64,000 bases of DNA from Yinghuangia seranimata (lineage in GTDB: Bacteria; Actinomycetota; Actinomycetes; Streptomycetales; Streptomycetaceae): assembly GCF_029953285.1 (NCBI RefSeq), contig NZ_JASAOI010000037.1, positions 62,001 to 126,000 on the forward strand. Direction: 5' to 3'. Shown in pieces: positions 1 through 64,000 of this stretch. A program made the position numbers and the translations under genes. Each line of letters begins with the position of its first letter. The first letter of the stretch is position 1. Below the pieces are notes generated by a model. That model searched no databases. It was not told where the DNA came from and was given only the letters and a program-made list of their open reading frames with translations.

Positions 1-782
1 GCCGCCTCGCCGAGACCATCCCCGTCCGGTACGAGGACAACCCGGCCCTGGGCGCGTTCCCCGGAGCGTTCGGCACCGTCCGCTACGGCGAGGGCCTGCT
101 CATCGGCTACCGCTGGTACGACGCCCGCAAGCTGGCCGTGGCCTACCCGTTCGGGCACGGCCTGTCGTACACCAGCTTCGAGCACAGCGGCCTGACCGCC
201 ACCGTGGTCGCGGACGGCGCCGAGCCGCGCGTCGAGGTGTCCGTCACCGTCACCAACACCGGCGAGCGGGCCGGGACGGAGACCGTGCAGGTCTACGTCA
301 CCGACCCCGAGGCCAGCGTCTACCGCCCCGAGCAGGAGCTGCGCGGCTTCGCCCGCGTCGCGCTCGAGCCCGGCGAGAGCAAGACCGTCACCGTCGAGCT
401 CGGCCACCGCGCCTTCGCGTACTGGCACGAGGCCGTGCGCCGCTGGGTCGTCGAGGGCGGCGTCTTCGGCATCCGCGCCGGCGCCTCGTCCCGCGACATC
501 CGCCAGGAGACGACCGTCGAACTCGCGGGCGACCACGTCGTCCTGCCGCTGCGCGACGACTCGACCGCCGAGCAGTGGCTGGCCCACCCCGAGGCCGGGG
601 CGTGGCTGCGCGCCGCGCTCGACGTCGACGGCGAAGGCGGCGGCATGGCCGGAATGCTGTTCGACCCGCACGCCGGCCAGATGGTCCGCGCCATCCCGCT
701 GGAGCGCCTCGCCCGGTTCCCCGGATTCCCGGTGGACCACGACCAGATCGCCGACGCGTTGAAGAAGTTCAACGCTTCCTGA
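1..782 (+). CDS. Beta-glucosidase-type GH3 hydrolase, C-terminal part
   Basis: The left edge cuts this gene; reading is open from base 3. The visible 259 residues begin inside the second GH3 domain (VRYGEGLLIGYRWYD, then FPFGHGLSYT-like AYPFGHGLSYTSFE) and continue into the fibronectin type III-like C-terminal domain (VSVTVTNTGERAGTETVQVYV). GH3 enzymes remove terminal beta-linked glucose or xylose from oligosaccharides or glycosides. The catalytic aspartate lies upstream and cannot be checked. The last ~60 residues, after the Fn3-like fold, are a polar tail ending in a helix, common in actinobacterial members. No signal peptide can be judged. Family assignment is firm; substrate is unknown. 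Confidence 0.9.
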   Translation, partial: RLAETIPVRYEDNPALGAFPGAFGTVRYGEGLLIGYRWYDARKLAVAYPFGHGLSYTSFEHSGLTATVVADGAEPRVEVSVTVTNTGERAGTETVQVYVTDPEASVYRPEQELRGFARVALEPGESKTVTVELGHRAFAYWHEAVRRWVVEGGVFGIRAGASSRDIRQETTVELAGDHVVLPLRDDSTAEQWLAHPEAGAWLRAALDVDGEGGGMAGMLFDPHAGQMVRAIPLERLARFPGFPVDHDQIADALKKFNAS

Positions 783-792
783 GGTGGGGAGT

Positions 793-831
793 CGAAGCGG
801 TGCCGGCGGTTCGTCCGACGGCACCGCTTCG
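793..831. terminator. Bidirectional hairpin between convergent genes
   Basis: Perfect 13-bp inverted repeat (CGAAGCGGTGCCG and its complement) around a 13-nt loop, between the convergent GH3 and NACHT genes. There is no T-tract, as is usual for GC-rich actinobacterial terminators. Confidence 0.7.
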
Positions 832-855
832 GCGTTCTCAGGGGTCTCAGCGGTG

Positions 856-2868
856 TCAGGGGACGGGGTCCGGGTGCGCCGCCAGCCAGGCCTGGAGCTC
901 GCGGTGGCGGAACTGGTAGGCGACCCCCGAGACGCGGAGCAGGCCGGCGCCGTAAGACCAGTGGAGGAACGCGCCGAGGCGCCAGGGGAGTCCGCGGGCA
1001 CACAGAAGGAAGACGAGGTAGCGGCGGCCGGCGCCGGTCAGGACATACAGACCCGCCACCAGGCTTGCCGCGAAGCCGAACACCCGCCCGGCCGGAAAGT
1101 CCGACGCGACCAGCGACGTGAGCCCGAACGCGACACTGAGCATGAGCCCGAACGCGAGATCGTCGCGCACCGGGCGGCGGGGGTCCGTGGGCTGGGTTTC
1201 CCCGAGTCCCTGGGCGAACCCGCCGAGCGCGGCCGCGACCCCGATGCCGAGCCCGACGGGCAGCCCGAGCGCCCACCCGCCCCGGTAACCGGACGCCAAT
1301 CCGAAGCCGGACCCGCCGACGAGTGCGAGGGTGAGCAGCTGCCACAACTGCCCTCGTCGGCCGCGGCGGTGGAGTATCCGGGGCCCTTCGACCTCGGACC
1401 GGCCCGCGAGCAGGACGGCGGCGAGCACGACGGCCGCAATCACGACGACCCCGACGAACAGCCACAAGGGCGGGGCCGGGGAGCCCCACGGCACGACCGG
1501 GACGCCCGCCCCGAGCACGAGCGCGGCCGCGATGGCCGCGTCGGCGCTGCGCACACGGCGCGCACCGGCCACCGGCCACAGCTCGTGCAGCGCCAGGTCG
1601 GTGCCGGGCCCGGTACCCGAGGCCGGCGTCGTCGCGGCGAGGTGGCGGGCGAGCGCCGCGAGCCAGCGGTGGGTCTCCTCCGGGCCGTAGCGTCCGGCGT
1701 GCGTGGGGTGCTGCCGACAGGCCGCCGGAAGGTACAGCCCGAGCAGGTGGTCCCTGACCGCGCTCGGTGAGGCAAACGCGAGCAGGTCGTCCGGCCGCCG
1801 CACCGGCAGCAGTGTCTCCGGGTCGCGCTCCTCGTACACCGTCACGGCCAGGTTCAGCCGCCACGGCGTGGCGAGCGAGCGGGCCAGCGTCCCGCCGGGT
1901 GCGGCGTACAACGTCTGGACGACCGAGGCCCAGCGCGTCGGGTCGGTGCTGCGCGCGGTCAGGTAGGCGTCGGCCTGGGCGGGGGTGACGGGCGCGATCT
2001 CGATGCGGGCGGCCTCGCGCATGCGCACGTCCAGGGCCGCGAGTTCGTCGTACTGCTCGGCGCGGCAGGTCAGGATCACCGGCGCGCTTCCCGCGGCGTC
2101 CTGGTACGCGTTGAGCTGCCGCAGCGCCGCCACCGCTCGGCGGCGCGGCACCGGGGTGGCGGCCCCGTCCATCTCGTCGAGGCCGTCGAGGACCGGCAGG
2201 ATACGGCGCTGCTCGACGAGCGCATGGGCGTCGGCCGGCGTCAGGCCGCGGTCGCGGAACCGGCGGTGCACCTGCTCGGCCAGCCACTGCTCCAGCGGGA
2301 TGTCGGTGTCCCAGCCGGCCAGGGACATCCGCACCGGCACCGGGTCGGCGTCGGTGCGGGCCGGGTCGGTGAGCAGGCCGAGCACGAGGTCGATCGCGAG
2401 CACGGTCTTGCCCGCACCCGGAGCGCCGGTGACGACCAGGCGAGCGGGCCGCACCGTCTTGTAGTACGCGGTCACCCCGCTCAGGTGGCCGGTCGCCGCC
2501 GCTCCCGCGGCGTTGTTGGCCGGCTCGGCGCGGAACTGGAACCCGAGGTCGATGCGGTGCGCGCCGTCGCCGGTCAGCTGGGCGCGCTGGCGGGTCTCGG
2601 CCGCGAGGACGGCCTTGGCGAGCAGCGCGGCCCGGGCCCCGGTGTCCGCCGCGCCGCGGTGGCCGTCGAGGTAGGCCTTCCACCCCAGGAACGACGCCGG
2701 CCCGGCGAGCACAACCGTCGTCGCCGTCGCGGCGAACGGGGCATCCTGGAACCGCCACGTCACCCACAGCGCGACCACGGCGGTCGCCGCCAGCAGCAGG
2801 ACATAGACGCCGCGCGTTCCCCCGGTCCCCGATCCCCCCACGGCACCATCATCCCGACCGGGGGTCAC
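856..2868 (-). CDS. NACHT-domain NTPase with multi-span membrane C-terminus
   Basis: A 670-residue protein from a GTG start. Two hydrophobic segments at about 20-37 and 48-63 precede a NACHT ATPase: Walker A GAPGAGKT at 148-155 and Walker B LPVLDGLDEM near 224-233, with the acidic pair typical of NACHT. From about residue 420 to the end there are six or more membrane spans, then a soluble tail rich in R/H (YQFRHRELQAWLAAH). NACHT proteins are STAND signalling ATPases, and some bacterial ones act in phage defence. No nuclease or other known effector domain is visible, so the membrane region is the only effector candidate. It lies 39 nt after a TfoX-like gene. No clear RBS was seen at the GTG, so the start is uncertain. 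Confidence 0.85.
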   Translation of the reverse strand: MTPGRDDGAVGGSGTGGTRGVYVLLLAATAVVALWVTWRFQDAPFAATATTVVLAGPASFLGWKAYLDGHRGAADTGARAALLAKAVLAAETRQRAQLTGDGAHRIDLGFQFRAEPANNAAGAAATGHLSGVTAYYKTVRPARLVVTGAPGAGKTVLAIDLVLGLLTDPARTDADPVPVRMSLAGWDTDIPLEQWLAEQVHRRFRDRGLTPADAHALVEQRRILPVLDGLDEMDGAATPVPRRRAVAALRQLNAYQDAAGSAPVILTCRAEQYDELAALDVRMREAARIEIAPVTPAQADAYLTARSTDPTRWASVVQTLYAAPGGTLARSLATPWRLNLAVTVYEERDPETLLPVRRPDDLLAFASPSAVRDHLLGLYLPAACRQHPTHAGRYGPEETHRWLAALARHLAATTPASGTGPGTDLALHELWPVAGARRVRSADAAIAAALVLGAGVPVVPWGSPAPPLWLFVGVVVIAAVVLAAVLLAGRSEVEGPRILHRRGRRGQLWQLLTLALVGGSGFGLASGYRGGWALGLPVGLGIGVAAALGGFAQGLGETQPTDPRRPVRDDLAFGLMLSVAFGLTSLVASDFPAGRVFGFAASLVAGLYVLTGAGRRYLVFLLCARGLPWRLGAFLHWSYGAGLLRVSGVAYQFRHRELQAWLAAHPDPVP

Positions 2869-2907
2869 TGTCTGCAGCGGAACGCGGTTACCGCGCCGAG
2901 GGGTTGT

Positions 2908-3264
2908 TCAGTCCTTCTCGCGGAGCCCGTCGACGTACTCGTAGGCGTCGGCGGCCACCTTGCGCCACAGTTCGAGCGTCTCGGCGTCGTTGTCCTGCGG
3001 CGGGACGCCGATCCACTCGCGCATCGTGCGGGTGCCCATCGTCACCTGCTCGGCGGTTCCGGCCTCGACGAGTCGTTCGACCTGCTCGCGGGGGAGCTTC
3101 ACGATCAGCTCGCCCTTGTGGCCGAGGAACGCGAAGATCTTGCCGCCGGTGCGCAGGCCGGGGCTGGCGAACATCGTGCCGAAGACGACGTCCGGCTCGC
3201 CCTCGTAGTCCTCCGCCACGCGGTCGAGCAGGTGCCGGTTGGGTGCGGTGCGGGTCTTGGTCAT
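2908..3264 (-). CDS. TfoX/YjbR-like small protein
   Basis: 118 residues (MTKTRTAPNRHLLDRV...). The segment FGTMFASPGLRTGGKIFAFLGHKGELIVKLPREQVERLV matches the TfoX N-terminal/MmcQ-YjbR fold found in small soluble actinobacterial proteins of unknown role. The reading frame extends upstream, but this ATG is preferred: its ATGA overlaps the stop of the upstream HxlR gene and AAGGGGA lies just before it, so translation is probably coupled. No DNA-competence role is implied; the TfoX name reflects the domain only. Confidence 0.85.
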   Translation of the reverse strand: MTKTRTAPNRHLLDRVAEDYEGEPDVVFGTMFASPGLRTGGKIFAFLGHKGELIVKLPREQVERLVEAGTAEQVTMGTRTMREWIGVPPQDNDAETLELWRKVAADAYEYVDGLREKD

Positions 3265-3914
3265 CGGTCGGTCCCCTTGCCGGTGTTCGGGAGAAGGCGT
3301 TCGAGTGCCGCGTGCGAGCCGTCGACCACCAGGCCTTCGGCCTGGGCCGCGCGCAGCGGGGTCGTTCCGGTGAAGAGTGCGACGAGCAGTTGCGGCGGCG
3401 CGGTGACGACGGCGTCGGGGCGGCGCTCGGTCGAGCACGGTTGGACGTCGACACGGCCGCCGTCGGCGGTGATGTCGCAGCCGTCGTACAGGTCGCCGAG
3501 GCGTACGGTGACGGCCGGTTCGTCCGGCGCGCCGTCCTGGCAGAGGTAGCGCGCCGGGAGCGAGAACCAGTGCATGCGGAACTCGGCGCCGTCCGCCGGG
3601 GTGAACATCAACGGCGCGCCCCAGCGCACCAGTTCGCGCACCACGCCGCCGAGGTCCTCACCCCGCGCGGTCAGGCTGATCAGGGTCGCGGCGATCGGGG
3701 GCGGCTCGTCGTGCCGGACGACCACCCCGGCCGCCTCCATCTCGCGCAGCCGGTCGGCGAGCAGGTTGCTGGCGATCCCGGGCAGCCCCCGCCGCAGGTC
3801 GGAGAACCGGCAGGGCCCCTGCGTCAGCAGCTCGCGGACGATCAACAGCGTCCAGCGGTCGCCAACCACGTCCAGCGCGCGGGCCATGGAGCAGTACTGG
3901 TTGTACGAGCGCAT
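3261..3914 (-). CDS. HxlR-family transcriptional regulator with C-terminal sensor-like domain
   Basis: 217 residues. The first ~95 form an HxlR winged helix (ARALDVVGDRWTLLIVRELLTQGPCRFSDLRRGLPGIASNLLADRLREMEAAGVV). The remaining ~120 residues resemble the SCP2-like/ligand-binding extension seen in many actinobacterial HxlR proteins. It starts the HxlR-TfoX unit, overlapping the next gene by 4 nt. Two TTGA-based inverted repeats lie just upstream (3939-3976), suggesting autoregulation. HxlR proteins often respond to electrophiles or quinones, but the usual N-terminal cysteine context is only partly kept (QYCSMAR). Confidence 0.9.
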   Translation of the reverse strand: MRSYNQYCSMARALDVVGDRWTLLIVRELLTQGPCRFSDLRRGLPGIASNLLADRLREMEAAGVVVRHDEPPPIAATLISLTARGEDLGGVVRELVRWGAPLMFTPADGAEFRMHWFSLPARYLCQDGAPDEPAVTVRLGDLYDGCDITADGGRVDVQPCSTERRPDAVVTAPPQLLVALFTGTTPLRAAQAEGLVVDGSHAALERLLPNTGKGTDR

Positions 3915-3938
3915 ACGGCCAGTTTACCCCGGTGGGTG

Positions 3939-3976
3939 TTGAGATTCTCAAGTCGGTGGTTGAGTTTTTCAACCAC
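3939..3976. promoter_or_regulatory. Two inverted repeats upstream of the HxlR gene (probable operators)
   Basis: TTGAG-ATT-CTCAA at 3939-3951 and GTGGTTGA-GTTTT-TCAACCAC at 3956-3976, both perfect. The half-site TTGA is shared. They lie 25-62 bp before the HxlR start, where a repressor would act. The second could also be a hairpin after the upstream kinase gene, but has no T-tract. Confidence 0.6.
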
Positions 3977-4038
3977 GGTGAAGGTCGCGGAAGCCACGGC
4001 TGCGGAGCGGCGCCCGATCGGGCCCGCCGTCGCCGCGG

Positions 4039-5652
4039 TCAGGACTTGGCGAGGGTTCCGGACGGGTTGCCGGTGCCGGCGGCGACGGTGGAGTACAACA
4101 GCCGTCCGTCGGGCTGCAGTCGGATGGTCGCCTCGCCGCCGCTGGTGCAGAGCGGGTTGCCCGTGCCGCCGCTGTTCGGGACGTCGGCGACGGTGACGAC
4201 GGTGGGGCTGACCGCGACGAGCTTCTCGTCGCCGGTGCAGTCCAGCCCGACGACGGTGACCTTGGTGCTGCCCACCACGTCTCCGGTGCGGCCCGCGTGC
4301 AGGGTGAGGGTCAGCTGCTGGGGCAGCAGGCCGTCCTGCGTGGTGATCGTGCCGGTCCACGTCCCGACGAAGGCGCCGGGGAGCGTGCCTTCGCCGGTCG
4401 GGTGGGGGAGCGTGGTGGGTGTGGTCGGCCCGCCGGTGATCGGTGGGCCCGAGGTGTGCGTCGCGTTGTCGCTGTGGTCGCCTTGGTCGCGGGTGAGGAG
4501 GAAGGAGGCCAGTGCGGCGACGACGGCGACCGCTGCGGCGGCGACGCCGTAGAGCCTCCGGTTGTGCTTCCGGGGCGCGGGTGCGGGCTTGTCGGCCTCG
4601 AACGGCGGTGCCGTGGGGGCTTCGTAGGGCGATGCGGGGTAGGTGGGCGGGGCGCTGTACGGCGGCGCGTCCTGCCCGTGTGTCGCGGCCTGTGTCGGTG
4701 CCGACGCGGGCGGGCCGCCGAAGACCGGTGCCGTCCATGATGTCTGCGGCGCCGGCTCGTCCTCGAGTTCGAGCAGCGCGACCGCACGCCGGCTGACCTC
4801 GTTGGCGAGCTCGGGCGGGAGCCAGCCCGCGGCGACCAGGGCCTCGACGTCGCCGTCCGGGCTGAGGGCGCGCAGCACGTCGTCGGGCGTCGGCCGGTCG
4901 GCGGCGTCCTTGGCGAGGCAGGCCGCCACGAGCGGCCGCAGCCCGTCCGGGACCGCGTCGAGCCGCGGCTCCTGGGAGAGGATCCGGAAGAACACGGCCT
5001 GCGAACCGCCGTCCCCGAACGGCCCGCCGCCGGTCGCCGCGTAGGTCAGGACGGTGCCCAGGGAGAACACGTCGGTGGCCGGTCCGACGTCGCGGCCCTC
5101 GATCTGCTCCGGCGACATGAACCCCGGGGAGCCGACGGTCAGTCCGGTGCCGGTCAGCACGCTCGCGTCCACCGCGCGCGAGATGCCGAAGTCGATCACG
5201 CGCGGGCCGTCCGGCGACAGCATCACGTTGGACGGCTTCAGGTCGCGGTGCACGACGCCCGCCCCGTGCACCGCCGCCAACGCCGCCGCCAGGCCCGCGC
5301 CGAGCGTGCGCACGGTCGCCTCGGGCAGCGGACCGCGCTCCGCGACCGCCTCGCCGAGCGACAGGCCCGGGACGTAGCCGGTGACCAGCCACGGCTGCGC
5401 CGCCTCGGTGTCGGCGTCCAGCACCGGCGCCGTCCACGCGCCGCCGACCCGCCGCGCCGCCTCGACCTCGCGCCGGAACCGGGCGCGGAAGCCCGGGTCG
5501 TCGGCCAGGCCCGGAAGGATCAGCTTCACCGCGACGGCACGCCCGGTGCGGCTGCGCCCGACGTACACGCGCCCCATGCCGCCCGCGCCGAGCACACGCA
5601 GGATGCGGTACGAGCCGACGCCGCGCGGGTCGTCCGGTCCGAGGGGCCTCAT
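4039..5652 (-). CDS. Membrane Ser/Thr protein kinase, short extracellular beta domain
   Basis: 537 residues. Residues 1-265 are a Hanks-type kinase: glycine loop LGAGGMGRVYVG (21-32), VAVKLI lysine, HRDLKPSN (135-142), DFG (154-156), GSPGFMSPEQ. A proline-rich juxtamembrane linker (300-365) leads to one membrane span at about 367-387. The outer part has a Thr/Pro stretch, then a ~110-residue beta-rich domain starting GAFVGTWTGTI with two cysteines that could pair. It has no PASTA repeats. It probably phosphorylates cytoplasmic targets in response to an external signal; target and signal are unknown. It shares its catalytic-domain style with the three other kinases in this window. Confidence 0.92.
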   Translation of the reverse strand: MRPLGPDDPRGVGSYRILRVLGAGGMGRVYVGRSRTGRAVAVKLILPGLADDPGFRARFRREVEAARRVGGAWTAPVLDADTEAAQPWLVTGYVPGLSLGEAVAERGPLPEATVRTLGAGLAAALAAVHGAGVVHRDLKPSNVMLSPDGPRVIDFGISRAVDASVLTGTGLTVGSPGFMSPEQIEGRDVGPATDVFSLGTVLTYAATGGGPFGDGGSQAVFFRILSQEPRLDAVPDGLRPLVAACLAKDAADRPTPDDVLRALSPDGDVEALVAAGWLPPELANEVSRRAVALLELEDEPAPQTSWTAPVFGGPPASAPTQAATHGQDAPPYSAPPTYPASPYEAPTAPPFEADKPAPAPRKHNRRLYGVAAAAVAVVAALASFLLTRDQGDHSDNATHTSGPPITGGPTTPTTLPHPTGEGTLPGAFVGTWTGTITTQDGLLPQQLTLTLHAGRTGDVVGSTKVTVVGLDCTGDEKLVAVSPTVVTVADVPNSGGTGNPLCTSGGEATIRLQPDGRLLYSTVAAGTGNPSGTLAKS

Positions 5653-5740
5653 GTCCTCACCACGGCCCGAGGATACGGAAAATCGGGCGCGTGCCGTGAC
5701 GGTGCTTCCCTCGTATGGGGGAGGGGAGTTGGGGCGGACG

Positions 5741-6250
5741 TCAGGCGCGGGCGTCGCCCGGGGCCGGCTGCTCCGTCCGGAACGCCCGGAACCCGCGCCG
5801 CTGGTAGTTCGGCAGCGCGTTCGGGTGATCCTTCGACGAGGTGTGCAGCCAGACCCGGCTCACCTCCGGGAGCTGCCGCCACGCCCGCTCGATGCCGAGC
5901 GTCAGCGCGTAGCCGCCGAGCCCCTTGCCGACGAACTCCGGGAGCAGACCGAAGGTTTCGATCTCCACCTCGGAGCCGTTGCGGACGTCGTAGATCACCA
6001 GTCCTGCCGGCTTTCCCTGCCAACTCAGCAGCCAGAAGCGCCGATCGGGATTCCCGGCGAACCAGGCGGCCCAGTCCTCCTCGGTGCGGCTCGCGCTCTT
6101 CCAGCCGTACGGCCCTCCGATCCCGGCCAACGTCGGCGCGATCAGCGGCGCGCCGCCGTCCAACTGTTCGAGGACCAGTCCGGCGACGGGGGCGGACGGG
6201 CGGAGGTCGGCTTCGGCCGTCATCTCAACGTACGTGATCGTCTCGTGCAC
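5741..6250 (-). CDS. GNAT-family N-acetyltransferase
   Basis: 169 residues. The acetyl-CoA binding motif A reads VEIETFGLLPEFVGKGLGGYALTLGIERAW, with V-G-K-G-L-G-G as the pyrophosphate loop, followed by WLHTSSKDHPNALPNYQRRGFRAF, the usual beta6-beta7 end of the fold. Length and order fit a single GNAT domain. It is alone on its strand, 88 nt upstream of the kinase start, and could be transcribed with it. The acceptor substrate cannot be read from the sequence. Confidence 0.88.
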   Translation of the reverse strand: MHETITYVEMTAEADLRPSAPVAGLVLEQLDGGAPLIAPTLAGIGGPYGWKSASRTEEDWAAWFAGNPDRRFWLLSWQGKPAGLVIYDVRNGSEVEIETFGLLPEFVGKGLGGYALTLGIERAWRQLPEVSRVWLHTSSKDHPNALPNYQRRGFRAFRTEQPAPGDARA

Positions 6251-6461
6251 CCGGCCCAGCTTAGGCGGCGCTGTGGTCCGACGGGTGCCCGCGGACCCGC
6301 CCGGACCGCCGGACGGCGAAAGACCACGGCGGCGGCCGGTTGATCGCGGATTCCGTCCCTCCGCGCCCGTGACCCGCGATTTTCCGGAGTCGCCGCGGCC
6401 GTGTCACACCTTTCGGGCCCGGGCAGCCGCCGGGCGAGGCCCCTTGAAGCCGGGAGGCGTC

Positions 6462-6977
6462 ATGAAGAGCAAAGCCGCCATCGCCGGGCATCCCATCCAT
6501 CCGATGCTCGTCGGGTTTCCCGTGGCCGCCTACATCGGGAGCCTGGTCGGGTACGCCGTGTACGCGGGCACCGGCCACCAGTTCTGGCTGAACTTCGCCA
6601 TCGCGCTCAACGTCGCCGGGGTCGGCGCTGCCGTGCTGGCCGCGCTGCCGGGGGCCGTCGACCTGCTGCTGGTGGTCCCGTCCAAGTCACCCGCCCAGTG
6701 GGTCGGCCGCGCGCACGCCGGGTTCAACGTGGTGTCCCTCGCGCTGTTCTCGATCACCCTCGGTGTGTACGCGTCGCACTGGAACGGGCCGCCGCGCAGC
6801 GCCTCGCTGGGCGTGACCCTGGCCGCCATCGGCGTGGCCACGACGCTCGCCGCCGGGGCCCTGGGCTGGTCGCTCGTGCAGGACTACCACGTCGGCATCC
6901 GCGAGACGGACGCCGACGGCGCGCGGTGGACGGCCGACACGTCCGCGGCGCGACCCCGGCACGGGCAGCAGGGCTGA
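6462..6977 (+). CDS. DUF2231 membrane protein
   Basis: 171 residues with four membrane spans. The start MKSKAAIAGHPIHPMLVGFP carries the H-P-I-H-P-x-L-V-x-F-P signature of DUF2231, a family of small actinobacterial and proteobacterial inner-membrane proteins sometimes linked to redox or heme functions because of the conserved N-terminal histidines. The ATG at 6462 is preferred over upstream in-frame starts because the signature begins there and GGGAGGCG precedes it. A short charged cytoplasmic tail ends the protein. Confidence 0.88.
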   Translation: MKSKAAIAGHPIHPMLVGFPVAAYIGSLVGYAVYAGTGHQFWLNFAIALNVAGVGAAVLAALPGAVDLLLVVPSKSPAQWVGRAHAGFNVVSLALFSITLGVYASHWNGPPRSASLGVTLAAIGVATTLAAGALGWSLVQDYHVGIRETDADGARWTADTSAARPRHGQQG

Positions 6978-7014
6978 CGACCTGCCGCCCGCGCACGGTT
7001 CGACAGCTGACCCG

Positions 7015-8331
7015 CTATGCGCCGGACGGGCCGGTCCAGCCGGCCGGGACGTGTCCGAGGCGGACCCGCTGCGGGTGGTCGCCCACCGGCACCGAGGTGA
7101 TCTTCTGCCCGGTCGCGAAGTCGATCGCGGTCACCTGGTCGGCGCCGCTCTCCGAGATCAGGCACGCCTTGCCGTCGCCGCTGACGGTCGCCCAGTACGG
7201 CTTGGACGCCGGGACGAGCGGCCCCTCCTGCAGGCTCGCGCGGTCGACGACGGTCGCGTAGTCGTCCATCGTCCCCGCGACGCACAGCTTGGTGCCCGCC
7301 GGGTTCATCGAAAGCCCGTGGTGGCGCGAGTCGTTGACCCAGGTGGTGCGGTCCTCGCTGGTCGCCGGGTTCTTCGGGAGCGTCTTCACGCGGGTGACGG
7401 CGTCCGAGGCGACGTCGTACTCGACGAAGCCGTTGAAGAACGACACCTGGAAGTACAGCGTGGCCTCGTCGGGCGTGAAGACCGCCGGACGGACGGCGTC
7501 CGACAGGTCTCCGCGGCCGAACGCGTCCAGGCGCTGCCGCATGTCGATGATCCTGACCTGCTGGAACGTCGTCGCGTCGGCCACCGTGATGTGGCGGTCG
7601 CCCTTCGTCCAGTCCAGCCACGGGGCGTCGAACGAGGACGTGACGTCGCCGATCGACATGTTCCAGATGTAGCGGCCGTCCTTGCTGAAGACGTTCTCGT
7701 GCGGCTTGTCGCCGGTCGCGAACGAGCCCAGTTGCGCGCCGGTGTTGATGTCGAGCACGTGCACCCGGTTCGCGGTGGACGCCGACACCGCCACGCGCGT
7801 GCCGTCCGGTGAGACGGCCATGTGGTCGGCGCGGTAACCGGCCACCGGGAAGCGCCAGTTGATGCGTCCCGTCGCCAGGCTGATCGACACGACGTCGGCG
7901 AAGCTCGGGCGCGAGACCACGACCGAGGAGCCGTCCGGCGTCGTGTACATGTCGTCGGCGAACTGGTCGTGCCCCTCGCCGGGCCCGTACCGGACGCCGA
8001 GGAAGTAGGCCAGCTTGACGGGGTTGAGGTAGATCTCGGTGAGCCGCTGGGCCTTGTCCGGGATGACGTTGATCCGGCCGACCTTCGCGAAGTCACCGCT
8101 GGACGCGATGACGTCGGCGGTGCCGTCCCAGTTGTTCCCGACGAACATGACCTCCCGCAGGGCAGCGGAGTTGCCCGGCTGGGCGGCCGAGGCCGGGCCG
8201 ACGGTGAGCGCCGCGCAGACGCCGAGAACCACCGCGACATGCGCGGCGGCGCGCCGCATGCGCCCGCGTCCGGATCCTCTCGTGCGCGTGATGCTTGCGA
8301 TTCCCGCGATGGCGGGCAGAGACGGAGCCAT
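7015..8331 (-). CDS. Secreted YncE-like beta-propeller protein
   Basis: 438 residues. The start at 8331 has GGAGGAA seven bases upstream; a longer in-frame reading is rejected. The N-terminus has a basic region and a hydrophobic stretch ending in a signal-peptidase site after ASA near residue 49 (GPASA-AQPG). The mature part shows repeated propeller blades, for example MAVSPDGTRVAVSASTANRVHVLDINTG and ATVSGDGKACLISESGADQVTAIDFATG, as in YVTN/YncE and lactonase-like propellers. No catalytic residues are evident. About 180 bp upstream of the start are gene-free and hold a 16-bp palindrome (CTCCAA-AGCG-TTGGAG, 8452-8467) and an imperfect GTACCG/CGGTAAC dyad near 8396, likely part of its control region. 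Confidence 0.85.
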   Translation of the reverse strand: MAPSLPAIAGIASITRTRGSGRGRMRRAAAHVAVVLGVCAALTVGPASAAQPGNSAALREVMFVGNNWDGTADVIASSGDFAKVGRINVIPDKAQRLTEIYLNPVKLAYFLGVRYGPGEGHDQFADDMYTTPDGSSVVVSRPSFADVVSISLATGRINWRFPVAGYRADHMAVSPDGTRVAVSASTANRVHVLDINTGAQLGSFATGDKPHENVFSKDGRYIWNMSIGDVTSSFDAPWLDWTKGDRHITVADATTFQQVRIIDMRQRLDAFGRGDLSDAVRPAVFTPDEATLYFQVSFFNGFVEYDVASDAVTRVKTLPKNPATSEDRTTWVNDSRHHGLSMNPAGTKLCVAGTMDDYATVVDRASLQEGPLVPASKPYWATVSGDGKACLISESGADQVTAIDFATGQKITSVPVGDHPQRVRLGHVPAGWTGPSGA

Positions 8332-8513
8332 CGTGCTTCCTCCCACGTGGACGGTACGTGCGTCGTCGTGGTGCGCGATGTGCCGTGCGTTTTGCGTACC
8401 GGACGGTAACAAGGTGTCCGTGGCATCACAAGGGGCGGCCGGGGTCGACAACTCCAAAGCGTTGGAGGGAAGTCGCCCGTTACCAGCCGTTTGCGCCGTC
8501 GGGCCGACCCCGG

Positions 8514-9584
8514 CTAGAACCCGACGGCGTAAGGGCGTTCGTGGTGCCGGTCGTAGAACGCGCGCAGCCACGGCGTCCGGACCTCGGGCAGGCGGGCGAG
8601 GGTGGCGAAGAACAGCCGCTCGTCCGGGCGGAACTGCGTGGGTGGCGGCAGCGAAGGATAGTCGTCGCGCAGCACACCGTCGGGAAGTCGGCCGCTGACC
8701 GGCATCGGCGCCTTCCCGGCGGGGAAGGCCATGTGCCGCCACACATCGAACGGTATTGGTACCACATCGGGTTCGGGCGCTTTGGGCGGCGCTTCCGGCC
8801 GCCATGTCCCGGCCGTCTGCGGGTGCTGAGGGACGAGGAGGAGGCCGGCGCCCGGCTCCTCCGGCAGACCCGGCCCGGCGAGTGCCAGGGTCAGCCGCGG
8901 CGGTCCCGCGGGCAGGAGCACACGGAGCGCGCGCCGGAACGTCTGGGCGACGAGGCCGTCCGGGACCCCCACCGGCACACCGCCTGACATCGCGAGCAGA
9001 TGCGCCAACGCGAAGCCTACCGCGGCGTACCACTCCGGCTCCCACCAGCCGAGCCCGTCGCGCGGGGGAGTGCCGGGCCGGTCGCGCAGCAGCGTGTCCC
9101 ACGTGTCCGGAGGGCGTGAGGGCGCGACGTCCGGGATCCGGCTGACCGCCTCCGGGTCCAGCCACACCGCCCGCCACCGCGCGTGGTCGTCGAGCAGCGT
9201 CGCCACGGCCTGCCCGCACCCCTCGCACGCGAGGTTGGGGCCGTCGCGGCCGTCCAGGCCGCAGCAGAACCCACCACGGCGTTCCGGGATCACCACGGTC
9301 CCGCGCGTATCAGAAGGCGCGACCACAACAGCGCCCGCGGGGCCGAACGACAGGACGGGTACCGGCGCGAACAGACCGCGCGCCGCGGCCTCGTCCGCCG
9401 TGACCTCCGCCCAGGGCCGCCACGGCCACCCCGACGGCTCCGGGTCGACGGCGTACGTCCCCGACTCCATCAGCACCGGCATCAGGTCACAGCCGTAGCG
9501 CTGGTGTGCATGCACCGGCAGCGCGACCCGCTCGACGGCGACGGTGAGTTCCGCACCGCACCGCCCACACACGAACACATCCAA
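8514..9584 (-). CDS. Hypothetical protein with zinc-ribbon-like cysteines
   Basis: 356 residues, not recognised. It starts MDVFVCGRCGAELT, a CxxC knuckle, and has a second cluster at about 105-125 (GGFCCGLDGRDGPNLACEGCGQ), so four to six cysteines could hold one or two zinc ions. No membrane span or signal peptide. The C-terminal half is Trp/Pro rich and ends RAFYDRHHERPYAVGF. Codon use is normal for the window. Its neighbours, a secreted propeller and a PQQ-repeat kinase, give no clear hint to its job. Confidence 0.75.
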   Translation of the reverse strand: MDVFVCGRCGAELTVAVERVALPVHAHQRYGCDLMPVLMESGTYAVDPEPSGWPWRPWAEVTADEAAARGLFAPVPVLSFGPAGAVVVAPSDTRGTVVIPERRGGFCCGLDGRDGPNLACEGCGQAVATLLDDHARWRAVWLDPEAVSRIPDVAPSRPPDTWDTLLRDRPGTPPRDGLGWWEPEWYAAVGFALAHLLAMSGGVPVGVPDGLVAQTFRRALRVLLPAGPPRLTLALAGPGLPEEPGAGLLLVPQHPQTAGTWRPEAPPKAPEPDVVPIPFDVWRHMAFPAGKAPMPVSGRLPDGVLRDDYPSLPPPTQFRPDERLFFATLARLPEVRTPWLRAFYDRHHERPYAVGF

Positions 9585-9686
9585 CGGCGCCTCCCCCGAA
9601 CGGCGGAAAGGCCGATGATGCCAAGCCCGCCCTTCGGGGCCAACCGCATTTCCGGCGCCGCGGCCCCGCGTTTGACGGCGTGTCGG

Positions 9687-11792
9687 TCACATGTTGAGCG
9701 CGTACAGGCCTGTCGGGTTTCCGAAGTAGACGAGTTCGCCCGTCAGCGCCGGCACGCACTGGATCAGGGCGTGCGCTTCCGAGCGGAACGACCACAGCTT
9801 CGCGCCGGTCGCCGCGTTCAGGGCGTAGAGGTATCCGCCCTCGCTCGCTACGTACGCGATGCCGTACCCGATGGTGGGCGCACGCCGGAAGTGGCCGTCC
9901 GGGACGAACGTCCAGCGCTGGGCCCCCGAGTTCGCGTCCAGCGCCCACAACTTCTCGCCGCAGAGGTAGACGAGCTCGCCGGCCACGGCCATCCCGCTCA
10001 GTTCGGGGTTCTCGCCGTCTACGTGGTACTTCCACTTCTCGGCGCCGGTGGCCACGTCCAGCGCGACGGCCGAGAGCAGTCCGTCCGTCGTGTAGACGGT
10101 CGGGCCGACGGTCGTCAGCACGTAGGAGTCGCTTGCGTCGCGGCTCCATTTCCGGCCGCCGGTGAGCGCGTCCACCGCCTGAAAGCCGTATCCGTTCGCG
10201 CAGAGCACGTTGCCGTTGAGGGCCAGTGTCGCCGACGTCGGAGGCCCGGACCGGGCAGAAGGGGCGGTCCATCGCTTGGTGCCGTCGGAGACGGCCAGCG
10301 CATAGAGGAGGTTGTCGGAACTGCCCACGTACACCAGCCCGTTACCGACCACGGTGGGCTTGTAGTTGGCGCCGCCTGTGGTGAAACTCCACTTGCCGGC
10401 ACCCGTGTTCGCGTCGAGGGCGTACACCTTTTTGTCGCCGGTGCCGACGAACACCGTGCCGTCGGCAACCGTGGGGGTGGTCAAGAACGAGGAACCCACA
10501 GTGACGGACCAGTTCCGACGTCCGGTCCGGGCGTCCAGGGCGAACACCGCCCCCTCGTCGGTGGCGACGTACAGGACGTCGTCCACGACCACCGGCGACC
10601 CGAAGGCCCCGTTCGTCGCCTCCACCTTCCAGCGCAACCGCGAGGACGAGGAGCCGGACCCGATGAGCGCCACGGCTGTGCCGCCCGCCGCGGCGGCGAC
10701 CGCGGCACCCGCTCCGAGCCACAAGGCGCGCCGCCGGGTGAGGAACCGGCTTGATGTCGCGGGAGGTTCGGGGGTGCCCGCGTCCGTGTCCGGGTCCGGA
10801 CCGGGTGCCGGGCGCGGGTCGGTGGACAGCGGTGGTGTCTCGGGTCGCGTCAGCGTCGGGAGCTGGGCGGCAGGCACCCCCTGCGGAGCCGACGCGCCTT
10901 CGGTGTCCAGAGCGACGGTCGCGATCCGCAGCAGCGCGTGCGATACGGCCGCGGGTAGCCACCCCGTGTCCGGGCCGACCATCGTCGGCGCGGCCGGAAG
11001 GAGGGCGCGGGCCTGCGCCGACGTCGGCCGGGTCTTGGGGTCCTTGGCCAGAACCGCACGCAGCAGCGGCAGCAGGGTGGGCGGGGCGCCGTCCAGGTCC
11101 GGGTCGCGCATGGTGAGGTTCGCGATGAGGACCGGCAACGTGTCACCGGCGAACGGGGCGCGACCGGTGGCCGCATAGGCGAGGACCGCGCCGCAGGAGA
11201 ACAGGTCGCTCTCCGGGCCGACGTCCGACCGTTCGAACTGCTCGGGCGACATGAACCCCAGCGTGCCGACCGTCTGCGCGGTACGGGTGAGGCTCGTCGC
11301 CCCGGAGAGCAGGGCGATCCCGAAGTCGATGACCTTGGGCCCGTCGACCGCGAGCATGATGTTGGACGGCTTGAGGTCCCGGTGCACGAGACCGGCGGCG
11401 TGGATCCCGGACAGCGCGGTCAACAGCCCCGCGGCGAGATGGCGGAGCGACGCCTCGGGCAGCGGTCCGAACCGCGCCACCGCCTCGTCGAGCGCCAGTC
11501 CCGGGATGTAGGCCGTGGCCAGCCAGGGCACGTCCGCGTCCGGATCCGCGTCCACTACCGGGGCGGTGAACTCCGCGTCCACGGCCCGCGCCGCGCCGAC
11601 CTCGCGCGCGAACCGGCGGCGGAACTCCGGCCCGCCCTCCTGGAGCAGATCGGGCCGTACGAGCTTCACCGCGACGGTACGCCCGCTCGAACCGCGCCCC
11701 AGGTACACGCGTCCCATGCCGCCCGCGCCGAGTCGGCCGAGCAGGACGTACGGTCCCACCTCGCGCGGATCCCCGGCCTGCAGTGCCTCCAC
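9687..11792 (-). CDS. AfsK-like Ser/Thr kinase with C-terminal PQQ beta-propeller
   Basis: About 701 residues from the GTG at 11792, chosen because the conserved kinase start EALQAGDPREVGPYVLLGRLGAGGMGR begins there and GGTGGGA precedes it; an upstream in-frame start adds a non-conserved tail. Kinase domain 13-265 has HRDLKPSN at 137-144 and DFG at about 156. A Pro-rich linker leads to one membrane span near 355-377. Residues 385-701 hold about seven PQQ-type blades (ALDARTGRRNW, ALDANTGAGKWSF, ALDVATGAEKWKY, ALDANSGAQRWTF, ALNAATGAKLWSF). This order matches AfsK of Streptomyces coelicolor, a kinase acting on the AfsR regulator of secondary metabolism. No AfsR-like gene is adjacent, so the target is open. 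Confidence 0.9.
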   Translation of the reverse strand: MEALQAGDPREVGPYVLLGRLGAGGMGRVYLGRGSSGRTVAVKLVRPDLLQEGGPEFRRRFAREVGAARAVDAEFTAPVVDADPDADVPWLATAYIPGLALDEAVARFGPLPEASLRHLAAGLLTALSGIHAAGLVHRDLKPSNIMLAVDGPKVIDFGIALLSGATSLTRTAQTVGTLGFMSPEQFERSDVGPESDLFSCGAVLAYAATGRAPFAGDTLPVLIANLTMRDPDLDGAPPTLLPLLRAVLAKDPKTRPTSAQARALLPAAPTMVGPDTGWLPAAVSHALLRIATVALDTEGASAPQGVPAAQLPTLTRPETPPLSTDPRPAPGPDPDTDAGTPEPPATSSRFLTRRRALWLGAGAAVAAAAGGTAVALIGSGSSSSRLRWKVEATNGAFGSPVVVDDVLYVATDEGAVFALDARTGRRNWSVTVGSSFLTTPTVADGTVFVGTGDKKVYALDANTGAGKWSFTTGGANYKPTVVGNGLVYVGSSDNLLYALAVSDGTKRWTAPSARSGPPTSATLALNGNVLCANGYGFQAVDALTGGRKWSRDASDSYVLTTVGPTVYTTDGLLSAVALDVATGAEKWKYHVDGENPELSGMAVAGELVYLCGEKLWALDANSGAQRWTFVPDGHFRRAPTIGYGIAYVASEGGYLYALNAATGAKLWSFRSEAHALIQCVPALTGELVYFGNPTGLYALNM

Positions 11793-12169
11793 GATCCCAC
11801 CCCCACACCCCGCGCGGCTCACGCCGCCCGACACCGCACCCCTACGGCGTCGCCCCTGGAACGGAGACTGGCACATCCGTGCCGACGGCGGATGCGGATC
11901 AGCGAACTACGCGGCTTGGGTGGGTAGTTCGGTACTTCCTCGGGGCGGGTGGGGCAGCGTGCCGGGTCAGGACCGGGGAACGGGTGCGATGGCCGTCGGC
12001 GGCATGTGCGGCGTCCTTCGGCGTCGCGTAGGCGGGCGCCGGCCGGTGGGGGAGAGGCCCAGTGGGATTCGGCCAACCGGGCTGTGTGATCATGGACGGC
12101 TTTCGTTAGGCGGCGTGCGTCGGATCTGTCTGGTCGCGCCGAGCATCCTGGGCGGCGTGAGGCGCGCGG
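11793..12169. other. Gene-free 377-bp stretch with one inverted repeat
   Basis: Divergent intergenic region between the AfsK-like kinase and a lipoprotein gene. It holds a perfect 8-bp inverted repeat, CGAACTAC/GTAGTTCG, at 11903-11931 with a 13-nt spacer. No convincing gene was seen on either strand. The repeat is a candidate control site for either neighbour. Confidence 0.5.
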
Positions 12170-13291
12170 ATGCCTGTGTGTGTGGGGGTGGGGCAAGTGC
12201 GGGTGTCGGAGACGGTTTCGGTGCGTCGTGGGCTGTGCGTGGGGGCGCTGGCCGGTGCGGTGGTGATCGCGGCGGCGGGCTGCGGGACCGGGGTGGCGGG
12301 GAAGGCCGTCGAGGCCGCGGGCGGGTCGGCGTCGGCGACGCCGAGCGGTACCGGGTCCAGGCCGGGCGGGTCGGCGTCCGCGAGTGCGAGCCCGACGACG
12401 CCGAAGGCCCCCGCGCCGACCGACGCTGAGGCGCTGCGGATCGTGCGGGCCGTCGACCTCGGGCCGACCACGCCGTCGGGCGAGCTCGACGAGGTGGCCG
12501 CCGCTAAGCAGTTGGCCGAACCGATGCTGAGCATCGTCAAGGCGAGCTGGCGGCTGGAGAAGCCCGAGTACCGCATGGGCGGCGCGCTCGAGGACCTGGA
12601 CGACCCGCTCGTCTACCGCACCGCTCCCGCGGCCAACGGCGACCGCTGGTTCATGGTCGTCGACCGCGCCACCAAGGACCAGCCCGTCTACGTCTTCCGG
12701 GCCACGGCGGCGGACCCCGCCTGGAAGCTGGCGTTCGCCAGCTACATGGTCGACAACGTCGACGGGAGGCGCTTCCTGGGCCTCAACGAGGACAAGAACG
12801 GCGCGGCGGAGATCGTCTCCTCGGCCGCCGGGCTCGCGGCCGACCCGGCCAAGGTCTGCGCCGAGTCCACGGACGAGACCCCGTCCAAGACCTACGGCTG
12901 GGGCCCCAACGAGGCCGCCGCCGAAGCGGCCACCGCAAAGGCGGTCGCCGAGTCCGCAAAGCACGGCGCCAAGACCACGGTCACGCGCAAGCTCCGCCCC
13001 GAACAGGTCGGCCCCGTCTGGCGCTACGGCGACGGCGGCGCCCTCGTCCCCTGCCTGCGCGAAAACGCCTGGACGGAAACCATGAAGCCCGGACAGGCCA
13101 TCACCTGGGACGGCAAGAGCCCCTTCAAGGACGACACACCCGACTTCGCCGTGACGTCGTACACGCGGACGAACATCTCCATGGAGCTCATCTGGGTGCC
13201 ACCGACCATCGGCACGGCGTCGAGCATGCCGGACCTCGCCGCGAGCGACGCGTACCTCTACGACTTCACCTTCAAGGAAGCGAAGCGCTGA
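12170..13291 (+). CDS. Hypothetical lipoprotein
   Basis: 373 residues. Basic start, hydrophobic helix and lipobox VIAAAGC with the lipidated cysteine at about residue 38, followed by a low-complexity Gly/Ser/Pro/Thr spacer typical of actinobacterial lipoproteins. The globular part (about 85-373) has no motif I recognise; a stretch MVVDRATKDQPVYVFRATAADPAWKLAFASYM suggests a fold made for cell-surface interaction. A GTG nine codons downstream with a G-rich sequence before it is an alternative start. It is a single gene convergent with the SWIM gene. Confidence 0.8.
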   Translation: MPVCVGVGQVRVSETVSVRRGLCVGALAGAVVIAAAGCGTGVAGKAVEAAGGSASATPSGTGSRPGGSASASASPTTPKAPAPTDAEALRIVRAVDLGPTTPSGELDEVAAAKQLAEPMLSIVKASWRLEKPEYRMGGALEDLDDPLVYRTAPAANGDRWFMVVDRATKDQPVYVFRATAADPAWKLAFASYMVDNVDGRRFLGLNEDKNGAAEIVSSAAGLAADPAKVCAESTDETPSKTYGWGPNEAAAEAATAKAVAESAKHGAKTTVTRKLRPEQVGPVWRYGDGGALVPCLRENAWTETMKPGQAITWDGKSPFKDDTPDFAVTSYTRTNISMELIWVPPTIGTASSMPDLAASDAYLYDFTFKEAKR

Positions 13292-13400
13292 CCCGACGAC
13301 GAGCGCGAGCCGCGCTGGGATCGCTTCTGCGGCATCTGCACTGAGCCCTGCCGCCGGCACGGCCGTCCTGCGCGGGTGCGGGATGCATGCCTGGGCGCGG

Positions 13401-13961
13401 CTACGCGGACCGGCTGAAATAGTCGGCTGGGTCGAGGGCGCTGAGGGCGATCCAGCGCTGTGGTGCGACTGGGGTGGATACGTCCGTAGTGCCCTGTGGG
13501 GCGCGGAAGAAGCCTCGGACGGAGAGTGCGATCCGTGGGTCGTCGTCGATGCGCCGGGCCATTTCGTAGTAGACGGCCAGCACGTGGACGCATCGAGGGG
13601 CGCTGGTCGGGCAGGAGCATTCGACGCGGGCGAGCTTCGGGGCGGGCGGGTGGCCCGCTGCGACGATCGCGCGGTACAGCTCGTCGGTGAGGGCGGGTTG
13701 ACCGCCGGACAACCGCCGGGAGATCTCGGCCAGTTCCTCCTTCGGCATCGGCGCGACCTCGATGTCGGCTGTCAGCCTGTTGCGGCCGTGCTGGATGGCG
13801 GCGCGTACCGTCGTGCCTTCGACGGCGACCTGCACGTGTCCGTCGCGGGCGAGTCTGCGGGCGCGCGGCAGGTGCGGATCCGGGCGGGTCTGGCTCAACG
13901 GCTCGGCGAGCCGGACCCAGGCCTTTCCCCACGCCGTGTAGCCGAAGTCGTTGTCGGGCAT
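13401..13961 (-). CDS. SWIM zinc-finger protein
   Basis: 186 residues. The SWIM finger is visible as VECSCPTSAPRCVHVLAVYY (CxCx7CxH). The first part (MPDNDFGYTAWGKAWVRLAEP) resembles proteins that start with FGxTxWGxAW and sit next to SNF2 helicases in many actinobacteria. The start lies 2 nt after the SNF2 stop, so the two are co-transcribed and probably translationally coupled. SWIM domains bind DNA or protein, and this partner likely helps place the ATPase. Confidence 0.88.
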   Translation of the reverse strand: MPDNDFGYTAWGKAWVRLAEPLSQTRPDPHLPRARRLARDGHVQVAVEGTTVRAAIQHGRNRLTADIEVAPMPKEELAEISRRLSGGQPALTDELYRAIVAAGHPPAPKLARVECSCPTSAPRCVHVLAVYYEMARRIDDDPRIALSVRGFFRAPQGTTDVSTPVAPQRWIALSALDPADYFSRSA

Positions 13962-13963
13962 GG

Positions 13964-15841
13964 TCAGTTGTCTCGCTTCCGGCGCAGGATCGCGATGAGT
14001 CGGTCGTCGTCCATGCGGGCGAGTTCGGCGACGCCGGACATGTCGGCGACGTCGGAGAGCGCGGATTTGCGCGCGTGCATGGCGGCGATGTGCTCTTCGA
14101 CGGTGGTCGCCGAGGTGAGCGTGGTGACGGTGACGGTACGGGTCTGGCCGATCCGGTGGACGCGGTCGGAGGCCTGGGCTTCCACGGCCGGGTTCCACCA
14201 TCGGTCGAAGTGGATGACGTCGGCCGCCCGGGTGAGGGTCAGCCCGGTGCCGCCGGCCTTCAGGCTGAGCACCAGCACCTCCGGTCCGTCGTGGGCCTGG
14301 AACCGCCTGACCATGTCGGCGCGTTGCTCCTGGTTCAGGCCGCCGTGGAAGAACGGCACGGTCAGGCCGAACTGTTCGGCGCAATGGCGTACCAGCAGCT
14401 CGCCGGTCCGCCGGTATTGGGTGAAGATCAGGGTCGGCGAGCCGGCGTCGAGGTTGTCGGCCACGATGTCCGTGCAGAGGTCGAGCTTTCCGGACCGCCC
14501 GGCCGTCTCGTCGAGGTCGCCGGTGATCAGCCCCGGGTGGTTGCACGCCTGCTTGAGCGCGGTCAGGGCTGCCAGTACCCGGCCCTGGCGCTGGACGCCG
14601 CTGCCGAAGCCGTCGTCGACCGCCTGCTCCAACAGCCGGTCGTACAAATGCTTCTGCTCCTCCGTCAGGTCGCAGATCAGATCGGCGTGGATCTTGGCCG
14701 GGAGGGAGCCGGCGACCTGCGCCTTCTTCCGCATGAGCACAACCGGCTCGATCACCCCGCGCAGCCGGGCGGCGGCGGCAGTGGAACCTTCCGCGACGGG
14801 CCGCGCGAAGCGGCGCCGGAACTGCGTCCGGTGCCCGAACAGATGGGGTGCGACCAGGTTGAGCAGCGCCCAGAGTTCCTCGAGGCGGTTCTCGACAGGC
14901 GTGCCGGTCAGGGCGATTCGTGCGTTCGCCGCGATGCTCCGCGCGGCCTTGGAGATCTGCGTGCGGGGGTTCTTGAGCACCTGCGCCTCGTCGAACACCG
15001 CGGTGACCCAGTGGTGTCCGGTCATGGCCGGGCCGTGCAGGCGCAGCGTCGGGTAGCCGGTGAGCACGACCGTCCCGGGGTCCGCCGGTTCGAGTGGTCC
15101 GCCGCGCCAGACGATCGTGCGCAAGTCGGGTGCGAAGCGGGCGATTTCGTGTGCCCAGTTGCCGACGAGGGTGGTGGGGCAGACCACCAGCTGCGGCCCG
15201 GACTCGGCTTGCGGGACGAGGTGGCCGATGGTCTGCAGCGTCTTGCCGAGGCCCATTTCGTCGGCGAGCACCGCCCCGCCGTGTGCGGCGACGGTCTCGC
15301 GCAGCCAGCTGACGCCGCGTACTTGGTACGGCCGCAGCCTCGCGTTCAGGGTCGCGGCCAGTTCGCTCGCCGTGGAGGCGGTGTGCCGGAACACGGCCGC
15401 GGCATGCTCCGCCGACATCACCGCCACCCCGGTGGCGTCGGGAACGGCATGCGCGGCGATCGGGAGTGGCGCTTCGCCGCCTGTGATCCACGTCCGCCAG
15501 ACCTCAACCGACCGGCCGGGCCGGTCGAGCGGGGCGTCGAGGAGCGCGTCCGGCTCGATCAGCACACACGGGACATCGGCCACCTCGAACCCGCCGAGGT
15601 CCGACGTCGGGACGACCAAAGCCACGGTCTCGACATCGCCGACCGGAGGGGCAGCCCCCACGCCTCGTCCGGACCAGGTCCACAAGGCGAACATGTGACG
15701 ACCCGGCAAATATGTGGCTTCGCTGCTGAGCACGGTTTTGGTGGCCGCCGGGGGCGGATTCGGGCCGGGACCCGGAACGGTTTCCACGGCCGTACCCATA
15801 AACCGCCGCCGTGACTTCGGCGGGGCCGGCGCTGCGGTCAT
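13964..15841 (-). CDS. SNF2/SWI2-family ATPase (helicase-like)
   Basis: 625 residues from the ATG at 15841. Walker A DEMGLGKT (194-201), a DEAQ box (284-287) where most family members have DEAH, ALTGTPVENRLEELW, and the C-terminal helicase half with VLVLSLKAGGTGLTLTRAADVIHFDRWWNPAVEAQASDRVHRIGQ. Such ATPases translocate on duplex DNA to remodel nucleoprotein; in bacteria they include RapA-like and DNA-repair types. It is shorter than the usual 900-1000 residues because the N-terminal region is small. Upstream starts (TTG 15910, ATG 15886) are rejected because they fall on the predicted -35 and -10 boxes. Confidence 0.92.
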   Translation of the reverse strand: MTAAPAPPKSRRRFMGTAVETVPGPGPNPPPAATKTVLSSEATYLPGRHMFALWTWSGRGVGAAPPVGDVETVALVVPTSDLGGFEVADVPCVLIEPDALLDAPLDRPGRSVEVWRTWITGGEAPLPIAAHAVPDATGVAVMSAEHAAAVFRHTASTASELAATLNARLRPYQVRGVSWLRETVAAHGGAVLADEMGLGKTLQTIGHLVPQAESGPQLVVCPTTLVGNWAHEIARFAPDLRTIVWRGGPLEPADPGTVVLTGYPTLRLHGPAMTGHHWVTAVFDEAQVLKNPRTQISKAARSIAANARIALTGTPVENRLEELWALLNLVAPHLFGHRTQFRRRFARPVAEGSTAAAARLRGVIEPVVLMRKKAQVAGSLPAKIHADLICDLTEEQKHLYDRLLEQAVDDGFGSGVQRQGRVLAALTALKQACNHPGLITGDLDETAGRSGKLDLCTDIVADNLDAGSPTLIFTQYRRTGELLVRHCAEQFGLTVPFFHGGLNQEQRADMVRRFQAHDGPEVLVLSLKAGGTGLTLTRAADVIHFDRWWNPAVEAQASDRVHRIGQTRTVTVTTLTSATTVEEHIAAMHARKSALSDVADMSGVAELARMDDDRLIAILRRKRDN

Positions 15842-15881
15842 GAACACCCCCGGTGCGAGCGGAAAAGAACCAGCGACCGGG

Positions 15882-15910
15882 ACCATAAGGATTATTTGCA
15901 AGCCTGTCAA
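15882..15910 (-). promoter_or_regulatory. Sigma-70-type promoter of the SNF2-SWIM operon
   Basis: On the minus strand a perfect TTGACA (15905-15910) is followed after 17 bp by TATGGT (15882-15887), matching TANNNT. Transcription would start near 15875, giving a leader of about 34 nt with a G-rich RBS before the ATG at 15841. Confidence 0.75.
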
Positions 15911-15931
15911 TCATGCTTTTCGGCGGACCCC

Positions 15932-16044
15932 AAGGGCATATCGATTCGGTCGTGTCAAATGCGCCGGGGCGCATTTTGTCGCCCTTGTCAAATTCCGCTC
16001 GCGGGCATGCTGTGGCATCTATGTCAAATTATGAAAGGGCATAT
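15932..16044. repeat. Repeated ATTTGACA boxes, AAGGGCATAT pair and a 20-bp palindrome
   Basis: On the minus strand ATTTGACA occurs at 15953-15960, 15986-15993 and 16022-16029 (33 and 36 bp apart); the operon's -35 box repeats its core. AAGGGCATAT occurs at 15932-15941 and 16035-16044. AAATGCGCC-GG-GGCGCATTT is a perfect palindrome at 15957-15976. The stretch is more AT-rich than its surroundings and holds no gene, so it is probably a multi-site control region for the SNF2-SWIM operon. Confidence 0.6.
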
Positions 16045-16081
16045 TTGCTCGGGTTCGTTTAATGGGGCCGCGAACAGGGTG

Positions 16082-16396
16082 TCAGGCGGGTGGGGGTTCG
16101 GGTGGGGTGGCTGCGGCGAGGATGGCCTGGAGGGCGGCGATGTGGCCGTTGAAGGCTTCGCGGCCGGTGGGGGTGAGGCGCGCTCGGAGGCGTTGGCGGC
16201 TGCCGGTGAGGCGGCGTTCGGTGGTGACGTAGCCGGCCTGTTCGAGGGTGGTGAGCTGCTTGGAGAGCGCCGAGTCGGACAGCCCCACGCGGTCCTTGAG
16301 GTAGGCGAACTCGGCCCAGTCGGCCGCCGCCAGGGTCGCGACCAGGGTCAGGCGGGTGCTGGGGTGGATCAGCTCGTCGAACCGCGCTGTGGTCAT
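16082..16396 (-). CDS. Winged-helix transcriptional regulator
   Basis: 104 residues (MTTARFDELIHPSTRLTLVATLAAADWAEFAYLKDRVGLSDSALSKQLTTLEQAGYVTTER...), a compact winged helix of the kind related to ArsR/MarR and annotated as transcriptional regulator or DUF-type HTH. Recognition helix: SDSALSKQLTTLEQ. No metal-binding cysteines. Its ATG overlaps the stop of the upstream membrane-protein gene (ATGA), so both are one unit. It is the natural candidate to bind the two TTTCC-N5-GGAAA sites before the operon. Confidence 0.9.
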   Translation of the reverse strand: MTTARFDELIHPSTRLTLVATLAAADWAEFAYLKDRVGLSDSALSKQLTTLEQAGYVTTERRLTGSRQRLRARLTPTGREAFNGHIAALQAILAAATPPEPPPA

Positions 16397-16857
16397 GCGT
16401 GCGCCCAACGGCGCAGGACGCGCAGGATCTCGGGTCCGCCGAATCCGATGACGGCCGCGGCGAGCAGCCCCGCCCAGATGCCGGCGTGGTCGGCGCCGTC
16501 CGCGTCGAGGGCGAGCGCGGCGAGGACGGTGAGGGCGACGAGGGTGGCCAGCATGCCGACGACGAGCCACGGGATGCGGCGGCTGGCGAGGGCCGAGCCG
16601 ACCTGGAGGCGGCTGGTGCGGCGGCGTCCGTCGAGCAGGCGGGGCGCGAGGGCGGCGTTGGCCGCGCCGAAGAGCAGGGTCGCGGCGCCGGCCAGCCACG
16701 GCGAGGCGACGGTGCCGAGTACGCCCAGCAGCAGCCAGCCGCCGGCCATCGCCCACCAGTAGGCGCGTGGCAGGCCGATCTCGTCGGCCACCTGGCGTTG
16801 GGCGCGTTCAGCCGCCTCGAGGGCGGTGCGGGCTTGGTCCGGATCGATGTCGTCCAT
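16393..16857 (-). CDS. Four-span membrane protein paired with winged-helix regulator
   Basis: 154 residues. A soluble N-terminal helix (DDIDPDQARTALEAAERAQRQVADEIGLPRAYWWAMAGG) precedes two pairs of membrane spans separated by a basic loop (DGRRRTSRLQVGSALASRRIP). No family name is certain; such proteins are routinely found just upstream of small winged-helix regulators in actinobacteria. The ATG at 16857 lies 13 nt after the first palindromic operator. Probable product: a membrane partner or target of the regulator; function unknown. Confidence 0.82.
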   Translation of the reverse strand: MDDIDPDQARTALEAAERAQRQVADEIGLPRAYWWAMAGGWLLLGVLGTVASPWLAGAATLLFGAANAALAPRLLDGRRRTSRLQVGSALASRRIPWLVVGMLATLVALTVLAALALDADGADHAGIWAGLLAAAVIGFGGPEILRVLRRWAHA

Positions 16858-16870
16858 GATGGATCCCCAC

Positions 16871-16915
16871 TTTCCTAGTAGGAAACAAGCGTGCGACTTT
16901 CCCACCAGGAAAGTC
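16871..16915. promoter_or_regulatory. Twin palindromic operators TTTCC-N5-GGAAA
   Basis: Site 1 TTTCCTAGTAGGAAA (16871-16885) and site 2 GACTTTCCcaccaGGAAAGTC (16895-16915) are both perfect and share TTTCC-N5-GGAAA. Their centres are 27 bp apart. Site 1 lies within the short leader before the membrane-protein ATG, a position suited to autorepression by the downstream winged-helix protein. TTGACT at the outer edge of site 2 on the minus strand may be the -35 box. Confidence 0.75.
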
Positions 16916-16958
16916 AAGAGGGGGATCCCTCGTGGGGCTGGGACCTCCGCGGGTCCGC

Positions 16959-17591
16959 TCAACCGAGTCCGGCTGCGCGGGAGCGGCGTCGGCGTTGCGC
17001 GTAGGCGACGGTGACTACGGCGAGCATCGGTCCCCACAGGGTGAGGGGGAGGTAGGAGGCGTAGAAGTACGCGGCGCGCCAACCACCGGCCTTGGAGGGG
17101 AAGTCGTCCGGCAGCGGGTCGCCGTTGGCCTTGGTCTGGGTGATCTCCAGCAGCGGCATGACGATCGTCCACATGAAGGTGAGGACTGTTGCGCCGATGG
17201 CGGCCGGTACGACGGCTGCGGTGGTCGGGACGCGACGTCCGCGCAGGAACGGCACCCAGCGCGGGAACACCTCGCCCCAGCGGGCGACCAGCCCGACCGC
17301 GGTGAACGCGAGGAGCTCGGACACGATCGTCAGGCAGGCCACGTAGATGTTCATGGCCCAGTCGGGCAGCATCCCGCCGCGCTTGTCGTCGGCGAAGAGC
17401 ACGCCGAGCCGCCAGATCCCGGACGGGAGCACGACGAACGGGACCGCATACGCCGTACGCCGCGCCCAGTCCGGCACCCCCGCGACCGGCTCGTGCGCCG
17501 CCCGCCACGCGCTGCGCAGGCGGCCCGGGGGCCTCGGCGTCGCGGGCTCGGCCGTGCCGCCGCAGGGGGCCGGAACTGTCGCCTGGTGCAT
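16959..17591 (-). CDS. Hypothetical four-span membrane protein
   Basis: 210 residues from the ATG at 17591, which has GGGAGGA six bases upstream; a longer in-frame reading lacks membrane character and is rejected. After ~45 cytoplasmic residues there are four hydrophobic helices (TAYAVPFVVLPSGIWRLGVLF, YVACLTIVSELLAFTAVGLVA, AAVVPAAIGATVLTFMWTIVMPLLEI, ASYLPLTLWGPMLAVVTVAYAQ) and a basic tail. No known family motif. It reads toward the regulated pair above and could contribute to its transcription. Confidence 0.8.
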   Translation of the reverse strand: MHQATVPAPCGGTAEPATPRPPGRLRSAWRAAHEPVAGVPDWARRTAYAVPFVVLPSGIWRLGVLFADDKRGGMLPDWAMNIYVACLTIVSELLAFTAVGLVARWGEVFPRWVPFLRGRRVPTTAAVVPAAIGATVLTFMWTIVMPLLEITQTKANGDPLPDDFPSKAGGWRAAYFYASYLPLTLWGPMLAVVTVAYAQRRRRSRAAGLG

Positions 17592-17791
17592 CGGAGTCCT
17601 CCCGTTCGCGAGCCGCTCGGCCCGCCCGAAACGAAGATCGCAGAGGGGCGGGTGACGGCACGTCGCCCGCGCGGGGTAAGGCGGGCAGGTCGCGGGGTGG
17701 ACGTCGGTGGGGGTGTGGATGCGCCAACGGGGGGACGGGCGGGGCGACTTGCGGCGTACCCGGTGCTGCGGGATCCCGCTGAGCCACCGCG

Positions 17792-18274
17792 TCAGGCACG
17801 CCGGGCGCGGCGCTCCTCGATGGCGAGTTCGGTGAAGGGCAGGGGGCAGCAGTCGCTGGTCGCGCACGCGGTCAGGTCGTCGCAGCCCGCGTCGACGGCC
17901 TCGACCAGCGCGGCGCGGATCACCTGCAGGTCGGCGATCCTGGCGTCGATCTCGGCGAGCTTGGCCGCGGCCCGCGCCTGGAGGCCGCCGCTGTCGCGGC
18001 CGTGGTGGTGGCGTCCGGCCTCAAGCAGTTCCGCGACCTCGTCCAGGCTGAACCCGAGGCGCTGGGCGGCCTTGATGACGCGGAGCAGCGCGACGGCGTC
18101 CGGCGGATAGACGCGGTGGCCGCCGAGCGTCCGCTCCGGCTCGGGCAGCAGGCCGCGGCGCTCGTAGTAGCGCAGCGTCTGCGGGTTCACCCCGGCGGCG
18201 TCGGCCAGTTGCCCGGAACGCAGGCCGGCGGAGGTCTCGGAGGTCGAGGAGCTCGCGGACGTCTCGGCGCTCAT
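17792..18274 (-). CDS. MerR-family transcriptional regulator
   Basis: 160 residues. Typical MerR head: RSGQLADAAGVNPQTLRYYERRGLLPEPERTLGGHRVYPPDAVALLRVIKAAQRLGFSLDEVAELLEAG. The dimer helix is followed by a cysteine-rich end, GCDDLTACATSDCCPLPFTEL, where Hg- and heavy-metal-responsive members place ligands. The single cysteine at the start of the dimer helix of true mercury MerR is absent; a His-rich HHHG lies nearby. Its ATG overlaps the stop of the upstream gene (ATGA). Likely a metal- or thiol-stress sensor acting on the promoter at 18658-18689. Confidence 0.9.
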   Translation of the reverse strand: MSAETSASSSTSETSAGLRSGQLADAAGVNPQTLRYYERRGLLPEPERTLGGHRVYPPDAVALLRVIKAAQRLGFSLDEVAELLEAGRHHHGRDSGGLQARAAAKLAEIDARIADLQVIRAALVEAVDAGCDDLTACATSDCCPLPFTELAIEERRARRA

Positions 18275-18603
18275 GCCGCCCCCGTCCGGGACGCCTCGGC
18301 GCGCCCGACCATCGCGTCGAGCACCGCCACGTACGGCCCCGGGACGGCCACGTCCATCCAGACCGTGTCGGCGTCCGTACGGCCGAACGTGAACGTGAAG
18401 AACGAGCAGCAACAGGCCTCCCGCTGCGCCAGGTCCCGCGCTCGGGCCTCGACCTCCAAGGGCAGCGTCAGCCGCGCCCGGGTCGGCTCCGGCCGTGCCA
18501 CCTCGGCCAGCAACGCCCCGAACAGCGCGTCGAACCCGGCCGCCCGCAGCGGCTGCTCCCGTGTCGGCAGGGTGCACGCCTCCGGCACCCAGGTCTGCGC
18601 CAT
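18271..18603 (-). CDS. Cysteine-triplet protein paired with MerR regulator
   Basis: 110 residues from the ATG at 18603, the first codon after the predicted promoter region; a longer frame crosses the promoter and is rejected. The N-terminus is WVPEACTLPTREQPLRAAGFDALF and the centre carries REACCCSFFTFTFG. Small proteins with an A-C-C-x-F-F-T-F core occur directly upstream of MerR regulators in many actinobacteria. The adjacent cysteines suggest binding of a soft metal or thiol chemistry. No enzyme family is certain. It is the first gene of a two-gene MerR-type operon. Confidence 0.8.
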   Translation of the reverse strand: MAQTWVPEACTLPTREQPLRAAGFDALFGALLAEVARPEPTRARLTLPLEVEARARDLAQREACCCSFFTFTFGRTDADTVWMDVAVPGPYVAVLDAMVGRAEASRTGAA

Positions 18604-18657
18604 CGCGGACTCCCTCCGTCGACCGCCCGCGCCGGTGAGGGCGGGGGCTCCTCTCCG

Positions 18658-18689
18658 ACGGTAAGCCTGCACCCGGGTACCGATTGCAA
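18658..18689 (-). promoter_or_regulatory. MerR-type promoter with long spacer
   Basis: On the minus strand TTGCAA (18684-18689) and TACCGT (18658-18663) are separated by 20 bp, the stretched spacing that MerR proteins correct by twisting DNA. The spacer contains the dyad GTACCCGGGTGC. It sits 55 bp before the first gene of the operon. Confidence 0.65.
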
Positions 18690-18802
18690 GTCGTGCGGAC
18701 CAGCCCTTGCGCACCGCCCCTGCGCCGATATTCGGGAGACGGGACACGCGGGACGTCGTACGTTGCGACGCGTCCCACGACACCGCCCACGCAGGAGGCC
18801 CG

Positions 18803-19186
18803 GTGGTCCGCGACCTCGGATATTTCCGCGAACTGCCCGACGGGGAGCCTGACGGCGAGTCGCTGCACGATGCGGTCGGCCGGCAGGGTGAGTACGCCGA
18901 CGAGCTCGCCGCCTACCTGGACGGCGGCGTATGGCTGGCCATTTCGACCAGCAGCGCCCCGGACGTGCTCAGCGGCAACGACCGTGTCGCGGGGCGTCGC
19001 GGCATCCGCACCGACGGCACGTGGTGGTGGCCCGGAGAGCTCGGCTACTACGTGAGGACCTATCGCGTCGCGCTGCCCGCCGAGTTCGCCGCCCACGCCC
19101 GGAGCCGCGGTTGGCATGCACCCGAGGTCAGCCATGAACGACTGTTCGAGCTGGAGCAGTGGTCGGTCGTAGGCTCGGCGGAATAG
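18803..19186 (+). CDS. Hypothetical soluble protein
   Basis: 127 residues from a GTG preceded by AGGAGG four bases upstream. Sequence begins MRDLGYFRELPDGEPDGESLHDAVGRQGEYADELAAYLDGGVWLAIS and ends with an acidic Trp-containing helix. It holds a WWWPGELGYYVRTYRVALP stretch that should form a beta-rich core. No signal peptide, membrane span or known motif. It is transcribed away from the MerR operon and may share its control region. Confidence 0.75.
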   Translation: MVRDLGYFRELPDGEPDGESLHDAVGRQGEYADELAAYLDGGVWLAISTSSAPDVLSGNDRVAGRRGIRTDGTWWWPGELGYYVRTYRVALPAEFAAHARSRGWHAPEVSHERLFELEQWSVVGSAE

Positions 19187-19222
19187 GCCGGTGCCCGTCG
19201 GGCCGACCCGGGCGTGGCGGGG

Positions 19223-20086
19223 TCAGCGTCCGGCCATGTCGAGGATCCGTTCGGCGACCAGCTCAGGCGCGTCGGTGGGGAGCGCGTGCCCGGTGCCGGG
19301 CACGATCTCGACGCGCGCGGACGGGGCGGTCGCCGTGATCCGTTCGGCGACTTTGCGCGCGTCGTGCAGGGCACTGCGCTCGCCGAGCAGGACCAGCGTG
19401 GGGATGTCCAGGCGTCGCAGCTCGTCGTCGGAGTAGACCGGGGGTATCGGCAGGGCGCGGCGGAAGCCCATGGACGCCCGCATCAGACGCATGAGTTCGG
19501 TGTCCAGGATCGCGCTGTTGCCGACCAGGCGGGCCAGGCGCGGGCGCAGGCGCCGGGGTGCGGCTGCGGCCAGGCCGCCGGCGATCAGCCAGGCGTAGAA
19601 GCGTGTGCCGAACTCGGCGAAGCCGGCGGGGTCGACGAGGGTGAGCGAGGCCGTCCGGCCGGGGTGGCGCAGGTGGTGGGTGAGGGCGAGCCATCCGCCG
19701 TACGAACAGCCCACGACGTGCGCGGCGTTCGTGTCGATCCCGGTCAGGACGTCGTCGAACCACGTGGCGGCGTCGTCGCCGTCGGCGATCGGCGTGGTCT
19801 GCACGCTGGCACCGGGCTCGCCGACCGTGTCGACCGCGACAACGGTGCGGTGCTTCGCGAGGAGGCCGACGTATGCGTGCCACATCAGGGAGTTGCCTCC
19901 GGCCCCCGGCAGCAGGACGACGGGGTCCTCGGCCGGTGGCCCGACGCGGTAGGCGCGGGTGGTTCCGTAGCGGGTCGGGATGTCGAGCGCGGTGCGCGGG
20001 CCTGGCCACAGCTCGTCGAGCGCGTGGTCGTAGGCGGTCTGGAAACGGTCACGGGCACGGTCGTTCTTGAACTCGCCGATCCTCAT
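19223..20086 (-). CDS. Alpha/beta hydrolase
   Basis: 287 residues. Alpha/beta-hydrolase core: PVVLLPGAGGNSLMW (oxyanion loop), nucleophile elbow VVGCSYGGWLA with Ser128, and C-terminal histidine in VPGTGHALP. The acid residue usually after strand 6 appears in LVLLGERSALHD, where E or the later D may serve. Secretion signals are absent. The ATG has no RBS, and the first TetR-type operator overlaps its first base, so the transcript may be leaderless. The divergent TetR protein is the probable repressor; the substrate is unknown. Confidence 0.9.
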   Translation of the reverse strand: MRIGEFKNDRARDRFQTAYDHALDELWPGPRTALDIPTRYGTTRAYRVGPPAEDPVVLLPGAGGNSLMWHAYVGLLAKHRTVVAVDTVGEPGASVQTTPIADGDDAATWFDDVLTGIDTNAAHVVGCSYGGWLALTHHLRHPGRTASLTLVDPAGFAEFGTRFYAWLIAGGLAAAAPRRLRPRLARLVGNSAILDTELMRLMRASMGFRRALPIPPVYSDDELRRLDIPTLVLLGERSALHDARKVAERITATAPSARVEIVPGTGHALPTDAPELVAERILDMAGR

Positions 20087-20123
20087 GATACATGTGTATC
20101 ACAGGCATGATACGGGTGTACCA
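20086..20123. promoter_or_regulatory. Two TetR-type operators between divergent genes
   Basis: TGATACATGTGTATCA (20086-20101) is a perfect palindrome and TGATACGGGTGTACCA (20108-20123) an imperfect copy, 22 bp on, i.e. two helical turns on the same face. The first overlaps the hydrolase start codon by one base; the second lies 18 bp before the TetR start. Confidence 0.75.
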
Positions 20124-20141
20124 CGAGAGGGAGTCCTGACC

Positions 20142-20747
20142 ATGCCCGAGCGCGTCGACCACGAAGAACGCAGGCGGCAGATCGCCGAAGCCCTGCTGCG
20201 CATCGCCGACACCGACGGCCTCCAGTCGGCCAGCATGCGCGCCGTCGCCGCCGAAGCCGGGGTCTCCCTGCGGCTGGTGCAGTACTACTTCACGACCAAA
20301 CAGGCCCTGCTCCTGGACGCGCTCGCCCGCCTCGGCGGCCAGCTGCAAGCCCGCATGGACGCCTGGATCCGCGCCGCCGGCACCCCGCCCACACCGCGCA
20401 GCATCGTGACCGCGATCCTCTCCTGCGTCCTGCCGACCGACGCGGAAAGCCGACGCATCACCCGCACGTACGCCGCCTACTACACACTCGTCCTCAGCGA
20501 CCCCGAGGTACTGGCGCAGCACGGCACGGCCCAGCCCGACCTGCTCGAGGGGTTCCTGGCAAAGCAACTGCGCGCCGCCCAAGAGGCGGGCCGGATCAGC
20601 CCTCGCCGGGACCCGGCGATCGCCGCCGCCGGACTGCTCGCCATGGTCAACGGCCTCGGCTCGAGCGTCCTGGGCGGCCAACGCACGGGCGAGCAGGCGC
20701 TGGCGATCCTCGACCGCCACCTGGACGAACTGTTCGACACGGTCTGA
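20142..20747 (+). CDS. TetR-family transcriptional regulator
   Basis: 201 residues from the ATG at 20142 with GAGAGGGAG upstream. HTH: RRRQIAEALLRIADTDGLQSASMRAVAAEAGVSLRLVQYYFTTKQALLLDALARL, the classic TetR head with the Y-Y-F-x-x-K recognition end. The C-terminal helical domain would bind an inducer. Longer in-frame starts upstream pass through the operators and are rejected. It is expected to repress itself and the divergent hydrolase. Confidence 0.93.
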   Translation: MPERVDHEERRRQIAEALLRIADTDGLQSASMRAVAAEAGVSLRLVQYYFTTKQALLLDALARLGGQLQARMDAWIRAAGTPPTPRSIVTAILSCVLPTDAESRRITRTYAAYYTLVLSDPEVLAQHGTAQPDLLEGFLAKQLRAAQEAGRISPRRDPAIAAAGLLAMVNGLGSSVLGGQRTGEQALAILDRHLDELFDTV

Positions 20748-20823
20748 CCGCCCGGCGGCTCGTCGGCGCTCACCGCACGTCCCGTCGCTGATCAGGCCGC
20801 CTTTCCCCGTAGGGTGAACGCTC

Positions 20824-21942
20824 GTGGAACCTACGACCGAGCAGGTGCGTCCCTGCGCCCACTGCGCGCGCCCCGTCCCGCAGAAGCCCGGCGCCGGACG
20901 GCCGTTCCGGTACTGCCAGGACAACGACGGCGCGTGCCTGAAGGCGGCCCGCAACTCCCGCCAGCGCCAGCGGTACGCGCCGGGCCTGCCCGGACAGGTG
21001 GCCCGCACGTGGGAGATGGTCGAGCGGATGGAGCAGCTCGCCGACGCCCTCGCCGACGCGCTGTCCGGCGAGCTCAGCGCCGCCGGGGTGGAACGCCACA
21101 TCGCCGAGGTACGGGCAGAGGCCGCGGGGCAGATCGCCGCCGCCCACACCGGACGCGAGGCCGCGCGCGAAGCCCAGGAGGCCGCCCACGCGGAAGCCGA
21201 GGCGGCACGCGCCGAACGGGACCTGGCGCGCGCCGAGGCCACCGAGGCCACCGAACTCGCGGCCGCCGCCCGCGCCGAGGCCGACGCGGCGGCCACCGCC
21301 CGCGACGGCGCCCTCCTCGAGGCCGACCGGGCCGCCGAGGCCGCCGAAGCGGCACGCGCCGAACGCGACCTCGCCCAGGCCCGGGCCCAGACCGACCGCG
21401 ACGCGCGCGACGCCGCCGAAGGCCATGCCGCCGCCGCCCGCGACGCCGCCGCCCACGCCACGGCCAAGGCCGACGCGGCGGAGCAGGCCCGGGTGTCCGC
21501 CCAGCAGTCCGCCGACACCGCCCGCGCCCAGGCCGAACAGGCCACCGCCGACCGCGACCAGGCCCGAGCGGCCGCCGAACGCGCCGAGGCTGCACGCCAC
21601 TCCGCCGAACGCGCCGAAGCCGCCGCGGAAGAACGCGCGGCCACCGCGGAACGCGCCCGCACCGACGCCGAACAGGCCCGCGAGACGGCCGAATCGGCAT
21701 CCGCCCAAGCCCACGCAGACGCCGCCCGGGCGACCGCCGACGCCGACCGAGCCCGCACCGAGACCACCGAGGCCCGCGCCGAACTGACCGCACTCCACGC
21801 CCGCCTCACCGCGGCCGAACAGGCCCGCGACGAAGCGGCCGCCGAGGTCACCCGGTCCCGCGCCCGCATCGAACAGCTGACGGACCAGCTGATCGCCCTC
21901 ACGGCAGGCCTGACCCGCTCGGCGGACCCGACGAAGGGCTGA
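20824..21942 (+). CDS. Long alanine-rich coiled-coil protein with N-terminal zinc-knuckle-like motif
   Basis: 372 residues from a GTG. Residues 11-40 hold four cysteines, CAHC ... C-x6-C (RPCAHCARPVPQKPGAGRPF then YCQDNDGAC), fitting a small zinc site. From about 60 to 360 the protein is one uninterrupted Ala/Glu/Arg-rich heptad array (repeats such as AEAARAERDLA occurring twice), with a last segment SRARIEQLTDQLIALTAGL. The plan resembles KfrA-type proteins (DNA-binding head plus long coiled coil) but no sequence match is claimed. No partner gene is adjacent. Large open frames on the other strand here are shadows of its Ala codons. Confidence 0.85.
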   Translation: MEPTTEQVRPCAHCARPVPQKPGAGRPFRYCQDNDGACLKAARNSRQRQRYAPGLPGQVARTWEMVERMEQLADALADALSGELSAAGVERHIAEVRAEAAGQIAAAHTGREAAREAQEAAHAEAEAARAERDLARAEATEATELAAAARAEADAAATARDGALLEADRAAEAAEAARAERDLAQARAQTDRDARDAAEGHAAAARDAAAHATAKADAAEQARVSAQQSADTARAQAEQATADRDQARAAAERAEAARHSAERAEAAAEERAATAERARTDAEQARETAESASAQAHADAARATADADRARTETTEARAELTALHARLTAAEQARDEAAAEVTRSRARIEQLTDQLIALTAGLTRSADPTKG

Positions 21943-22017
21943 CGAACCGCCTCGCGGACGCCGGGCCGAGGCGAGGCGAGGCCGACCTGGGACCGCAGCC
22001 CCGGAGACCGGGAGCGC

Positions 22018-22269
22018 GTGGGCGCGCCGTCGTGGTCCGAGCCAGAACGGGTCGAGGTACCACCAGTGGGGGACTTCAGCGCGGGCGTTCGCCTCGGTAT
22101 CCCCGGCGACCCCGAGTCGAGGTCCGCGACCGGGCACACCATCGTCCGCATCGGCGACGTCCTGGCGGCGTTCCGGCACTTCGACCCGCTGGGCCAGACC
22201 CCGACGATGGCCGCCGACGACCTGGTCACCGCCCAGATCGCCCGTATCCGCGCCGCCCTGGGCCCGTAG
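22018..22269 (+). CDS. Small hypothetical protein
   Basis: 83 residues from a GTG; third codon positions are almost all G or C, which supports real coding. The C-terminal half reads TIVRIGDVLAAFRHFDPLGQTPTMAADDLVTAQIARIRAALGP, a plausible helical domain. The frame stays open back to just after the coiled-coil gene, with GGGAG three bases before the GTG, so the two may be co-transcribed. No family recognised. Confidence 0.5.
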   Translation: MGAPSWSEPERVEVPPVGDFSAGVRLGIPGDPESRSATGHTIVRIGDVLAAFRHFDPLGQTPTMAADDLVTAQIARIRAALGP

Positions 22270-22374
22270 GGCGCGGGGAGGCCGTCGGCCGGAGCTTGGA
22301 ACCTGCGGAACCGGAGGCCGCGGCCGGGCCGGGCCCGGTGTGGGGCGTCCGCAGGCCGTCGACACGCCCAGCGG

Positions 22375-22959
22375 TCAGTTCGATCCGCTCCAGGCGGCGG
22401 GGGTGATGACCCACAGGACCTCGGCGGTCTCTTCGCCTGTGTTGCGCCAGGTGTGGGGTTCGCGTCCGGGGAAGGTCAGGGTGGCGCCGGGGCCGAGGGC
22501 GACCTCGTGGGTGGCGAACACCACGGTGATCCGCCCGGTGACGACGTGGATGACCTCGACCTCGCAGTTGATGGTGTAGAGCTGCCGGCCGCCGTCCGCG
22601 CCGGGTTCCAGGGTGGAGCGCAGGACCTGCACTTTCGCCTGGGCCCGGGGGGTGACCAGGCGTTCCACGGCGCCTGTGCCGCCCATGTTGATGAGTGGCG
22701 CGTCGGCGAGCTCCACGGTCGCGCTCGGGGCCTCCTCGAACAGCGAGCCGATCGGTAGCGACAGCGCCTGGCACAGCGTGACCAGCGTGGCGACGCTCGG
22801 CGAGGTCTCGTCCCGCTCCACCTTGCTGATGAAGCCCTTGCTGAGCCGGGTCGCGGCGGCCACCTGCTCGACGGTCATCCCCTGGGCCAGGCGGCTGCCG
22901 CGCAGCTTGGCACCGATCCGGACCGGCGCGTCCGACGCCTGCGGGCTGACCGGTCTCAT
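22375..22959 (-). CDS. XRE-family regulator with C-terminal cupin
   Basis: 194 residues from the ATG at 22959 with GGTGGAGG upstream. Residues 15-75 form an XRE HTH (LRGSRLAQGMTVEQVAAATRLSKGFISKVERDETSPSVATLVTLCQALSLPIGSLFEE); residues 110-190 form a cupin (EVEVIHVVTGRITVVFATHEVALGPGATLTFPGREPHTWRNTGEETAEVLWVITPA). This is the plan of PuuR and related regulators of polyamine or amino-acid use. It is divergent from the amidase-permease-ureohydrolase operon, and a 38-bp palindrome between them is its probable site. Confidence 0.93.
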   Translation of the reverse strand: MRPVSPQASDAPVRIGAKLRGSRLAQGMTVEQVAAATRLSKGFISKVERDETSPSVATLVTLCQALSLPIGSLFEEAPSATVELADAPLINMGGTGAVERLVTPRAQAKVQVLRSTLEPGADGGRQLYTINCEVEVIHVVTGRITVVFATHEVALGPGATLTFPGREPHTWRNTGEETAEVLWVITPAAWSGSN

Positions 22960-22995
22960 CGTGCCTCCACCTCGATCCGTGACTCCACGCACATC

Positions 22996-23071
22996 TTGAC
23001 AGAGGCCACCGCCAGCCAAATACTTGCCGACGCGTTTCCTCATAGAAATCAGATGATTCCTATAAGGAAAC
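22996..23071 (+). promoter_or_regulatory. Promoter and 38-bp palindromic operator of the guanidino-compound operon
   Basis: TTGACA (22996-23001), 17 bp, AATACT (23019-23024), with transcription expected near 23031. Immediately after it, 23034-23071 is a 38-bp palindrome (16 of 19 pairs match): left half GTTTCCTCATAGAAATCAG, right half ATGATTCCTATAAGGAAAC. A bound repressor would block initiation or escape. The divergent XRE-cupin protein is the obvious candidate. Confidence 0.75.
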
Positions 23072-23170
23072 TTCGTGAGGTCCCTCCCGCCCCGTCCCAC
23101 GACCCTCACCTCCCATCGCCGCCGCGCCCGCACCATCCCGCGGCGGCCGTGGAGCAAGGAGCCACGCCCC

Positions 23171-24106
23171 ATGAGCCGACATCTGCGACTGGCCCTCGTC
23201 CAAGCGGCGGCCGAGTCGTTCGACGACTTCGCGGCCGGTCTGCGCCTACGCATGAAGTCCCCCAACGCGGCGGAACTCGTCGTCTACCCCGAGCTGCACC
23301 TCTGCTCGCTCGGGGCCGAGACCATGACCGAGGACGAGTACTACGCCGAGTACGCCGAACCCCTCGACGGTCCGCGCGGCCGCGCGCTCGCCGGACTCGC
23401 CCGCGAGCTCGGCGTCTGGCTTATCCCCGGGACCGTCCTCGAACGCGACACCGACGGACGCGTGTTCAACACCGCCGTCGTGTACGACCCGGACGGCCGC
23501 CTGGTCGCCCGCTACCGCAAGATCTTCACCTGGCGCCCGTACGAACCCATGTGCGTGGGACGCGAGTTCGTCGTCTTCGACATGCCCGGAACCGGTCGGA
23601 TAGGCCTGTCGATCTGCTACGACGCCTGGTACCCCGAGGTCACCCGGCACCTCGCCTGGATGGGCGCCGAACTGGTCGTCAACGTCGTGCAGACCTCGAC
23701 GTCAGGACGCGCCCAGGAGATCCCGGTCAACCAGGCCAACGCGATCGTCAACCAGGTGTGGGTCGCCAGCGTCAACGGCGCCTCCCCGACCGCGGTCGGC
23801 AAGAGCCTGCTGGTCGACCCGGAAGGCGGCATCCGCGTCGCCGCGGCGGGCACCGAGGAGACCACCCTGCTCAGCGTCGTCGACTTCGACCAGGTCGCCG
23901 CGGCGCGCAAGTTCGGGACCGGCGGCGACTCCTGGCCCTGGGACCACTTCCGAGAAGGCGACAGCCCCCTCGAACTCCCGCTCTACAACGGCCACATCGA
24001 CCCGGCCACCTGGCGCCCGGCCATCTCCCCCGAGACCCCCGCCGACCTGCGTCCGGCCGCCCCCGCCGTCTTCCGGCGCCCCGCCGCCGAGGCGGCGGGC
24101 GAATGA
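23171..24106 (+). CDS. Nitrilase-superfamily amidohydrolase
   Basis: 311 residues. The Glu-Lys-Cys triad is visible: E41 in VVYPELHLC, K117 in ARYRKIFTW, C149 in LSICYDAWYPEV. These enzymes cut non-peptide C-N bonds, usually amides, and act in the cytoplasm. AAGGAG lies nine bases before the ATG at 23171. It leads an operon with an APC permease (4-nt ATGA overlap) and a ureohydrolase. In the arginine oxygenase route of some streptomycetes and other actinobacteria 4-guanidinobutyramide is hydrolysed by a nitrilase-type amidase; that is the leading hypothesis here, not proven. Confidence 0.92.
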   Translation: MSRHLRLALVQAAAESFDDFAAGLRLRMKSPNAAELVVYPELHLCSLGAETMTEDEYYAEYAEPLDGPRGRALAGLARELGVWLIPGTVLERDTDGRVFNTAVVYDPDGRLVARYRKIFTWRPYEPMCVGREFVVFDMPGTGRIGLSICYDAWYPEVTRHLAWMGAELVVNVVQTSTSGRAQEIPVNQANAIVNQVWVASVNGASPTAVGKSLLVDPEGGIRVAAAGTEETTLLSVVDFDQVAAARKFGTGGDSWPWDHFREGDSPLELPLYNGHIDPATWRPAISPETPADLRPAAPAVFRRPAAEAAGE

Positions 24107-25467
24107 GCGACGCACCGGGCAGACTCACGCCCACCCTGTCGCTGTTCTCGGTCGTCGCCTTCGGCATCGCCTACATGGCGCCCAGCATGGTGATGGCCAT
24201 CTTCGGCATCATCGCCGCCGACAGCGACGGCGCCGCCCCGACCGCGTTCCTCCTCGCCACCTGCGCCATCTGCCTGACCGCGCTCAGCTACGCGAAGATG
24301 GCCCGGCACTACCCCGCCTCCGGTTCCGCGTACGTCTACTCGCGACGGCTGCTCGGTTCCCCCGTCGGGTTCCTCGTCGGATGGAGCGTCCTCCTGGACT
24401 ACCTCTTCCTGCCGATGGTGGCCTGGCTATTGCAATCGGTATATCTGAACGCCCAGTTCCCCTCGGTACCGGTCTGGGCGTGGATGCTCGTCAACGCCGT
24501 GCTGACCACCGCGGTCAACATCGTCGGTGTCGCGCTCTCCGACCGCGTCAACAAGCTCCTCACCGGGCTGGCGGTCTTCCTGGTCCTGCTGTTCGCCGCG
24601 TACTGCGTCGTCCACCTCGCCGAGCACCACCCGGCGTCCTACACCGCCCCGGTGTGGAACGCGGACAGCGGCATCACTGGTATCACGGCCGCCGCAGCCG
24701 TCGCCGCGTACTCGTACCTCGGCTTCGACGCGGTCACCACGCTGTCGGAGGAGACGCGCGACGCCGAACGCACCATCCCGCGGGCCGTGGTGCTGGTCGT
24801 CGCGCTCGGCGGCATCCTGTTCACCGCGGTCGCCTACATCATGCAACTCGTACACCCCGGGGGCGCGTTCGACGACCCCGAGGTCGCCGCCTACACGATG
24901 TCCGTCGACGTCGGCGGCCAGACCTTCGCGGACTGGACGAACATCGCCGGCATCATCGGCGGCTTCGCGTCCGGCCTCGCCGTGCAACTGAGCTCCAGCC
25001 GACTGCTGTTCACCATGGGCCGCGACGGCGTGCTGCCGAAGCGGATCTTCGGCACGCTCCACCCGGCGACCCGAACACCGGTCTACAGCCTCCTGGCCAC
25101 CGGCGCGATGTGCCTGGTCGGGCTGAAACTCTCGCTCGCCACCGCGACCTCCTTCATCAACTTCGGCGCGTTCGCGGCCTTCACCGTCGTCAACTTCTGC
25201 GTCATCGCCTACTACATCCGGCACCGGCACATCGAGCGCGTCCCCGTACTCGGGTACGTCGTGCTGCCCGCCCTCGGCGCCTGCGTCACCGCGTACATGC
25301 TCACCCGCCTCAGCCCGCTCGCGCTCACGATCGGCTCGTGCTGGCTGGCGGCCGGGGTGGCGTACCTGATCTGGATGACCCGCGGATTCCGGCGGCCCAC
25401 ACCGGAGTTGAGCATGGACGACGCACACAGCCGACCCGCCGACGTCACGCCGGCCCCGGCGGCCTGA
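24103..25467 (+). CDS. APC-family amino acid/amine permease
   Basis: 454 residues with about twelve membrane spans. Start [31 protein letters not shown] carries the first helix with the unwound GxA/PS motif of APC transporters; later [25 protein letters not shown] is the strongly conserved cytoplasmic loop signature, and [22 protein letters not shown] follows. Members import amino acids, polyamines or guanidino compounds with H+ or by exchange. Its ATG overlaps the amidase stop. The context suggests import of the substrate used by the flanking hydrolases. Confidence 0.93.
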
Positions 25468-25481
25468 CACCTCGCACACCC

Positions 25482-25509
25482 GTCCCGGGGCGCGGCAGCG
25501 CCCCGGGAC
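25482..25509. terminator. Intercistronic hairpin, 12-bp perfect stem
   Basis: GTCCCGGGGCGC and its exact complement flank a GGCA loop in the 61-bp gap between permease and ureohydrolase genes. It could partly stop transcription or protect the upstream mRNA, so the last gene may be expressed at a different level. Confidence 0.6.
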
Positions 25510-25528
25510 CGACCCGGAAAGCCCCCTC

Positions 25529-26494
25529 ATGAGCAACCCCCGCGGCCCCGTCGACTCCTCCCGCATCCCGCGCTACGCCGGACCCGCCACGTTCGCCCGG
25601 CTGCCGCGCCTGGACGAGGTGCCCCGCGCCGATGTCGCGGTGGTCGGCGTCCCCTTCGACACCGGGGTCTCCTTCCGCCCCGGCGCGCGTTTCGCCCCGA
25701 CCGCGGTCCGCGAGGCGTCGCGGCTGCTGCGGCCGTACCACCCCGCGTTGGACGTGCACCCGTTCGGCACGCAGCAGGTCGCGGACGCCGGCGACATCGC
25801 GGTGAACCCCTTCGACATCAACGAGGCGATCGAGACCATCGAGCACGAGGCCGGCGAACTCCTCGCGGCCGCCGGCAGCCTGGTGACCATCGGCGGGGAC
25901 CACACCATCGCACTGCCGCTGCTGCGCGCGGTCGCCAAGCGGCACGGCCCGGTCGCGGTCCTGCACTTCGACGCCCACCTCGACACCTGGGACACCTATT
26001 TCGGCGCCGAGTACACCCACGGCACGCCCTTCCGCCGCGCCGTAGAGGATGGCGTCGTCGACACCGAAGCACTCAGCCACGTCGGCACCCGCGGGCCGCT
26101 GTACGGCAAGCGCGACCTCGACGAGGACCGCCGGCTCGGCTTCGGCATCGTCACCTCCTCGGATGTGATGCGGCGCGGCATCGACGAGACCGTGGACGCG
26201 CTCCGCGCCCGGATCGGCAACCGCCCGCTGTACGTCTCCATCGACATCGACGTCCTCGACCCCGCGCACGCACCCGGGACCGGAACCCCCGAAGCCGGCG
26301 GCATGACCTCCCGCGAACTCCTCGAAATCCTGCGCGGCCTGGCCGGCCTCAACCTCGTCGGCGGCGACGTCGTCGAGGTCGCCCCCGCCTACGACCACGC
26401 CGACATCACCTCCATCGCCGCCTCGCACGTCGCCTACGACCTGGTCAGCCTCCTGGCCCTGGCCGGCGACGACAACGGAGCGGTGTCTCCGTGA
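25529..26494 (+). CDS. Ureohydrolase: agmatinase or guanidinobutyrase
   Basis: 321 residues. Mn-binding motifs of the arginase/agmatinase family: GGDHT (122-126), DAHLDTWD (148-155) and [22 protein letters not shown] (from 237). The enzyme releases urea from a guanidino group: agmatine gives putrescine, 4-guanidinobutyrate gives 4-aminobutyrate. Length and the amidase/permease neighbours favour guanidinobutyrase, but motifs alone cannot separate the two. Its last 61 bp overlap the tail of the convergent reductase-like gene, an unusual long overlap. Confidence 0.92.
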
Positions 26495-27189
26495 CCGTGC
26501 GGCTTCATGATCGCGGTGCCGTGTCCTGAGGGGCCGCGGAGGTCGTCGAGGGCGCCGGCCCCGGGGACGGCCGGGGGCCTCGACGGGGGGCGCGCGGGCC
26601 TGGGGACGGCGCGGTACGTCGCCACGTGCACGCCCGCCTCGCTGATCACCGTGGACACCAGCTCGAGCGTCCGCAGGCCGCCGTCCTCGGGGAAGATCGA
26701 CTTACCGCCGCCGACCAGCACCGGCATGACCATCAGGCGGAGTTCGTCGACCAGCCCCGCGCTGAGCAGCGTCCGGACCAGCGACGGGCTGCCCATGATC
26801 ACCAGGTCGCCGCCCTCGGTATCCCGCAGCTCGCGGACGCGTGCGGCGGCGGCCTCGACCGGGATCCGCTCCTTCGTGTTCCACGGCAGGTCGGCGTCGC
26901 CGAGCGTGTCGGAGACGACGTACTTCGGGAGCTCGTTCATCCGGTCCGCGAACGGGTCGCCCGCCCGCTCCGGCCACGCCCCCGCCATGTTCTCCCAGGT
27001 GCGCCGGCCGTACAGCAGGGCGTCCGCCTTGGAGACGGCGTCGGCGAACGCGCCGCCGACGACCTCGGGGTCGAAGAACGGGTGCGTCCAGCCGCCGTTC
27101 GCGAATCCGCCGTCGCGGTCCTCGTCCGGACCACCCGGCGCCTGCACGACGCCGTCCAGGCTGATGAACTCGCTGACCACTACGCGCAT
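26434..27189 (-). CDS. Dihydrofolate reductase/RibD C-terminal-like protein
   Basis: 251 residues. Residues 1-200 follow the RibD C-terminal/DHFR-like plan: [97 protein letters not shown]. Such proteins are NADPH-dependent reductases of mostly unknown substrate. The last ~50 residues (after [10 protein letters not shown]) are Pro/Arg-rich, outside the fold, and run antisense into the ureohydrolase 3' end, which suggests loss of an earlier stop codon. Confidence 0.88.
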
Positions 27190-27447
27190 CGGAATGTGCT
27201 CCTCGGGTGTCTTTCGCGTGCGTTACGGCAATAGAGACCGCCGCGCCGCCCCGGACTCATCGGTCCCGGAGCGGCCCCGACCATGACGTGGATCACAGCC
27301 GGTACCCGCTCCGGCCGGGGCGCTTTCACGCCACGGCTCGGGCGGTGACGCCAGCATCGCGGGAACGGCGTCGCGAAACAATCACCGGTCACGACACGAC
27401 GAGCCCCCGCGACGACGCGCCCGTCGACACGGCCTAAGGTCGACCCC

Positions 27448-27669
27448 ATGCACCAGGACACGCCGCCCGCGCCCGACGGCGACGACACCGCCTACTGCGC
27501 CCCCGCCGCGCCGCGCCCCGAACCCGCCACCGCGGACGAGGCCGGGGCGCCGTATGCCGACTGTGTCCGGTGCGGCAAGCCCACCGAGTACCCGGCCTCC
27601 CGGCCCGGTGCCACGCTGTGCCCGGTCTGCGAGTGGCAGGACGACCAGCGGGGCGCCTGCTCGGGCTGA
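27448..27669 (+). CDS. Small zinc-ribbon protein
   Basis: 73 residues. After a Pro/Ala-rich disordered start the end reads YADCVRCGKPTEYPASRPGATLCPVCEWQDDQRGACSG, two CxxC knuckles 17 residues apart that should bind one zinc. No other domain. Such short zinc-ribbon proteins are common, function unknown, in streptomycetes. The ~258 bp before it show no gene and should hold its promoter and that of the reductase. Confidence 0.7.
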   Translation: MHQDTPPAPDGDDTAYCAPAAPRPEPATADEAGAPYADCVRCGKPTEYPASRPGATLCPVCEWQDDQRGACSG

Positions 27670-27719
27670 CGCGTCCTCGGCCTTTGGGGCGCACGCTCGC
27701 GGGGGACGTCGCGCGCCGC

Positions 27720-28388
27720 TCACTCCGGCCAGCCCGACCCCTCGATCACGTCCACGAAATCGCCCCGCACGAAGCCCGGGACGAACCGCTGCAACACGTC
27801 CGCCTTCACGTTCCCGAACGTCGTCTGCGGACGGTGGGCGATGCCGTCCGTGAACGCCGCCAGGATGCGCCGCTTGAAGTCCGGACGCGGGTGCGCGGCG
27901 ACGACCGCGGCACGCACCTCGGCGGGCAGGTCCGCGTAGCCGATGCCCAGCACGTCCAGCTCGACGCCGGCCGTGACCAGCGCGACCTCGGGGCGCATGC
28001 CGTACGGGATCTCCGGCGTCGTGTGCAGCGCGATCGCCTCCCACACCAGCCGCACCGACTCCTCGGGCACGCCGTGGCCGCGCAGGAACGTCGCCGCCTC
28101 CTCGGCGCCGTCGATCTCGAAACGGCGGTGTGTGGTCCGGTAGGGGTCGACGAGGCCGAGGTCGTGGAACATCGCTCCGACGTACAGGAGTTCGGGATCG
28201 AATGCCAGTTCCCGTCGGGCACCCTGCCAGGCACCGAACAGGTAGACGCGGCGCGAGTGATGGAACAGGAGTTCGCCCGCGACGTCGTGCACCAGTTCGG
28301 TGGCCTCGGCGGCGAGACGGCTGTCCGGCACCTTGATGCCGCCCACCTCGGACGGAACGGACGGGACGGAGGAGGAGGTCGTCGACAT
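27720..28388 (-). CDS. HD-domain hydrolase, cyanamide hydratase-like
   Basis: 222 residues from the ATG at 28388 with GGGAG before it. HD metal motif: H43/H44 in LLFHHSRRVYLFG, H75-D76 in GAMFHDLGLV, and H122 in AIALHTTPEIPYG. The arrangement HHSxRVY...HDLG is that of the fungal/plant cyanamide hydratase (Cah/Ddi2) branch of HD proteins, also frequent in actinobacteria. Known members hydrate cyanamide or have unknown substrates; activity here is inferred only from the motif. It is divergent from a GlxA-type regulator across ~210 bp and may be its target. Confidence 0.85.
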   Translation of the reverse strand: MSTTSSSVPSVPSEVGGIKVPDSRLAAEATELVHDVAGELLFHHSRRVYLFGAWQGARRELAFDPELLYVGAMFHDLGLVDPYRTTHRRFEIDGAEEAATFLRGHGVPEESVRLVWEAIALHTTPEIPYGMRPEVALVTAGVELDVLGIGYADLPAEVRAAVVAAHPRPDFKRRILAAFTDGIAHRPQTTFGNVKADVLQRFVPGFVRGDFVDVIEGSGWPE

Positions 28389-28598
28389 GGCAGGCTCCCG
28401 GGTTGCCGGTGAACGGGCCGACCGGGGCGAACACCTCGTCCCCGGTTGGCGGAACACCCCTAGCCTCGCCTCCGGCACCCCGTCGGCACGATGACCGTAC
28501 GGCCATGCATCCCTCGGATCCGGACACGGGTCGCGATCGCTACGTGCGAGCCGGGGCCGCCGCCCGGCCACCGCCACAGCGCGCACTACGGTGACGGG

Positions 28599-29705
28599 AT
28601 GCCCGCCCCGGAACGACCCGACCGCACGACGCGACCCGGCCCCGCCGGCCGCACACGCCCTGTCGAAGGCGCAGCCGCAACGCCCGCCGCAGGCACCCGC
28701 GGCCGCGCCGACCGCCACATCGTCTTCCTGGCCTTCCCCGGCGTCCGCCAGCTCGACATCACCGGCCCCCTCGAGGTCTTCGCCACCGCACGCGCGCTCG
28801 GCGCCCCGTACCGCTGGACGGTCTGCTCGCCCGACGGAGCCGACGTCCTCACGCCGTCCGGACGCCTCGCCGTCGACACCCCCGCCGACCCGTCGGCCCT
28901 CGAGGCGTACGGACCCGTCGACACCGTTGTCGTCCCCGGCTCCGCCGACCTGCCCTCAGGCCCGCCCCCCGACGGCCTGCTGCCCGCCCTGCACGCGCTC
29001 ACCACCGACGCGCCCCGCCCGCCGCGCCGCGTCGCGTCCGTCTGCACCGGCGCGTTCGCCCTCGCCGCCGCCGGACTGCTCGACCACCGACGCGCCACCA
29101 CCCACTGGCGGCACGCAGCGGCCCTCGCCCGCCGCCACCCGCTGGTCCGCGTCGAACCCGACGCCATCCACGTACGCGACGGCCACCTGCTCACCTCCGC
29201 CGGCGTCACCGCGGGCATCGACCTCGCCCTCGCCATGCTCGAAGCCGACACCGGCCCCGACCTGGCCCGCGAAGTCGCCCGCGACCTCGTCGTGTTCATG
29301 CAACGCCCCGGCGGCCAGTCGCAGTTCTCCACCGCGCTGCGCACCCCTCCGCCGCGCCACGACCTGCTGCGCGGCGTCGTCGACGCGGTCACCGCCGACC
29401 CCGCAGCCGACCACTCCGCCACGGCCCTCGCCGCCCGCGCGGGCCTCAGCGTCCGGCACCTGACCCGCCTGTTCCACGACCAACTCGGCACAACCCCGGC
29501 CGCCTACGTGGAAGCCGCCCGCATCGAGGCCGCCCAGGCCCTGCTGGCATCCGGCGACACCGTCACCGGCGCGGCCCGACGCAGCGGGTTCGGCAGCGAC
29601 GAGTCCATGCGACGGGCGTTCGCCCGCAGGCTGGGAGTGACCCCGTCGGCCTACCGAACCCGATTCCGCACAACGACGGGCAGCCCGACGGGGGAGGAGG
29701 CCTGA
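28599..29705 (+). CDS. GlxA-family AraC-type regulator
   Basis: 368 residues. A DJ-1/PfpI-like amidotransferase-fold domain (about 40-215, starting HIVFLAFPGVRQLDITGPLEVFATA, with the VASVCTGAFALAAAGLLDHRRATTHW elbow) is followed by a double AraC HTH (about 265-350: ALAARAGLSVRHLTRLFHDQLGTTPAAYVEAARIEAAQALL ... GFGSDESMRRAFARRLGVTPSAYR). GlxA proteins usually activate nearby genes in response to small molecules. The first 38 residues are a Pro/Arg-rich extension, so the true start may be slightly later. The HD hydrolase gene is the nearest candidate target. Confidence 0.92.
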   Translation: MPAPERPDRTTRPGPAGRTRPVEGAAATPAAGTRGRADRHIVFLAFPGVRQLDITGPLEVFATARALGAPYRWTVCSPDGADVLTPSGRLAVDTPADPSALEAYGPVDTVVVPGSADLPSGPPPDGLLPALHALTTDAPRPPRRVASVCTGAFALAAAGLLDHRRATTHWRHAAALARRHPLVRVEPDAIHVRDGHLLTSAGVTAGIDLALAMLEADTGPDLAREVARDLVVFMQRPGGQSQFSTALRTPPPRHDLLRGVVDAVTADPAADHSATALAARAGLSVRHLTRLFHDQLGTTPAAYVEAARIEAAQALLASGDTVTGAARRSGFGSDESMRRAFARRLGVTPSAYRTRFRTTTGSPTGEEA

Positions 29706-29987
29706 CGCGGGCCGAGCACCCATGTCGACGTCGCGCGGCGCCAGATCGACTGGTGGAGCCCGTATCCCGCCTCGCACCCCACGACCGGAGAGGCGGCGCT
29801 CTCTGGCCCGGCTGGATGGTGAGCGGCCACGGCGACCCGTGGGACGAACCTGTCCGGCTCGCCCGCGTGCGCTTCACGCCTCCGCCCGAAGCCCCCAAGC
29901 GGCTGCACCACCGCGAAGCGTCCTCGCGGGGCCGACGGGCCGACTACTCCGAGCCGGACCCGTCGACCCGTACTTGCCCAGCGACCG

Positions 29988-30218
29988 TCATCCGCTGAGT
30001 AGGTCGTCGACGACGACGGGGACCAAGTCGTTCTGTGCGGAGCTGGGCTGCATGTTCATATTGAAGTTCGTGCTGCTGTCCCCCGACCCGGTGTGAATCT
30101 CGTCGACGGCTTGCCGGATGCCTGCGTTGTCGCTGGTACCGGCGAAGGCGGGCGCGGCGCCGGCCAGGACGGCCGCCGCCGCGAGGGCGGCGGGGAAGAC
30201 TGCCTTGGGGATCCTCAT
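29988..30218 (-). CDS. Small secreted protein
   Basis: 76 residues from the ATG at 30218. Signal peptide MRIPKAVFPAALAAAAVLAG with a cleavage site after AFA (residue 26). The 50-residue mature part (GTSDNAGIRQAVDEI...NMNMQPSSAQNDLVPVVVDDLLSG) is Asn/Ser/Asp-rich, without cysteines, and loosely recalls small hydrophobic cell-surface proteins of streptomycetes. No firm family. The gene lies between a 280-bp gene-free stretch and a phosphatase remnant on the other strand. Confidence 0.7.
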   Translation of the reverse strand: MRIPKAVFPAALAAAAVLAGAAPAFAGTSDNAGIRQAVDEIHTGSGDSSTNFNMNMQPSSAQNDLVPVVVDDLLSG

Positions 30219-30272
30219 GACCCCGACAACGACAACGGCATCCATTGGTTGCGCCCCACCCCTTCCGTGCCC

Positions 30273-30515
30273 CACAAACGCGCCGGCGGTCAGAGCTACC
30301 GTCAGGTCCTCGCGGCCACCGACGAGTTCCTCCACGACCTGGCCGCGCGCCGGGACGGCAGCCGGATCCTGGTGATCGTCCACTCGGCCAACCGATGGGC
30401 CCTGGAATGCCTGCTCGCCCGCGCCTCACTGGAAGACCTCGTCGCAGCCCCACCCGCGTGGCGCCCGGGCTGGAACTACACGCTCCCCACCGGCTGGACC
30501 GCCTCGACCCGGTGA
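30273..30515 (+). pseudogene. Histidine phosphatase family remnant (C-terminal part)
   Basis: The frame encodes GGQSYRQVLAATDEFLHDLAARRDGSRILVIVHSANRWALECLLARASLEDLVAAPPAWRPGWNYTLPTGW. This matches the second half of phosphoglycerate-mutase-like phosphatases, including the second conserved histidine (LVIVHSANRWAL). The N-terminal RHG motif and the first catalytic half are missing upstream, where the frame turns into non-homologous sequence opposite the small secreted gene. It is best read as a truncated gene. Confidence 0.75.
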
Positions 30516-30655
30516 ACCGTCCCGGTCACCGCACCAGGTGTTGCGGGCCGTGAGGTTGTCGACGGGGTGCTGGTGGAGTCCGCAGCTGTCAACCCGCCTG
30601 TGACTTGAGCGCGAGGCAGTAGCGGACAGCTCGGGGAGCGGCTGCCTGGCGTCGG

Positions 30656-31225
30656 CTACTTGTTGGCGAGTCGGGCCTTCTTGACCCTGTTGCCGCAGGT
30701 GTTCATCGAGCACCAGCGGCGGTTCGCCCCGCGGCTGGTGTCGAGGAACAAGCCCGCGCAGCCGGGGCCTTCGCATGCCCTGATCCGGTCGCGCTCGGGG
30801 CCTCCGAGTACGTGTATGGCGTCGGCGGCGAGCACGCCGAGCGCATCCCGTACCGGTGCCTGCTCGCCGAGGTGCCACACCGCGAGCCCGTTCTCGAGCG
30901 CGAGCCTGGGCTGTCCGGCGGTCGCGGCCCCGTTCAATATCGCCACGTCACCCGGATCGGGTCGCCGGGCGGTAGTGACGGCCAGACCGGCACGGTAGAT
31001 CGCTTCCCTCAGGCTGAGCGCGTCCTGAAGCTCGGCGGGTGAGACGTCGGGGACGCCGAGCTCCGCGGCATGCAGCCAGAGCTTCAGCCGGCCGCCGCTG
31101 GAGAGCCGCTCCCGGGGCGCCGCGCCGGCCCGGTCGCTCAGCGTGGCGGTGAAGCGGAACGCCAGCACCTCGTTGTCCAGCCGGAACAGTTGACGGCCCT
31201 CCACGGTCACCACCTTCCGCACCAC
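30656..31225 (-). CDS. CGNR zinc-finger (ABATE-domain) regulator
   Basis: 189 residues from a GTG. The N-terminal ABATE-type region ends in an alpha-helical core (DALSLREAIYRAGLAV), and the C-terminus holds the CGNR finger: IRACEGPGCAGLFLDTSRGANRRWCSMNTCGNRVKKARL, four cysteines and the name-giving motif. These proteins are predicted stress-response transcription regulators. It is divergent from an imine-reductase-like dehydrogenase with two matching 19-bp palindromes between them, so it probably controls both genes. Confidence 0.92.
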   Translation of the reverse strand: MVRKVVTVEGRQLFRLDNEVLAFRFTATLSDRAGAAPRERLSSGGRLKLWLHAAELGVPDVSPAELQDALSLREAIYRAGLAVTTARRPDPGDVAILNGAATAGQPRLALENGLAVWHLGEQAPVRDALGVLAADAIHVLGGPERDRIRACEGPGCAGLFLDTSRGANRRWCSMNTCGNRVKKARLANK

Positions 31226-31240
31226 CAGAGACCGCTACCT

Positions 31241-31306
31241 GAACCAGCTTAACCGGTTCGACACAGGCATCGACCCGCGCCACAATGGAACCGTCTTAGG
31301 CGGTTC
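31241..31306. promoter_or_regulatory. Twin 19-bp operators flanking a divergent promoter
   Basis: GAACCAGCTTAACCGGTTC (31241-31259) and GAACCGTCTTAGGCGGTTC (31288-31306) share GAACC-NN-CTTA-NN-CGGTTC and begin 47 bp apart. Between them are TCGACA (31258-31263) and CACAAT (31281-31286), 17 bp apart, a promoter for the dehydrogenase. One site overlaps the -35 box, the other covers the transcription start. Confidence 0.75.
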
Positions 31307-31322
31307 ATGTGGAGGTTGGGCG

Positions 31323-32186
31323 ATGGGCGAGGTTGCTGTCATCGGACTGGGCGGGATGGGGCGGGCGATCGCGCGCAATCTCGTGCGGGCAGGCCACGAG
31401 ACCGTGGTGTGGAACCGCTCGGCGGGGCCTGCGGAAGAGCTCGCGCAAGCCGGTGCTCACCGCGTTGCATCTGTCGCGGAAGCCCTCCAGTGTCCGGTGG
31501 TGTTCTCGGTCCTTTCCGACGACGCATCCGTCGCGGAGGTCTTTCTCGACTCCGGCGTCCTCGGCCAGGCCCGACAGGCAACGGTCCACGTCAACGTCGC
31601 AACGGTGAGTGTCGGGCTGGCCCGCCGTGCCGCAGAGGCGCACGTCGCGCACGGGATCGGCTATGTCGCCGCCCCGGTGTTCGGCCGGGTCAGCGTCGCG
31701 GAGGCCGGTTCGCTGAACGTCCTCGCGGCAGGAGAGCCCGAACTCATCGACCGGGTCCAGCCGTTCTTCGACGTGATCGGATCCCGCACCTGGCGCCTAG
31801 GGGAGCTGCCCGAGCAGGCAAACATCGCCAAGATCCTGGGCAACTACCTGATCGCCTGCGCGATCCAGTCGCTCGGGGAGGCGGTCAGCGTCGCCTCCGC
31901 GGCCGGCACCGACCCGGGCCGGTTCGTCGAACTGCTGGCGTCGACGCTCTTCCCCGGACCCGTCTACTCCGGATACGGGTCGATGATCGCGCAGCGGACA
32001 TACCAGCCGGCCGGATTCACCGCGGCACTCGGCCGCAAGGACCTCCACCTCGCCCTTGACGCAGCCGCCGGCCAAGCAGTCCCCTTGCCGTTCGGCGAAC
32101 TGCTCAGGGACGTCTTCGACCGGACAATCGCCGACGGCCACGCAGCGGACGACTGGGCGGTGATCGCCGAACAGCAGCCGCGATGA
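31323..32186 (+). CDS. NAD(P)-dependent oxidoreductase, beta-HAD/imine-reductase-like
   Basis: 287 residues. Rossmann loop VIGLGGMGRAIARNL (from residue 7), a second-domain helix ANIAKILGNYLIACAIQSLGEAV carrying K171 and N175 in the positions of the beta-hydroxyacid dehydrogenase catalytic pair, and the all-helical C-terminal dimer domain. The family includes 3-hydroxyisobutyrate, tartronate-semialdehyde and glyoxylate reductases and imine reductases; the specific reaction cannot be read. GGAGG lies just upstream. Control by the divergent CGNR protein is likely. Confidence 0.9.
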   Translation: MGEVAVIGLGGMGRAIARNLVRAGHETVVWNRSAGPAEELAQAGAHRVASVAEALQCPVVFSVLSDDASVAEVFLDSGVLGQARQATVHVNVATVSVGLARRAAEAHVAHGIGYVAAPVFGRVSVAEAGSLNVLAAGEPELIDRVQPFFDVIGSRTWRLGELPEQANIAKILGNYLIACAIQSLGEAVSVASAAGTDPGRFVELLASTLFPGPVYSGYGSMIAQRTYQPAGFTAALGRKDLHLALDAAAGQAVPLPFGELLRDVFDRTIADGHAADDWAVIAEQQPR

Positions 32187-32390
32187 ACACCGCTGCCTGC
32201 ACGGTCGCCGCTGTGCCGCTTGCGGGACCGTGCAGGCCGCCGCCGACGCCACCCGGCCCACCTTTCGACGGCGACGCAGGACGAACCGATCGAAGACGAC
32301 GCCTGATCCACAGGCGATCCACGCGGACAGCGCGCCGGTCCGACTCAGTCCTCACACACCGCGCTGGGGCGCCGTCGTGTGGGCGGGCGG

Positions 32391-32666
32391 TCAGAGGATT
32401 TGAAGGACTTCACCCATAAGCCCGCCCAAACTTTGATTGTCGACACCGACGCCGATCGGAGGGGTGCCGAGCGGGCCGAGCGAGTCGAAGACCGAGCCCA
32501 AGACGCCCAAGTCGAGGTCCGAGGACACCTGGGACAGAACGTCCTCGGGGTCGATCTGCCTGGACGTGCTCGCGGGGGGTTCCCCGGCGAACGCGGCCGG
32601 CATGGCCGGCGAGGCCAGGACCGCGGTCGCCGCAATCACGGGGACGAGGACGTGTCGAAGGCGCAT
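32391..32666 (-). CDS. Small secreted protein, Leu/Gly-rich
   Basis: 91 residues from the ATG at 32666. Signal peptide MRLRHVLVPVIAATAVLASP ending in AFA (cleavage after residue 27). The mature 64 residues (GEPPASTSRQIDPEDVLSQV ... GGLMGEVLQIL) lack cysteines and are rich in Leu, Gly, Asp and Ser. Its signal peptide ends like that of the small secreted protein 2.4 kb to the left (both AFAG), but the mature parts are not clearly related. Function unknown. Confidence 0.7.
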   Translation of the reverse strand: MRLRHVLVPVIAATAVLASPAMPAAFAGEPPASTSRQIDPEDVLSQVSSDLDLGVLGSVFDSLGPLGTPPIGVGVDNQSLGGLMGEVLQIL

Positions 32667-33127
32667 GGCCGGCTCCGTGCGACGGGGGACAGGACACCGC
32701 CACCGCTTCCCACCGCCGGGCCGCCGCACACCGACGACGCCCGTCCACCACCCGGACAGACGCGGCCCCGGCTGCATGCGGAGCCCGGTGGCGGCCAGGG
32801 CCGCCCGCGCCGACCAGCTCGGCGGCCCGCGCGTGGACGCGGCGCAGGACACGCTGTTCGCGCTGCACGACCTCGCGACCGTGCCGGTCGTCGCTGAGGC
32901 CACCCGCCGGTCGGCGGAGGAGCCGGTGGTGGCGCCCGGGTCGGGCAGGTGCGGGACGACGTCCGGGCCGCCTTCTGATTGCATTCCTGAGGCCGGCTGC
33001 GTCCGGTCGGGTAGGCGGTCGTCATGGACGCGGACGAGTCAGCGTCGGGACCTTGGTCGCCGAGACGGGGCGGCGGCAAGACTCGTGCTACCAGGTAGTG
33101 AACTCGGGGCGGGGGGCGAAGCGACTG
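32667..33127. other. 460-bp stretch without an intact gene; possible gene remnant
   Basis: In one plus-strand frame, 32776 to about 32940, the translation DQLGGPRVDAAQDTLFALHD followed by LATVPVVAEATRRSAEEPV looks protein-like, with helical pattern and normal codon use, but has no clear start, RBS or stop context. It may be a decayed gene fragment. Promoters for the small secreted gene and the phosphatase must also lie here. Confidence 0.35.
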
Positions 33128-33838
33128 ATGGGCACGGTCGGTAGTAGGGAGCTTTCGTGGGATGGCTGCGTCAACATCCGGGACTTGGGCGGTTTGGGGA
33201 GGATGAGGCGAGGTGCGGTCGTGCGCATGGAGGCGCCGACACGCTTGAGCGCCCAGGGGTGGGCGGCCGCCTGGGCGTACGGGGTTCGAACCATCGTTGA
33301 TCTGCGCCATCAGGACGAGTGCGAGCCGGATCTCGCGGAGAGACCGGCAGGGATCGCCCTCACCCGGGTGCCGCTCGACCCGGAGGCGGGTACTCCGTTC
33401 CACGAGCGCTGGTCGAAGATCGACAACCTGGCTTCTCCGCTCTACTTCCCGGCGCTGCTGGCGGAGCACCCGGAGACAATCGTGGCCGCCGTACGCGCGG
33501 TTGCCAACGCCGCGCCGGGATGTGTGGTGATCCACTGCGCGGGCGGCAAGGACCGCACGGGAATCCTGTCGCTGGTGTTGCTCACGCTGGCCGAAGCCGG
33601 GCCGGAGGAGATCATCGCGGACTATCTGCGGACGTTCGACTGCATGAAGCCTCGATTCGATGAACTCGGAGCACGCGATCAGCTCACCGCGGTCACCGAG
33701 ACGCTGGCGAGCCACGGCACCTCGATCGAGGCTTCGCTCACCTCGACCATCACCTCGTTGGCGATGCCGGACTTCCTCCTCGAAAACGGCCTGAATAGCG
33801 ACGAACTCAGCGCACTCCGCGCCCGCTTGACCGCCTGA
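33128..33838 (+). CDS. Tyrosine/dual-specificity protein phosphatase
   Basis: 236 residues from the ATG at 33128. The phosphatase loop is VVIHCAGGKDRTGILS: Cys137, then five residues and Arg143, with the K-D-R-T form known from actinobacterial lipid/protein phosphatases such as MptpB. N-terminal NIRDLGGLGRMRRGAVVRMEAPTRLS and TIVDLRHQDECEPD are the family's early strand and general-acid region. It acts on phosphotyrosine, phosphoserine/threonine or phosphoinositides; substrate unknown. Four Ser/Thr kinases in this window could be functional counterparts, by inference only. Confidence 0.9.
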   Translation: MGTVGSRELSWDGCVNIRDLGGLGRMRRGAVVRMEAPTRLSAQGWAAAWAYGVRTIVDLRHQDECEPDLAERPAGIALTRVPLDPEAGTPFHERWSKIDNLASPLYFPALLAEHPETIVAAVRAVANAAPGCVVIHCAGGKDRTGILSLVLLTLAEAGPEEIIADYLRTFDCMKPRFDELGARDQLTAVTETLASHGTSIEASLTSTITSLAMPDFLLENGLNSDELSALRARLTA

Positions 33839-33928
33839 CACAGCCTGGATCGGGCTCCACCGCGGAGGATGCGCCGGGGCAGGGGCGCTCCAGCTCGCGG
33901 GCGCGCGTCACTCGGCGGCCGCGTTCAC

Positions 33929-33956
33929 CGGGAGCCCTGGGATCTCAGGGCTCCCG
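33929..33956. terminator. Bidirectional hairpin, 11-bp stem
   Basis: CGGGAGCCCTG and CAGGGCTCCCG flank a 6-nt loop between the convergent phosphatase and VOC genes. Confidence 0.7.
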
Positions 33957-33977
33957 CGTGAGCGGCTGTGCGTGGCG

Positions 33978-34376
33978 TCAGCGTGTGAACTTCTCGATGG
34001 CCGCCGGGGTGACGGGGGTGAAGAAGTTGACGAGATTGCCGTCGGGGTCACGGAACAGCAGCGACCGGTTGCCCCAGGGCATCGTGGTGGGCTCGGTGAC
34101 GAAGTCGGTGACGAAGCCGGTCAGGTTCTCGTGGACGCGGTCCACGTCGTCGACGAGGAACTCGGTGATCACGCTGTGGTTGGCCGCCGGGCGGGCGGAG
34201 CCCGGGGCGAACAGCGGGACGGTGCGGGTGCTAGCGATCGCGAGGGTGGCGCCCGTGGTCCTGAGTTCGGCGAAGTCCTCGGTGGCCCACGTGGCCCGCG
34301 CCCCTGTGGCTCGCTCGTAGAACTCGACGAGGCGCGCCACGTCGCTGGTGATGATGCGGATCGAGACGAAGTCCAT
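33978..34376 (-). CDS. VOC-family (glyoxalase-like) protein
   Basis: 132 residues from the ATG at 34376, preceded by AAGGAG at an ideal distance. One vicinal-oxygen-chelate module pair: SIRIITSDVARLVEFYERATG at the start and WGNRSLLFRDPDGNLVNFFTPV at the end, the usual metal-ligand strand. VOC proteins include lyases, dioxygenases and antibiotic-binding proteins; nothing here picks one. Divergent from a WYL regulator, which probably controls it. Confidence 0.9.
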   Translation of the reverse strand: MDFVSIRIITSDVARLVEFYERATGARATWATEDFAELRTTGATLAIASTRTVPLFAPGSARPAANHSVITEFLVDDVDRVHENLTGFVTDFVTEPTTMPWGNRSLLFRDPDGNLVNFFTPVTPAAIEKFTR

Positions 34377-34431
34377 GGGGATCTCCTTGGCTGTGTTGAA
34401 GGCGTGCACGTCGCAGGCTAGGAGAAATAGT

Positions 34432-34446
34432 GGACAGAATCGGTCC
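34432..34446. promoter_or_regulatory. Dyad GGAC-N7-GTCC between VOC and WYL genes
   Basis: GGACAGAATCGGTCC lies in the 93-bp divergent gap, 24 bp before the WYL regulator start. It resembles the short dyads bound by YafY-type regulators that control a divergent VOC or DUF gene. Confidence 0.5.
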
Positions 34447-34469
34447 TGTATTCGCGTTAGGCTGCGAAC

Positions 34470-35459
34470 ATGCCTCGACCCACCGGCCGCGTGCTGACAC
34501 TCCTGGAGCTGCTGCAGTCCGGCGGCACCCGGACGGTCGCCGAACTCGCCGACCGGCTCGGCGTCGAAGGGCGCACCGTGCGGCGGTACGTGGACCAGCT
34601 GATCGACCTGGACGTGCCCGTGGAATCGGTGCGCGGCCGCTACGGCGGGTACCGGCTCGCCCCCGGGTACCGCTTGCCCCCGCTCATGCTCAGCGACGAC
34701 GAGGCGCTGGCCGTGCTGCTCGGCCTGGTCGCCGGCCGCCGAGCGGGGCTGACGACGACGGAGCGCACGGCGAGCGAGACCGCATCGGCGAAGATCCGGC
34801 GGGTGCTGCCCAAGCACATCGCCCGCAGGCTCGACGCACTCCTGGAAGCTCTCGCCTTCACGGACCGGTTCGACGACCTCGACACCCCGGACGCCGAGGT
34901 CCTGCTCACCATCGCCGACGCGGTGCGCCACCGCCGACCCGTCTCGATCCGCTACACCGACCGCGACGAACGGCGCAGCGAACGCACGCTGCACGCGTAC
35001 GGGATCGTCGCCCACGCGGGCCGGTGGTACGTCACCGGCCAGGACGCCCAGGTCGGCGAGGACCGAACCTTCCGGCTCGATCGCATCACAGACGCCAGGG
35101 CCCTGCCCGGCTCGTTCGAGGCGCCCGCGGGTCTCGATCCGGCACAGCGCGTAGTGTCGGGGTTCGCCACGGCCGAGTACCGGCACGAGGTGACCTTGCG
35201 GATCCACGGAACGGTCGAGCAGATCCGCGCCCACCTTCCCGCCAGCGTCGCGAGCCTGCATGAGTACGCGCCCCCGGCAGGAGAGGACCTGGCGGCCGAG
35301 CGCTGGCTACGCGTCGAGCTGCGGGCGGAGCGGCTCGACTGGCTGCCTCCGGTACTCGCCGCACTCGACCGGCCGTTCGTCATCGAGCGCCCCGCTGAAC
35401 TGCAAGACCTCGTCATCGCCCTCGCCGATCGCCTCGCGTCCTACGCCCGCCAAGCCTGA
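34470..35459 (+). CDS. YafY-like HTH-WYL transcriptional regulator
   Basis: 329 residues. HTH at the start (RVLTLLELLQSGGTRTVAELADRLGVEGRTVRRYVDQLIDLDVPVESVRGRYGGYRLAPGYRLPPLMLSDDEALAVLLGL) is the DeoR-like winged helix with the YGGYRL wing. A WYL domain spans about 150-225 (VSIRYTDRDERRSERTLHAYGIVAHAGRWYVTGQDAQ) and a C-terminal WCX region ends the protein. WYL domains sense ligands, some of them nucleic acids. Likely controls the divergent VOC gene. Confidence 0.93.
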   Translation: MPRPTGRVLTLLELLQSGGTRTVAELADRLGVEGRTVRRYVDQLIDLDVPVESVRGRYGGYRLAPGYRLPPLMLSDDEALAVLLGLVAGRRAGLTTTERTASETASAKIRRVLPKHIARRLDALLEALAFTDRFDDLDTPDAEVLLTIADAVRHRRPVSIRYTDRDERRSERTLHAYGIVAHAGRWYVTGQDAQVGEDRTFRLDRITDARALPGSFEAPAGLDPAQRVVSGFATAEYRHEVTLRIHGTVEQIRAHLPASVASLHEYAPPAGEDLAAERWLRVELRAERLDWLPPVLAALDRPFVIERPAELQDLVIALADRLASYARQA

Positions 35460-35532
35460 CCGCGAGGAACCAAGGGTCATGAGATGGCACACCTATCCCC
35501 TGAGGGCACGCCTCTGTCTTCAGGCCGTCTGC

Positions 35533-36063
35533 TCAGTATCGGGACATGACCGTGCGCCAGCGCCCGCCGAGGCGCGATCCGAGCTCGGCGACGAACTCGC
35601 CCTTCAGCCCCGGCCAGTTCTCGAACGAGACGGCCAACTCGGCCACGTAGGCGCCGTACTCCGACTCCCAATCACCGAGGGGCGCGGAGCCCCGGCAGGC
35701 GTCACACGTCACCGTGGGCTCCCCGTCCCGCTCCCACACGCGGAGAAGCTCCAAGTGGTCCTCCACGGCCAGCTGGCTGCCGCAACCGGGGCATGGCGGC
35801 GGCTCGAACGACTCCATTGCGCTATAGACGTCGCGCCCGCACAGGACGTCCGCCTCGTGGCCACCGCTCAGCCATTCGTCCGTCGCCCGAGCCTCAGCGC
35901 CGGGACCCGCAAGGAACTCTCCGGAGTCACGGGGGCGTACGTGTCGCGGGTTGAGGATGAGCGTGCCCTGATCGGTCAGCCAGCGCACGATCTCCGCACG
36001 GCGTACTCGCGCCTCGTCGGCCGACAGATCCAGGGCAAGGACGTACACGATCGTGTCACTCAC
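35533..36063 (-). CDS. Hypothetical protein with zinc-ribbon cysteines
   Basis: 176 residues from a GTG. The first 60 residues, MSDTIVYVLALDLSADEARV..., are predicted alpha/beta and end LILNPRHVRPRDSGEFLAGP. The centre holds PPCPGCGSQLAVEDHL and TVTCDACRGSAPLGDW, two CxxC pairs that fit a zinc ribbon. The tail is Trp/Glu-rich. Similar standalone proteins occur in streptomycetes without assigned role. Adjacent genes do not form an evident operon. Confidence 0.75.
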   Translation of the reverse strand: MSDTIVYVLALDLSADEARVRRAEIVRWLTDQGTLILNPRHVRPRDSGEFLAGPGAEARATDEWLSGGHEADVLCGRDVYSAMESFEPPPCPGCGSQLAVEDHLELLRVWERDGEPTVTCDACRGSAPLGDWESEYGAYVAELAVSFENWPGLKGEFVAELGSRLGGRWRTVMSRY

Positions 36064-36141
36064 GCGCCGGATCGTATGTGCCGCAGCCGACAGCGTGTAC
36101 GACCATCGCGCACCGGCCGTGAGGCGCGTCGTCCGGTAGGC

Positions 36142-37230
36142 CTACGCGGTCGCGGCCGATGCCGTGTGGAGGAGTTCCCGGACGCTGCCCTGGAAGTCCT
36201 CCAGCAGCCTGAGGGCCACGATCCACGCCTCCGTGCGGTCGCTGAGCGTGGCCCGCACCACGTCGCCGATCTCTGTGGCGGCGGCGTCGCGTACGGCGCC
36301 TGCGCTCGTCACCAGGTCGGCGAGTGCCTCGGCTGCGGGGCGCGCGTCCAGGACGGCGAGGCGGCGGGGTTCGAGCAGGAGGGCGCGGGGCGGGCGTGGG
36401 CGGAAGTCCGGGGGGCAGTCCGGCTCTCGGGCCAGCAGCCAGGCGTAGTGGCTGCGCTTGGCGGGGTACAGGCGCTCGCGGAGGACCGTCCAGTCGAGCG
36501 GCTCACGTGGGGCGAGTAGCAGCAACACGACATCCCGCCAGCCGTTCACGAGCTCGATCCGGTCGGCGAGGTGCTCGGTGGAACCGAGGTGGGCGAGGGC
36601 CACGGCCACCGCGTCGGGGTCGTCGGGTGCCTTGAACGCCCGCCAGACCACCAGCGGTACGTCGTCACGGCCGGGGGTCAGTTCGGGGTGTGCCCGAACC
36701 AGCCGCCTTACCGCCCGCGGTCCGGCGGTCTCGTGCAACGACGCGTATCCGCGCAGCACGGCGGTGCGCGCGCCGGGCAGCATGACGCCCGGGACCAGCC
36801 CGGCGACGGCCGCGGTGACGACGTCCGGGTCGCGTGATTCCACCAGCGGGTACAGCGCCTGGTTGACGTCCGGGTTGCGCCGGTACTCCGGGTCGACGAC
36901 GGGGAACAGCCGCTCGGGCGGCAGCATGGCGGCCACGCGTTGCTGCAAGTGCCGGGAGACCCGGAAGCTTCGGTAGACCGCGAGTGCGACCTCCGGGTCG
37001 CCGAGGTCGAGCAGCCGCCCGACGCGGTCGGCCGGAACGCCCGCATTCCCGACCAGCGCCAAGTGGTCGGCCTGGCCGCCGTGCTCCACCACCAGGTCCG
37101 TGACCGGCACGGACAACGGCGCCGAAGCCAGGAAATCACGCTTCGCGCGGGCGTCCAGGCGCGCCAGCAGTTCCGTTGCGCACTGCGCCGGCAGGTGTTC
37201 GAGCAGCGGCACGGCCGCGTTGGGGACCAT
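36142..37230 (-). CDS. Hypothetical alpha-helical repeat protein
   Basis: 362 residues from the ATG at 37230; an upstream TTG in frame is less likely. The protein is a series of amphipathic helices (LLEHLPAQCATELLARLDARAKRDFLA, VGRLLDLGDPEVALAVYRSF, ALYPLVESRDPDVVTAAVAGLVPG, AVRRLVRAHPELTPG) suggesting a HEAT- or TPR-like solenoid for protein contact. No catalytic motif, signal peptide or membrane span. The gene is divergent from another unrecognised gene; function unknown. Confidence 0.75.
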   Translation of the reverse strand: MVPNAAVPLLEHLPAQCATELLARLDARAKRDFLASAPLSVPVTDLVVEHGGQADHLALVGNAGVPADRVGRLLDLGDPEVALAVYRSFRVSRHLQQRVAAMLPPERLFPVVDPEYRRNPDVNQALYPLVESRDPDVVTAAVAGLVPGVMLPGARTAVLRGYASLHETAGPRAVRRLVRAHPELTPGRDDVPLVVWRAFKAPDDPDAVAVALAHLGSTEHLADRIELVNGWRDVVLLLLAPREPLDWTVLRERLYPAKRSHYAWLLAREPDCPPDFRPRPPRALLLEPRRLAVLDARPAAEALADLVTSAGAVRDAAATEIGDVVRATLSDRTEAWIVALRLLEDFQGSVRELLHTASAATA

Positions 37231-37434
37231 CGGGGGACACCGAACCAGACCAACTGGCGGCGGGTCCAACGGGTTTCCAAGCAAGGCCGCGGTGGGGACG
37301 CGACTGCGCCGCAGTCACTGCGCCAGCCGGATTATCGCGAGCGAGCGGCCGGGGCGCCGAACTAGCCTGCGGTGGGTTCGCCATCGTGCGGCGGCGCCTG
37401 GCGGACTTCGCCGCTGTCAGACCAAGGGGCTGGT

Positions 37435-38454
37435 GTGTTCCCACCGATCGCCGAATACGCACGGCTGCACGACCTCGCGGACCACGGGCGCTGGGACGAG
37501 TTGACGGCGTGGCTGTTGGACGTCGAAGACGCGGCGGCGCAGGGCGGCCCGGAGCAAAGGGAACGGGTGGAGCTGCGTGACCGCATCGCGCGCGTGATCG
37601 TCGGCGACGGGCCGCGCGAGGCCGCGGCGTGGACCGTCGAGCACCGGTATGCCGTGGCCGGCGAGACCTGGCTGACGGACGTGCTGGCGTCGGTTCGGAC
37701 CTGGGACGAGATCGACCCTTTTCTGACCGAGCGTTGGCTGCGTGTCCTGGTCGCGCACGGCAGGGTGATGCGGGGTGACGACCTGACCGCCGAGCCGCGG
37801 CTCGACCCTTCGTGGGGCCTCGGCGTTCCGTTCGCGCTGGAGCCGTGGGAGGCCGCCGCATGGGATCCGGACGGGTTCCCGTGGGACTACAGCTCGCGCA
37901 ACGGCAGCTGCCGGGAGACGCCGTACATGCAGCACGTGGTCCACATGCCGCTGCAGGTGACCGCGGACCCGGGCCCGCCGCTGGAACCCGTGCCGTACGA
38001 GCGGGCGCACGACCTCGCGTTCGGGGAGCTGTTCCGGATGCGCGGCACCGCCGCCGAGGCACTCTCCCGACACCTGCACGTGGTGGTGGAGGCATACGCC
38101 CGAGAACCGCACTGGAGCAACCCGCCGGAAGGGCACGCCTCCGCGGTAGGCGTGGGGTTCCCGGCCGCGTATCCGCTCCTGGTCAGCGTCCTCGGCGGCA
38201 CCTCCGCCTACGGGCCTCCTTCGTCGGACGCACAGGGCCGACTGGCCGTGTGGCGCCTGCTCGGACGCATGGCCGGCATGGCGGAACCCTTGGACCCCCG
38301 CGCCGTTGCCGCGTTCGTCGCACGGCTCGACTGCCTCACCTGGCAGTACCACTACCCCCATCGCCGAGTGCGGCCGCTGTACGCCGCACAGCTGGTCGTC
38401 GCCGACCCGGTCCAGGGAATCGCCTGGCTCCTGGACGGCGAATCAGACGACTGA
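37435..38454 (+). CDS. Hypothetical protein
   Basis: 339 residues from a GTG with AAGGGG five bases upstream; a longer in-frame start lacks an RBS. The first 90 residues are helical (IAEYARLHDLADHGRWDELTAWLLDVEDAAAQGG), the centre is Trp/Pro-rich (LDPSWGLGVPFALEPWEAAAWDPDGFPWDYSS), and the end is helical again with HYPHRRVRPLYAAQLV. No known domain. The style is that of streptomycete proteins found near immunity or toxin-like genes, but nothing here shows such a role. Confidence 0.7.
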   Translation: MFPPIAEYARLHDLADHGRWDELTAWLLDVEDAAAQGGPEQRERVELRDRIARVIVGDGPREAAAWTVEHRYAVAGETWLTDVLASVRTWDEIDPFLTERWLRVLVAHGRVMRGDDLTAEPRLDPSWGLGVPFALEPWEAAAWDPDGFPWDYSSRNGSCRETPYMQHVVHMPLQVTADPGPPLEPVPYERAHDLAFGELFRMRGTAAEALSRHLHVVVEAYAREPHWSNPPEGHASAVGVGFPAAYPLLVSVLGGTSAYGPPSSDAQGRLAVWRLLGRMAGMAEPLDPRAVAAFVARLDCLTWQYHYPHRRVRPLYAAQLVVADPVQGIAWLLDGESDD

Positions 38455-38456
38455 CC

Positions 38457-38483
38457 GACCGACGCCGACCGACGCCGACCGAT
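38457..38483. repeat. Short tandem repeat, 10-bp unit
   Basis: GACCGACGCC is repeated 2.7 times in the 28-bp gap between convergent genes, touching the stop codon of the minus-strand gene. Probably replication slippage; could vary between strains. Confidence 0.6.
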
Positions 38484-38974
38484 CAGGCCGAGCCCTGGGC
38501 CCTCGCCAGCAGCCCAGCCGTGGCGCGTTCGAGCGTCGGCCGGTCGACCGACTCGTACACCACCGCCGCGCCCAGTTGGAGGCCTGGTGCGTCACCGCAG
38601 ACGACGAGGTCCTCCGGTCCGCCGATCTGCTCGCGGGTGCGGGACAGGGTGAGGTCGTACAGGTACGAATGGCCGTTCGCCGCCGTCACGAACTCCTGGT
38701 CCGTGACGAGGAAATCCGCGCAGAAGGGATCCGTGACGGCCGGGAACGGACCCGACAGCCACCGGGCGAACTCGGCGACGCGGGGCGCCCCGCCCGTGAA
38801 CCGGGATCGGGCCCAGTAGTAGGCGTCGAACCACCACTCCCCGGCGGCGTCGACCCCGACCGAGAGCCACTGACCGACGCGGGGATCGTCGTCCTCGTGC
38901 CAAGGGAGGGTCCCGAGCCAGTCCAGCCGGAACACTTCCTCGATCTCCGGCTCGTCAGAGCCTGCTTCACCCAC
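38483..38974 (-). CDS. Hypothetical protein
   Basis: 163 residues from the GTG at 38974, which has AGGGGGCG six bases upstream. Sequence starts MGEAGSDEPEIEEVFRLDWLGTLPWHEDDDPRVGQWLSVGVDAAGEWWFDAYYWARSRF and continues with beta-rich segments (DFLVTDQEFVTAANGHSYLYDLTL). Trp- and Asp-rich, soluble, no known motif. Such isolated small proteins often belong to immunity-like families, but no toxin partner is seen here. Confidence 0.7.
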   Translation of the reverse strand: MGEAGSDEPEIEEVFRLDWLGTLPWHEDDDPRVGQWLSVGVDAAGEWWFDAYYWARSRFTGGAPRVAEFARWLSGPFPAVTDPFCADFLVTDQEFVTAANGHSYLYDLTLSRTREQIGGPEDLVVCGDAPGLQLGAAVVYESVDRPTLERATAGLLARAQGSA

Positions 38975-39166
38975 CGAACGCCCCCTGATCCATCGCCGTC
39001 CCGACACTGCGGCAGCACGTCGTCATCGTGCCAGGGCCGTGACGGCGTCCACTCGGGTGGACCACTCCTGGTGCGGGCGGTCCGGCGGCTGCTTACCGTC
39101 GGACGAGAGCGTCCAACCGGCGCCCCCGCAGGCTGAACCAGAACACACACCTGGAGATGGTCAGGC

Positions 39167-39484
39167 ATGCCCACCACATCATCCGAGACCCCCGTCCTGG
39201 ACACCCTTATGGCCATGACCGCCGACTCGATCGAGCGGTGCGGCCTGGCCCCCGACATGCTGATCCTCACCCGGATCGCGGCGCTGGCGGCGATGGACGC
39301 CCCGGCCATGTCGTACCTCGCGCACCTCGAACCGGCGATGCGGGAGCACATGACCGCACAACAGCTGCAGGACGTGCTGGTCGCGATCGCCCCGATCGTC
39401 GGCACCGCCCGCGTGATGTCCGCCGCGACGCACATCACCGAGGCGCTCGGGATCGCCATCGCCGTCGCCGAGCGCGACATGTAG
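39167..39484 (+). CDS. Carboxymuconolactone decarboxylase-like protein
   Basis: 105 residues, all helical: PVLDTLMAMTADSIERCGLAPDMLILTRIAALAAMDAPAMSYLAHLEPAMREHMTAQQLQDVLVAIAPIVGTARVMSAATHITEALG. This matches the CMD/AhpD-like fold, with the helix pair LTRIAALAAM and VLVAIAPIVGTARVMSA. The redox CxxC of AhpD is absent, so peroxidase activity is unlikely. Function unknown; a single gene. Confidence 0.8.
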   Translation: MPTTSSETPVLDTLMAMTADSIERCGLAPDMLILTRIAALAAMDAPAMSYLAHLEPAMREHMTAQQLQDVLVAIAPIVGTARVMSAATHITEALGIAIAVAERDM

Positions 39485-39521
39485 GACGCCGCACGCCGCC
39501 CGAAGCGGAACGCCGCGCCCG

Positions 39522-39550
39522 GACGTCCACCCATGCCCTGGGTGGACGTC
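39522..39550. terminator. Bidirectional hairpin, 12-bp stem
   Basis: GACGTCCACCCA and TGGGTGGACGTC flank a 5-nt loop between convergent genes. Confidence 0.75.
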
Positions 39551-39567
39551 TGTCGTCCGCGAGGACG

Positions 39568-40229
39568 TCAGTCCTGCCAGTAGAACAGCAGCTGGCGCAC
39601 GGTCAGCGGGCCGCGGCGGCCGAAGTAGTAGACGCACAGGCCCTCGGCGTGGACGACGCCGAGGGTGTCGCCGAGCCGGCGGAAGCCGGCCGACTCGAGC
39701 GCGGCGCGTGCGGGCGGCTCCTCGAAGTCCTCGTAGGTCGTCGCGTAGGGGCCGAGGGTGCTGATGTACACCTCGCGCTCGTCGTCGCCGTCGAGGACGA
39801 AGGCGTGGTACGTGCCCGAGCCGGAGCCGTCGTGGCGGCCGATCTCGACCGGGGCGGCCGGGGCGAGGCCTGCCGCGTGGAGGGCTTCGGCGGCGCGGTG
39901 GAGGCGGGTGTCCAGGGCCGGGCCGGTCAGGGGGAGTTCGGCCGGTTCGGCGCACAGGCCCTCTAGCCGCCAGCGTGAGTCGGTGTCGCGCTCGCCGCAG
40001 CTTCGCGGATCTCGCCGACGCCGCCCGTGTCCTGGACGACGGCCAGCAGCGCGGCGGCGTGCGCGTCCGGCACTCGGCCGCGCAGGGCCAGGGCACACGG
40101 CCAACGCCGCCACCACGGGTGTGTCGTGTCGAGCGTGAACCGCGCCAACTCGGCGGCGTCGACCGCGCGCAGGCCCTCGTCGTCGGACCGCCGCGCGGCC
40201 GGGACCAGCGACTCGATCGTGTCCCGCAT
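39568..40229 (-). pseudogene. Frameshifted gene for a helical-repeat protein
   Basis: Two frames together make one protein. The first, from the ATG at 40229 (MRDTIESLVPAARRSDDEGLRAVDAAELARF...AALLAVVQDTGGVGEIREAA), stops early at about 39963. The second continues as ERDTDSRWRLEGLCAEPAEL PLTGPALDTRL...CVYYFGRRGPLTVRQLLFYWQD. Adding one base in the GC run near 39990 restores GEIREAAGERDTDSRWRLEGL and a ~220-residue protein with a HEAT-like first half. Either a real mutation, a sequencing error or, less likely, programmed frameshifting. Confidence 0.75.
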
Positions 40230-40295
40230 GCCGGGGACTCTATTGCGCGGGCTGGGTATTTCGTCGGCGGCGGCATTTCGGACGCACAACACACG

Positions 40296-41435
40296 TCAGC
40301 CGGTCGGCCCCAGCGTCACCACACGGCCGGACGGTCCGAGCAGCACGCGGTCGCCGAGCGGGGCGTCGAGTGTGATCGACGCGGTGCGCGTGTAGCCGAC
40401 CATGGTGCAGAGCGCGTCGGCGGCGTGTGCCTTCCCCACGATGCCTATGGCGACCACGCCCGCCCGCTGGTCGGTGGCGACGGTGTAGTCCCAGCCGCAG
40501 GGTGACGGGTTGTCGGGGCCGCCGACGAACGTGACGACGAGGGTGCGTCCGTCGGGCTGCAGCGCCGTGGTGACACCGAATGCGTCGGGCTGCTGCACGG
40601 CGAACGTGCCGGGGGCCGCGCTTCCGGCGCTGTCGCGGTCGCCGGCGAGGGCCACGACGCTCGCGGTCGCGGCCGTCTCGGCGAAGGCGAACCGCCAGGC
40701 GGGTACGGTCGCGCGGCCCTCGGAGGTGGTGACCTGGCGCGTGATCAGCTCGATCGCCGTGACGGTGAGGTTCGGCGCCTGGGCGGTGCCGCAGCCGATG
40801 CGGCCGGCATCGGGCAGCCACGCCTTCACGGCGTTGCCGGGGCTCACGAACGGGCGGGTCAACCGCACGCCGTCGGTCCGCACCACCTCGCCGGTCGCCG
40901 GGGGCGCCGGGAGGGCGAGGACGACGGCGGAAGGGACGGTGACGCAGCCGTTGCCGAGGGAGGCCTTCGCTCGCCCGTTCTCGGCCGGCGGCAGCGGGCT
41001 CGTGTCGTAGGCGCCGGTCACGACGACGAACGTCGGGGGCGCCCCCGAGCGGCGGCTCGCCTCCCAGCGATCGGCGGCGTGCCGAAGCGCGTCGGCGACC
41101 TTCTGGGGTTCGGGGGCGCGGGGGTCGGGCGGCGGGAAGGGCAGGTCCGACGCCCCTCCCGACGGGTTGCCTGCGGCGCCCGTCGCCGGGGGCACCTGGC
41201 CCGGCACCGTCACTGCGGGCGCCGGCGTGGTCGGGGAGGGCCCGGCCCCGCGCGGGTCCGTCGTCCGGTCGTTGTGGCCGCACGCGGTCAGCACAAGCGC
41301 GGAGACGGCGGCGCAGGCCACCGCGACGGCGGGACGGCCGCGGCGCCCTCCGGCGGCCGCAGCCGAAGGCGCAGGCGCAGGCGCGGACGCGATGGCGTGC
41401 GGTGCGTGCGGGCGGGTGGGGGAGTGGTGAGACAC
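40296..41435 (-). CDS. Hypothetical lipoprotein
   Basis: 379 residues from the GTG at 41435 with GGAGGA upstream. A long basic N-terminus leads to a hydrophobic stretch and lipobox LVLTAC with Cys52, then a Pro/Thr/Gly-rich spacer. The outer domain begins about residue 110 and has pairs of cysteines (GNGCVTVP, GRIGCGTAQ, PSPCGWDYTV, ADALCTMVG) likely disulphide-bonded. No known family; streptomycete extracellular lipoproteins of this kind often bind ligands. Divergent from a membrane protein gene. Confidence 0.8.
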   Translation of the reverse strand: MSHHSPTRPHAPHAIASAPAPAPSAAAAGGRRGRPAVAVACAAVSALVLTACGHNDRTTDPRGAGPSPTTPAPAVTVPGQVPPATGAAGNPSGGASDLPFPPPDPRAPEPQKVADALRHAADRWEASRRSGAPPTFVVVTGAYDTSPLPPAENGRAKASLGNGCVTVPSAVVLALPAPPATGEVVRTDGVRLTRPFVSPGNAVKAWLPDAGRIGCGTAQAPNLTVTAIELITRQVTTSEGRATVPAWRFAFAETAATASVVALAGDRDSAGSAAPGTFAVQQPDAFGVTTALQPDGRTLVVTFVGGPDNPSPCGWDYTVATDQRAGVVAIGIVGKAHAADALCTMVGYTRTASITLDAPLGDRVLLGPSGRVVTLGPTG

Positions 41436-41770
41436 ATCGTCCTCCGGCGTCGGGCGCCGCGGCCGTGGCGTGGTGCACGGCCCGCGCGGGGCCGCTGAGG
41501 GGTGATGTCGGTCGGCCGTCCCCGGCCGTCGCCCTGCTGCCGGTGCGCGTGCCAAGTGCCCGAGTACCGCGGCGCGTTCGTCCTCGGTCCCGCGCTCGTG
41601 GCGCGGTTCCGGTCTGACGCGGCGGGCGGCCGTGCGGTTCCCTCCGGGCCGAGCGGTTCGGTCGCCGCGAACGGGTGTTGATCCGAACGGCGTACCGGAA
41701 GATGCCGCGGCCGCCGCGGTGTGCGCGAATGGGACAGCGGATGCCTTGCCGCCACGTCTCTTGGAGCGAC

Positions 41771-43183
41771 ATGAACCATGCCCCGGAGCCACCGGCCGAG
41801 CCGACCGCGGGCACTCCGGAAGGCCGTCCCGAGCGGGAGACTTCGCGGGCCGCACGCATCGCGATGAGTGGCGCCTCCGCCGTGCTGATCACGTTGGCGG
41901 TGCTGCTCGTGCCGATCTCGCTGGTGGCCGTGTGGCTCCACGACTTCGTCCTCGACACCGACCGGTACGTGGCCACGATGGCGCCGCTGGCCCACAACCC
42001 GGCGGTCCAGGACGCCGCGGTCGACCGCATCACCAAGGCGGTCGACGTGAAGGTCGACGGAAAGAAGGTCGCCTCCGACTTCGGCGACTGGCTCCAGGAC
42101 CAGGAGAACCTTCCGTCGGTGGTCGGCTCGACGGTCAAGGGGCTGGGGTCCGAGGTCGACTCGCTGGTCAACGACGCGGTCTCCAAAGCGGCCGACCGGG
42201 TCGTACGCAGCGAGGCGTTCGCCAAGGCGTGGACGGATGCGAACCGCGTCGCCCACGAAGCCCTCGTCGACGCCTTGACGGGCGAGGGGCGCGGTGCGCT
42301 CGGCGTCCACGGCGGCACGGTCACGCTGGACGTGGGCCAAGCGGTCGACACGCTCAAACAGAACCTGGTGGACTCGGGCATCGCGCCCGCCGCGGCGATT
42401 CCGGACGTCGACAAGCAACTGGTGCTCGTCCAGTCCGACCAGCTGGGCAAGGCCCGGCTCGCCGCGCGCCTGCTCGACGCGGCGGGCAACTGGCTGCCCC
42501 CGCTCACCGCCGTGCTCGCCGCGGGCGGAGTGCTGCTCGCGCGGCGCCGCCTCCGAGCGCTCGTGACCGTGTCGCTGTGCGCCGCCGGGGCATGCCTCCT
42601 CGTCGTGATCGGCCTCGACGTGGGCCGCGCGATCTATCTCGACGAACTGCCCGACGACACGCTGTCCGACGCCGCTGCCGGCGCCATCTTCGACACGCTG
42701 CTGCGGTTCCTGCACACGAGCGTCCGTACCGCGCTCGTCCTCGGTGTGATGGTCGCGTTGGGCGCCTACCTGTCCGGGCCGGGACGGCTGCCCCGCCGGG
42801 TCCGCGCGGACGCCGACCACGTGGCCGACCTCGCCGCACGCTGGGCCGACGCGCACGGGGTGAACGCGGGCAAGGCCGGTGTGTGGGTGAACACCTACCG
42901 GCGGCGACTCGCGATCACGGTGCTCGTCGTGCTCGGCCTGGTGTTCGCGCTGGTGAACGACCCGACGTCCACGACCGTGATCGTGCTGGTGAGCATCCTC
43001 GTGGTGGCCATAGGGGTGCTCGCGCTGTTGGCCGCGAGCGGAAGGGCGCGCGGGACGCGCGCGGACGCCGGCACCACCGGCCGCCCGACGCCCGACGTGA
43101 CCACCTGGGAGGCCGGGGAGGCCGGGGAGGCAGGGGCGGGCGGACGGCGGCACTCGGTACGGGTCCGCCGGCGACCGTCCTGA
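41771..43183 (+). CDS. Integral membrane protein with large extracytoplasmic loop
   Basis: 470 residues from the ATG at 41771 (GGAG just upstream). A short Pro/Glu-rich cytoplasmic start is followed by a span (SGASAVLITLAVLLVPISLVAVWLHDFVLDTDRYVATMAPLAHNPAVQ), a ~200-residue outer region rich in Asp/Lys (DAAVDRITKAVDVKVDGKKVASDF), and then four or five further spans. The motif after the first helix (D-T-D-x-Y-V-x-T-x-x-P-L-x-x-x-P-x-V) is typical of a conserved actinobacterial membrane family of unknown role. The tail carries a 9-bp tandem repeat (GAGGCCGGG, three copies near 43109) encoding EAG units. Confidence 0.85.
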   Translation: MNHAPEPPAEPTAGTPEGRPERETSRAARIAMSGASAVLITLAVLLVPISLVAVWLHDFVLDTDRYVATMAPLAHNPAVQDAAVDRITKAVDVKVDGKKVASDFGDWLQDQENLPSVVGSTVKGLGSEVDSLVNDAVSKAADRVVRSEAFAKAWTDANRVAHEALVDALTGEGRGALGVHGGTVTLDVGQAVDTLKQNLVDSGIAPAAAIPDVDKQLVLVQSDQLGKARLAARLLDAAGNWLPPLTAVLAAGGVLLARRRLRALVTVSLCAAGACLLVVIGLDVGRAIYLDELPDDTLSDAAAGAIFDTLLRFLHTSVRTALVLGVMVALGAYLSGPGRLPRRVRADADHVADLAARWADAHGVNAGKAGVWVNTYRRRLAITVLVVLGLVFALVNDPTSTTVIVLVSILVVAIGVLALLAASGRARGTRADAGTTGRPTPDVTTWEAGEAGEAGAGGRRHSVRVRRRPS

Positions 43184-43338
43184 CCCGGCCGCTCCGGGCT
43201 GGGGCGCGGGGGCGGACGGGCCAGGTGCCCGGCGGCGGTCGGCGCGTCCACGCCGGGCGAGGTGTCGGCGCCGCCATGCAGGGCAGCCGCCTGAGCGTGC
43301 CATCCACGCCGACGCGACCGTCTGCCCGGAGGTCGACG

Positions 43339-43605
43339 ATGAACGCAGCGAAGCTCGCCTACAAGCCCTTCGGCCTCGCCCTGGGAGCCGGGAGCGGCAT
43401 GCTCGCCGGGGTGCTGTTCCGGCACGTCTGGCAGCTGGTCGGCAACGACGGGGACGCCCCCGAGGCCGACGACGAGGAGTCCACCTGGCGCGCGGTCCTT
43501 CTCGCCGCCGCGCTCCAAGGCGCGCTGTTCGCGGCCGTCAGAGCCGCCGTGGACCGGGGTGGCGCGACCGCGGTGAAGCGGCTGACCGGGACCTGGCCCG
43601 CGTGA
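43339..43605 (+). CDS. DUF4235 membrane protein
   Basis: 88 residues from an ATG with GGAGG eight bases upstream. KLAYKPFGLALGAGSGMLAGVLFRHVWQLVGNDGDAPEADDEESTWRAVLLAAALQGALFAAVRAAVDRGGATAVKRLTGTWP: two membrane helices with the acidic loop typical of DUF4235, a small actinobacterial membrane family of unknown function. It follows the larger membrane-protein gene by 155 nt on the same strand. Confidence 0.9.
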   Translation: MNAAKLAYKPFGLALGAGSGMLAGVLFRHVWQLVGNDGDAPEADDEESTWRAVLLAAALQGALFAAVRAAVDRGGATAVKRLTGTWPA

Positions 43606-43683
43606 GCCGCGCCGCCTTGCGCGGGGCCCTCGGGTCCGGGCCGGTTCGGAGCGTGGTGTCCGCGCCCGGTACAGTGATCGCTG

Positions 43684-43802
43684 AAGGGGAGTAGTCCCGC
43701 TCTGTCGGTTGGTCGACATACTGGCGCCGTTGTCGGCGCCCGGCCGCCGAGCCCGAGCCCCGCGCCGACGCGCCGGACCGGGTGGACGAGACCTTCGACC
43801 GT
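43684..43802 (+). promoter_or_regulatory. yybP-ykoY-type manganese riboswitch
   Basis: The leader of the GDT1-family gene carries AAGGGGAGTAG (43684-43694), GTCGACATACTGG (43712-43724) and GAGACCTTCGACC (43788-43800), the conserved elements of the yybP-ykoY Mn2+ riboswitch in the right order, with GC-rich variable stems between. TACAGT at 43670-43675 would be the -10 box just before it. A hairpin, CTCTCGG-N7-CCGAGAG, close to the RBS of the gene may be the expression platform. Confidence 0.85.
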
Positions 43803-43913
43803 AGAGGTGTGTTCGCGCACGGCTCCTGCCGCCTGCGTACGCGCACCCGGGTCGAAGGCACCCCGCCTCTGTGCGCGCTCTCGGCCCGTGACCGAGAGGC
43901 TGAGGGTTTCCGG

Positions 43914-44504
43914 ATGAGTCTGACCGCCGCCGCGACCGCGTTCGTCGTGATCTTCCTGGCCGAGTTGCCGGACAAGACCATGCTCGCGTCGCTGATGCTC
44001 GGCACCAGGCTGCGGCCGCTGTGGGTGTGGATCGGCGTCTCGCTCGCGTTCATGCTGCACGTCGTCATCGCCGTCACCGCGGGCGGGCTGCTCAAGCTCG
44101 CGCCCGACGCGGTCGTCAAGTCGATCGTCGCCGCGATGTTCGCCATCGGCGCCGCCGTCCTGCTGTTCGGCAAGGACGAGGACGAGGACGACGAGGAGGC
44201 CGAGGTCGCACGCGCGGCCAAGCGCGGCGCGATGGGCTTCGGCGCCACCGTGGCGACCAGCTTCGGGCTGATCTTCCTCAGCGAGTGGGGCGACATCACC
44301 CAGATCGGCACCGCGAACCTCGCCGCGAAGTACGACCCGCTCTCGGTCGCGATCGGCGCCGGCCTGGCGCTGATCACCGTCTCGGCGCTGGGCATCGCCG
44401 CCGGACGCACGCTGCTCAAGTACGTGCCGATGCGGCTGGTCAAGCGGGCGGCGGGAGTGGTGATGGCGCTGCTGGCCGTGATCACGCTGGTGGAGCTGAT
44501 CTGA
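43914..44504 (+). CDS. GDT1/TMEM165 (UPF0016) family manganese/cation transporter
   Basis: 196 residues with six membrane spans in two repeats. Signature 1, FLAELPDKTMLASLML, and signature 2, FLSEWGDITQIGT, are the E-x-x-D-(K/I)-T motifs that bind cation; the first has Pro where Gly is usual, as in other actinobacterial members. An acidic loop (KDEDEDDEEAEV) joins the halves. The family moves Mn2+ or Ca2+ across membranes. The upstream Mn2+ riboswitch supports a role in manganese export. The ATG at 43914 begins the first repeat; upstream in-frame starts fall in the riboswitch leader. Confidence 0.93.
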   Translation: MSLTAAATAFVVIFLAELPDKTMLASLMLGTRLRPLWVWIGVSLAFMLHVVIAVTAGGLLKLAPDAVVKSIVAAMFAIGAAVLLFGKDEDEDDEEAEVARAAKRGAMGFGATVATSFGLIFLSEWGDITQIGTANLAAKYDPLSVAIGAGLALITVSALGIAAGRTLLKYVPMRLVKRAAGVVMALLAVITLVELI

Positions 44505-44522
44505 GGCCGGTCCGAGGCCGGT

Positions 44523-44553
44523 CCGAGCGCGGCTGAGGGGGCGCCGCGCTCGG
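44523..44553. terminator. Strong hairpin, 11-bp stem
   Basis: CCGAGCGCGGC and GCCGCGCTCGG flank a 9-nt loop, 18 nt after the GDT1 stop. Just beyond, at 44568-44594, an AT-rich patch with CTGTA...TACAG probably belongs to the promoter of the next gene. Confidence 0.75.
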
Positions 44554-44679
44554 CGGCTTCGGCCGCTCTGTAACACCGTATATACAGCGTTATAACTGGC
44601 CTTCGCTCGCATCTCCGATCCACCCCCCAAACCCCGCAGCAGCAAGGCAAGACAGGGAACTGCTGACAGGATCGGCGGC

Positions 44680-45402
44680 GTGCACAGCGCGGACACCGAG
44701 GTCGTGACGCCCGGCCGCGACGGGGGAGGGGACCCCGCCGCGAGCTTCGTCATCCGCGACGGCTACGCCGTCTACGAGGGGCCCTCGGCCGCCGGGGGGC
44801 TGCACGCCCACGCGGCGTACCAGGTCCTGATCGCCGTCGAGGGGGAGGCCGGGCTGCTGGACGCCGCCGGGCGGCTCCACACCGCGCCGGTGCTCGTCGT
44901 CGCGCCGATGACGCCGCACCGGATGGTCGAGGGGGCTGCCCGACTCCGCGCGTTCTACGTCGAGCCGCACAGCGCCTTCGCGGCCGGGCTCAGGGCACGG
45001 TGCCCGGACGGCATCACCGCCGCGCCCGAGCTGGCCGACCTGCACGAAGGCGACGTGCGCGCCGCGACCCCGGCCGGAGGCGGACTCGACCCGCGGCTGG
45101 TCGGCGCGCTGGACCTGCTGGCGTCCGCGGAGGCCGACACCTCCATGCCGGGCCTTGCCGCGGCCGTCGGCATCTCCCCGCAACGCCTGCGCGCGCTGGC
45201 CCGCGACCAGCTCGGCATGCCGCTCGCCCGGTGGCGGGTGTGGCTGCGCCTCCGCCGCGCCGCCGAGGCGCTGTGCGAGGGCCACTCCCTGGCCGCCGCC
45301 GCGACCGCCGGGGGCTTTGCCGACCAGGCGCACTTCACGCGGCGGATGCGCGAGACGATGGGCCTGACCCCGGCCGCGGTCCTGCCGATCCTGCGATCGT
45401 GA
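44680..45402 (+). CDS. AraC-family regulator with cupin domain
   Basis: 240 residues from a GTG. An N-terminal cupin-like half (GLHAHAAYQVLIAVEGEAGLLDAAGRLHTAPVLVVAPMTPHRM) is followed by the AraC double HTH (MPGLAAAVGISPQRLRALARDQLGMPLARWRVWLRLRRAAEALCEGHSLAAAATAGGFADQAHFTRRMRETMGLTPAAVL). Single gene; no neighbour is an obvious target. It ends 10 bp from the convergent kinase gene. Confidence 0.92.
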   Translation: MHSADTEVVTPGRDGGGDPAASFVIRDGYAVYEGPSAAGGLHAHAAYQVLIAVEGEAGLLDAAGRLHTAPVLVVAPMTPHRMVEGAARLRAFYVEPHSAFAAGLRARCPDGITAAPELADLHEGDVRAATPAGGGLDPRLVGALDLLASAEADTSMPGLAAAVGISPQRLRALARDQLGMPLARWRVWLRLRRAAEALCEGHSLAAAATAGGFADQAHFTRRMRETMGLTPAAVLPILRS

Positions 45403-45412
45403 CGGGCGGAGG

Positions 45413-47107
45413 TCAGCGGCGCGGCCGGTAGGCGGTCAGCGCGACCTTGACCGGGCCGTCGCCGGACGTCGCCAGCACGCGGACGACGGCCAGGTCGCGT
45501 CCGGCGCGGGAGCGGACGCAGAACGAGCGCCCGGCCGCAGCGTCCTGGAACGTCACGACGCCGGTGGGGCCGCGGTCGAGTGCGGCGGTGCACTCGTCCG
45601 GCGTCGGGGCGGCCGCGCCCGCGGGGACCACGGCGGCGTCGGCGTCCGCCGGGATGAGGAACTCCTCGGCGTTGCGCCCGATCGCCCAGGTGGAGGACTC
45701 CGCCGGAGTCACGGTGCCGGAGGCGATGTCGAAGTCGTACCCGTCGCCGGGGGCGGTCAGCACGCGGTCGGCGTAGAGCTCGGCGTAGGCGGGTCCGCTC
45801 GGTGCGGTCGTGGGCGGGACGCCGGGCGGGCTCTGCGCCGCCCCGGAAGGGCCCGGGGACGTGGCTGGGGGAGTGGTGCCCGGTGCGCCGGGCGCGGCGG
45901 CGGGGGAGTGCGCCGACGTCGGCTCGTCGGCGGACGGGTCGAGTTCGTCGAGCAGCAGCAGCCCGGCGATGCCACCCACGGCGGCGACGATGAGCACGAA
46001 GAGCGTGGCCGTGACGGGGATGCGCCGGCGTTTGCGTCTGCCGCGCGCGGCTCTGGGCAAGCCGTCGGGGCGTTCGCCCGCGGCGTCGGCCGCCGCGTCC
46101 GCCGGCACCCGCAGTGTCGCCGCGCCGGGCTCGCCGACGAGGCGGGTCGCGGCGTCGGGGTCGGCGCCGCTCCGCGCCGGTCCCGGCACGGCGGAGCGGC
46201 GGCTGATCTCGTCGTTGACCCGGCTCGGCAGCCAGTCGTCGGTGAAGCGCAGTTGCCCGCCGAGCGCGGGGTGGTCGCGGGCGTAGGCGATGACCTGGGC
46301 GGTCGTCGGACGGGCGGCGGCGTCCTTCGCCATGCAGCTCAGCAGGATGTCGTGCAGTTCGGGCGGGACGCCGGTGAGGTCGGGCTGCTCGTGGAGGAGC
46401 CGGTAGGCCTGCGCGGTGTCCGCGCGGGTGCCGAACGGTGGGGCGCCGCCGGCGGTGAAGGCGGCGAGCACGCCGAGCGCGAAGACGTCGGCGGCCGGTG
46501 CGGCGGGTCGGCCGAGGGCCTGTTCGGGGGCCATGAACGCGGGCGTGCCCATGCGTATCCCGGCCTGGGTCAGGGCGACGGCGTCGGCGGCGCGGGCGAT
46601 CCCGAAGTCGATGACGCGCGGGCCGTCGGCGGCGACCAGGACGTTCGCGGGCTTGAGGTCCCGGTGCACCACCTCGGCCCGGTGGATCTCCTGGAGGGCC
46701 TCGGCGATGCCGGCCATGAGCAGGAGCACGGTGCGGGGCGGCAGCGGTCCGTGCGTGGCGAGCACGTGGTGCAGGGAGGGGCCCGGGACGTACGCGGTGG
46801 CGAGCCACGGCAGTTCGGCGTCCGGACCGGCGTCGACGACCTGGGCGGTGTAGAGCCCGTGGATGCGTCGGGCGTTGGCGACCTCCTGGGCGAACCGCAC
46901 GCGGAACTCGGGGTCGTGCGCGTACTCGGGGCGGACGACCTTCAGTGCGAGGGGGCGCCCGCCCGGGGTGTGCGCCAGGTAGACGCGTCCCATGCCCCCG
47001 GCCCCGAGGCGGGCGGCGAGCCGGTAGCCGCCCACCTCGGCCGGGTCGTCCGGCGCGAGGGACGGGAACGTGGGCTGCGATACCGGGGGCACACCGGGTG
47101 CGGTCAC
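45413..47107 (-). CDS. Membrane Ser/Thr protein kinase
   Basis: 564 residues. Kinase domain about 25-285: LGAGGMGRVYLA, HRDLKPAN (148-155), DFG (167-169), GTPAFMAPEQALGRPAAPAADVFALG. After a basic stretch (RGRRKRRRIPV) there is one membrane span at about 364-386, then a long Pro/Ser/Thr linker and a C-terminal extracellular domain (ELYADRVLTAPGDGYDFDIASGTVTPAESS...) with two cysteines. That domain resembles those seen on other streptomycete kinases and is unlike the outer parts of its three relatives here. Ligand and targets unknown. Possibly co-transcribed after the agmatine deiminase gene, though a hairpin separates them. Confidence 0.92.
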   Translation of the reverse strand: MTAPGVPPVSQPTFPSLAPDDPAEVGGYRLAARLGAGGMGRVYLAHTPGGRPLALKVVRPEYAHDPEFRVRFAQEVANARRIHGLYTAQVVDAGPDAELPWLATAYVPGPSLHHVLATHGPLPPRTVLLLMAGIAEALQEIHRAEVVHRDLKPANVLVAADGPRVIDFGIARAADAVALTQAGIRMGTPAFMAPEQALGRPAAPAADVFALGVLAAFTAGGAPPFGTRADTAQAYRLLHEQPDLTGVPPELHDILLSCMAKDAAARPTTAQVIAYARDHPALGGQLRFTDDWLPSRVNDEISRRSAVPGPARSGADPDAATRLVGEPGAATLRVPADAAADAAGERPDGLPRAARGRRKRRRIPVTATLFVLIVAAVGGIAGLLLLDELDPSADEPTSAHSPAAAPGAPGTTPPATSPGPSGAAQSPPGVPPTTAPSGPAYAELYADRVLTAPGDGYDFDIASGTVTPAESSTWAIGRNAEEFLIPADADAAVVPAGAAAPTPDECTAALDRGPTGVVTFQDAAAGRSFCVRSRAGRDLAVVRVLATSGDGPVKVALTAYRPRR

Positions 47108-47191
47108 GGGGGTCTCCGTAGAGGCGGGGCGGACGGGGTTGGGCGGGGTGTCCCGGCGGCCGCCGGTGCCGGACGGGGCGGCCTGAATCGG

Positions 47192-47215
47192 CCCGGGGCG
47201 GTTCGGCCCCGGGCT
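47192..47215. terminator. Hairpin after the agmatine deiminase gene, 9-bp stem
   Basis: GCCCGGGGC and GCCCCGGGC flank a 6-nt loop, 16 nt past the minus-strand stop. Confidence 0.6.
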
Positions 47216-47231
47216 TGGCGGCGTGGCCCGG

Positions 47232-48245
47232 CTATCCGGCCGGCTGCTGCATCGTCGAGCAGTGGATGCCCCCGCCGCCGCCCATGAGCCGGTCGACGTC
47301 GAGCTGGACGACGGTGCGTCCGGGGAAGGCGAACTCGAGGGCGGCCCTGGCCGCGGCGTCGGCGCGCGGGTCGCCGAACTGGGCGGTGACGAGGCCGCCG
47401 TTGACCAGGTGGAAGTTCAGGTACGAGTCGACCAGGTCGCGGCTGCGTGAGCGGGTGTCCTCCGGCCCGTGGACGGTGAGCACCTGGAGGCGGCGGCCCT
47501 TGGCGTCGGTGGCCTGGGAGAGGATCGCGTGCTGCTCGCGGGCGTCGCGGGCCCAGGCGTCGGTGCGGCTCGGCGGCGGGAGCTGCACCATGACGACGCC
47601 CGGCCGGACGAAGCGCGAGGTCACGTCGATGTGGTCGTCGGTGATGTCGCGGCCCTTGATGCCGGGGACCCAGATCATCGCGTCGGCGCCGTACGCGTCG
47701 AGGACGGCGGCCTCGACCTCGGCCCTGGACATGCCGCGGTTGCGGTTCTTGTTGACCAGGCTGCTCTCGGTGGCCATGACGGTGCCGTCGCCGTCGGTCT
47801 CGACCGCGCCGCCTTCGCCCACGAAGTCGGCCCATTGGAAGGGAAGTTCGGCGTACTCGGCGACGTACTTGGCGACGTAGGCGTCGTTGCGGTGGGTCTG
47901 CTTCTTGCCCCAGCCGTTGAAGCTCAGGCCGACCGTGTCCATGCGTCCGGCGCCGTCGGTGCGGAAGACGGCGCAGGTGTCGCGCATCCACAGGTCGTCG
48001 GTGGGGATCTCGGAGGTGACCGTGACGCCGGGGCCGCACTGCGCGCGGGCGTCGTAGGCGGCGTCCTCGTCGATCGCGCACATGACCACGGGCTCGAACT
48101 GGGCGACGGTGCGGGCGATGAGCGCGATGTCCCGCTGTACGCCGGCGAGGTGCCGGCCCCAGATGGAGCGGCTGGCGGGCCAGGACATCCAGGTCCGGGC
48201 GTGCGGCACATCGTCGGCGGGGACCCGCAGGCGGCGGTCGGTCAC
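47232..48245 (-). CDS. Agmatine deiminase family protein
   Basis: 337 residues from the GTG at 48245 with GGAGG upstream. Family marks: TWMSWPASRSIWG, substrate aspartate in TDDLWMRDTCAVF, DGDGTVMATESSLVNKNRNRG, and the catalytic cysteine in GGGGGIHCSTMQQPAG at the end (Cys329). The enzyme converts agmatine to N-carbamoylputrescine and ammonia. No carbamoylputrescine amidase is adjacent; the nitrilase-superfamily amidase at 23 kb could in principle serve, but its own operon points elsewhere. Confidence 0.93.
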   Translation of the reverse strand: MTDRRLRVPADDVPHARTWMSWPASRSIWGRHLAGVQRDIALIARTVAQFEPVVMCAIDEDAAYDARAQCGPGVTVTSEIPTDDLWMRDTCAVFRTDGAGRMDTVGLSFNGWGKKQTHRNDAYVAKYVAEYAELPFQWADFVGEGGAVETDGDGTVMATESSLVNKNRNRGMSRAEVEAAVLDAYGADAMIWVPGIKGRDITDDHIDVTSRFVRPGVVMVQLPPPSRTDAWARDAREQHAILSQATDAKGRRLQVLTVHGPEDTRSRSRDLVDSYLNFHLVNGGLVTAQFGDPRADAAARAALEFAFPGRTVVQLDVDRLMGGGGGIHCSTMQQPAG

Positions 48246-48744
48246 GGGATACCTCCAACGGGTCGTGCCGCCGCGCGGGGGCACGGCGTGTGCAGAGGGG
48301 CGCTACGCGGCGGGGCGCCGGGCCCGTGGCCCCAGTCTCCGACGGGTCGGCCCGGCCTGCCGCGTTCACACCCTCGCACTTACTGAAAGTTCAGTCAATT
48401 TCGAGAGTGTCGCAGCACACATGACGGCCCGGCCGAAGCGGGCAGGCACGGGCATTACGAGTGCGGGGACGGGCGGGATCAGCCCTCAGGCGCCGGTGGA
48501 GCAGGCGAACTCGGCCTCGGTGAGCAGATCCCGTACGCGCGGGTCGGTCGTGGCGGCTTCGGCGGACTGCCGTGCGGCGTCGCGGCGGGAGCGGTCCGCC
48601 CACCCGAGCGCCTGCCGCGCGGAGAAGACCGTCGTGGCCGCCGCCTCCACGAAGGAGACCAACCGGGGGCCGGAAATCCTCGTGCTGAGGTCGCGCGTCA
48701 GGGTGCGTGCGGGCCGCCGCCGGGTCAGCTGTGGTTGCGCCCTG
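48246..48744. other. 499-bp stretch with one weak small reading frame
   Basis: Gap between the agmatine deiminase start and the stop of the next kinase, both on the minus strand. It contains the promoter region of the deiminase gene and the weak frame listed separately at 48486-48662. A TGAAAGTTCA-like AT-rich patch at about 48381-48392 stands out. Nothing else was seen. Confidence 0.4.
48486..48662 (-). CDS. Possible small protein or gene remnant
   Basis: 58 codons from a TTG: MVSFVEAAATTVFSARQALG then WADRSRRDAARQSAEAATTD, PRVRDLLTEAEFACSTGA. Codon use and the amphipathic pattern look real, but there is no ATG or good RBS and the frame starts only ~80 nt after the kinase stop. It may be a truncated gene or a true short gene. 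Confidence 0.35.
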   Translation of the reverse strand: MVSFVEAAATTVFSARQALGWADRSRRDAARQSAEAATTDPRVRDLLTEAEFACSTGA

Positions 48745-50115
48745 TCAGGTCACGGCTGCCGCGAAGCAGACGAAGCCGGCGACGGCGAGGACGAACGCGA
48801 TGAAGACCCGGCCCCCGGTCGCGGACGCGTCGGGGTGGTACGCCTCGAAGATCGAGTCGAGTCCGGTCCACACCCCGAGCACTCCGGAGATCGCGGACAA
48901 GATCCACATCACGGGGTCCATGCCGTGCGGCGGATCGCCGTGGTTGGCGAACCAGCCGAACAGGACGTAGGCGCCGACGGCCGTCAGTACACGGCCGAAG
49001 CCGCGCAGCGCCTTGTGGTCTCCGGGCTGGGCGCCCGGGACGTCGTCCGGGACCGGGTCCGCCTCGTCTTCGGTGTTCTCCGGGTCGGCGGGGCCTCCCT
49101 CGGCGCGTGGCTGCGCCTGCGGGGCCGACGGGTCAGGCGGGCTCGCATCGGCGCGGACCGGCGGCCACGCGTCCATGGTTGCCACGGAGTGCTCCCCGGC
49201 CCCCGTGGCGGGTTCGGCCGCGGGGGCCCGGAGCACGTCCGCGGCGGCGCGAAGGATCGCGGTGGTGACGGCGGGAGGCAGCCATCCGGTGTCGGGGCCC
49301 ACCTGCGTGGGCGGGACGGGCACCACCGCGCGGGCGGTCGAGGCGGAGGGCCGCTCGGCGGGGTCCTTCGCGAGCGCGGCCTCGAGCAGGGGGAGGAACG
49401 TGTGCGGGACCCCGTCCAGGTCGGGCGGCTGGGTGGTCAGGTTCCGCAGCAGCACCGGAACCGAGTCCCCGGGGAACGGAGCGCGGCCGGTCGCCGCGTA
49501 CGCCAGCACCGCCCCGGCGGAGAACACGTCGCTCGCGGGCGGGACGTCGGAGTGTTCGAACTGCTCCGGCGCCATGAAGCCCAGGGTTCCGACGGTGTGG
49601 CCGGTTTGGGTGAGGCCGGTCGCGTCGGCGAGGCGGGCGATGCCGAAGTCGATGACCTTCGGGCCGTCGACGGCGAGCATGATGTTGGACGGTTTGATGT
49701 CCCGGTGCACCAGGCCGGCGGCGTGGATCGCCGCCAGCGCCGAGAACAGCCCGCGGGCCAGCGCGCACAGCGACTCCTCCGGCAGCGGCCCGAACCGGGC
49801 CACGGCGTCGCCCAGGGGGATGCCGGGGACGAACTCCGTCGCCAGCCAGGGCACGTCGGCATGCGGGTCGGCGGCCACCACCGCGGCGGTGAACGCCCCG
49901 TCCACCGCCTGGGCGGACCGCACCTCGCGGACGAACCGGTCCTGGAACTCGTTTCGGCCGCGAACCATCAGATGCGGGTGCACGACTTTCACGGCCACGG
50001 CGGCCCCGTCGGGCGCCCGCCCGAGGAACACCCGGCCCATCCCGCCGGATCCCAGCACGCCCACCAGCCGGAACCGGTCCACTCGCGGTGGATCCCCGAC
50101 AGCCAACGGCTCCAT
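48745..50115 (-). CDS. Ser/Thr protein kinase with C-terminal three-span membrane domain
   Basis: 456 residues from the ATG at 50115. Kinase domain about 13-265: LGSGGMGRVFLG, HRDIKPSN (137-144), DFG, GTLGFMAPEQFEHSDVPPASDVFSAGAVLAYAATGRAPFPGD. A Pro/Glu-rich linker (about 300-365) leads to three membrane spans (VLTAVGAYVLFGWFA, VMWILSAISGVLGVWTGL, VFIAFVLAVAGFVCFAAAV) instead of a single span plus outer sensor. The catalytic module is strikingly close to that of the AfsK-like kinase at 9.7 kb (shared GLVH-RD-KPSNIMLAVDGPKVIDFGIA), so the two appear to be paralogs with exchanged ends. Confidence 0.92.
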   Translation of the reverse strand: MEPLAVGDPPRVDRFRLVGVLGSGGMGRVFLGRAPDGAAVAVKVVHPHLMVRGRNEFQDRFVREVRSAQAVDGAFTAAVVAADPHADVPWLATEFVPGIPLGDAVARFGPLPEESLCALARGLFSALAAIHAAGLVHRDIKPSNIMLAVDGPKVIDFGIARLADATGLTQTGHTVGTLGFMAPEQFEHSDVPPASDVFSAGAVLAYAATGRAPFPGDSVPVLLRNLTTQPPDLDGVPHTFLPLLEAALAKDPAERPSASTARAVVPVPPTQVGPDTGWLPPAVTTAILRAAADVLRAPAAEPATGAGEHSVATMDAWPPVRADASPPDPSAPQAQPRAEGGPADPENTEDEADPVPDDVPGAQPGDHKALRGFGRVLTAVGAYVLFGWFANHGDPPHGMDPVMWILSAISGVLGVWTGLDSIFEAYHPDASATGGRVFIAFVLAVAGFVCFAAAVT

Positions 50116-50229
50116 CGCATGCCCCCGTGTCCGCATCAACTACCGGCCGGGTGACGGCCGGTGCCTGTGATCGACCAGCGAATCGCACAGCGCGCGAGCG
50201 CGCAACGGCGTGGTGTGTGCGGGTCCTAC

Positions 50230-50261
50230 CGCCGCCGGCCAGCAGCAGGTGGCCGGCGGCG
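50230..50261. terminator. Hairpin, 12-bp stem
   Basis: CGCCGCCGGCCA and TGGCCGGCGGCG flank an 8-nt loop, 3 nt after the stop of the minus-strand gene to its right. Confidence 0.75.
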
Positions 50262-50264
50262 AGT

Positions 50265-50798
50265 TCACCCGCGCAGGGCGGCGTCCAGGTCGCGGATCAG
50301 GGCGCCGGCGGGGCCGCCGCCGGGCGGGGCCGGGGGCAGGCGCTTGAGGACGCCTCTGACGGCGGAGGGCGCGTGGTCGCGGGCGAGGGCGAGGCTGTGG
50401 GAGGCGATGTCGGGGTCGTGGTCGGGGGAGGCCAGTTCCTCGGCGCGGGCGGCGTGGGCGGCTGCGCCGAGGATGTGCTTGACCTGATGGGGGCTGGCGA
50501 GGGGGTGGAGGAAGGCCGCGCCGGCGGCGTGGCTGGCGGCGCGGGCGGCGTCGGCCGCGGCCGGGGTGGTGGCCTCCTGCGCGGCCTTGAACGCCGCCCA
50601 GCCGTGCTGCCGCAGGGCGTTGGTGCGGCGGCCGCCGGCGGCGAACGCGTCTGCGGCGTCGACCGCGTCGCGCGGGCGGGTGTCACCTGGGTGGGTCTCC
50701 TCGTACAGCGCCAGGGTCCTGCGCGCGCAGTCGGCCGCGTAGCCGGTGACGGCGCGGAGTTCGTCGTCGCTGAGTTCGATGGGGGGAGGGGTGGTGGG
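50265..50798 (-). CDS. Alanine-rich immunity-like protein
   Basis: 177 residues from a GTG at 50798. All helical and Ala/His-rich: IELSDDELRAVTGYAADCARRTLALYEETHPGDTRPRDAVDAADAFAAGGRRTNALRQHGWAAFKAAQEATTPAAADAARAASHAAGAAFLHPLASPHQVKHILGAAAHAARAEELA. This is the pattern of a streptomycete family variously labelled putative immunity protein or, wrongly, exonuclease SbcC. The two-helix units recall bacterial immunity proteins. No toxin partner is visible. Confidence 0.8.
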   Translation of the reverse strand, partial: PTTPPPIELSDDELRAVTGYAADCARRTLALYEETHPGDTRPRDAVDAADAFAAGGRRTNALRQHGWAAFKAAQEATTPAAADAARAASHAAGAAFLHPLASPHQVKHILGAAAHAARAEELASPDHDPDIASHSLALARDHAPSAVRGVLKRLPPAPPGGGPAGALIRDLDAALRG

Positions 50799-50912
50799 CA
50801 CGGTGTCATCGTGCCGTAGGCGGCCGAGCGGCGGGTGGAACCGGGCGGCCAGGCGCGTGCGATGTCCCAAGTGCGCGGAGGCGGCTCGGATTTCCCTCGG
50901 TCGCGACGTCGG

Positions 50913-51620
50913 TCAGCGGCGGTGGGCTACGTAGACGGAGATCGATCCGGTGACCGTGGCGACGACCTCGGCCTCGCGGACGGCGTCGAAGCCGGTCTCG
51001 ATCATCAGTGACGGGAGGACGCCGTCGGCGTTCGGCTGGGTGTCGGCGACGCCGTCGGTGAGTTGGACGAGGCGGAACGCCTGGCGCATGGTGAACGTCC
51101 GCTGGAGGCCGTAGTCGGCCAGCACGAGCCTGCCGCCGGGGCGCAGGACGGCGTACATCGACGCGAGGATCGCACGCTTCATCGGCATCGGGCACTGGTG
51201 CAGGACGAGACTGCACACGGCGGTGTCGGCGCTGCCGTCCGGGACGACGCCGTCGAGGGCCTCGGTCAGGGCGTCGCCCATCCCGTGCAGCCAGGTGACG
51301 GGGGTGGCCGGGGTGCCGTCGAACGTGCTTGCGAGGCCGCCGCCTTCGTCGGAGCGCGCCTTCTTGCGGGCGATGGCGAGGACGTTCTCGTCGGGGTCGA
51401 CGCCGATGACGCGGGCGTGCGGCTGGAGGCGGTGCAGGAGCAGGGCGAGGGACCCGGTGCCGCAGCCGACGTCGACGACGGTCTCGCCGGGGCGGGGGGC
51501 CGCGTGCATGGCGACGAGGCTGCGCCACAGGCGTTCGCGGGTGAGGGCGATGACGGGGTCGTACAGGTTGGTGGGGGCGAGGCGGCCGAGGGCGGGGGTG
51601 AAGGCTCGTTCGGTGGTCAT
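50913..51620 (-). CDS. Class I SAM-dependent methyltransferase
   Basis: 235 residues from the ATG at 51620. Motif I is VVDVGCGTGSLALLL (DVGCGTG at 50-56), then GVDPDENVLAIARKK (ribose-binding acid), and ADTAVCSLVLHQCPMPMKRAILASMYAVLRPGGRLVLADYGLQR, the usual post-motif strands with the arginine-proline-glycine-glycine turn. The acceptor is unknown; UbiE-like small-molecule methylation is typical of this branch. Confidence 0.92.
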   Translation of the reverse strand: MTTERAFTPALGRLAPTNLYDPVIALTRERLWRSLVAMHAAPRPGETVVDVGCGTGSLALLLHRLQPHARVIGVDPDENVLAIARKKARSDEGGGLASTFDGTPATPVTWLHGMGDALTEALDGVVPDGSADTAVCSLVLHQCPMPMKRAILASMYAVLRPGGRLVLADYGLQRTFTMRQAFRLVQLTDGVADTQPNADGVLPSLMIETGFDAVREAEVVATVTGSISVYVAHRR

Positions 51621-52052
51621 GTGCCGAGTCTGGGAGCGGTATGCGGGCCCGGTCTTGAACGAATCGCTCGCCGGGGGTGGGCGGTTGGGCACCGGGATGG
51701 GTGGTGGCGGTCGGCGGTGGGACCATGTTCGTTCAGAATAACGGGCCCTTGCTCCCCACCTTCTTCACTCAACACCCAAAAACGCACCGACAACAGGAGG
51801 GGGAAACCGCCGAGATGGCGGACTTCCCGCTGCCGGCGAGAGGAGGAGGCAGGCGATGCGAGGTGCAGTCATACGCGGGAGGGGAGTTCGACGGGCGCGG
51901 CCGGCCGCGGCGGGCGGCGTGGTGGTCGGCGGGTGCGTGCTCGCTGTGGCCGGCGCCGCCGGTCGTACGCGTCGGGGTCGCGGCACACCCGGCGTGACCC
52001 GGGCCGGCCGCCCCCGCGCGGCTGCCCGAACACCCCGTGGTCGAACTGCCGG
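51621..52052. other. 432-bp stretch with two overlapping doubtful small frames
   Basis: On the plus strand an ATG at 51815 follows AGGAGGGGG and opens 60 codons (MADFPLPARGGGRRCEVQSY...). Inside it an ATG at 51856 follows AGAGGAGG and opens a frame with a signal-peptide-like start (basic, then AAAGGVVVGGCVLAVAGAAG). Neither continues as a convincing protein. This may be a real short secreted peptide, overlapping leader peptides or a decayed gene. The bases around 51730-51800 are A/C-rich and probably promoter. Confidence 0.35.
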
Positions 52053-52652
52053 TCACGGCAGGGGGATCGTCACCCATACCGTCTTCCCCCCGAGGTCGTG
52101 GTCGGGTTCGATGCCGGCGGTGCCGCCGCATTCGTCGACGAGGTACTTGACGATGTGGAGGCCGCGGCCGCTGTCGTCGTCGACGGTTTCGAGGAGGGCC
52201 TTGGGGCGGAACGGGTGCCGGTCGTGGACGCCGATGCCGAGGGCGCCGGATGCGGTGAGGTGCAGGAACACGTCGATCTGCGGGGAGAGCACTCCGGCGT
52301 GCTTGACCGCGTTGGTGACGAGCTCGGAGACGATGAGGCGGACGGTGTCGGCGCGTTCGTGGTCGGGTGGAAGGCCCCAGGAGGCGGCGAGGTCGAGGAC
52401 GGCGTGCCTGGCGTGGGGGACGGCGGCGTCGTTGGGCGGGATCGGCAGCCGGTACGCGGGTCCGACGCGGGGCGGGTCGGGCTGGGCGGGTGGGGGCGGG
52501 AGAGTCGGCAGTGCGGGGCAGATCTGCATGTCGGCGTGGAGGTCGGTGGCGGGCATCGTCGTGGTGCCCAGGGGGTCTCCGGGGGCCGCGGGGTGGGTGG
52601 TGCCCTGCGGTGCGTAGGACATGTGCGACATGTGGTGCGGCGTGTGACTCAT
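52053..52652 (-). CDS. ATP-binding RsbW-like anti-sigma/regulatory kinase
   Basis: 199 residues from the ATG at 52652. A His/Met/Pro-rich ~80-residue start (MSHTPHHMSHMSYAPQG...) precedes a HATPase_c domain: N-box ADTVRLIVSELVTNAVKHAG, G1-like LGIGVHDRHPF, and G2-like GRGLHIVKYLVDECGG then TVWVTIPL. Such single-domain proteins are abundant in streptomycetes; some are anti-sigma factors, most have no known partner. The N-terminal extension is unusual and could bind metal. Confidence 0.9.
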   Translation of the reverse strand: MSHTPHHMSHMSYAPQGTTHPAAPGDPLGTTTMPATDLHADMQICPALPTLPPPPAQPDPPRVGPAYRLPIPPNDAAVPHARHAVLDLAASWGLPPDHERADTVRLIVSELVTNAVKHAGVLSPQIDVFLHLTASGALGIGVHDRHPFRPKALLETVDDDSGRGLHIVKYLVDECGGTAGIEPDHDLGGKTVWVTIPLP

Positions 52653-52800
52653 GGTGCCCCCGGGGGCGTTTGCGGCTGTTCGGAGCAGCGTACCCACCCG
52701 TTCGCGACCGTGGGTGCCGAATGCGTCACTCGGTGTGGGTCTCCGGGGGTTTCGGGGTCTTGGGCCGGGCGCGCGGTGGTGTGGGGTGGTGCGTGACGTG

Positions 52801-52836
52801 CTCCGGCGCGCACCCGGCCCTGGGTGCGCGCCGGAG
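52801..52836. terminator. Perfect 15-bp-stem hairpin
   Basis: CTCCGGCGCGCACCC and its exact complement flank a 6-nt loop, 24 nt after the alcohol dehydrogenase stop. The longest perfect stem seen in the window. Confidence 0.8.
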
Positions 52837-52859
52837 TGGGGGGCGTGCGGGGAGGCGCG

Positions 52860-53933
52860 TCAGCCCCGCGTGAGGTCGGGTGTGTGGACGCCGTCGCCGT
52901 CGAGGTGGGGCCTGACCAGGACTTTCACGTGGTCGTCGGGGTGGCCGAGGGTGTCGATGGCGGCGGCGACGCCGCCGAAGCCGACTTCGCCGGTGATGAG
53001 GGCGGCGGCGTCGACGGTGCCGTCGGCGATGCGTTGGAGGGTGGCGGGGTACTGCTCGGGCGGGTAGGTCAGGCACATCTTGACGGTGAGGTCCTTGTAG
53101 ATGCCGACGACCGGCCGGAAGGAGTCCATGGTCATGCAGACGCCGATGAGCATGACGGTGGCGCCGCGCGGGACCTTGTAGAGGACGTCGTTGAACATGC
53201 CGGCCTTGCCGGAGCATTCGAACACGGTGAGGGGCTGCCCGGGTTCGGAGGCCTCGCGCCAGGCGGCGAACGGGTCCTGCTCAGCGGGGTCGACGACGAT
53301 GTGGGCGCCGAACTGGCGGGCGAGTTCGCGGCGCCGCGGCGAGGGCTCGGAGACGATGACGGGTGCGACGCCGCGTTCGACGAGGCCGCCGATGGCGCCG
53401 AGGCCGATGGGTCCTGAGCCGATGACGACGGCGCCGCCGCCCTTCTCCGCGCCCGAGCGGGCGACGTTGCCGAAGCCGACGGCGAGCGGTTCGGTGAGTG
53501 CGGCGACGGGCGCGGGGACGTGGTCGGGGACCTTCACGAGGGCTGCGGCCTGCATGACCATGCGCTCGCCGAAGCCGCCGGGGAACTGGTTGGAGTAGCC
53601 GATGGTGCGCAGCGTCCCGCCGCCGTCGAGGGCCCAGGGGAGGCCGACGACGACCTGTCCCTCCTCGAAGCCGTCGACGCCGGGGCCGGTGCGGACGACG
53701 CGGGCGGAGAGTTCGTGGCCCATGACGAGGTCGGCGTCGGGGTCGAAGATGAACGACGGGGTGTCGGAGTCGATGGAGGCCTGCAGGAATTCGGCGGTGT
53801 GCTTGTAGGCGGACAGGTCGGATCCGCAGATGCCGCAGGCGGCGGTCTCGACGAGGACCTGGCCGGGCCCGGGCTGGGGTTCGGGGATGTCGTCGACGGT
53901 GAAGGTGCCGCCGCGAAGGACCGCTGCGCGCAT
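52860..53933 (-). CDS. Zinc-dependent alcohol dehydrogenase (MDR family)
   Basis: 357 residues from the ATG at 53933. Catalytic-zinc residues: C36 in ACGICGSDL and H73-E74 in VMGHELS; NAD(P) loop AVVIGSGPIGLGAIGGLVERG. The structural-zinc cysteine lobe (four clustered Cys) is missing, as in a subset of the family. It follows the luciferase-like oxidoreductase gene by 50 nt on the same strand, both read toward the left from the PaaX-controlled divergent region, so they probably form one operon. Substrate unknown. Confidence 0.92.
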   Translation of the reverse strand: MRAAVLRGGTFTVDDIPEPQPGPGQVLVETAACGICGSDLSAYKHTAEFLQASIDSDTPSFIFDPDADLVMGHELSARVVRTGPGVDGFEEGQVVVGLPWALDGGGTLRTIGYSNQFPGGFGERMVMQAAALVKVPDHVPAPVAALTEPLAVGFGNVARSGAEKGGGAVVIGSGPIGLGAIGGLVERGVAPVIVSEPSPRRRELARQFGAHIVVDPAEQDPFAAWREASEPGQPLTVFECSGKAGMFNDVLYKVPRGATVMLIGVCMTMDSFRPVVGIYKDLTVKMCLTYPPEQYPATLQRIADGTVDAAALITGEVGFGGVAAAIDTLGHPDDHVKVLVRPHLDGDGVHTPDLTRG

Positions 53934-53983
53934 GGGTGCTCCCTGGTGGTCGGGGTGGGGTGGGGGGTAGGGGTGGCGGGGCG

Positions 53984-55177
53984 TCAGGACGCGGCGGTGT
54001 CGCTCTCGGCCTGGGCGTGCTGGGTGAAGGCGGCTTCGACGGCTTGGCGGAGTGCGCCGATGAACTGTCCGCTGTTGGCGTTGGCCCAGGCCATGGAGGC
54101 GTGGCGGGGCTTGTTGGCGCCGGTGAAGTGCGGGACGACGTATTCGGCGAAGAGTTCGTAGCTGCGGCGCTTGGCGGCGGGTTCGGCGATGGGGAGGTCG
54201 AGGAGCAGGAGGGTGCCGAAGCCGCCGGACTTCTCGGCCATGGCTTCGATGCGGGCGATGGCGTCGGCGGGGGTGCCGATCATGGCGACGCCGAAGGTGG
54301 GGAAGCCGTCGGTGGTCCATTGGTCGACGGCGGCGCGGGCGCTGGTGCCGAAGGGCATGGTCATGCCGGAGAGGCCCTCGATGTAGCGGACGAGGTGGAG
54401 GATGCCGTACTCGGCTTGGCGGCGGGCTTCTTCCTGGGTGTCGGCGAGGTGCATGGGGACGACGAGGCGCCAGGTGTCGCGGTCGGCTGTGTGGCCGTGG
54501 TCGGCGCTGGTCTTGGCGTAGATGTCCCAGTTGCCGGCGAGGGCTTCGAAGCCGGAGGGGTCGGAGGCGGCGAGGGAGAGGAGGGAGAGTCCGTGGGTGC
54601 CGGCTTGGACGGATCCGGAGGGGGAGACGGTGGAGGCGCAGGTGATTTCGATGCCGTCGCGCTGGTAGGGGGCGAGGTGGAGGCGGGCGTCGGTGAGGGT
54701 GAACCAGTCGGTGTGCTTGGTGACGGTTTCGCCGCGGAGGAGGGCGACGACGGCTTCGAGGGCTTCGGCCATCATGCCGCGCTGGCGGAGGGGGTCGATG
54801 CCCATCATGAAGGCGTCTGAGGCGAGTTGCCCGGGTCCGGCGCCGAACATGACGCGGCCTTGGGACTGGTGGTCGAGCTGGACGATGCGGTCGGCGAGGA
54901 CGAGGGGGTGGTGGTACGGGAGGGAGTTGACGCCGGTGCCGAGGCGGATGCGGCGGGTTTTTTCTGCGGCGGCGGCGATGAAGACCTCGGGGGAGGCGAT
55001 GGTCTCGTAGCCGGCGCTGTGGTGTTCGCCGATCCAGGCCTCGTCGAAGCCGAGGGTGTCGAGGTGGGCGACGAGGTCGAGGTCGCGGCGGATCTGGAGG
55101 GTGGGGTTGCCGTCGATGCCGTGGTAGGGGGCGAGGAAGGCGCCGAAGCGGGTGGGGCCGGGGGCGGTGGTGGGCAC
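53984..55177 (-). CDS. LLM-class flavin-dependent oxidoreductase
   Basis: 397 residues from the GTG at 55177 with GAGAGG upstream. Luciferase-like fold marks: RFGAFLAPYHGIDGNPTLQIRRDLDLVAHLDTLGFDEAWIGEHHSAGYETIASPEVFIAAAAEKTRRIRLGTGVNSLPYHHPLVLADRIVQLDHQSQGRVMFGAGPGQLASDAFMMGIDPLRQR. Such enzymes use FMN or F420 to oxidise or monooxygenate small molecules. First gene of a probable two-gene operon with the alcohol dehydrogenase; divergent from a PaaX-type regulator with a tandem repeat between. Confidence 0.92.
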   Translation of the reverse strand: MPTTAPGPTRFGAFLAPYHGIDGNPTLQIRRDLDLVAHLDTLGFDEAWIGEHHSAGYETIASPEVFIAAAAEKTRRIRLGTGVNSLPYHHPLVLADRIVQLDHQSQGRVMFGAGPGQLASDAFMMGIDPLRQRGMMAEALEAVVALLRGETVTKHTDWFTLTDARLHLAPYQRDGIEITCASTVSPSGSVQAGTHGLSLLSLAASDPSGFEALAGNWDIYAKTSADHGHTADRDTWRLVVPMHLADTQEEARRQAEYGILHLVRYIEGLSGMTMPFGTSARAAVDQWTTDGFPTFGVAMIGTPADAIARIEAMAEKSGGFGTLLLLDLPIAEPAAKRRSYELFAEYVVPHFTGANKPRHASMAWANANSGQFIGALRQAVEAAFTQHAQAESDTAAS

Positions 55178-55220
55178 GTGCGGGCCTCTCTCGTTGGACA
55201 CAAGATTTTGGGGTGACGAG

Positions 55221-55245
55221 GTACGTCCTATTGGGTACGTCCTAT
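55221..55245. promoter_or_regulatory. Tandem repeat GTACGTCCTAT, candidate PaaX-regulator sites
   Basis: GTACGTCCTAT occurs at 55221-55231 and 55235-55245, a 14-bp direct repeat, 44 bp before the oxidoreductase start and about 200 bp before the PaaX-type gene. CAAAAT on the minus strand near 55203 may be the -10 box. Placement fits an operator. Confidence 0.6.
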
Positions 55246-55442
55246 CGCGGGCGGGGTGAAGGGTCAAGGGCCGCGGGGGCACGCGACGGTGGCTGACAAC
55301 CCGCGCGCGATCCGAGATCATCTACGGGCCCGCGGCACCGCCCCGCCGGGACGCCGCCCGGCGTGCCCGTCCGGGAACCCCGCGCACGCACCCCGTCCCG
55401 CCCCGTCCCGCATGCACGTCAGGAAGCCCGCCAGGAGTGGAC

Positions 55443-56405
55443 ATGACCACCGCCCCGAGCACCCCCAGCGCCGCGAGCGGCCCGCGCACGCGGCGGCGCA
55501 GCGACGGCAGTCCGAGTGCCCGCACGCTGCTGCTGACGGTGCTGGGCGAGTACGTCGGCTACGCGGGCACTGACCGGGTGTGGTCGGCCGCGGTGGTCGA
55601 GGCGCTGCGGGCGTGCGGGGTGGAGGAGACCGCGGCGCGGCGGGCGATCACGCGGCTGACGCACGAGGGCTGGCTGACGACGGAGCCGGCGGGCCGGTTC
55701 ACGCGGTTGGTGATGACGCCGCGGCTGGTGCGGCTGCTGGCGAGCTGGACGGCGCGATTGCGGCGGGCGATGGAGGAGACGCCGTGGGAGGGGACGTGGC
55801 AGCAACTGCTGCTGCGGGTGCCGGCGGCGGCGCGTACCGAGCGGGCGGCGGTGGAGGAGCAGCTGGCGTTCCAGGGGTTCGGGGCGCTGGGGCAGGGCGT
55901 GTGGATCGCGGCGGACGCGGGCGGGGTTCCGGCGTTGCGGGAGCTGCTGGCGGAGCTGGGGCTGGCGGGCGGGGCGACGTGGCTGACGTGCCGTACGGCG
56001 GGGGAGTCGGTGGACGGGTCGGGCGGCTTTGTGGAGGCCTCCGCGGAGGACTCCGGAGCGGGTTCGGGGGAGGCTTCCGGCGGTTCGCGGGCCGATCTGG
56101 CGTTGGCGGCGCAGGCGTGGGACCTGGACGCGGTGCGGCCGCTGCACACGGACTTCCTGGAGCGGTTCGCGGGTGTGCGGGCGGACGGCGACGAGGAGGC
56201 GTTCGTGCTGCGGACCCGGCTGGTGCACGCGTGGCGGCTGACGTTCGACCGGGATCCGCGACTGCCGGGCGTGCTGCTGCCGGCGGACTGGCCGGGCCGG
56301 GCGGCGGCCGAGGTGTTCGTGCGTACGTGGCTGGACTGCCGGGACGGCGCGGACCGCTGGTGGGCGCGCCTGGACGAGGACCCGCGGGGCGCGCAGCGGG
56401 GGTGA
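55443..56405 (+). CDS. PaaX-family transcriptional regulator
   Basis: 320 residues from the ATG at 55443, AGGAG five bases upstream. N-terminal winged helix: SARTLLLTVLGEYVGYAGTDRVWSAAVVEALRACGVEETAARRAITRLTHEGWLTTEPAGRFTRLVMTPRLVRLL, the PaaX signature of R-x-A-I-x-R-L. Middle PaaX fold starts near WEGTWQQLLLRVPAAARTERAAVEEQLAFQGFGALGQGVWIAADAG; an Ala/Gly-rich insert follows at about 200-225. PaaX proteins repress catabolic genes and are lifted by CoA-thioesters. It is expected to control the divergent oxidoreductase-dehydrogenase pair. Confidence 0.93.
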   Translation: MTTAPSTPSAASGPRTRRRSDGSPSARTLLLTVLGEYVGYAGTDRVWSAAVVEALRACGVEETAARRAITRLTHEGWLTTEPAGRFTRLVMTPRLVRLLASWTARLRRAMEETPWEGTWQQLLLRVPAAARTERAAVEEQLAFQGFGALGQGVWIAADAGGVPALRELLAELGLAGGATWLTCRTAGESVDGSGGFVEASAEDSGAGSGEASGGSRADLALAAQAWDLDAVRPLHTDFLERFAGVRADGDEEAFVLRTRLVHAWRLTFDRDPRLPGVLLPADWPGRAAAEVFVRTWLDCRDGADRWWARLDEDPRGAQRG

Positions 56406-56495
56406 CCCGCGGGAGTGACCGCAGAGGCGGCTCGCGGGGTCGGGCCGCGGAGGAGGGCGGCGCGTGGGTGCGTCGGCGGGGCCGGGCCTGTGTGG

Positions 56496-57056
56496 TCAGG
56501 CCGTGATCGGCGGTCGGTGGGCGTTGTCGACGATGTGCACGTGCGGGGCGAAGGCGGCGATGGTGCGGACGAGTTCGCGCAGGTCGTCGAGGTCGCCGTC
56601 CCAGCCGGTGGAGAGGCGGGAGACGTTGTATCCGGCCTGTTTCTCGGCGGCGCGGTTGTACCAGGTGTCGCCGAAGCCGGGTCCGGCCGCGGCGCGGTAC
56701 GCGGGGGTCGCGAGGATGCCGACGCAGCGCACGCCGGAGTCCTGCCGCCAGAGCACAAGTGCTGTGACGTGCTGCCAGGGGACGGTGCGGTCGCGGGTGA
56801 CGAAGCGGTGGATCGTCAGGCCGGCGGCGTCGGCGCGCAGTGCGACGCGGCGCGTGACGCGGATGGCGATGCCGAGGACACCGCAGATGCCGACGAAGAC
56901 CCACATGCCTACGGAGACCGGGGTGGGGACGGGGGCCGAGACGGCGGCCGCGGCGGCGATGGCGGCGATGCCGAGGGTGGTGAGCAGGGACCAGATGGAC
57001 CGGCCGTAGCGCAGCTCGTACGGTGTCGCGGCGGGCTGCGGCGTCAGGTGTCTCAT
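56496..57056 (-). CDS. PH-like-domain membrane protein
   Basis: 186 residues from the ATG at 57056. Two membrane helices (SLLTTLGIAAIAAAAAVSAPV, VGMWVFVGICGVLGIAI) precede a cytoplasmic beta-rich domain: VALRADAAGLTIHRFVTRDRTVPWQHVTALVLWRQDSGVRCVGI, the pattern of bacterial PH-like domains. Function unknown. Single gene; the next gene to its left is convergent. Confidence 0.8.
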   Translation of the reverse strand: MRHLTPQPAATPYELRYGRSIWSLLTTLGIAAIAAAAAVSAPVPTPVSVGMWVFVGICGVLGIAIRVTRRVALRADAAGLTIHRFVTRDRTVPWQHVTALVLWRQDSGVRCVGILATPAYRAAAGPGFGDTWYNRAAEKQAGYNVSRLSTGWDGDLDDLRELVRTIAAFAPHVHIVDNAHRPPITA

Positions 57057-57177
57057 GCCGGCGATTTTGGCGAGCGGCGCGGGGGTGGGGCTGGGGGAGT
57101 TCCCTCCGTCCGGGGCGGGCCGCGCTTTCCGGATGGGCGGGAACTCTCGTACGGGGCGGGGTGGTGGGTCGTGCCCG

Positions 57178-57554
57178 GTGTGGCCGGTGTGGCGGGCGGG
57201 GTCGTGGGCCGAGTCTCTGTGGCGGCGCTTGGACGCGGTGGACTTCCTGAACCAGGTCCTGGTGCTCGCTGCGACGCTGCTGTTGTGCGCGGTCCCGTTC
57301 ATGATCATCGTCTCGGCGCCGGCCGGGTGGTGATCATCCTGGGGGCCGCCGTCGGCCTGATGTGGAAGGACCGGGGCATGTCGTTCCGGGCCGCGCTCCG
57401 GAAGACGCGGCGGACGCGACGAGGGCGTGACGAGGGGGCCGACCGGCCCGGGCGGGGAGGCCGAACAGCCCGGCCGGCCGGGACGGGTGCCTCTGGTGTC
57501 GGGCGCCCTACGGAGGAAGGATTGATGCCAAGCGTGATGTTTCCGCTGAAATAG
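57178..57554 (+). pseudogene. YihY-family membrane protein with large internal deletion
   Basis: The first part encodes SLWRRLDAVDFLNQVLVLAATLLLCAVPFMIIVSAPAG, the conserved N-terminal segment of YihY/BrkB-type (formerly RNase BN) membrane proteins, and stops at 57331. A second frame beginning at about 57327 encodes VVIILGAAVGLMWKDRGMSFRAALRKTRR, the conserved C-terminal segment of the same family. The ~200 residues between are absent. TGATCATC occurs on both sides of the junction (57302 and 57331). The gene is broken; only remnants are left. Confidence 0.8.
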
Positions 57555-57580
57555 CCCACCCGGCCAAGGGGGCGAGGACG

Positions 57581-57940
57581 ATGAGGGCAGAGATCACGCG
57601 GGGAGGCTGGCTCGCCGGAGGAACGGCCTTCCTGGCGACCGCCGCAGTTGCGCACGCCGTCGCGGACGCGGCGCACATCGCGGGCGGGGTCGTGCACACG
57701 CGGCCGACCCGCAGGCGTGTGCCCGCGCAGGCCGTACCGGCCTTGCCGCTGGAGAGCGGCCGGGGCGGGTGGCTGCTGGTGACCGCCGGGCTGTTGGCCG
57801 CGGGCGCCGTGATGCACGCCGTCGACTACGCCAAGGAGATGGTCAGGGAGCTCACGGAAGCCCCCGTGCCGGTGGGCCCGCCCGGGGTGCGCGCCGCGCG
57901 CCGGCTGACGTCGGAGGGCGGGGCTACGGTTGCCCGGTGA
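57581..57940 (+). CDS. Small hypothetical membrane protein
   Basis: 119 residues. GGWLAGGTAFLATAAVAHAVADAAHIAGGVVHT and GGWLLVTAGLLAAGAVMHAVDYAKEMVREL are two hydrophobic segments with a similar GGWL start, suggesting an internal duplication. The C-terminal tail is basic. No family known. Its stop overlaps the start of the next gene (GTGA), so the two are coupled. Confidence 0.7.
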   Translation: MRAEITRGGWLAGGTAFLATAAVAHAVADAAHIAGGVVHTRPTRRRVPAQAVPALPLESGRGGWLLVTAGLLAAGAVMHAVDYAKEMVRELTEAPVPVGPPGVRAARRLTSEGGATVAR

Positions 57941-58548
57941 CGAATGCCGAACGGGTCGAACTGCCCGACCGCAATCTTCAGTTGGCCCTCCTCGACGAGG
58001 TCTGGAGGGAGCGCGTCGACGACTACTACTGGCTGTCGTCGCTGCGCGAGGAGTACACCGCCCACCAGGTGTCGGCCGGGGGCCCGGCGTGGGACGACCT
58101 CGAGGAGCGCCTGGGCATCGACGACCTGCCGGAGCTGGAGGCGTTCGTGCTTACGCTCCCGCTGACCGCGGACGACCTGGCCCGGGTGGACGACCTGTGC
58201 CTGGACGGCGACCGGGAGGTCTACACGCTCTCCCCGGACTGGTGGGAGTTCGGCCGGCACTTCGCCATCACGAGCCTGGACGGGATCGGGCGGTGCACGG
58301 GACTCGTCGAGCTCGACCTCAACGTGCTGGTCGACCCGTGCAGCCTCGCGCCGCTCGCCGAACTGGGCGCGCTGCGGAACCTGCGGGTGGACGCGGTCAC
58401 CGCGTACGCGGACCTGGACGTCCTCGCCGCACTGCCCTCGCTGGCCGAGCTCTCGGTCGTCAACATGGCCACGGCCGAGGGCAGCGAGGACTGGCGCCGC
58501 GTCATGGGCGCGCTGCGGGCCCGCGGGATCTCCGTGCGCGGCTGGTGA
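57937..58548 (+). CDS. Leucine-rich-repeat-like hypothetical protein
   Basis: 203 residues from a GTG overlapping the previous stop. Acidic helical N-terminus (LPDRNLQLALLDEVWRERVDDYYWLSSLREEYTA) then GLVELDLNVLVDPCSLAPLAELGALRNLRVDAVTAYADLDVLAALPSLAELSVVNMATAEGSEDW, two or three irregular leucine-rich repeats. Such proteins usually mediate protein contacts. Role unknown. Confidence 0.78.
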   Translation: MTNAERVELPDRNLQLALLDEVWRERVDDYYWLSSLREEYTAHQVSAGGPAWDDLEERLGIDDLPELEAFVLTLPLTADDLARVDDLCLDGDREVYTLSPDWWEFGRHFAITSLDGIGRCTGLVELDLNVLVDPCSLAPLAELGALRNLRVDAVTAYADLDVLAALPSLAELSVVNMATAEGSEDWRRVMGALRARGISVRGW

Positions 58549-58596
58549 CCGCACCCCCTGCGGGCGGACGCGGCTCGGGCGGGGAGTGGGGCAGGG

Positions 58597-58935
58597 TCAG
58601 CCGGTCGGCTGCCACACGGCCAGCTCGCTGCCGCCCGGCTCGCGGAAGTGGAAGCGGCGGCCGCCGGGGAAGTCGAACGCCGGGACGGTGACGACGCCGC
58701 CCGCCGCTTCGACGGCTGCCTGGGCGGCCGCGAGGTCGTCGGTGCGGACGACGACGAGCGGGGCCGGGGGCTGCTCGTCGGGGTCCTCCTGGACGCCGAG
58801 GCCGATCCCCGCGCCGGAGATGTCGGTGTAGGAGGGACCGTAGGGGGTGGGCGTCCAGCCGAACGCGTCCTGGAAGAACCGGCCCGAGGCGGCGGCCGAG
58901 TCGGTCGGGAACTCGACGAAGTCGACGACGTACAT
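58597..58935 (-). CDS. VOC-family protein
   Basis: 112 residues. MYVVDFVEFPTDSAAASGRFFQDAFGW, YTDISGAGIGLGVQED, and FDFPGGRRFHFREPGGSELAVWQP give the glyoxalase/bleomycin-resistance-like VOC fold with the E of the last strand as likely metal ligand. Too little is present to predict activity. It lies upstream of nothing obvious on its strand. Confidence 0.88.
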   Translation of the reverse strand: MYVVDFVEFPTDSAAASGRFFQDAFGWTPTPYGPSYTDISGAGIGLGVQEDPDEQPPAPLVVVRTDDLAAAQAAVEAAGGVVTVPAFDFPGGRRFHFREPGGSELAVWQPTG

Positions 58936-58961
58936 GGTGGGAGCCTAGACGCCGCGAGCGG

Positions 58962-59231
58962 TCACCTGGGGCGTTCGGTGGGGTCGTCGTCGACGGCCTG
59001 CCAGGTCAGGAAGCGGGGCGCGGGGTCCTCGGGTTCGTCGTCGGGGTCGTCGTCCTCCTGGTCCCGGTCGTCCTCATCGGCGGGGAACCAGCGCTCCCGG
59101 AGCCGGTCGACGACCGGCATGCCCTTCCACATGAACAACAGCCCGAGGACGAGGACGACGCCGCCGGCGGCGAAGCCGACCAGGGCGACGCGCACGCACC
59201 ACCAGAAGAACGGCACCACGGGCAGTTCCAT
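58962..59231 (-). CDS. Small membrane protein with acidic tail
   Basis: 89 residues. One or two membrane helices (FFWWCVRVALVGFAAGGVVLVLGLLFMW) followed by a cytoplasmic RERWFPADEDDRDQEDDDPDDEPEDPAP tail. No known family. It is 26 nt upstream of the VOC gene and may be co-transcribed with it. About 268 bp to its right hold no gene beyond a terminator. Confidence 0.7.
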   Translation of the reverse strand: MELPVVPFFWWCVRVALVGFAAGGVVLVLGLLFMWKGMPVVDRLRERWFPADEDDRDQEDDDPDDEPEDPAPRFLTWQAVDDDPTERPR

Positions 59232-59451
59232 ACCTACGTCCCCCGGTCACGACGGGCACGGCGCCGGCCGCCGCCCCCTGCCTGGAGACGGTAGGCACGG
59301 CAGGTCACGCCACGGCGCCGGCGGGGTGACAATCGCACGCCCGTGCGCGGCGCGGCCCCGCGTCCTGCGGTCGTCGGACGGCCCGCGGGCGGACGGGGCG
59401 CACGCCTGCGGGTGCGGGCCGGTGCGGGCGGGGTGGGTTGCGCGGGAGCCG

Positions 59452-59489
59452 GGGGGCGGCGCGTCGTGTGCGTACGATGCGCCGCCCCC
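59452..59489. terminator. Hairpin, 15-bp stem (one G-U pair)
   Basis: GGGGGCGGCGCGTCG and CGATGCGCCGCCCCC flank an 8-nt loop, 10 nt after the lipoprotein stop on the minus strand. Confidence 0.8.
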
Positions 59490-59499
59490 TTGGCCTCGG

Positions 59500-60345
59500 T
59501 CAGCCCTTCTGGGCGGCGACGAGCTTGTCGAGCTGGAGCTTGATCACCTCGGGCTTGACGAACTCCGGGCCGAACTGGCCGCTCTGTGGCTCGACGTCGA
59601 TGTATATGAGCGTGTCACCCGAGCGCACGAGCTGGAACCGCGCCGACCGGACCTGGCCGTTGGTCGGGTCGTGCATCTCCTTGGGGGCGCCCCATGTCAG
59701 GTTGATGTACTGGGAGCCGTCCGTGCCGATCTTGACGGCGTCGAACTGGTTGTTGACCTGCCACTCCGTGGTCTGGCCGCGGACGTCGGTGGATTTCATC
59801 TCGAGGCAGCTGTCCTTGGCCATGAGGGCCGCGACGTCGGTCATGAGCTTCGCCGCGTAGCCGTCCTTGTAGGTGGCCAGCCGCCAGATGACGTCGCTGC
59901 CCTTGTCGGTGGTGGTCTGCATGATCTGGAACGCCTCGGCCACCGCCGGGTTCTGGGCGCTGCCGGTGAACGCGTCGAGGATCGGCTGGCAGGCCGGGTC
60001 GGACGACTTGACCGGCTGCTCGATCGTGGTCTTCTCGCCCGGCTTGATCGTCCAGCCGCCTGCCGCGGGGAGTTCCTTCTGGGTGATGAGCGCGGCCTTG
60101 AGCTGGTCGTACGTGGCGAGCTTCTTGCCACCCGCCGCGGCGTTGCCTCCGGGAGCGCCGGACGGCGAGGCCGGGGCCGGTGAGCCGGCGGCCGGCACTG
60201 CGGCGGGGGCGGACGTCGCGGCGGAGTTCTTCGCCGTGTCGTCTTTCTTGTCGTCGGAGCCGAACTTGCAGCCGCTGGCGAACAGCACGAGGGGGACGAT
60301 CGCGGCCGCGGCCACACTTGTGCGCTTAGAACGCATGGAACGCAT
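59500..60345 (-). CDS. Hypothetical lipoprotein
   Basis: 281 residues. Signal: [20 protein letters not shown] then LFASGC with Cys26 as lipidation site; a Pro/Ala/Gly/Ser linker follows. The outer domain (about 75-281) has [66 protein letters not shown] with two cysteines likely paired, similar to the PknH-sensor-like or LppW-type extracellular domains of actinobacteria, though no family is certain. Divergent from a propeller lipoprotein. Confidence 0.82.
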
Positions 60346-60697
60346 GGGGAGTCCTTCACTTGCTCAATGGGGGACGGCGGCAGCCGACCTGCGACACGAA
60401 ATCGGTCGCGAACAGCCAGCTGCCGCTCAAGATCGGGATGCTAGCCGCGCGATGTGGATCACCACCGTGCCATTTCCCGGCCGGGGCGGCGATGCCGGAA
60501 TTGTCGAGGGAACTCCGTCTGATGCGCCCCGACGTGCAACCGGTAGACGAGGTGGCCCGACGGGGGTCATCCGATCGGTTGACCCCGGTGTCGACCGGTC
60601 GGGGATCCAGACGCAGCCTCGCGGGCGAGCCGTGCCACACGCGGGCCGGGTGACGCTGGGGAGACGGCAGTGGACCCGGTCGAGGGAGCGCAAGGAC
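60346..60697. other. 352-bp divergent gene-free region
   Basis: Between two outward-reading lipoprotein genes. A TAGCAT at 60439-60444 on the minus strand could be a -10 box for the left gene. No clear palindrome was noticed. Contains promoters for both genes. Confidence 0.4.
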
Positions 60698-61927
60698 ATG
60701 GCAGCAGACATGACGCGGGGATCCGGGCGCGGTCGCGGTCTTCTTGGACGCCGGGGCGCCTGGGGCGTGCTGGCCGCAGCGGCGGTGCTGGCGGCGGGGT
60801 GCTCGGCAGCGGACCAGGGTTCGGGCAGCGGTCCGGGTACGGCTGCGCGGCCCGGTGCGGCGGCGAGCGCGGGATCGGGCGCGGCGGCGGGTGCCGCGGC
60901 GTCCCCGGGCACATCCGCCCCCGCCACCGTTGCCGTCCCCGGCGGGGAGACGCTGCTGGTCGCGGACTTCGGCTCCGACACGGTGACGTTCGTCGACCCC
61001 GCGCGCGGTGCGACCGGGAGCGTCGGGGTCGGGACGGCGCCGTACGGGATCGCGCTGGGTGCGGACGGGCGCGCGTGGGTGACGACGGCCGAGGGCGTGG
61101 CCGTGGTCGACACGGGCACGCGGACGACGGTGGCGCGGATCCCGTACGCGACGAAGACCGGGCCGGTGCGCACCGGCGAGTACCGGGGCGGCGGCATGGG
61201 GATCGCGCTGTCGCCGGACGGGGCGCGGGCATACGTGGGGGTGAACGTGCCGGGCGGGGACGGGGTGTTGGAGGTCGTCGACACCGCGTCGCTGCGGGTG
61301 GTGGGGACGGCGGAGGTGGGGCGGCGGCCGTTCGACGTCGAGGTGGCGCGGGACGGGTCGGAGGCGTACAGCGTCGACCACGACTCGTACACGGTGACGG
61401 CGGTGCGCGCGGGGGACCTCGCGGCGCGTCGGATGACCGTGGCGCCGTACGGGACGGCCGGCGGTCTCGGGGGCTGGCTGAAGCCGCACTACGCGGCGGT
61501 GCGGGCCGACGGCAGGCTGGCGTTGCCGTTCGAGGGTGAGCGCCTGGCGGTCCTGGACCCGCGCACAGGTGCGGTCGCGGTGGAGCGGATGGGCGCGGGG
61601 ACGCACCAGCACGGCGTGGCGGAGACGCCCGACGGGCGGCTGCTCGTGGTGGGGACGGGGAGCGACGGGACGGTCGACGGGCCGCCGTCGCTGACGATCC
61701 GTGAGAAGGACGGCCGGGAGCGGGTGGTGAGGTTGCAGGGCGCCCACGAGGACGTCGCGGTGAGCCGGGACGGGAAGACGGCGTACGTGACCGGAGGCTT
61801 TACGCGCGACGGGTACTGGAACGGGATCACGGTCGTCGACGTCGACTCGGGCACGGCGCAGCGCGTGGCTGCGGGCGCCCGGCCGCTCGGCGTGGTCGTG
61901 CTCCCCGCGCCGGGGACCGACCGCTGA
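60698..61927 (+). CDS. Lipoprotein with YncE-like beta-propeller
   Basis: 409 residues from the ATG at 60698 with AAGGA upstream. Signal and lipobox LAAGC with Cys35, then a Gly/Ala/Ser linker to about 95. The rest is a seven-blade-type propeller: LLVADFGSDTVTFVDPARGATGSV, GIALGADGRAWVTTAEGVAVVDTG, GIALSPDGARAYVGVNVPGGDGVLEVVDTA, DVEVARDGSEAYSVDHDSYTVTAV, GVAETPDGRLLVVGTGSDG, DVAVSRDGKTAYVTGGFTRDG. A cell-surface relative of the secreted propeller at 7 kb; function unknown. Confidence 0.88.
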   Translation: MAADMTRGSGRGRGLLGRRGAWGVLAAAAVLAAGCSAADQGSGSGPGTAARPGAAASAGSGAAAGAAASPGTSAPATVAVPGGETLLVADFGSDTVTFVDPARGATGSVGVGTAPYGIALGADGRAWVTTAEGVAVVDTGTRTTVARIPYATKTGPVRTGEYRGGGMGIALSPDGARAYVGVNVPGGDGVLEVVDTASLRVVGTAEVGRRPFDVEVARDGSEAYSVDHDSYTVTAVRAGDLAARRMTVAPYGTAGGLGGWLKPHYAAVRADGRLALPFEGERLAVLDPRTGAVAVERMGAGTHQHGVAETPDGRLLVVGTGSDGTVDGPPSLTIREKDGRERVVRLQGAHEDVAVSRDGKTAYVTGGFTRDGYWNGITVVDVDSGTAQRVAAGARPLGVVVLPAPGTDR

Positions 61928-61936
61928 CCCGAGGCG

Positions 61937-62371
61937 TCAGGACGGGGAACCGGCAGCGCGCCGGGCCTCGATCTCGTCCCGGACGGGCTGGTACGCGGCG
62001 TCCGCGGCGCGCATCCGGGCCGCGCAGTGCTCCCAGGCCTCGACGGAGCGGGTCCGGCGGCCGGGGACGAGGTCGTAGCGGCGCAGCCGCACGGTGCGGT
62101 TGTCGGCCATGAAACCGGGCTTCGTGCGGATGCCGTGCGCGTAGCGGACTTCGGACTGGGCGTCGCGCAGTTCGGCGTCGAAGGCCTCGTAGGCGTTGGC
62201 CCAACGCGTGGCCTGCGCGGCGGACTCGGCGGAGACCGGGCTGCCGAACGCGGTGACCGTGGTGGGTTCGTAGAGGACGAACGTGAGCCCGGCGGGGATC
62301 TCGACCCAGGACATGGTGGCCCAGGGCTTCGGCGCGAGTTCGAAGGTCCGGGAGCGGAAGAAGAGCGTCAC
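61937..62371 (-). CDS. Hypothetical protein at end of WhiJ-type operon
   Basis: 144 residues. MTLFFRSRTFELAPKPWATMSWVEIPAGLTFVLYEPTTVTAFGSPVSAESAAQATRWANAYEAFDAELRDAQSEVRYAHGIRT: a beta-rich start, then a helical bundle. Its ATG overlaps the DUF397 stop (ATGA), so it is the third gene of the operon. No known domain; perhaps an effector or target of the XRE/DUF397 pair. Confidence 0.75.
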   Translation of the reverse strand: MTLFFRSRTFELAPKPWATMSWVEIPAGLTFVLYEPTTVTAFGSPVSAESAAQATRWANAYEAFDAELRDAQSEVRYAHGIRTKPGFMADNRTVRLRRYDLVPGRRTRSVEAWEHCAARMRAADAAYQPVRDEIEARRAAGSPS

Positions 62372-62553
62372 GGGGCTATCGGCCGCTGCGCGTCGAGGAG
62401 AGCGGACCAGGCGCCGGCGGTGAGGGCGAGTTGCGGGCTGTCGGCGAGCTTTGAGTCGCGGACGTGGATCGTTTCGGGCGAGAGGGCGACTTCGAGGCAG
62501 GCACCGCCCTGGTCATCGCTGAAGGAGGACTTGAACCAGGTCAGTGCAGTCAT
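62368..62553 (-). CDS. DUF397 protein
   Basis: 61 residues: LTWFKSSFSDDQGGACLEVALSPETIHVRDSKLADSPQLALTAGAWSALL, the full DUF397 signature (WxKSSxS...G..CVEVA...I.VRDSK...P.L...). DUF397 proteins pair with XRE-DUF5753 regulators in streptomycetes, as in the whiJ and abaA loci linked to development, and are thought to modulate their partner. Start and stop overlap both neighbours by 4 nt. Confidence 0.95.
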   Translation of the reverse strand: MTALTWFKSSFSDDQGGACLEVALSPETIHVRDSKLADSPQLALTAGAWSALLDAQRPIAP

Positions 62554-63362
62554 AGTTCCTCCGCCAAATCCCCGATGAACCGCGACGATTCCTCAACGCT
62601 AAGCGCATGCATGCGGATCATGCCATGGCGTTGGGTCAGGGCACTCAGTTTCTCGGCATCGGAGTAGAGGACACTCGTTTCCGGAGCTTCCACGTAAGCG
62701 AAATACTCGTGCGTCGGCGACTCCAGGAGCACCAGTGGCCCGATAAGCGCCAAAGCGGCCCGACCGTCTGCCGGGAGCACCTGGATTGAGACGTTGCGCT
62801 GAAGGCCTACCTCCAGCAGGTGGTGAAGCTGCGCGCGCATGACCTCCGTGCCCCCCACCCCGGTTCGCAGCGCGGCCTCGTACAGGATGAAGCTGAAGAG
62901 CCGCATGGGCTTCTCATTCAGCTTGGCCTGTCGCTGGAGCCGTGCCGCCACGCGGCCCTCGATGGTCTCGTCGTCGAGGGGCGGGCACGAGTCGCTGATC
63001 AGTGCCCGCGCGTAGTCGGCCGTTTGCAGGAGCCCGGGGATCAACAGCGGCTCGAACCAGTTGACGCAGATGGCGCTGGCCTCGGCGTCCATGAACTCGT
63101 GAGTGCGCACCGGGTACTTCTCCGGCAGCAGGTACTCCTCCGCAGCGACCAGCATGCCGTCGGCCCGGCACAGCACATCTGCAACCCGCAGCACCCCAAC
63201 CGTCGGACGCCGACGCCCGGACTCCATCGCGCGGATCGTCTCGCAGCCGTATCCCGCCTCGTTGCCCAGCTGTTCGCGTGTGACGCCCGCCCGGGTCCGC
63301 CACAGCTTGATCTGGTTGCCGCAGTAGCGCCATGCCATCGGCGGCTGGCCGTTGCCGTCCAT
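62550..63362 (-). CDS. XRE-family regulator with DUF5753 (WhiJ-like)
   Basis: 270 residues from the ATG at 63362 with GGAGGGGGAG upstream. HTH: RYCGNQIKLWRTRAGVTREQLGNEAGYGCETIRAMESGRRRPTVGVLRVADVLC. DUF5753 part: FMDAEASAICVNWFEPLLIPGLLQTADYARALI, MRLFSFILYEAALRTGVGG, NVSIQVLPADGRAALALIGPLVLLESPTHEYFAYVEA. Such WhiJ-like proteins control DUF397 partners and development or antibiotic genes. A GTCACA...TGTGAC dyad lies just upstream, probably its own site. Confidence 0.95.
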   Translation of the reverse strand: MDGNGQPPMAWRYCGNQIKLWRTRAGVTREQLGNEAGYGCETIRAMESGRRRPTVGVLRVADVLCRADGMLVAAEEYLLPEKYPVRTHEFMDAEASAICVNWFEPLLIPGLLQTADYARALISDSCPPLDDETIEGRVAARLQRQAKLNEKPMRLFSFILYEAALRTGVGGTEVMRAQLHHLLEVGLQRNVSIQVLPADGRAALALIGPLVLLESPTHEYFAYVEAPETSVLYSDAEKLSALTQRHGMIRMHALSVEESSRFIGDLAEEL

Positions 63363-63390
63363 GTCTCCCCCTCCGGAACACCCGCGGAAC

Positions 63391-63416
63391 GTCACATGCC
63401 GTACCCGCTCTGTGAC
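63391..63416. promoter_or_regulatory. Dyad GTCACA-N14-TGTGAC
   Basis: Perfect 6-bp inverted repeat, 28 bp before the WhiJ-like start, in the gap shared with the divergent ATP-binding gene. Position suits autoregulation. Confidence 0.45.
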
Positions 63417-63501
63417 TCCTCAGGCTAGGCGCGGCGCGCCACCGTAGATCCCCGGAACGGCTGAATCTGTTCGGTATCAAGGGCCTTTTGGGTGGTGCTC
63501 G

Positions 63502-63942
63502 GTGGTGGAGTGGCGGTTTCCGTGCGAGGCGCGCAGCGCGTCCGTGGCTCGGGTGCGTGTGCGGGAGCAGGCGGCGGCGTGGGGGATCCCGCCGACCGTC
63601 CGGGAGACGGCGGTGCTGCTCGTCAGCGAGCTGGTCACCAACGCGTATCTGCACGCCTGGACGTTCGCCGGCGCGATCACCGTGCGCTGTGAACTCGGCG
63701 GCTGCCGACTCCGGTTGGAGGTCGCGGACGGCGGGGACGGCCTCCCGGAGGTGCGCAGCGCGGGGGAGGCGGACGTCTCCGGGCGGGGGCTGAACCTCGT
63801 CGTGCTGCTGGCGGACGCGTGGGGTGTGCTGGTCCGTCCGGGTGTGCCGGGCAAGACAGTGTGGCTGGAGTGCGCGCTGGGTGGTCAGCCGCCGGATCAC
63901 CTCAGCCACCTGACCCGCCACCTGACCCGCCGCCGGGCGTAG
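63502..63942 (+). CDS. ATP-binding RsbW/AbaA-like regulatory protein
   Basis: 146 residues from tandem GTG codons. HATPase_c marks: ETAVLLVSELVTNAYLHAW (N-box), LRLEVADGGDGLP (G1) and SGRGLNLVVLLADAWGV with KTVWLECAL at the end. Single-domain ATP-binding proteins of this type sit beside XRE-DUF5753/DUF397 pairs in streptomycete whiJ- and abaA-like clusters. It may act as an anti-sigma-like kinase; no partner is identified. Confidence 0.92.
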   Translation: MVEWRFPCEARSASVARVRVREQAAAWGIPPTVRETAVLLVSELVTNAYLHAWTFAGAITVRCELGGCRLRLEVADGGDGLPEVRSAGEADVSGRGLNLVVLLADAWGVLVRPGVPGKTVWLECALGGQPPDHLSHLTRHLTRRRA

Positions 63943-64000
63943 CCCCGGTGACGGCCTGTGTCTCCCGCTCGCCCATGTCCTGCAGCGGCACGCCGTCGAT
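63902..64000 (-). CDS. Possible gene running off the right edge
   Basis: Reading leftward from the edge gives IDGVPLQDMGERETQAVTGA followed by TPGGGSGGGSGG and a stop. Codon use is plausible, but the frame overlaps the 3' end of the ATP-binding gene by 41 bp. Too short to identify. Confidence 0.4.
   Translation of the reverse strand: MDGVPLQDMGERETQAVTGATPGGGSGGGSGG

Follow-up and report, generated by a model that had tools for sequence, protein, structure and literature searches.

The 64,000-nucleotide stretch of Yinghuangia seranimata DNA analysed here (the window) carries, between a gene for an ABATE-CGNR protein and a divergently oriented gene for a dehydrogenase-like enzyme, two copies of a 19-bp sequence, and raises the question of which protein reads these copies and with what effect. 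The presence of duplicate 19-bp sites at these positions (Table 1) had been put forward in the original prediction, whose pattern, GAACCNNCTTANNCGGTTC, both copies match with 0 mismatches. They are identical to each other at 15 of 19 positions, as was claimed; the "asymmetric CTTA core" noted there is not a defining feature, since each site is a near-perfect odd palindrome, of consensus GAACCGTCT-N-AGACGGTTC, and the core is largely palindrome itself. When 60 sites from 30 loci are aligned (see below) the consensus becomes GAACCGTCTTAGACGGTTC; CTTA occupies positions 8-11 in 28 of the 60, versus 3 of 60 in the reverse orientation, and CTNAG is found in 40. At the centre base (31250 and 31297 in the window), read on the dehydrogenase strand, T occurs 36 times and A 5 times among 66 sites, three doubtful pairs included. 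This bias goes beyond what a symmetric dimer explains; it may reflect common descent.

Table 1. Features of the divergent locus; positions are those of the window.
Feature	Position	Strand	Details
ABATE-CGNR regulator gene	30656..31225	-	189 aa from GTG 31225; Pfam zf-CGNR 7.7e-18, ABATE 3e-16
Lys183 codon (X of CG-Z-xx-K-X)	30677..30679	-	proposed reader of half-site base 1 (G); covariation, 88 loci
Asn179 codon (Z of CG-Z-xx-K-X)	30689..30691	-	proposed reader of half-site base 2 (A); covariation, 88 loci
Operator 1	31241..31259	.	GAACCAGCTTAACCGGTTC; overlaps upstream edge of predicted -35
Predicted -35 TCGACA	31258..31263	+	columns T18 C18 G16 A13 C13 A12 of 18 loci
Predicted -10 CACAAT	31281..31286	+	17 bp past -35; A and T invariant in 18/18 loci, outside operators
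Operator 2	31288..31306	.	GAACCGTCTTAGGCGGTTC; spans predicted dehydrogenase transcription start point
Beta-hydroxyacid dehydrogenase-like NAD(P) enzyme, predicted target	31323..32186	+	287 aa; NAD_binding_2 1e-32, NAD_binding_11 5.6e-16 (Pfam)

The window contains four strand-matches at three mismatches or fewer against 0.87 expected, a number reached in one of 100 shuffles. Throughout the 9.8-Mb assembly, about 98% complete, the two operators are the sole places with 0-1 mismatch to the pattern of the original prediction, and a GAACC-N9-GGTTC pair occurs a single time at the spacings searched. The palindromic consensus GAACCGTCTNAGACGGTTC has no further place in the assembly at fewer than 3 mismatches, operator 1 itself standing at 4. 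The shuffles, this assembly-wide uniqueness and the rarity of pairs in other genomes rule out a chance origin of the sites.

In the regulator the ABATE domain precedes zf-CGNR, both scoring above the Pfam curated cut-offs; its zinc cysteines are Cys151, 156, 172 and 177, and the CGNR motif comprises residues 177-180. Translation probably begins at the GTG at 31208-31210 (codon 6) rather than at the first GTG, at 31225, because the matches of many homologues start at residue 6; 30 bp separate the end of operator 1 from this likely start codon. The dehydrogenase has 4gbj as its nearest solved chain (1.6e-56); it matched 21 NCBIfam models, reaching the cut-off of none. The K of its AKILGN aligns with the K of VKLAGN in 4gbj and is a candidate for the catalytic lysine. 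Elsewhere in the window, ORFs 25529-26494 and 33053-33838 we take, by eye, to resemble agmatinase/arginase and tyrosine phosphatase.

The sites had also been placed over the -35 region and the start point of the dehydrogenase promoter, an assignment backed by hexamer conservation: the 18 loci with sites spaced 47 bp apart share a TCGACA-like -35, a 17-bp spacer and a CAYNNT -10, lying between the sites or at their edge. With the hexamers 17 bp apart in 18 loci, operator 1 falls over the edge of the predicted -35, whose T and C double as operator bases, and operator 2 begins just past the predicted -10, which ends one base ahead of it. Relative to the predicted start point, near 31293, the operators are centred at about -43 and +5.

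Absence of the motif before orthologous CGNR-dehydrogenase pairs had been named as grounds for giving up the idea. A protein-similarity search gave 63 CGNR loci, 34 of them with a dehydrogenase match by tblastn, and 33 of these were retained, L032 being left out for CGNR and dehydrogenase matches that overlap on one short contig; L039 and L042 were excluded as cut off and L070 as a 13-residue match. Both sites are kept, as a pair, in 29 of the 33 relatives sharing the divergon, 43-48 bp apart and with no more than two of a site's ten fixed bases mismatched; the remaining four, all Planotetraspora, have a single exact site. Apparent pairs in Planotetraspora (L036, L040, L041) were rejected as spurious because one of the two sites carries 2 mismatches and seems to fall within a coding region. 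With the window included (30 loci), 18 loci have the sites 47 bp apart, 7 have them at 48 bp, 3 at 46 bp, and one each at 44 and 43 bp. The ten fixed bases of operator 1 are exact in 27 of these loci and carry one mismatch in 3; those of operator 2 are exact in 24, with one mismatch in 5 and two in 1, counts that contradict the notion of operator 2 as the better-conserved copy. Bases 1-4 and 16-19 are invariant across all 60 sites.

Does the motif belong to the regulator or to the dehydrogenase? Pairs of GAACC-N9-GGTTC sites were searched for on DNA alone in 659 distinct genomes. Across 296 genomes of the class, with a start-to-start distance of 39-59 bp allowed, 4 genomes matched; across 391 of the order, with 34-64 bp allowed, 12 did. 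Reversed-pattern controls gave 0 among the genomes listed. Thirteen of the 14 distinct places recovered, window included, immediately precede a CGNR gene, as recognised by an HMM from CGNR relatives, and the fourteenth (L071) is a tandem repeat. The neighbour of the 13 is the dehydrogenase in six (the window and five others) and another gene in seven: in Pfam terms an alpha/beta hydrolase (L072, L080), an epoxide hydrolase (L083) and a LysE translocator (L074), with L079 and L081 looking like alpha/beta hydrolase loci and L084 like an epoxide hydrolase locus. Five of the 13 had already been found by protein, their upstream 130 bp being identical (L075=L023, L076=L025, L077=L029, L078=L030, L082=L024), as it is for L124=L055; L193 and L194 coincide with L075 and L076. 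A search for more closely set pairs, with a gap of 2-12 and GWACC in the second site, yielded four distinct places in 296 genomes, two adjoining a CGNR gene (L124, L127) and two being direct repeats without one.

Approached from the enzyme, a dehydrogenase match at 1e-60 was present in 10 of 197 genomes of the order. Homologues with a CGNR neighbour have the pair in five of five cases, window included (one mismatch per site in L190, one mismatch in one site in L192), and those without a CGNR neighbour in none of five, among which L196-L198, at just 49-51% identity, are doubtful orthologues and the match of L195 starts only at residue 41. At L191:1100-1560 a dehydrogenase homologue 76% identical has no adjoining CGNR gene and no operator 1, and retains the -10 together with operator 2; the most similar CGNR protein of that genome is 41% identical. 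Regulator and operator 1 have apparently been lost together there, in what looks like a natural deletion. With CGNR genes beside 13 of 14 places and the pair absent from five homologues without one, the motif tracks the regulator; on these comparisons it goes with the CGNR protein and not with the dehydrogenase, of which the other neighbours and the 0/5 homologues rule it out as a property.

How far the motif extends through the family is a separate matter. The CGNR finger is matched 10 times in this genome, and no GAACC-N9-GGTTC at 0-1 mismatch lies upstream of the nine other CGNR genes (L119 has one 2-mismatch match). Among the PF11706-ranked loci listed, the exact motif occurs in 0 of 30 (L090 has one 1-mismatch match), which rules out GAACC as a trait of the entire CGNR family. 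An exploratory AACC-N9-GGTT peak (8 of 38 loci), predicted beforehand to recur in 60 hold-out loci, failed there (2/60) and belongs to one clade; for N17 and N18 the prediction held weakly (3/60 each). The top-ranking 6-mer, AACACC, was discarded as an operator, since most of its occurrences encode a conserved stretch of protein.

On a tree of 148 CGNR proteins (relatives, 30 and 60 loci among the PF11706 matches listed, and the genome's own paralogues) operator type is strongly clustered, with 15 changes versus a shuffled mean of 57.6, 8 of the 148 rows having been found by motif. In the window's clade, a set of 80 loci compiled by hand from the tree, 69 have WACC-N9-GGTW in the 250 bp upstream, and each of the other gaps between 5 and 19 gives 0-4; nine of these loci had come in through the motif, and without them the count is 60/71, window included. 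Control patterns in the clade reached 11 (gap 17) and 9 (gap 7) for GGTW..WACC and at most 6 for CCAW..WTGG. The 70 loci outside the clade gave N18 in 17, N17 in 8 and N9 in 1, so that the majority of them have no such site; 200 shuffles of these loci gave a mean of 0.40 and a maximum of 3 for N18, and 0.45 and 4 for N17. Long sites form tandems too, with spacings of 41-42 bp in L087, L100, L114 and L140, of 47 bp in L062, L063 and L066, and of 30-37 bp in L153, L168 and L188. Inverted xxACC half-sites recur in two phyla, separated by 9 bp in the clade that includes the window and by 17-18 bp in some of the other loci, and often in tandem; this recurrence suggests a rule that would hold for much of the family.

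In a further set of loci the sites are just 24-25 bp apart, the second mostly with a GTACC edge (L045, L049, L050, L054, L055, L057, L058, L064, L124, L127); the neighbour in L045 and L058 is an MFS transporter.

The CGNR helix was then taken to be C-G-Z-x-x-K-X, and each half-site was divided into base 1, base 2 and ACC, with a search pattern that admits just A or T at base 2. Leaving out 14 loci found by motif, 114 had a readable helix; a site was present in 88, window included, and absent from 26. Counted by half-site, Asn at Z goes with A at base 2 in 202 of 216 (T in 14) and Ala, Ser or Val with T in 42/42; Lys at X goes with G at base 1 in 145 of 150 and any other X with G in 0/108. By locus and strict majority the figures are 68/72 for Asn-A (four ties; 70/72 when ties are not set apart), 16/16 for Ala/Ser/Val-T, 43/44 for Lys-G (one tie), and 0/44 for a majority of G with other X. 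The window protein, CGNRVKK, fits GAACC. The Met-TT type is seen in 9/9 loci at N9 and in 7/7 at N17/18, and so crosses both spacing classes. Met and TT each change three times on the tree, and Lys with G is confined to the window's clade; the covariation comes down to 2-3 independent pairs on the tree, and the Fisher p-values ignore kinship. Z and X stand four residues apart, one turn of a helix, and Asn-A and Lys-G are classical protein-DNA contacts. The edge bases thus follow two residues past the fourth zinc cysteine, and this, with the 13/14 linkage of motif and gene, bears out the CGNR protein as the likely binder that the original prediction had named.

Almost no site was found for RYCDSRTCGNRLHV-type CGNR proteins. 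The helix lies outside C-G-Z-x-x-K-X in 44 of 172 CGNR loci (for example L130, L137, L158, L186), many of these helices being of the RYC..CGNRLHVAAYRAR-type, with no W and no K before X; a WACC inverted site (gap 9, 17 or 18; within 260 bp) was found in L162 and L183 alone among the 44.

Chloroflexota provided loci outside the set in which the rule took shape. One genome, Ktedonosporobacter (G659), has 17 CGNR finger matches, a marked expansion; 16 of the 17 were read, and one of these is the gene of L043, a locus that the earlier set contained. Three new loci there have sites, L203 and L208 fitting the first rule and L218 not, and the two-position rule was framed after this misfit and before the phylum test. 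That test took in 201 genomes and 67 of at least 77 places outside Ktedonosporobacter, ten being left out as near contig ends, short frames, weak matches or a near-copy. N18 sites were present in 23 of the 67 loci (shuffle mean 0.55, maximum 4), N17 in 9 (0.64, 3) and N9 in 7 (0.72, 4), several of the last overlapping N18 sites; controls reached 7 for GGTW..WACC (gap 21) and 3 for CCAW..WTGG. Fifty-three helices were readable, 32 of them with a site, and the rule set beforehand agrees at base 2 in 30/32 and at base 1 in 31/32, the remainder being ties and some of the loci being closely related to one another. At base 2 this breaks down into Asn-A in 26/27 (one tie), Ser-T in 4/4 and a tie for one Ala; base 1 is not G in 31/32, with one tie. 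No phylum test locus has Lys at X, so Lys-G lay outside the blind set. Neighbouring sites in tandem are 47-48 bp apart in 7 of 16 pairs and 30-78 bp apart in the others. On balance we regard it as quite likely that the two residues of CG-Z-xx-K-X choose bases 2 and 1 of inverted xxACC half-sites, that the spacing, either 9 or 17-18 bp, is characteristic of a clade, and that tandems, mostly near 47 bp, recur in Actinomycetota and Chloroflexota.

For the window, the two palindromes would then be operators of the divergently encoded ABATE-CGNR protein, each taking one dimer whose two zinc fingers would read the inverted GAACC half-sites, Asn179 reading the A of base 2 and Lys183 the G of base 1. 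That this protein binds both sites and controls the promoter locally is, to judge from the covariation and linkage, highly probable. Neighbourhood by itself is no proof of regulation, and the sites might serve another regulator of the dehydrogenase, the CGNR gene being a mere neighbour; that the DNA-only matches adjoin CGNR genes with varied partners, that the pair is missing from the five dehydrogenase homologues without CGNR, and that the edge bases follow CGNR helix residues make this very improbable. A reading of the palindromes as RNA hairpins in the leader is more improbable still. Operator 2 would indeed fall in the 5' end of the dehydrogenase transcript, and in operator 2 of L028 bases 5 and 15 are both changed with pairing kept; but operator 1 is located upstream of the promoter, C5 faces A15 in operator 2 of L008, and symmetry is low, bases 6-14 being matched in 37 of 66 sites and 7-13 in 25 of 66, three doubtful pairs included.

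The step from binding to repression is taken because of site geometry: protein bound to operator 1, at the -35, and to operator 2, across the start point, would block the dehydrogenase promoter, and repression is on these predicted positions the probable outcome. Operator 1, centred near -43 and touching an imperfect -35, would suit an activator too, and the CGNR protein could bind there in a class II-like position and activate the dehydrogenase, with operator 2 tuning or repressing; but operator 2 covers the predicted start point, the usual position of a repressor, and we consider activation unlikely. In the preferred case, repression, operator 1 would also provide autoregulation, adjoining as it does the CGNR start, and a small molecule on the ABATE domain, plausibly the dehydrogenase substrate, would free the protein from the DNA. 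Most likely, then, the regulator acts locally, repressing both the dehydrogenase gene and its own until a ligand releases it.

A CGNR match above cut-off is present in 102 of 148 sampled genomes of the class, and the presumed targets among the divergent neighbours comprise the dehydrogenase, alpha/beta and epoxide hydrolases, MFS and LysE transporters, and a ketopantoate-reductase-like enzyme. If the code is true, protein sequences could serve to predict the operators throughout a large orphan family of regulators; together, the operator defined here, the two-residue rule and the neighbour set would make the family's targets predictable and testable, and the family could yield new biosensors. 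Among the papers that a full-text literature search listed, with most subscription journals outside its scope, no title deals with a CGNR operator.

The nearest characterised relative is Jann_2411 (PDB 3h0n; PF07336 and PF11706), reported to be dimeric, with a zinc finger of the treble-clef type (PMC2954205). It is proposed there to be a ligand-responsive dimeric DNA binder; the passages covered infer its DNA binding, name no operator and do not contain the word 'promoter' (PMC2954205). As there described, 3h0n is like the window protein in its ABATE and CGNR domains and its treble-clef finger with 2+2 cysteines, although the sequence match is just E 0.0036, and the palindromic sites of the window fit its dimeric state. 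The enzyme shares NAD_binding_2 and NAD_binding_11 with the beta-hydroxyacid dehydrogenase / imine reductase superfamily (4gbj). TetR-type divergons are alike in having a local regulator, a single divergent target, paired palindromic operators over the promoter and a presumed small-molecule inducer; they are unlike it in that the DNA-binding part of the window regulator is a C-terminal zinc finger, its Pfam matches being ABATE and zf-CGNR alone, with none to a TetR helix-turn-helix domain. The window system would work like a TetR divergon, then, and its regulator is not a member of the TetR family.
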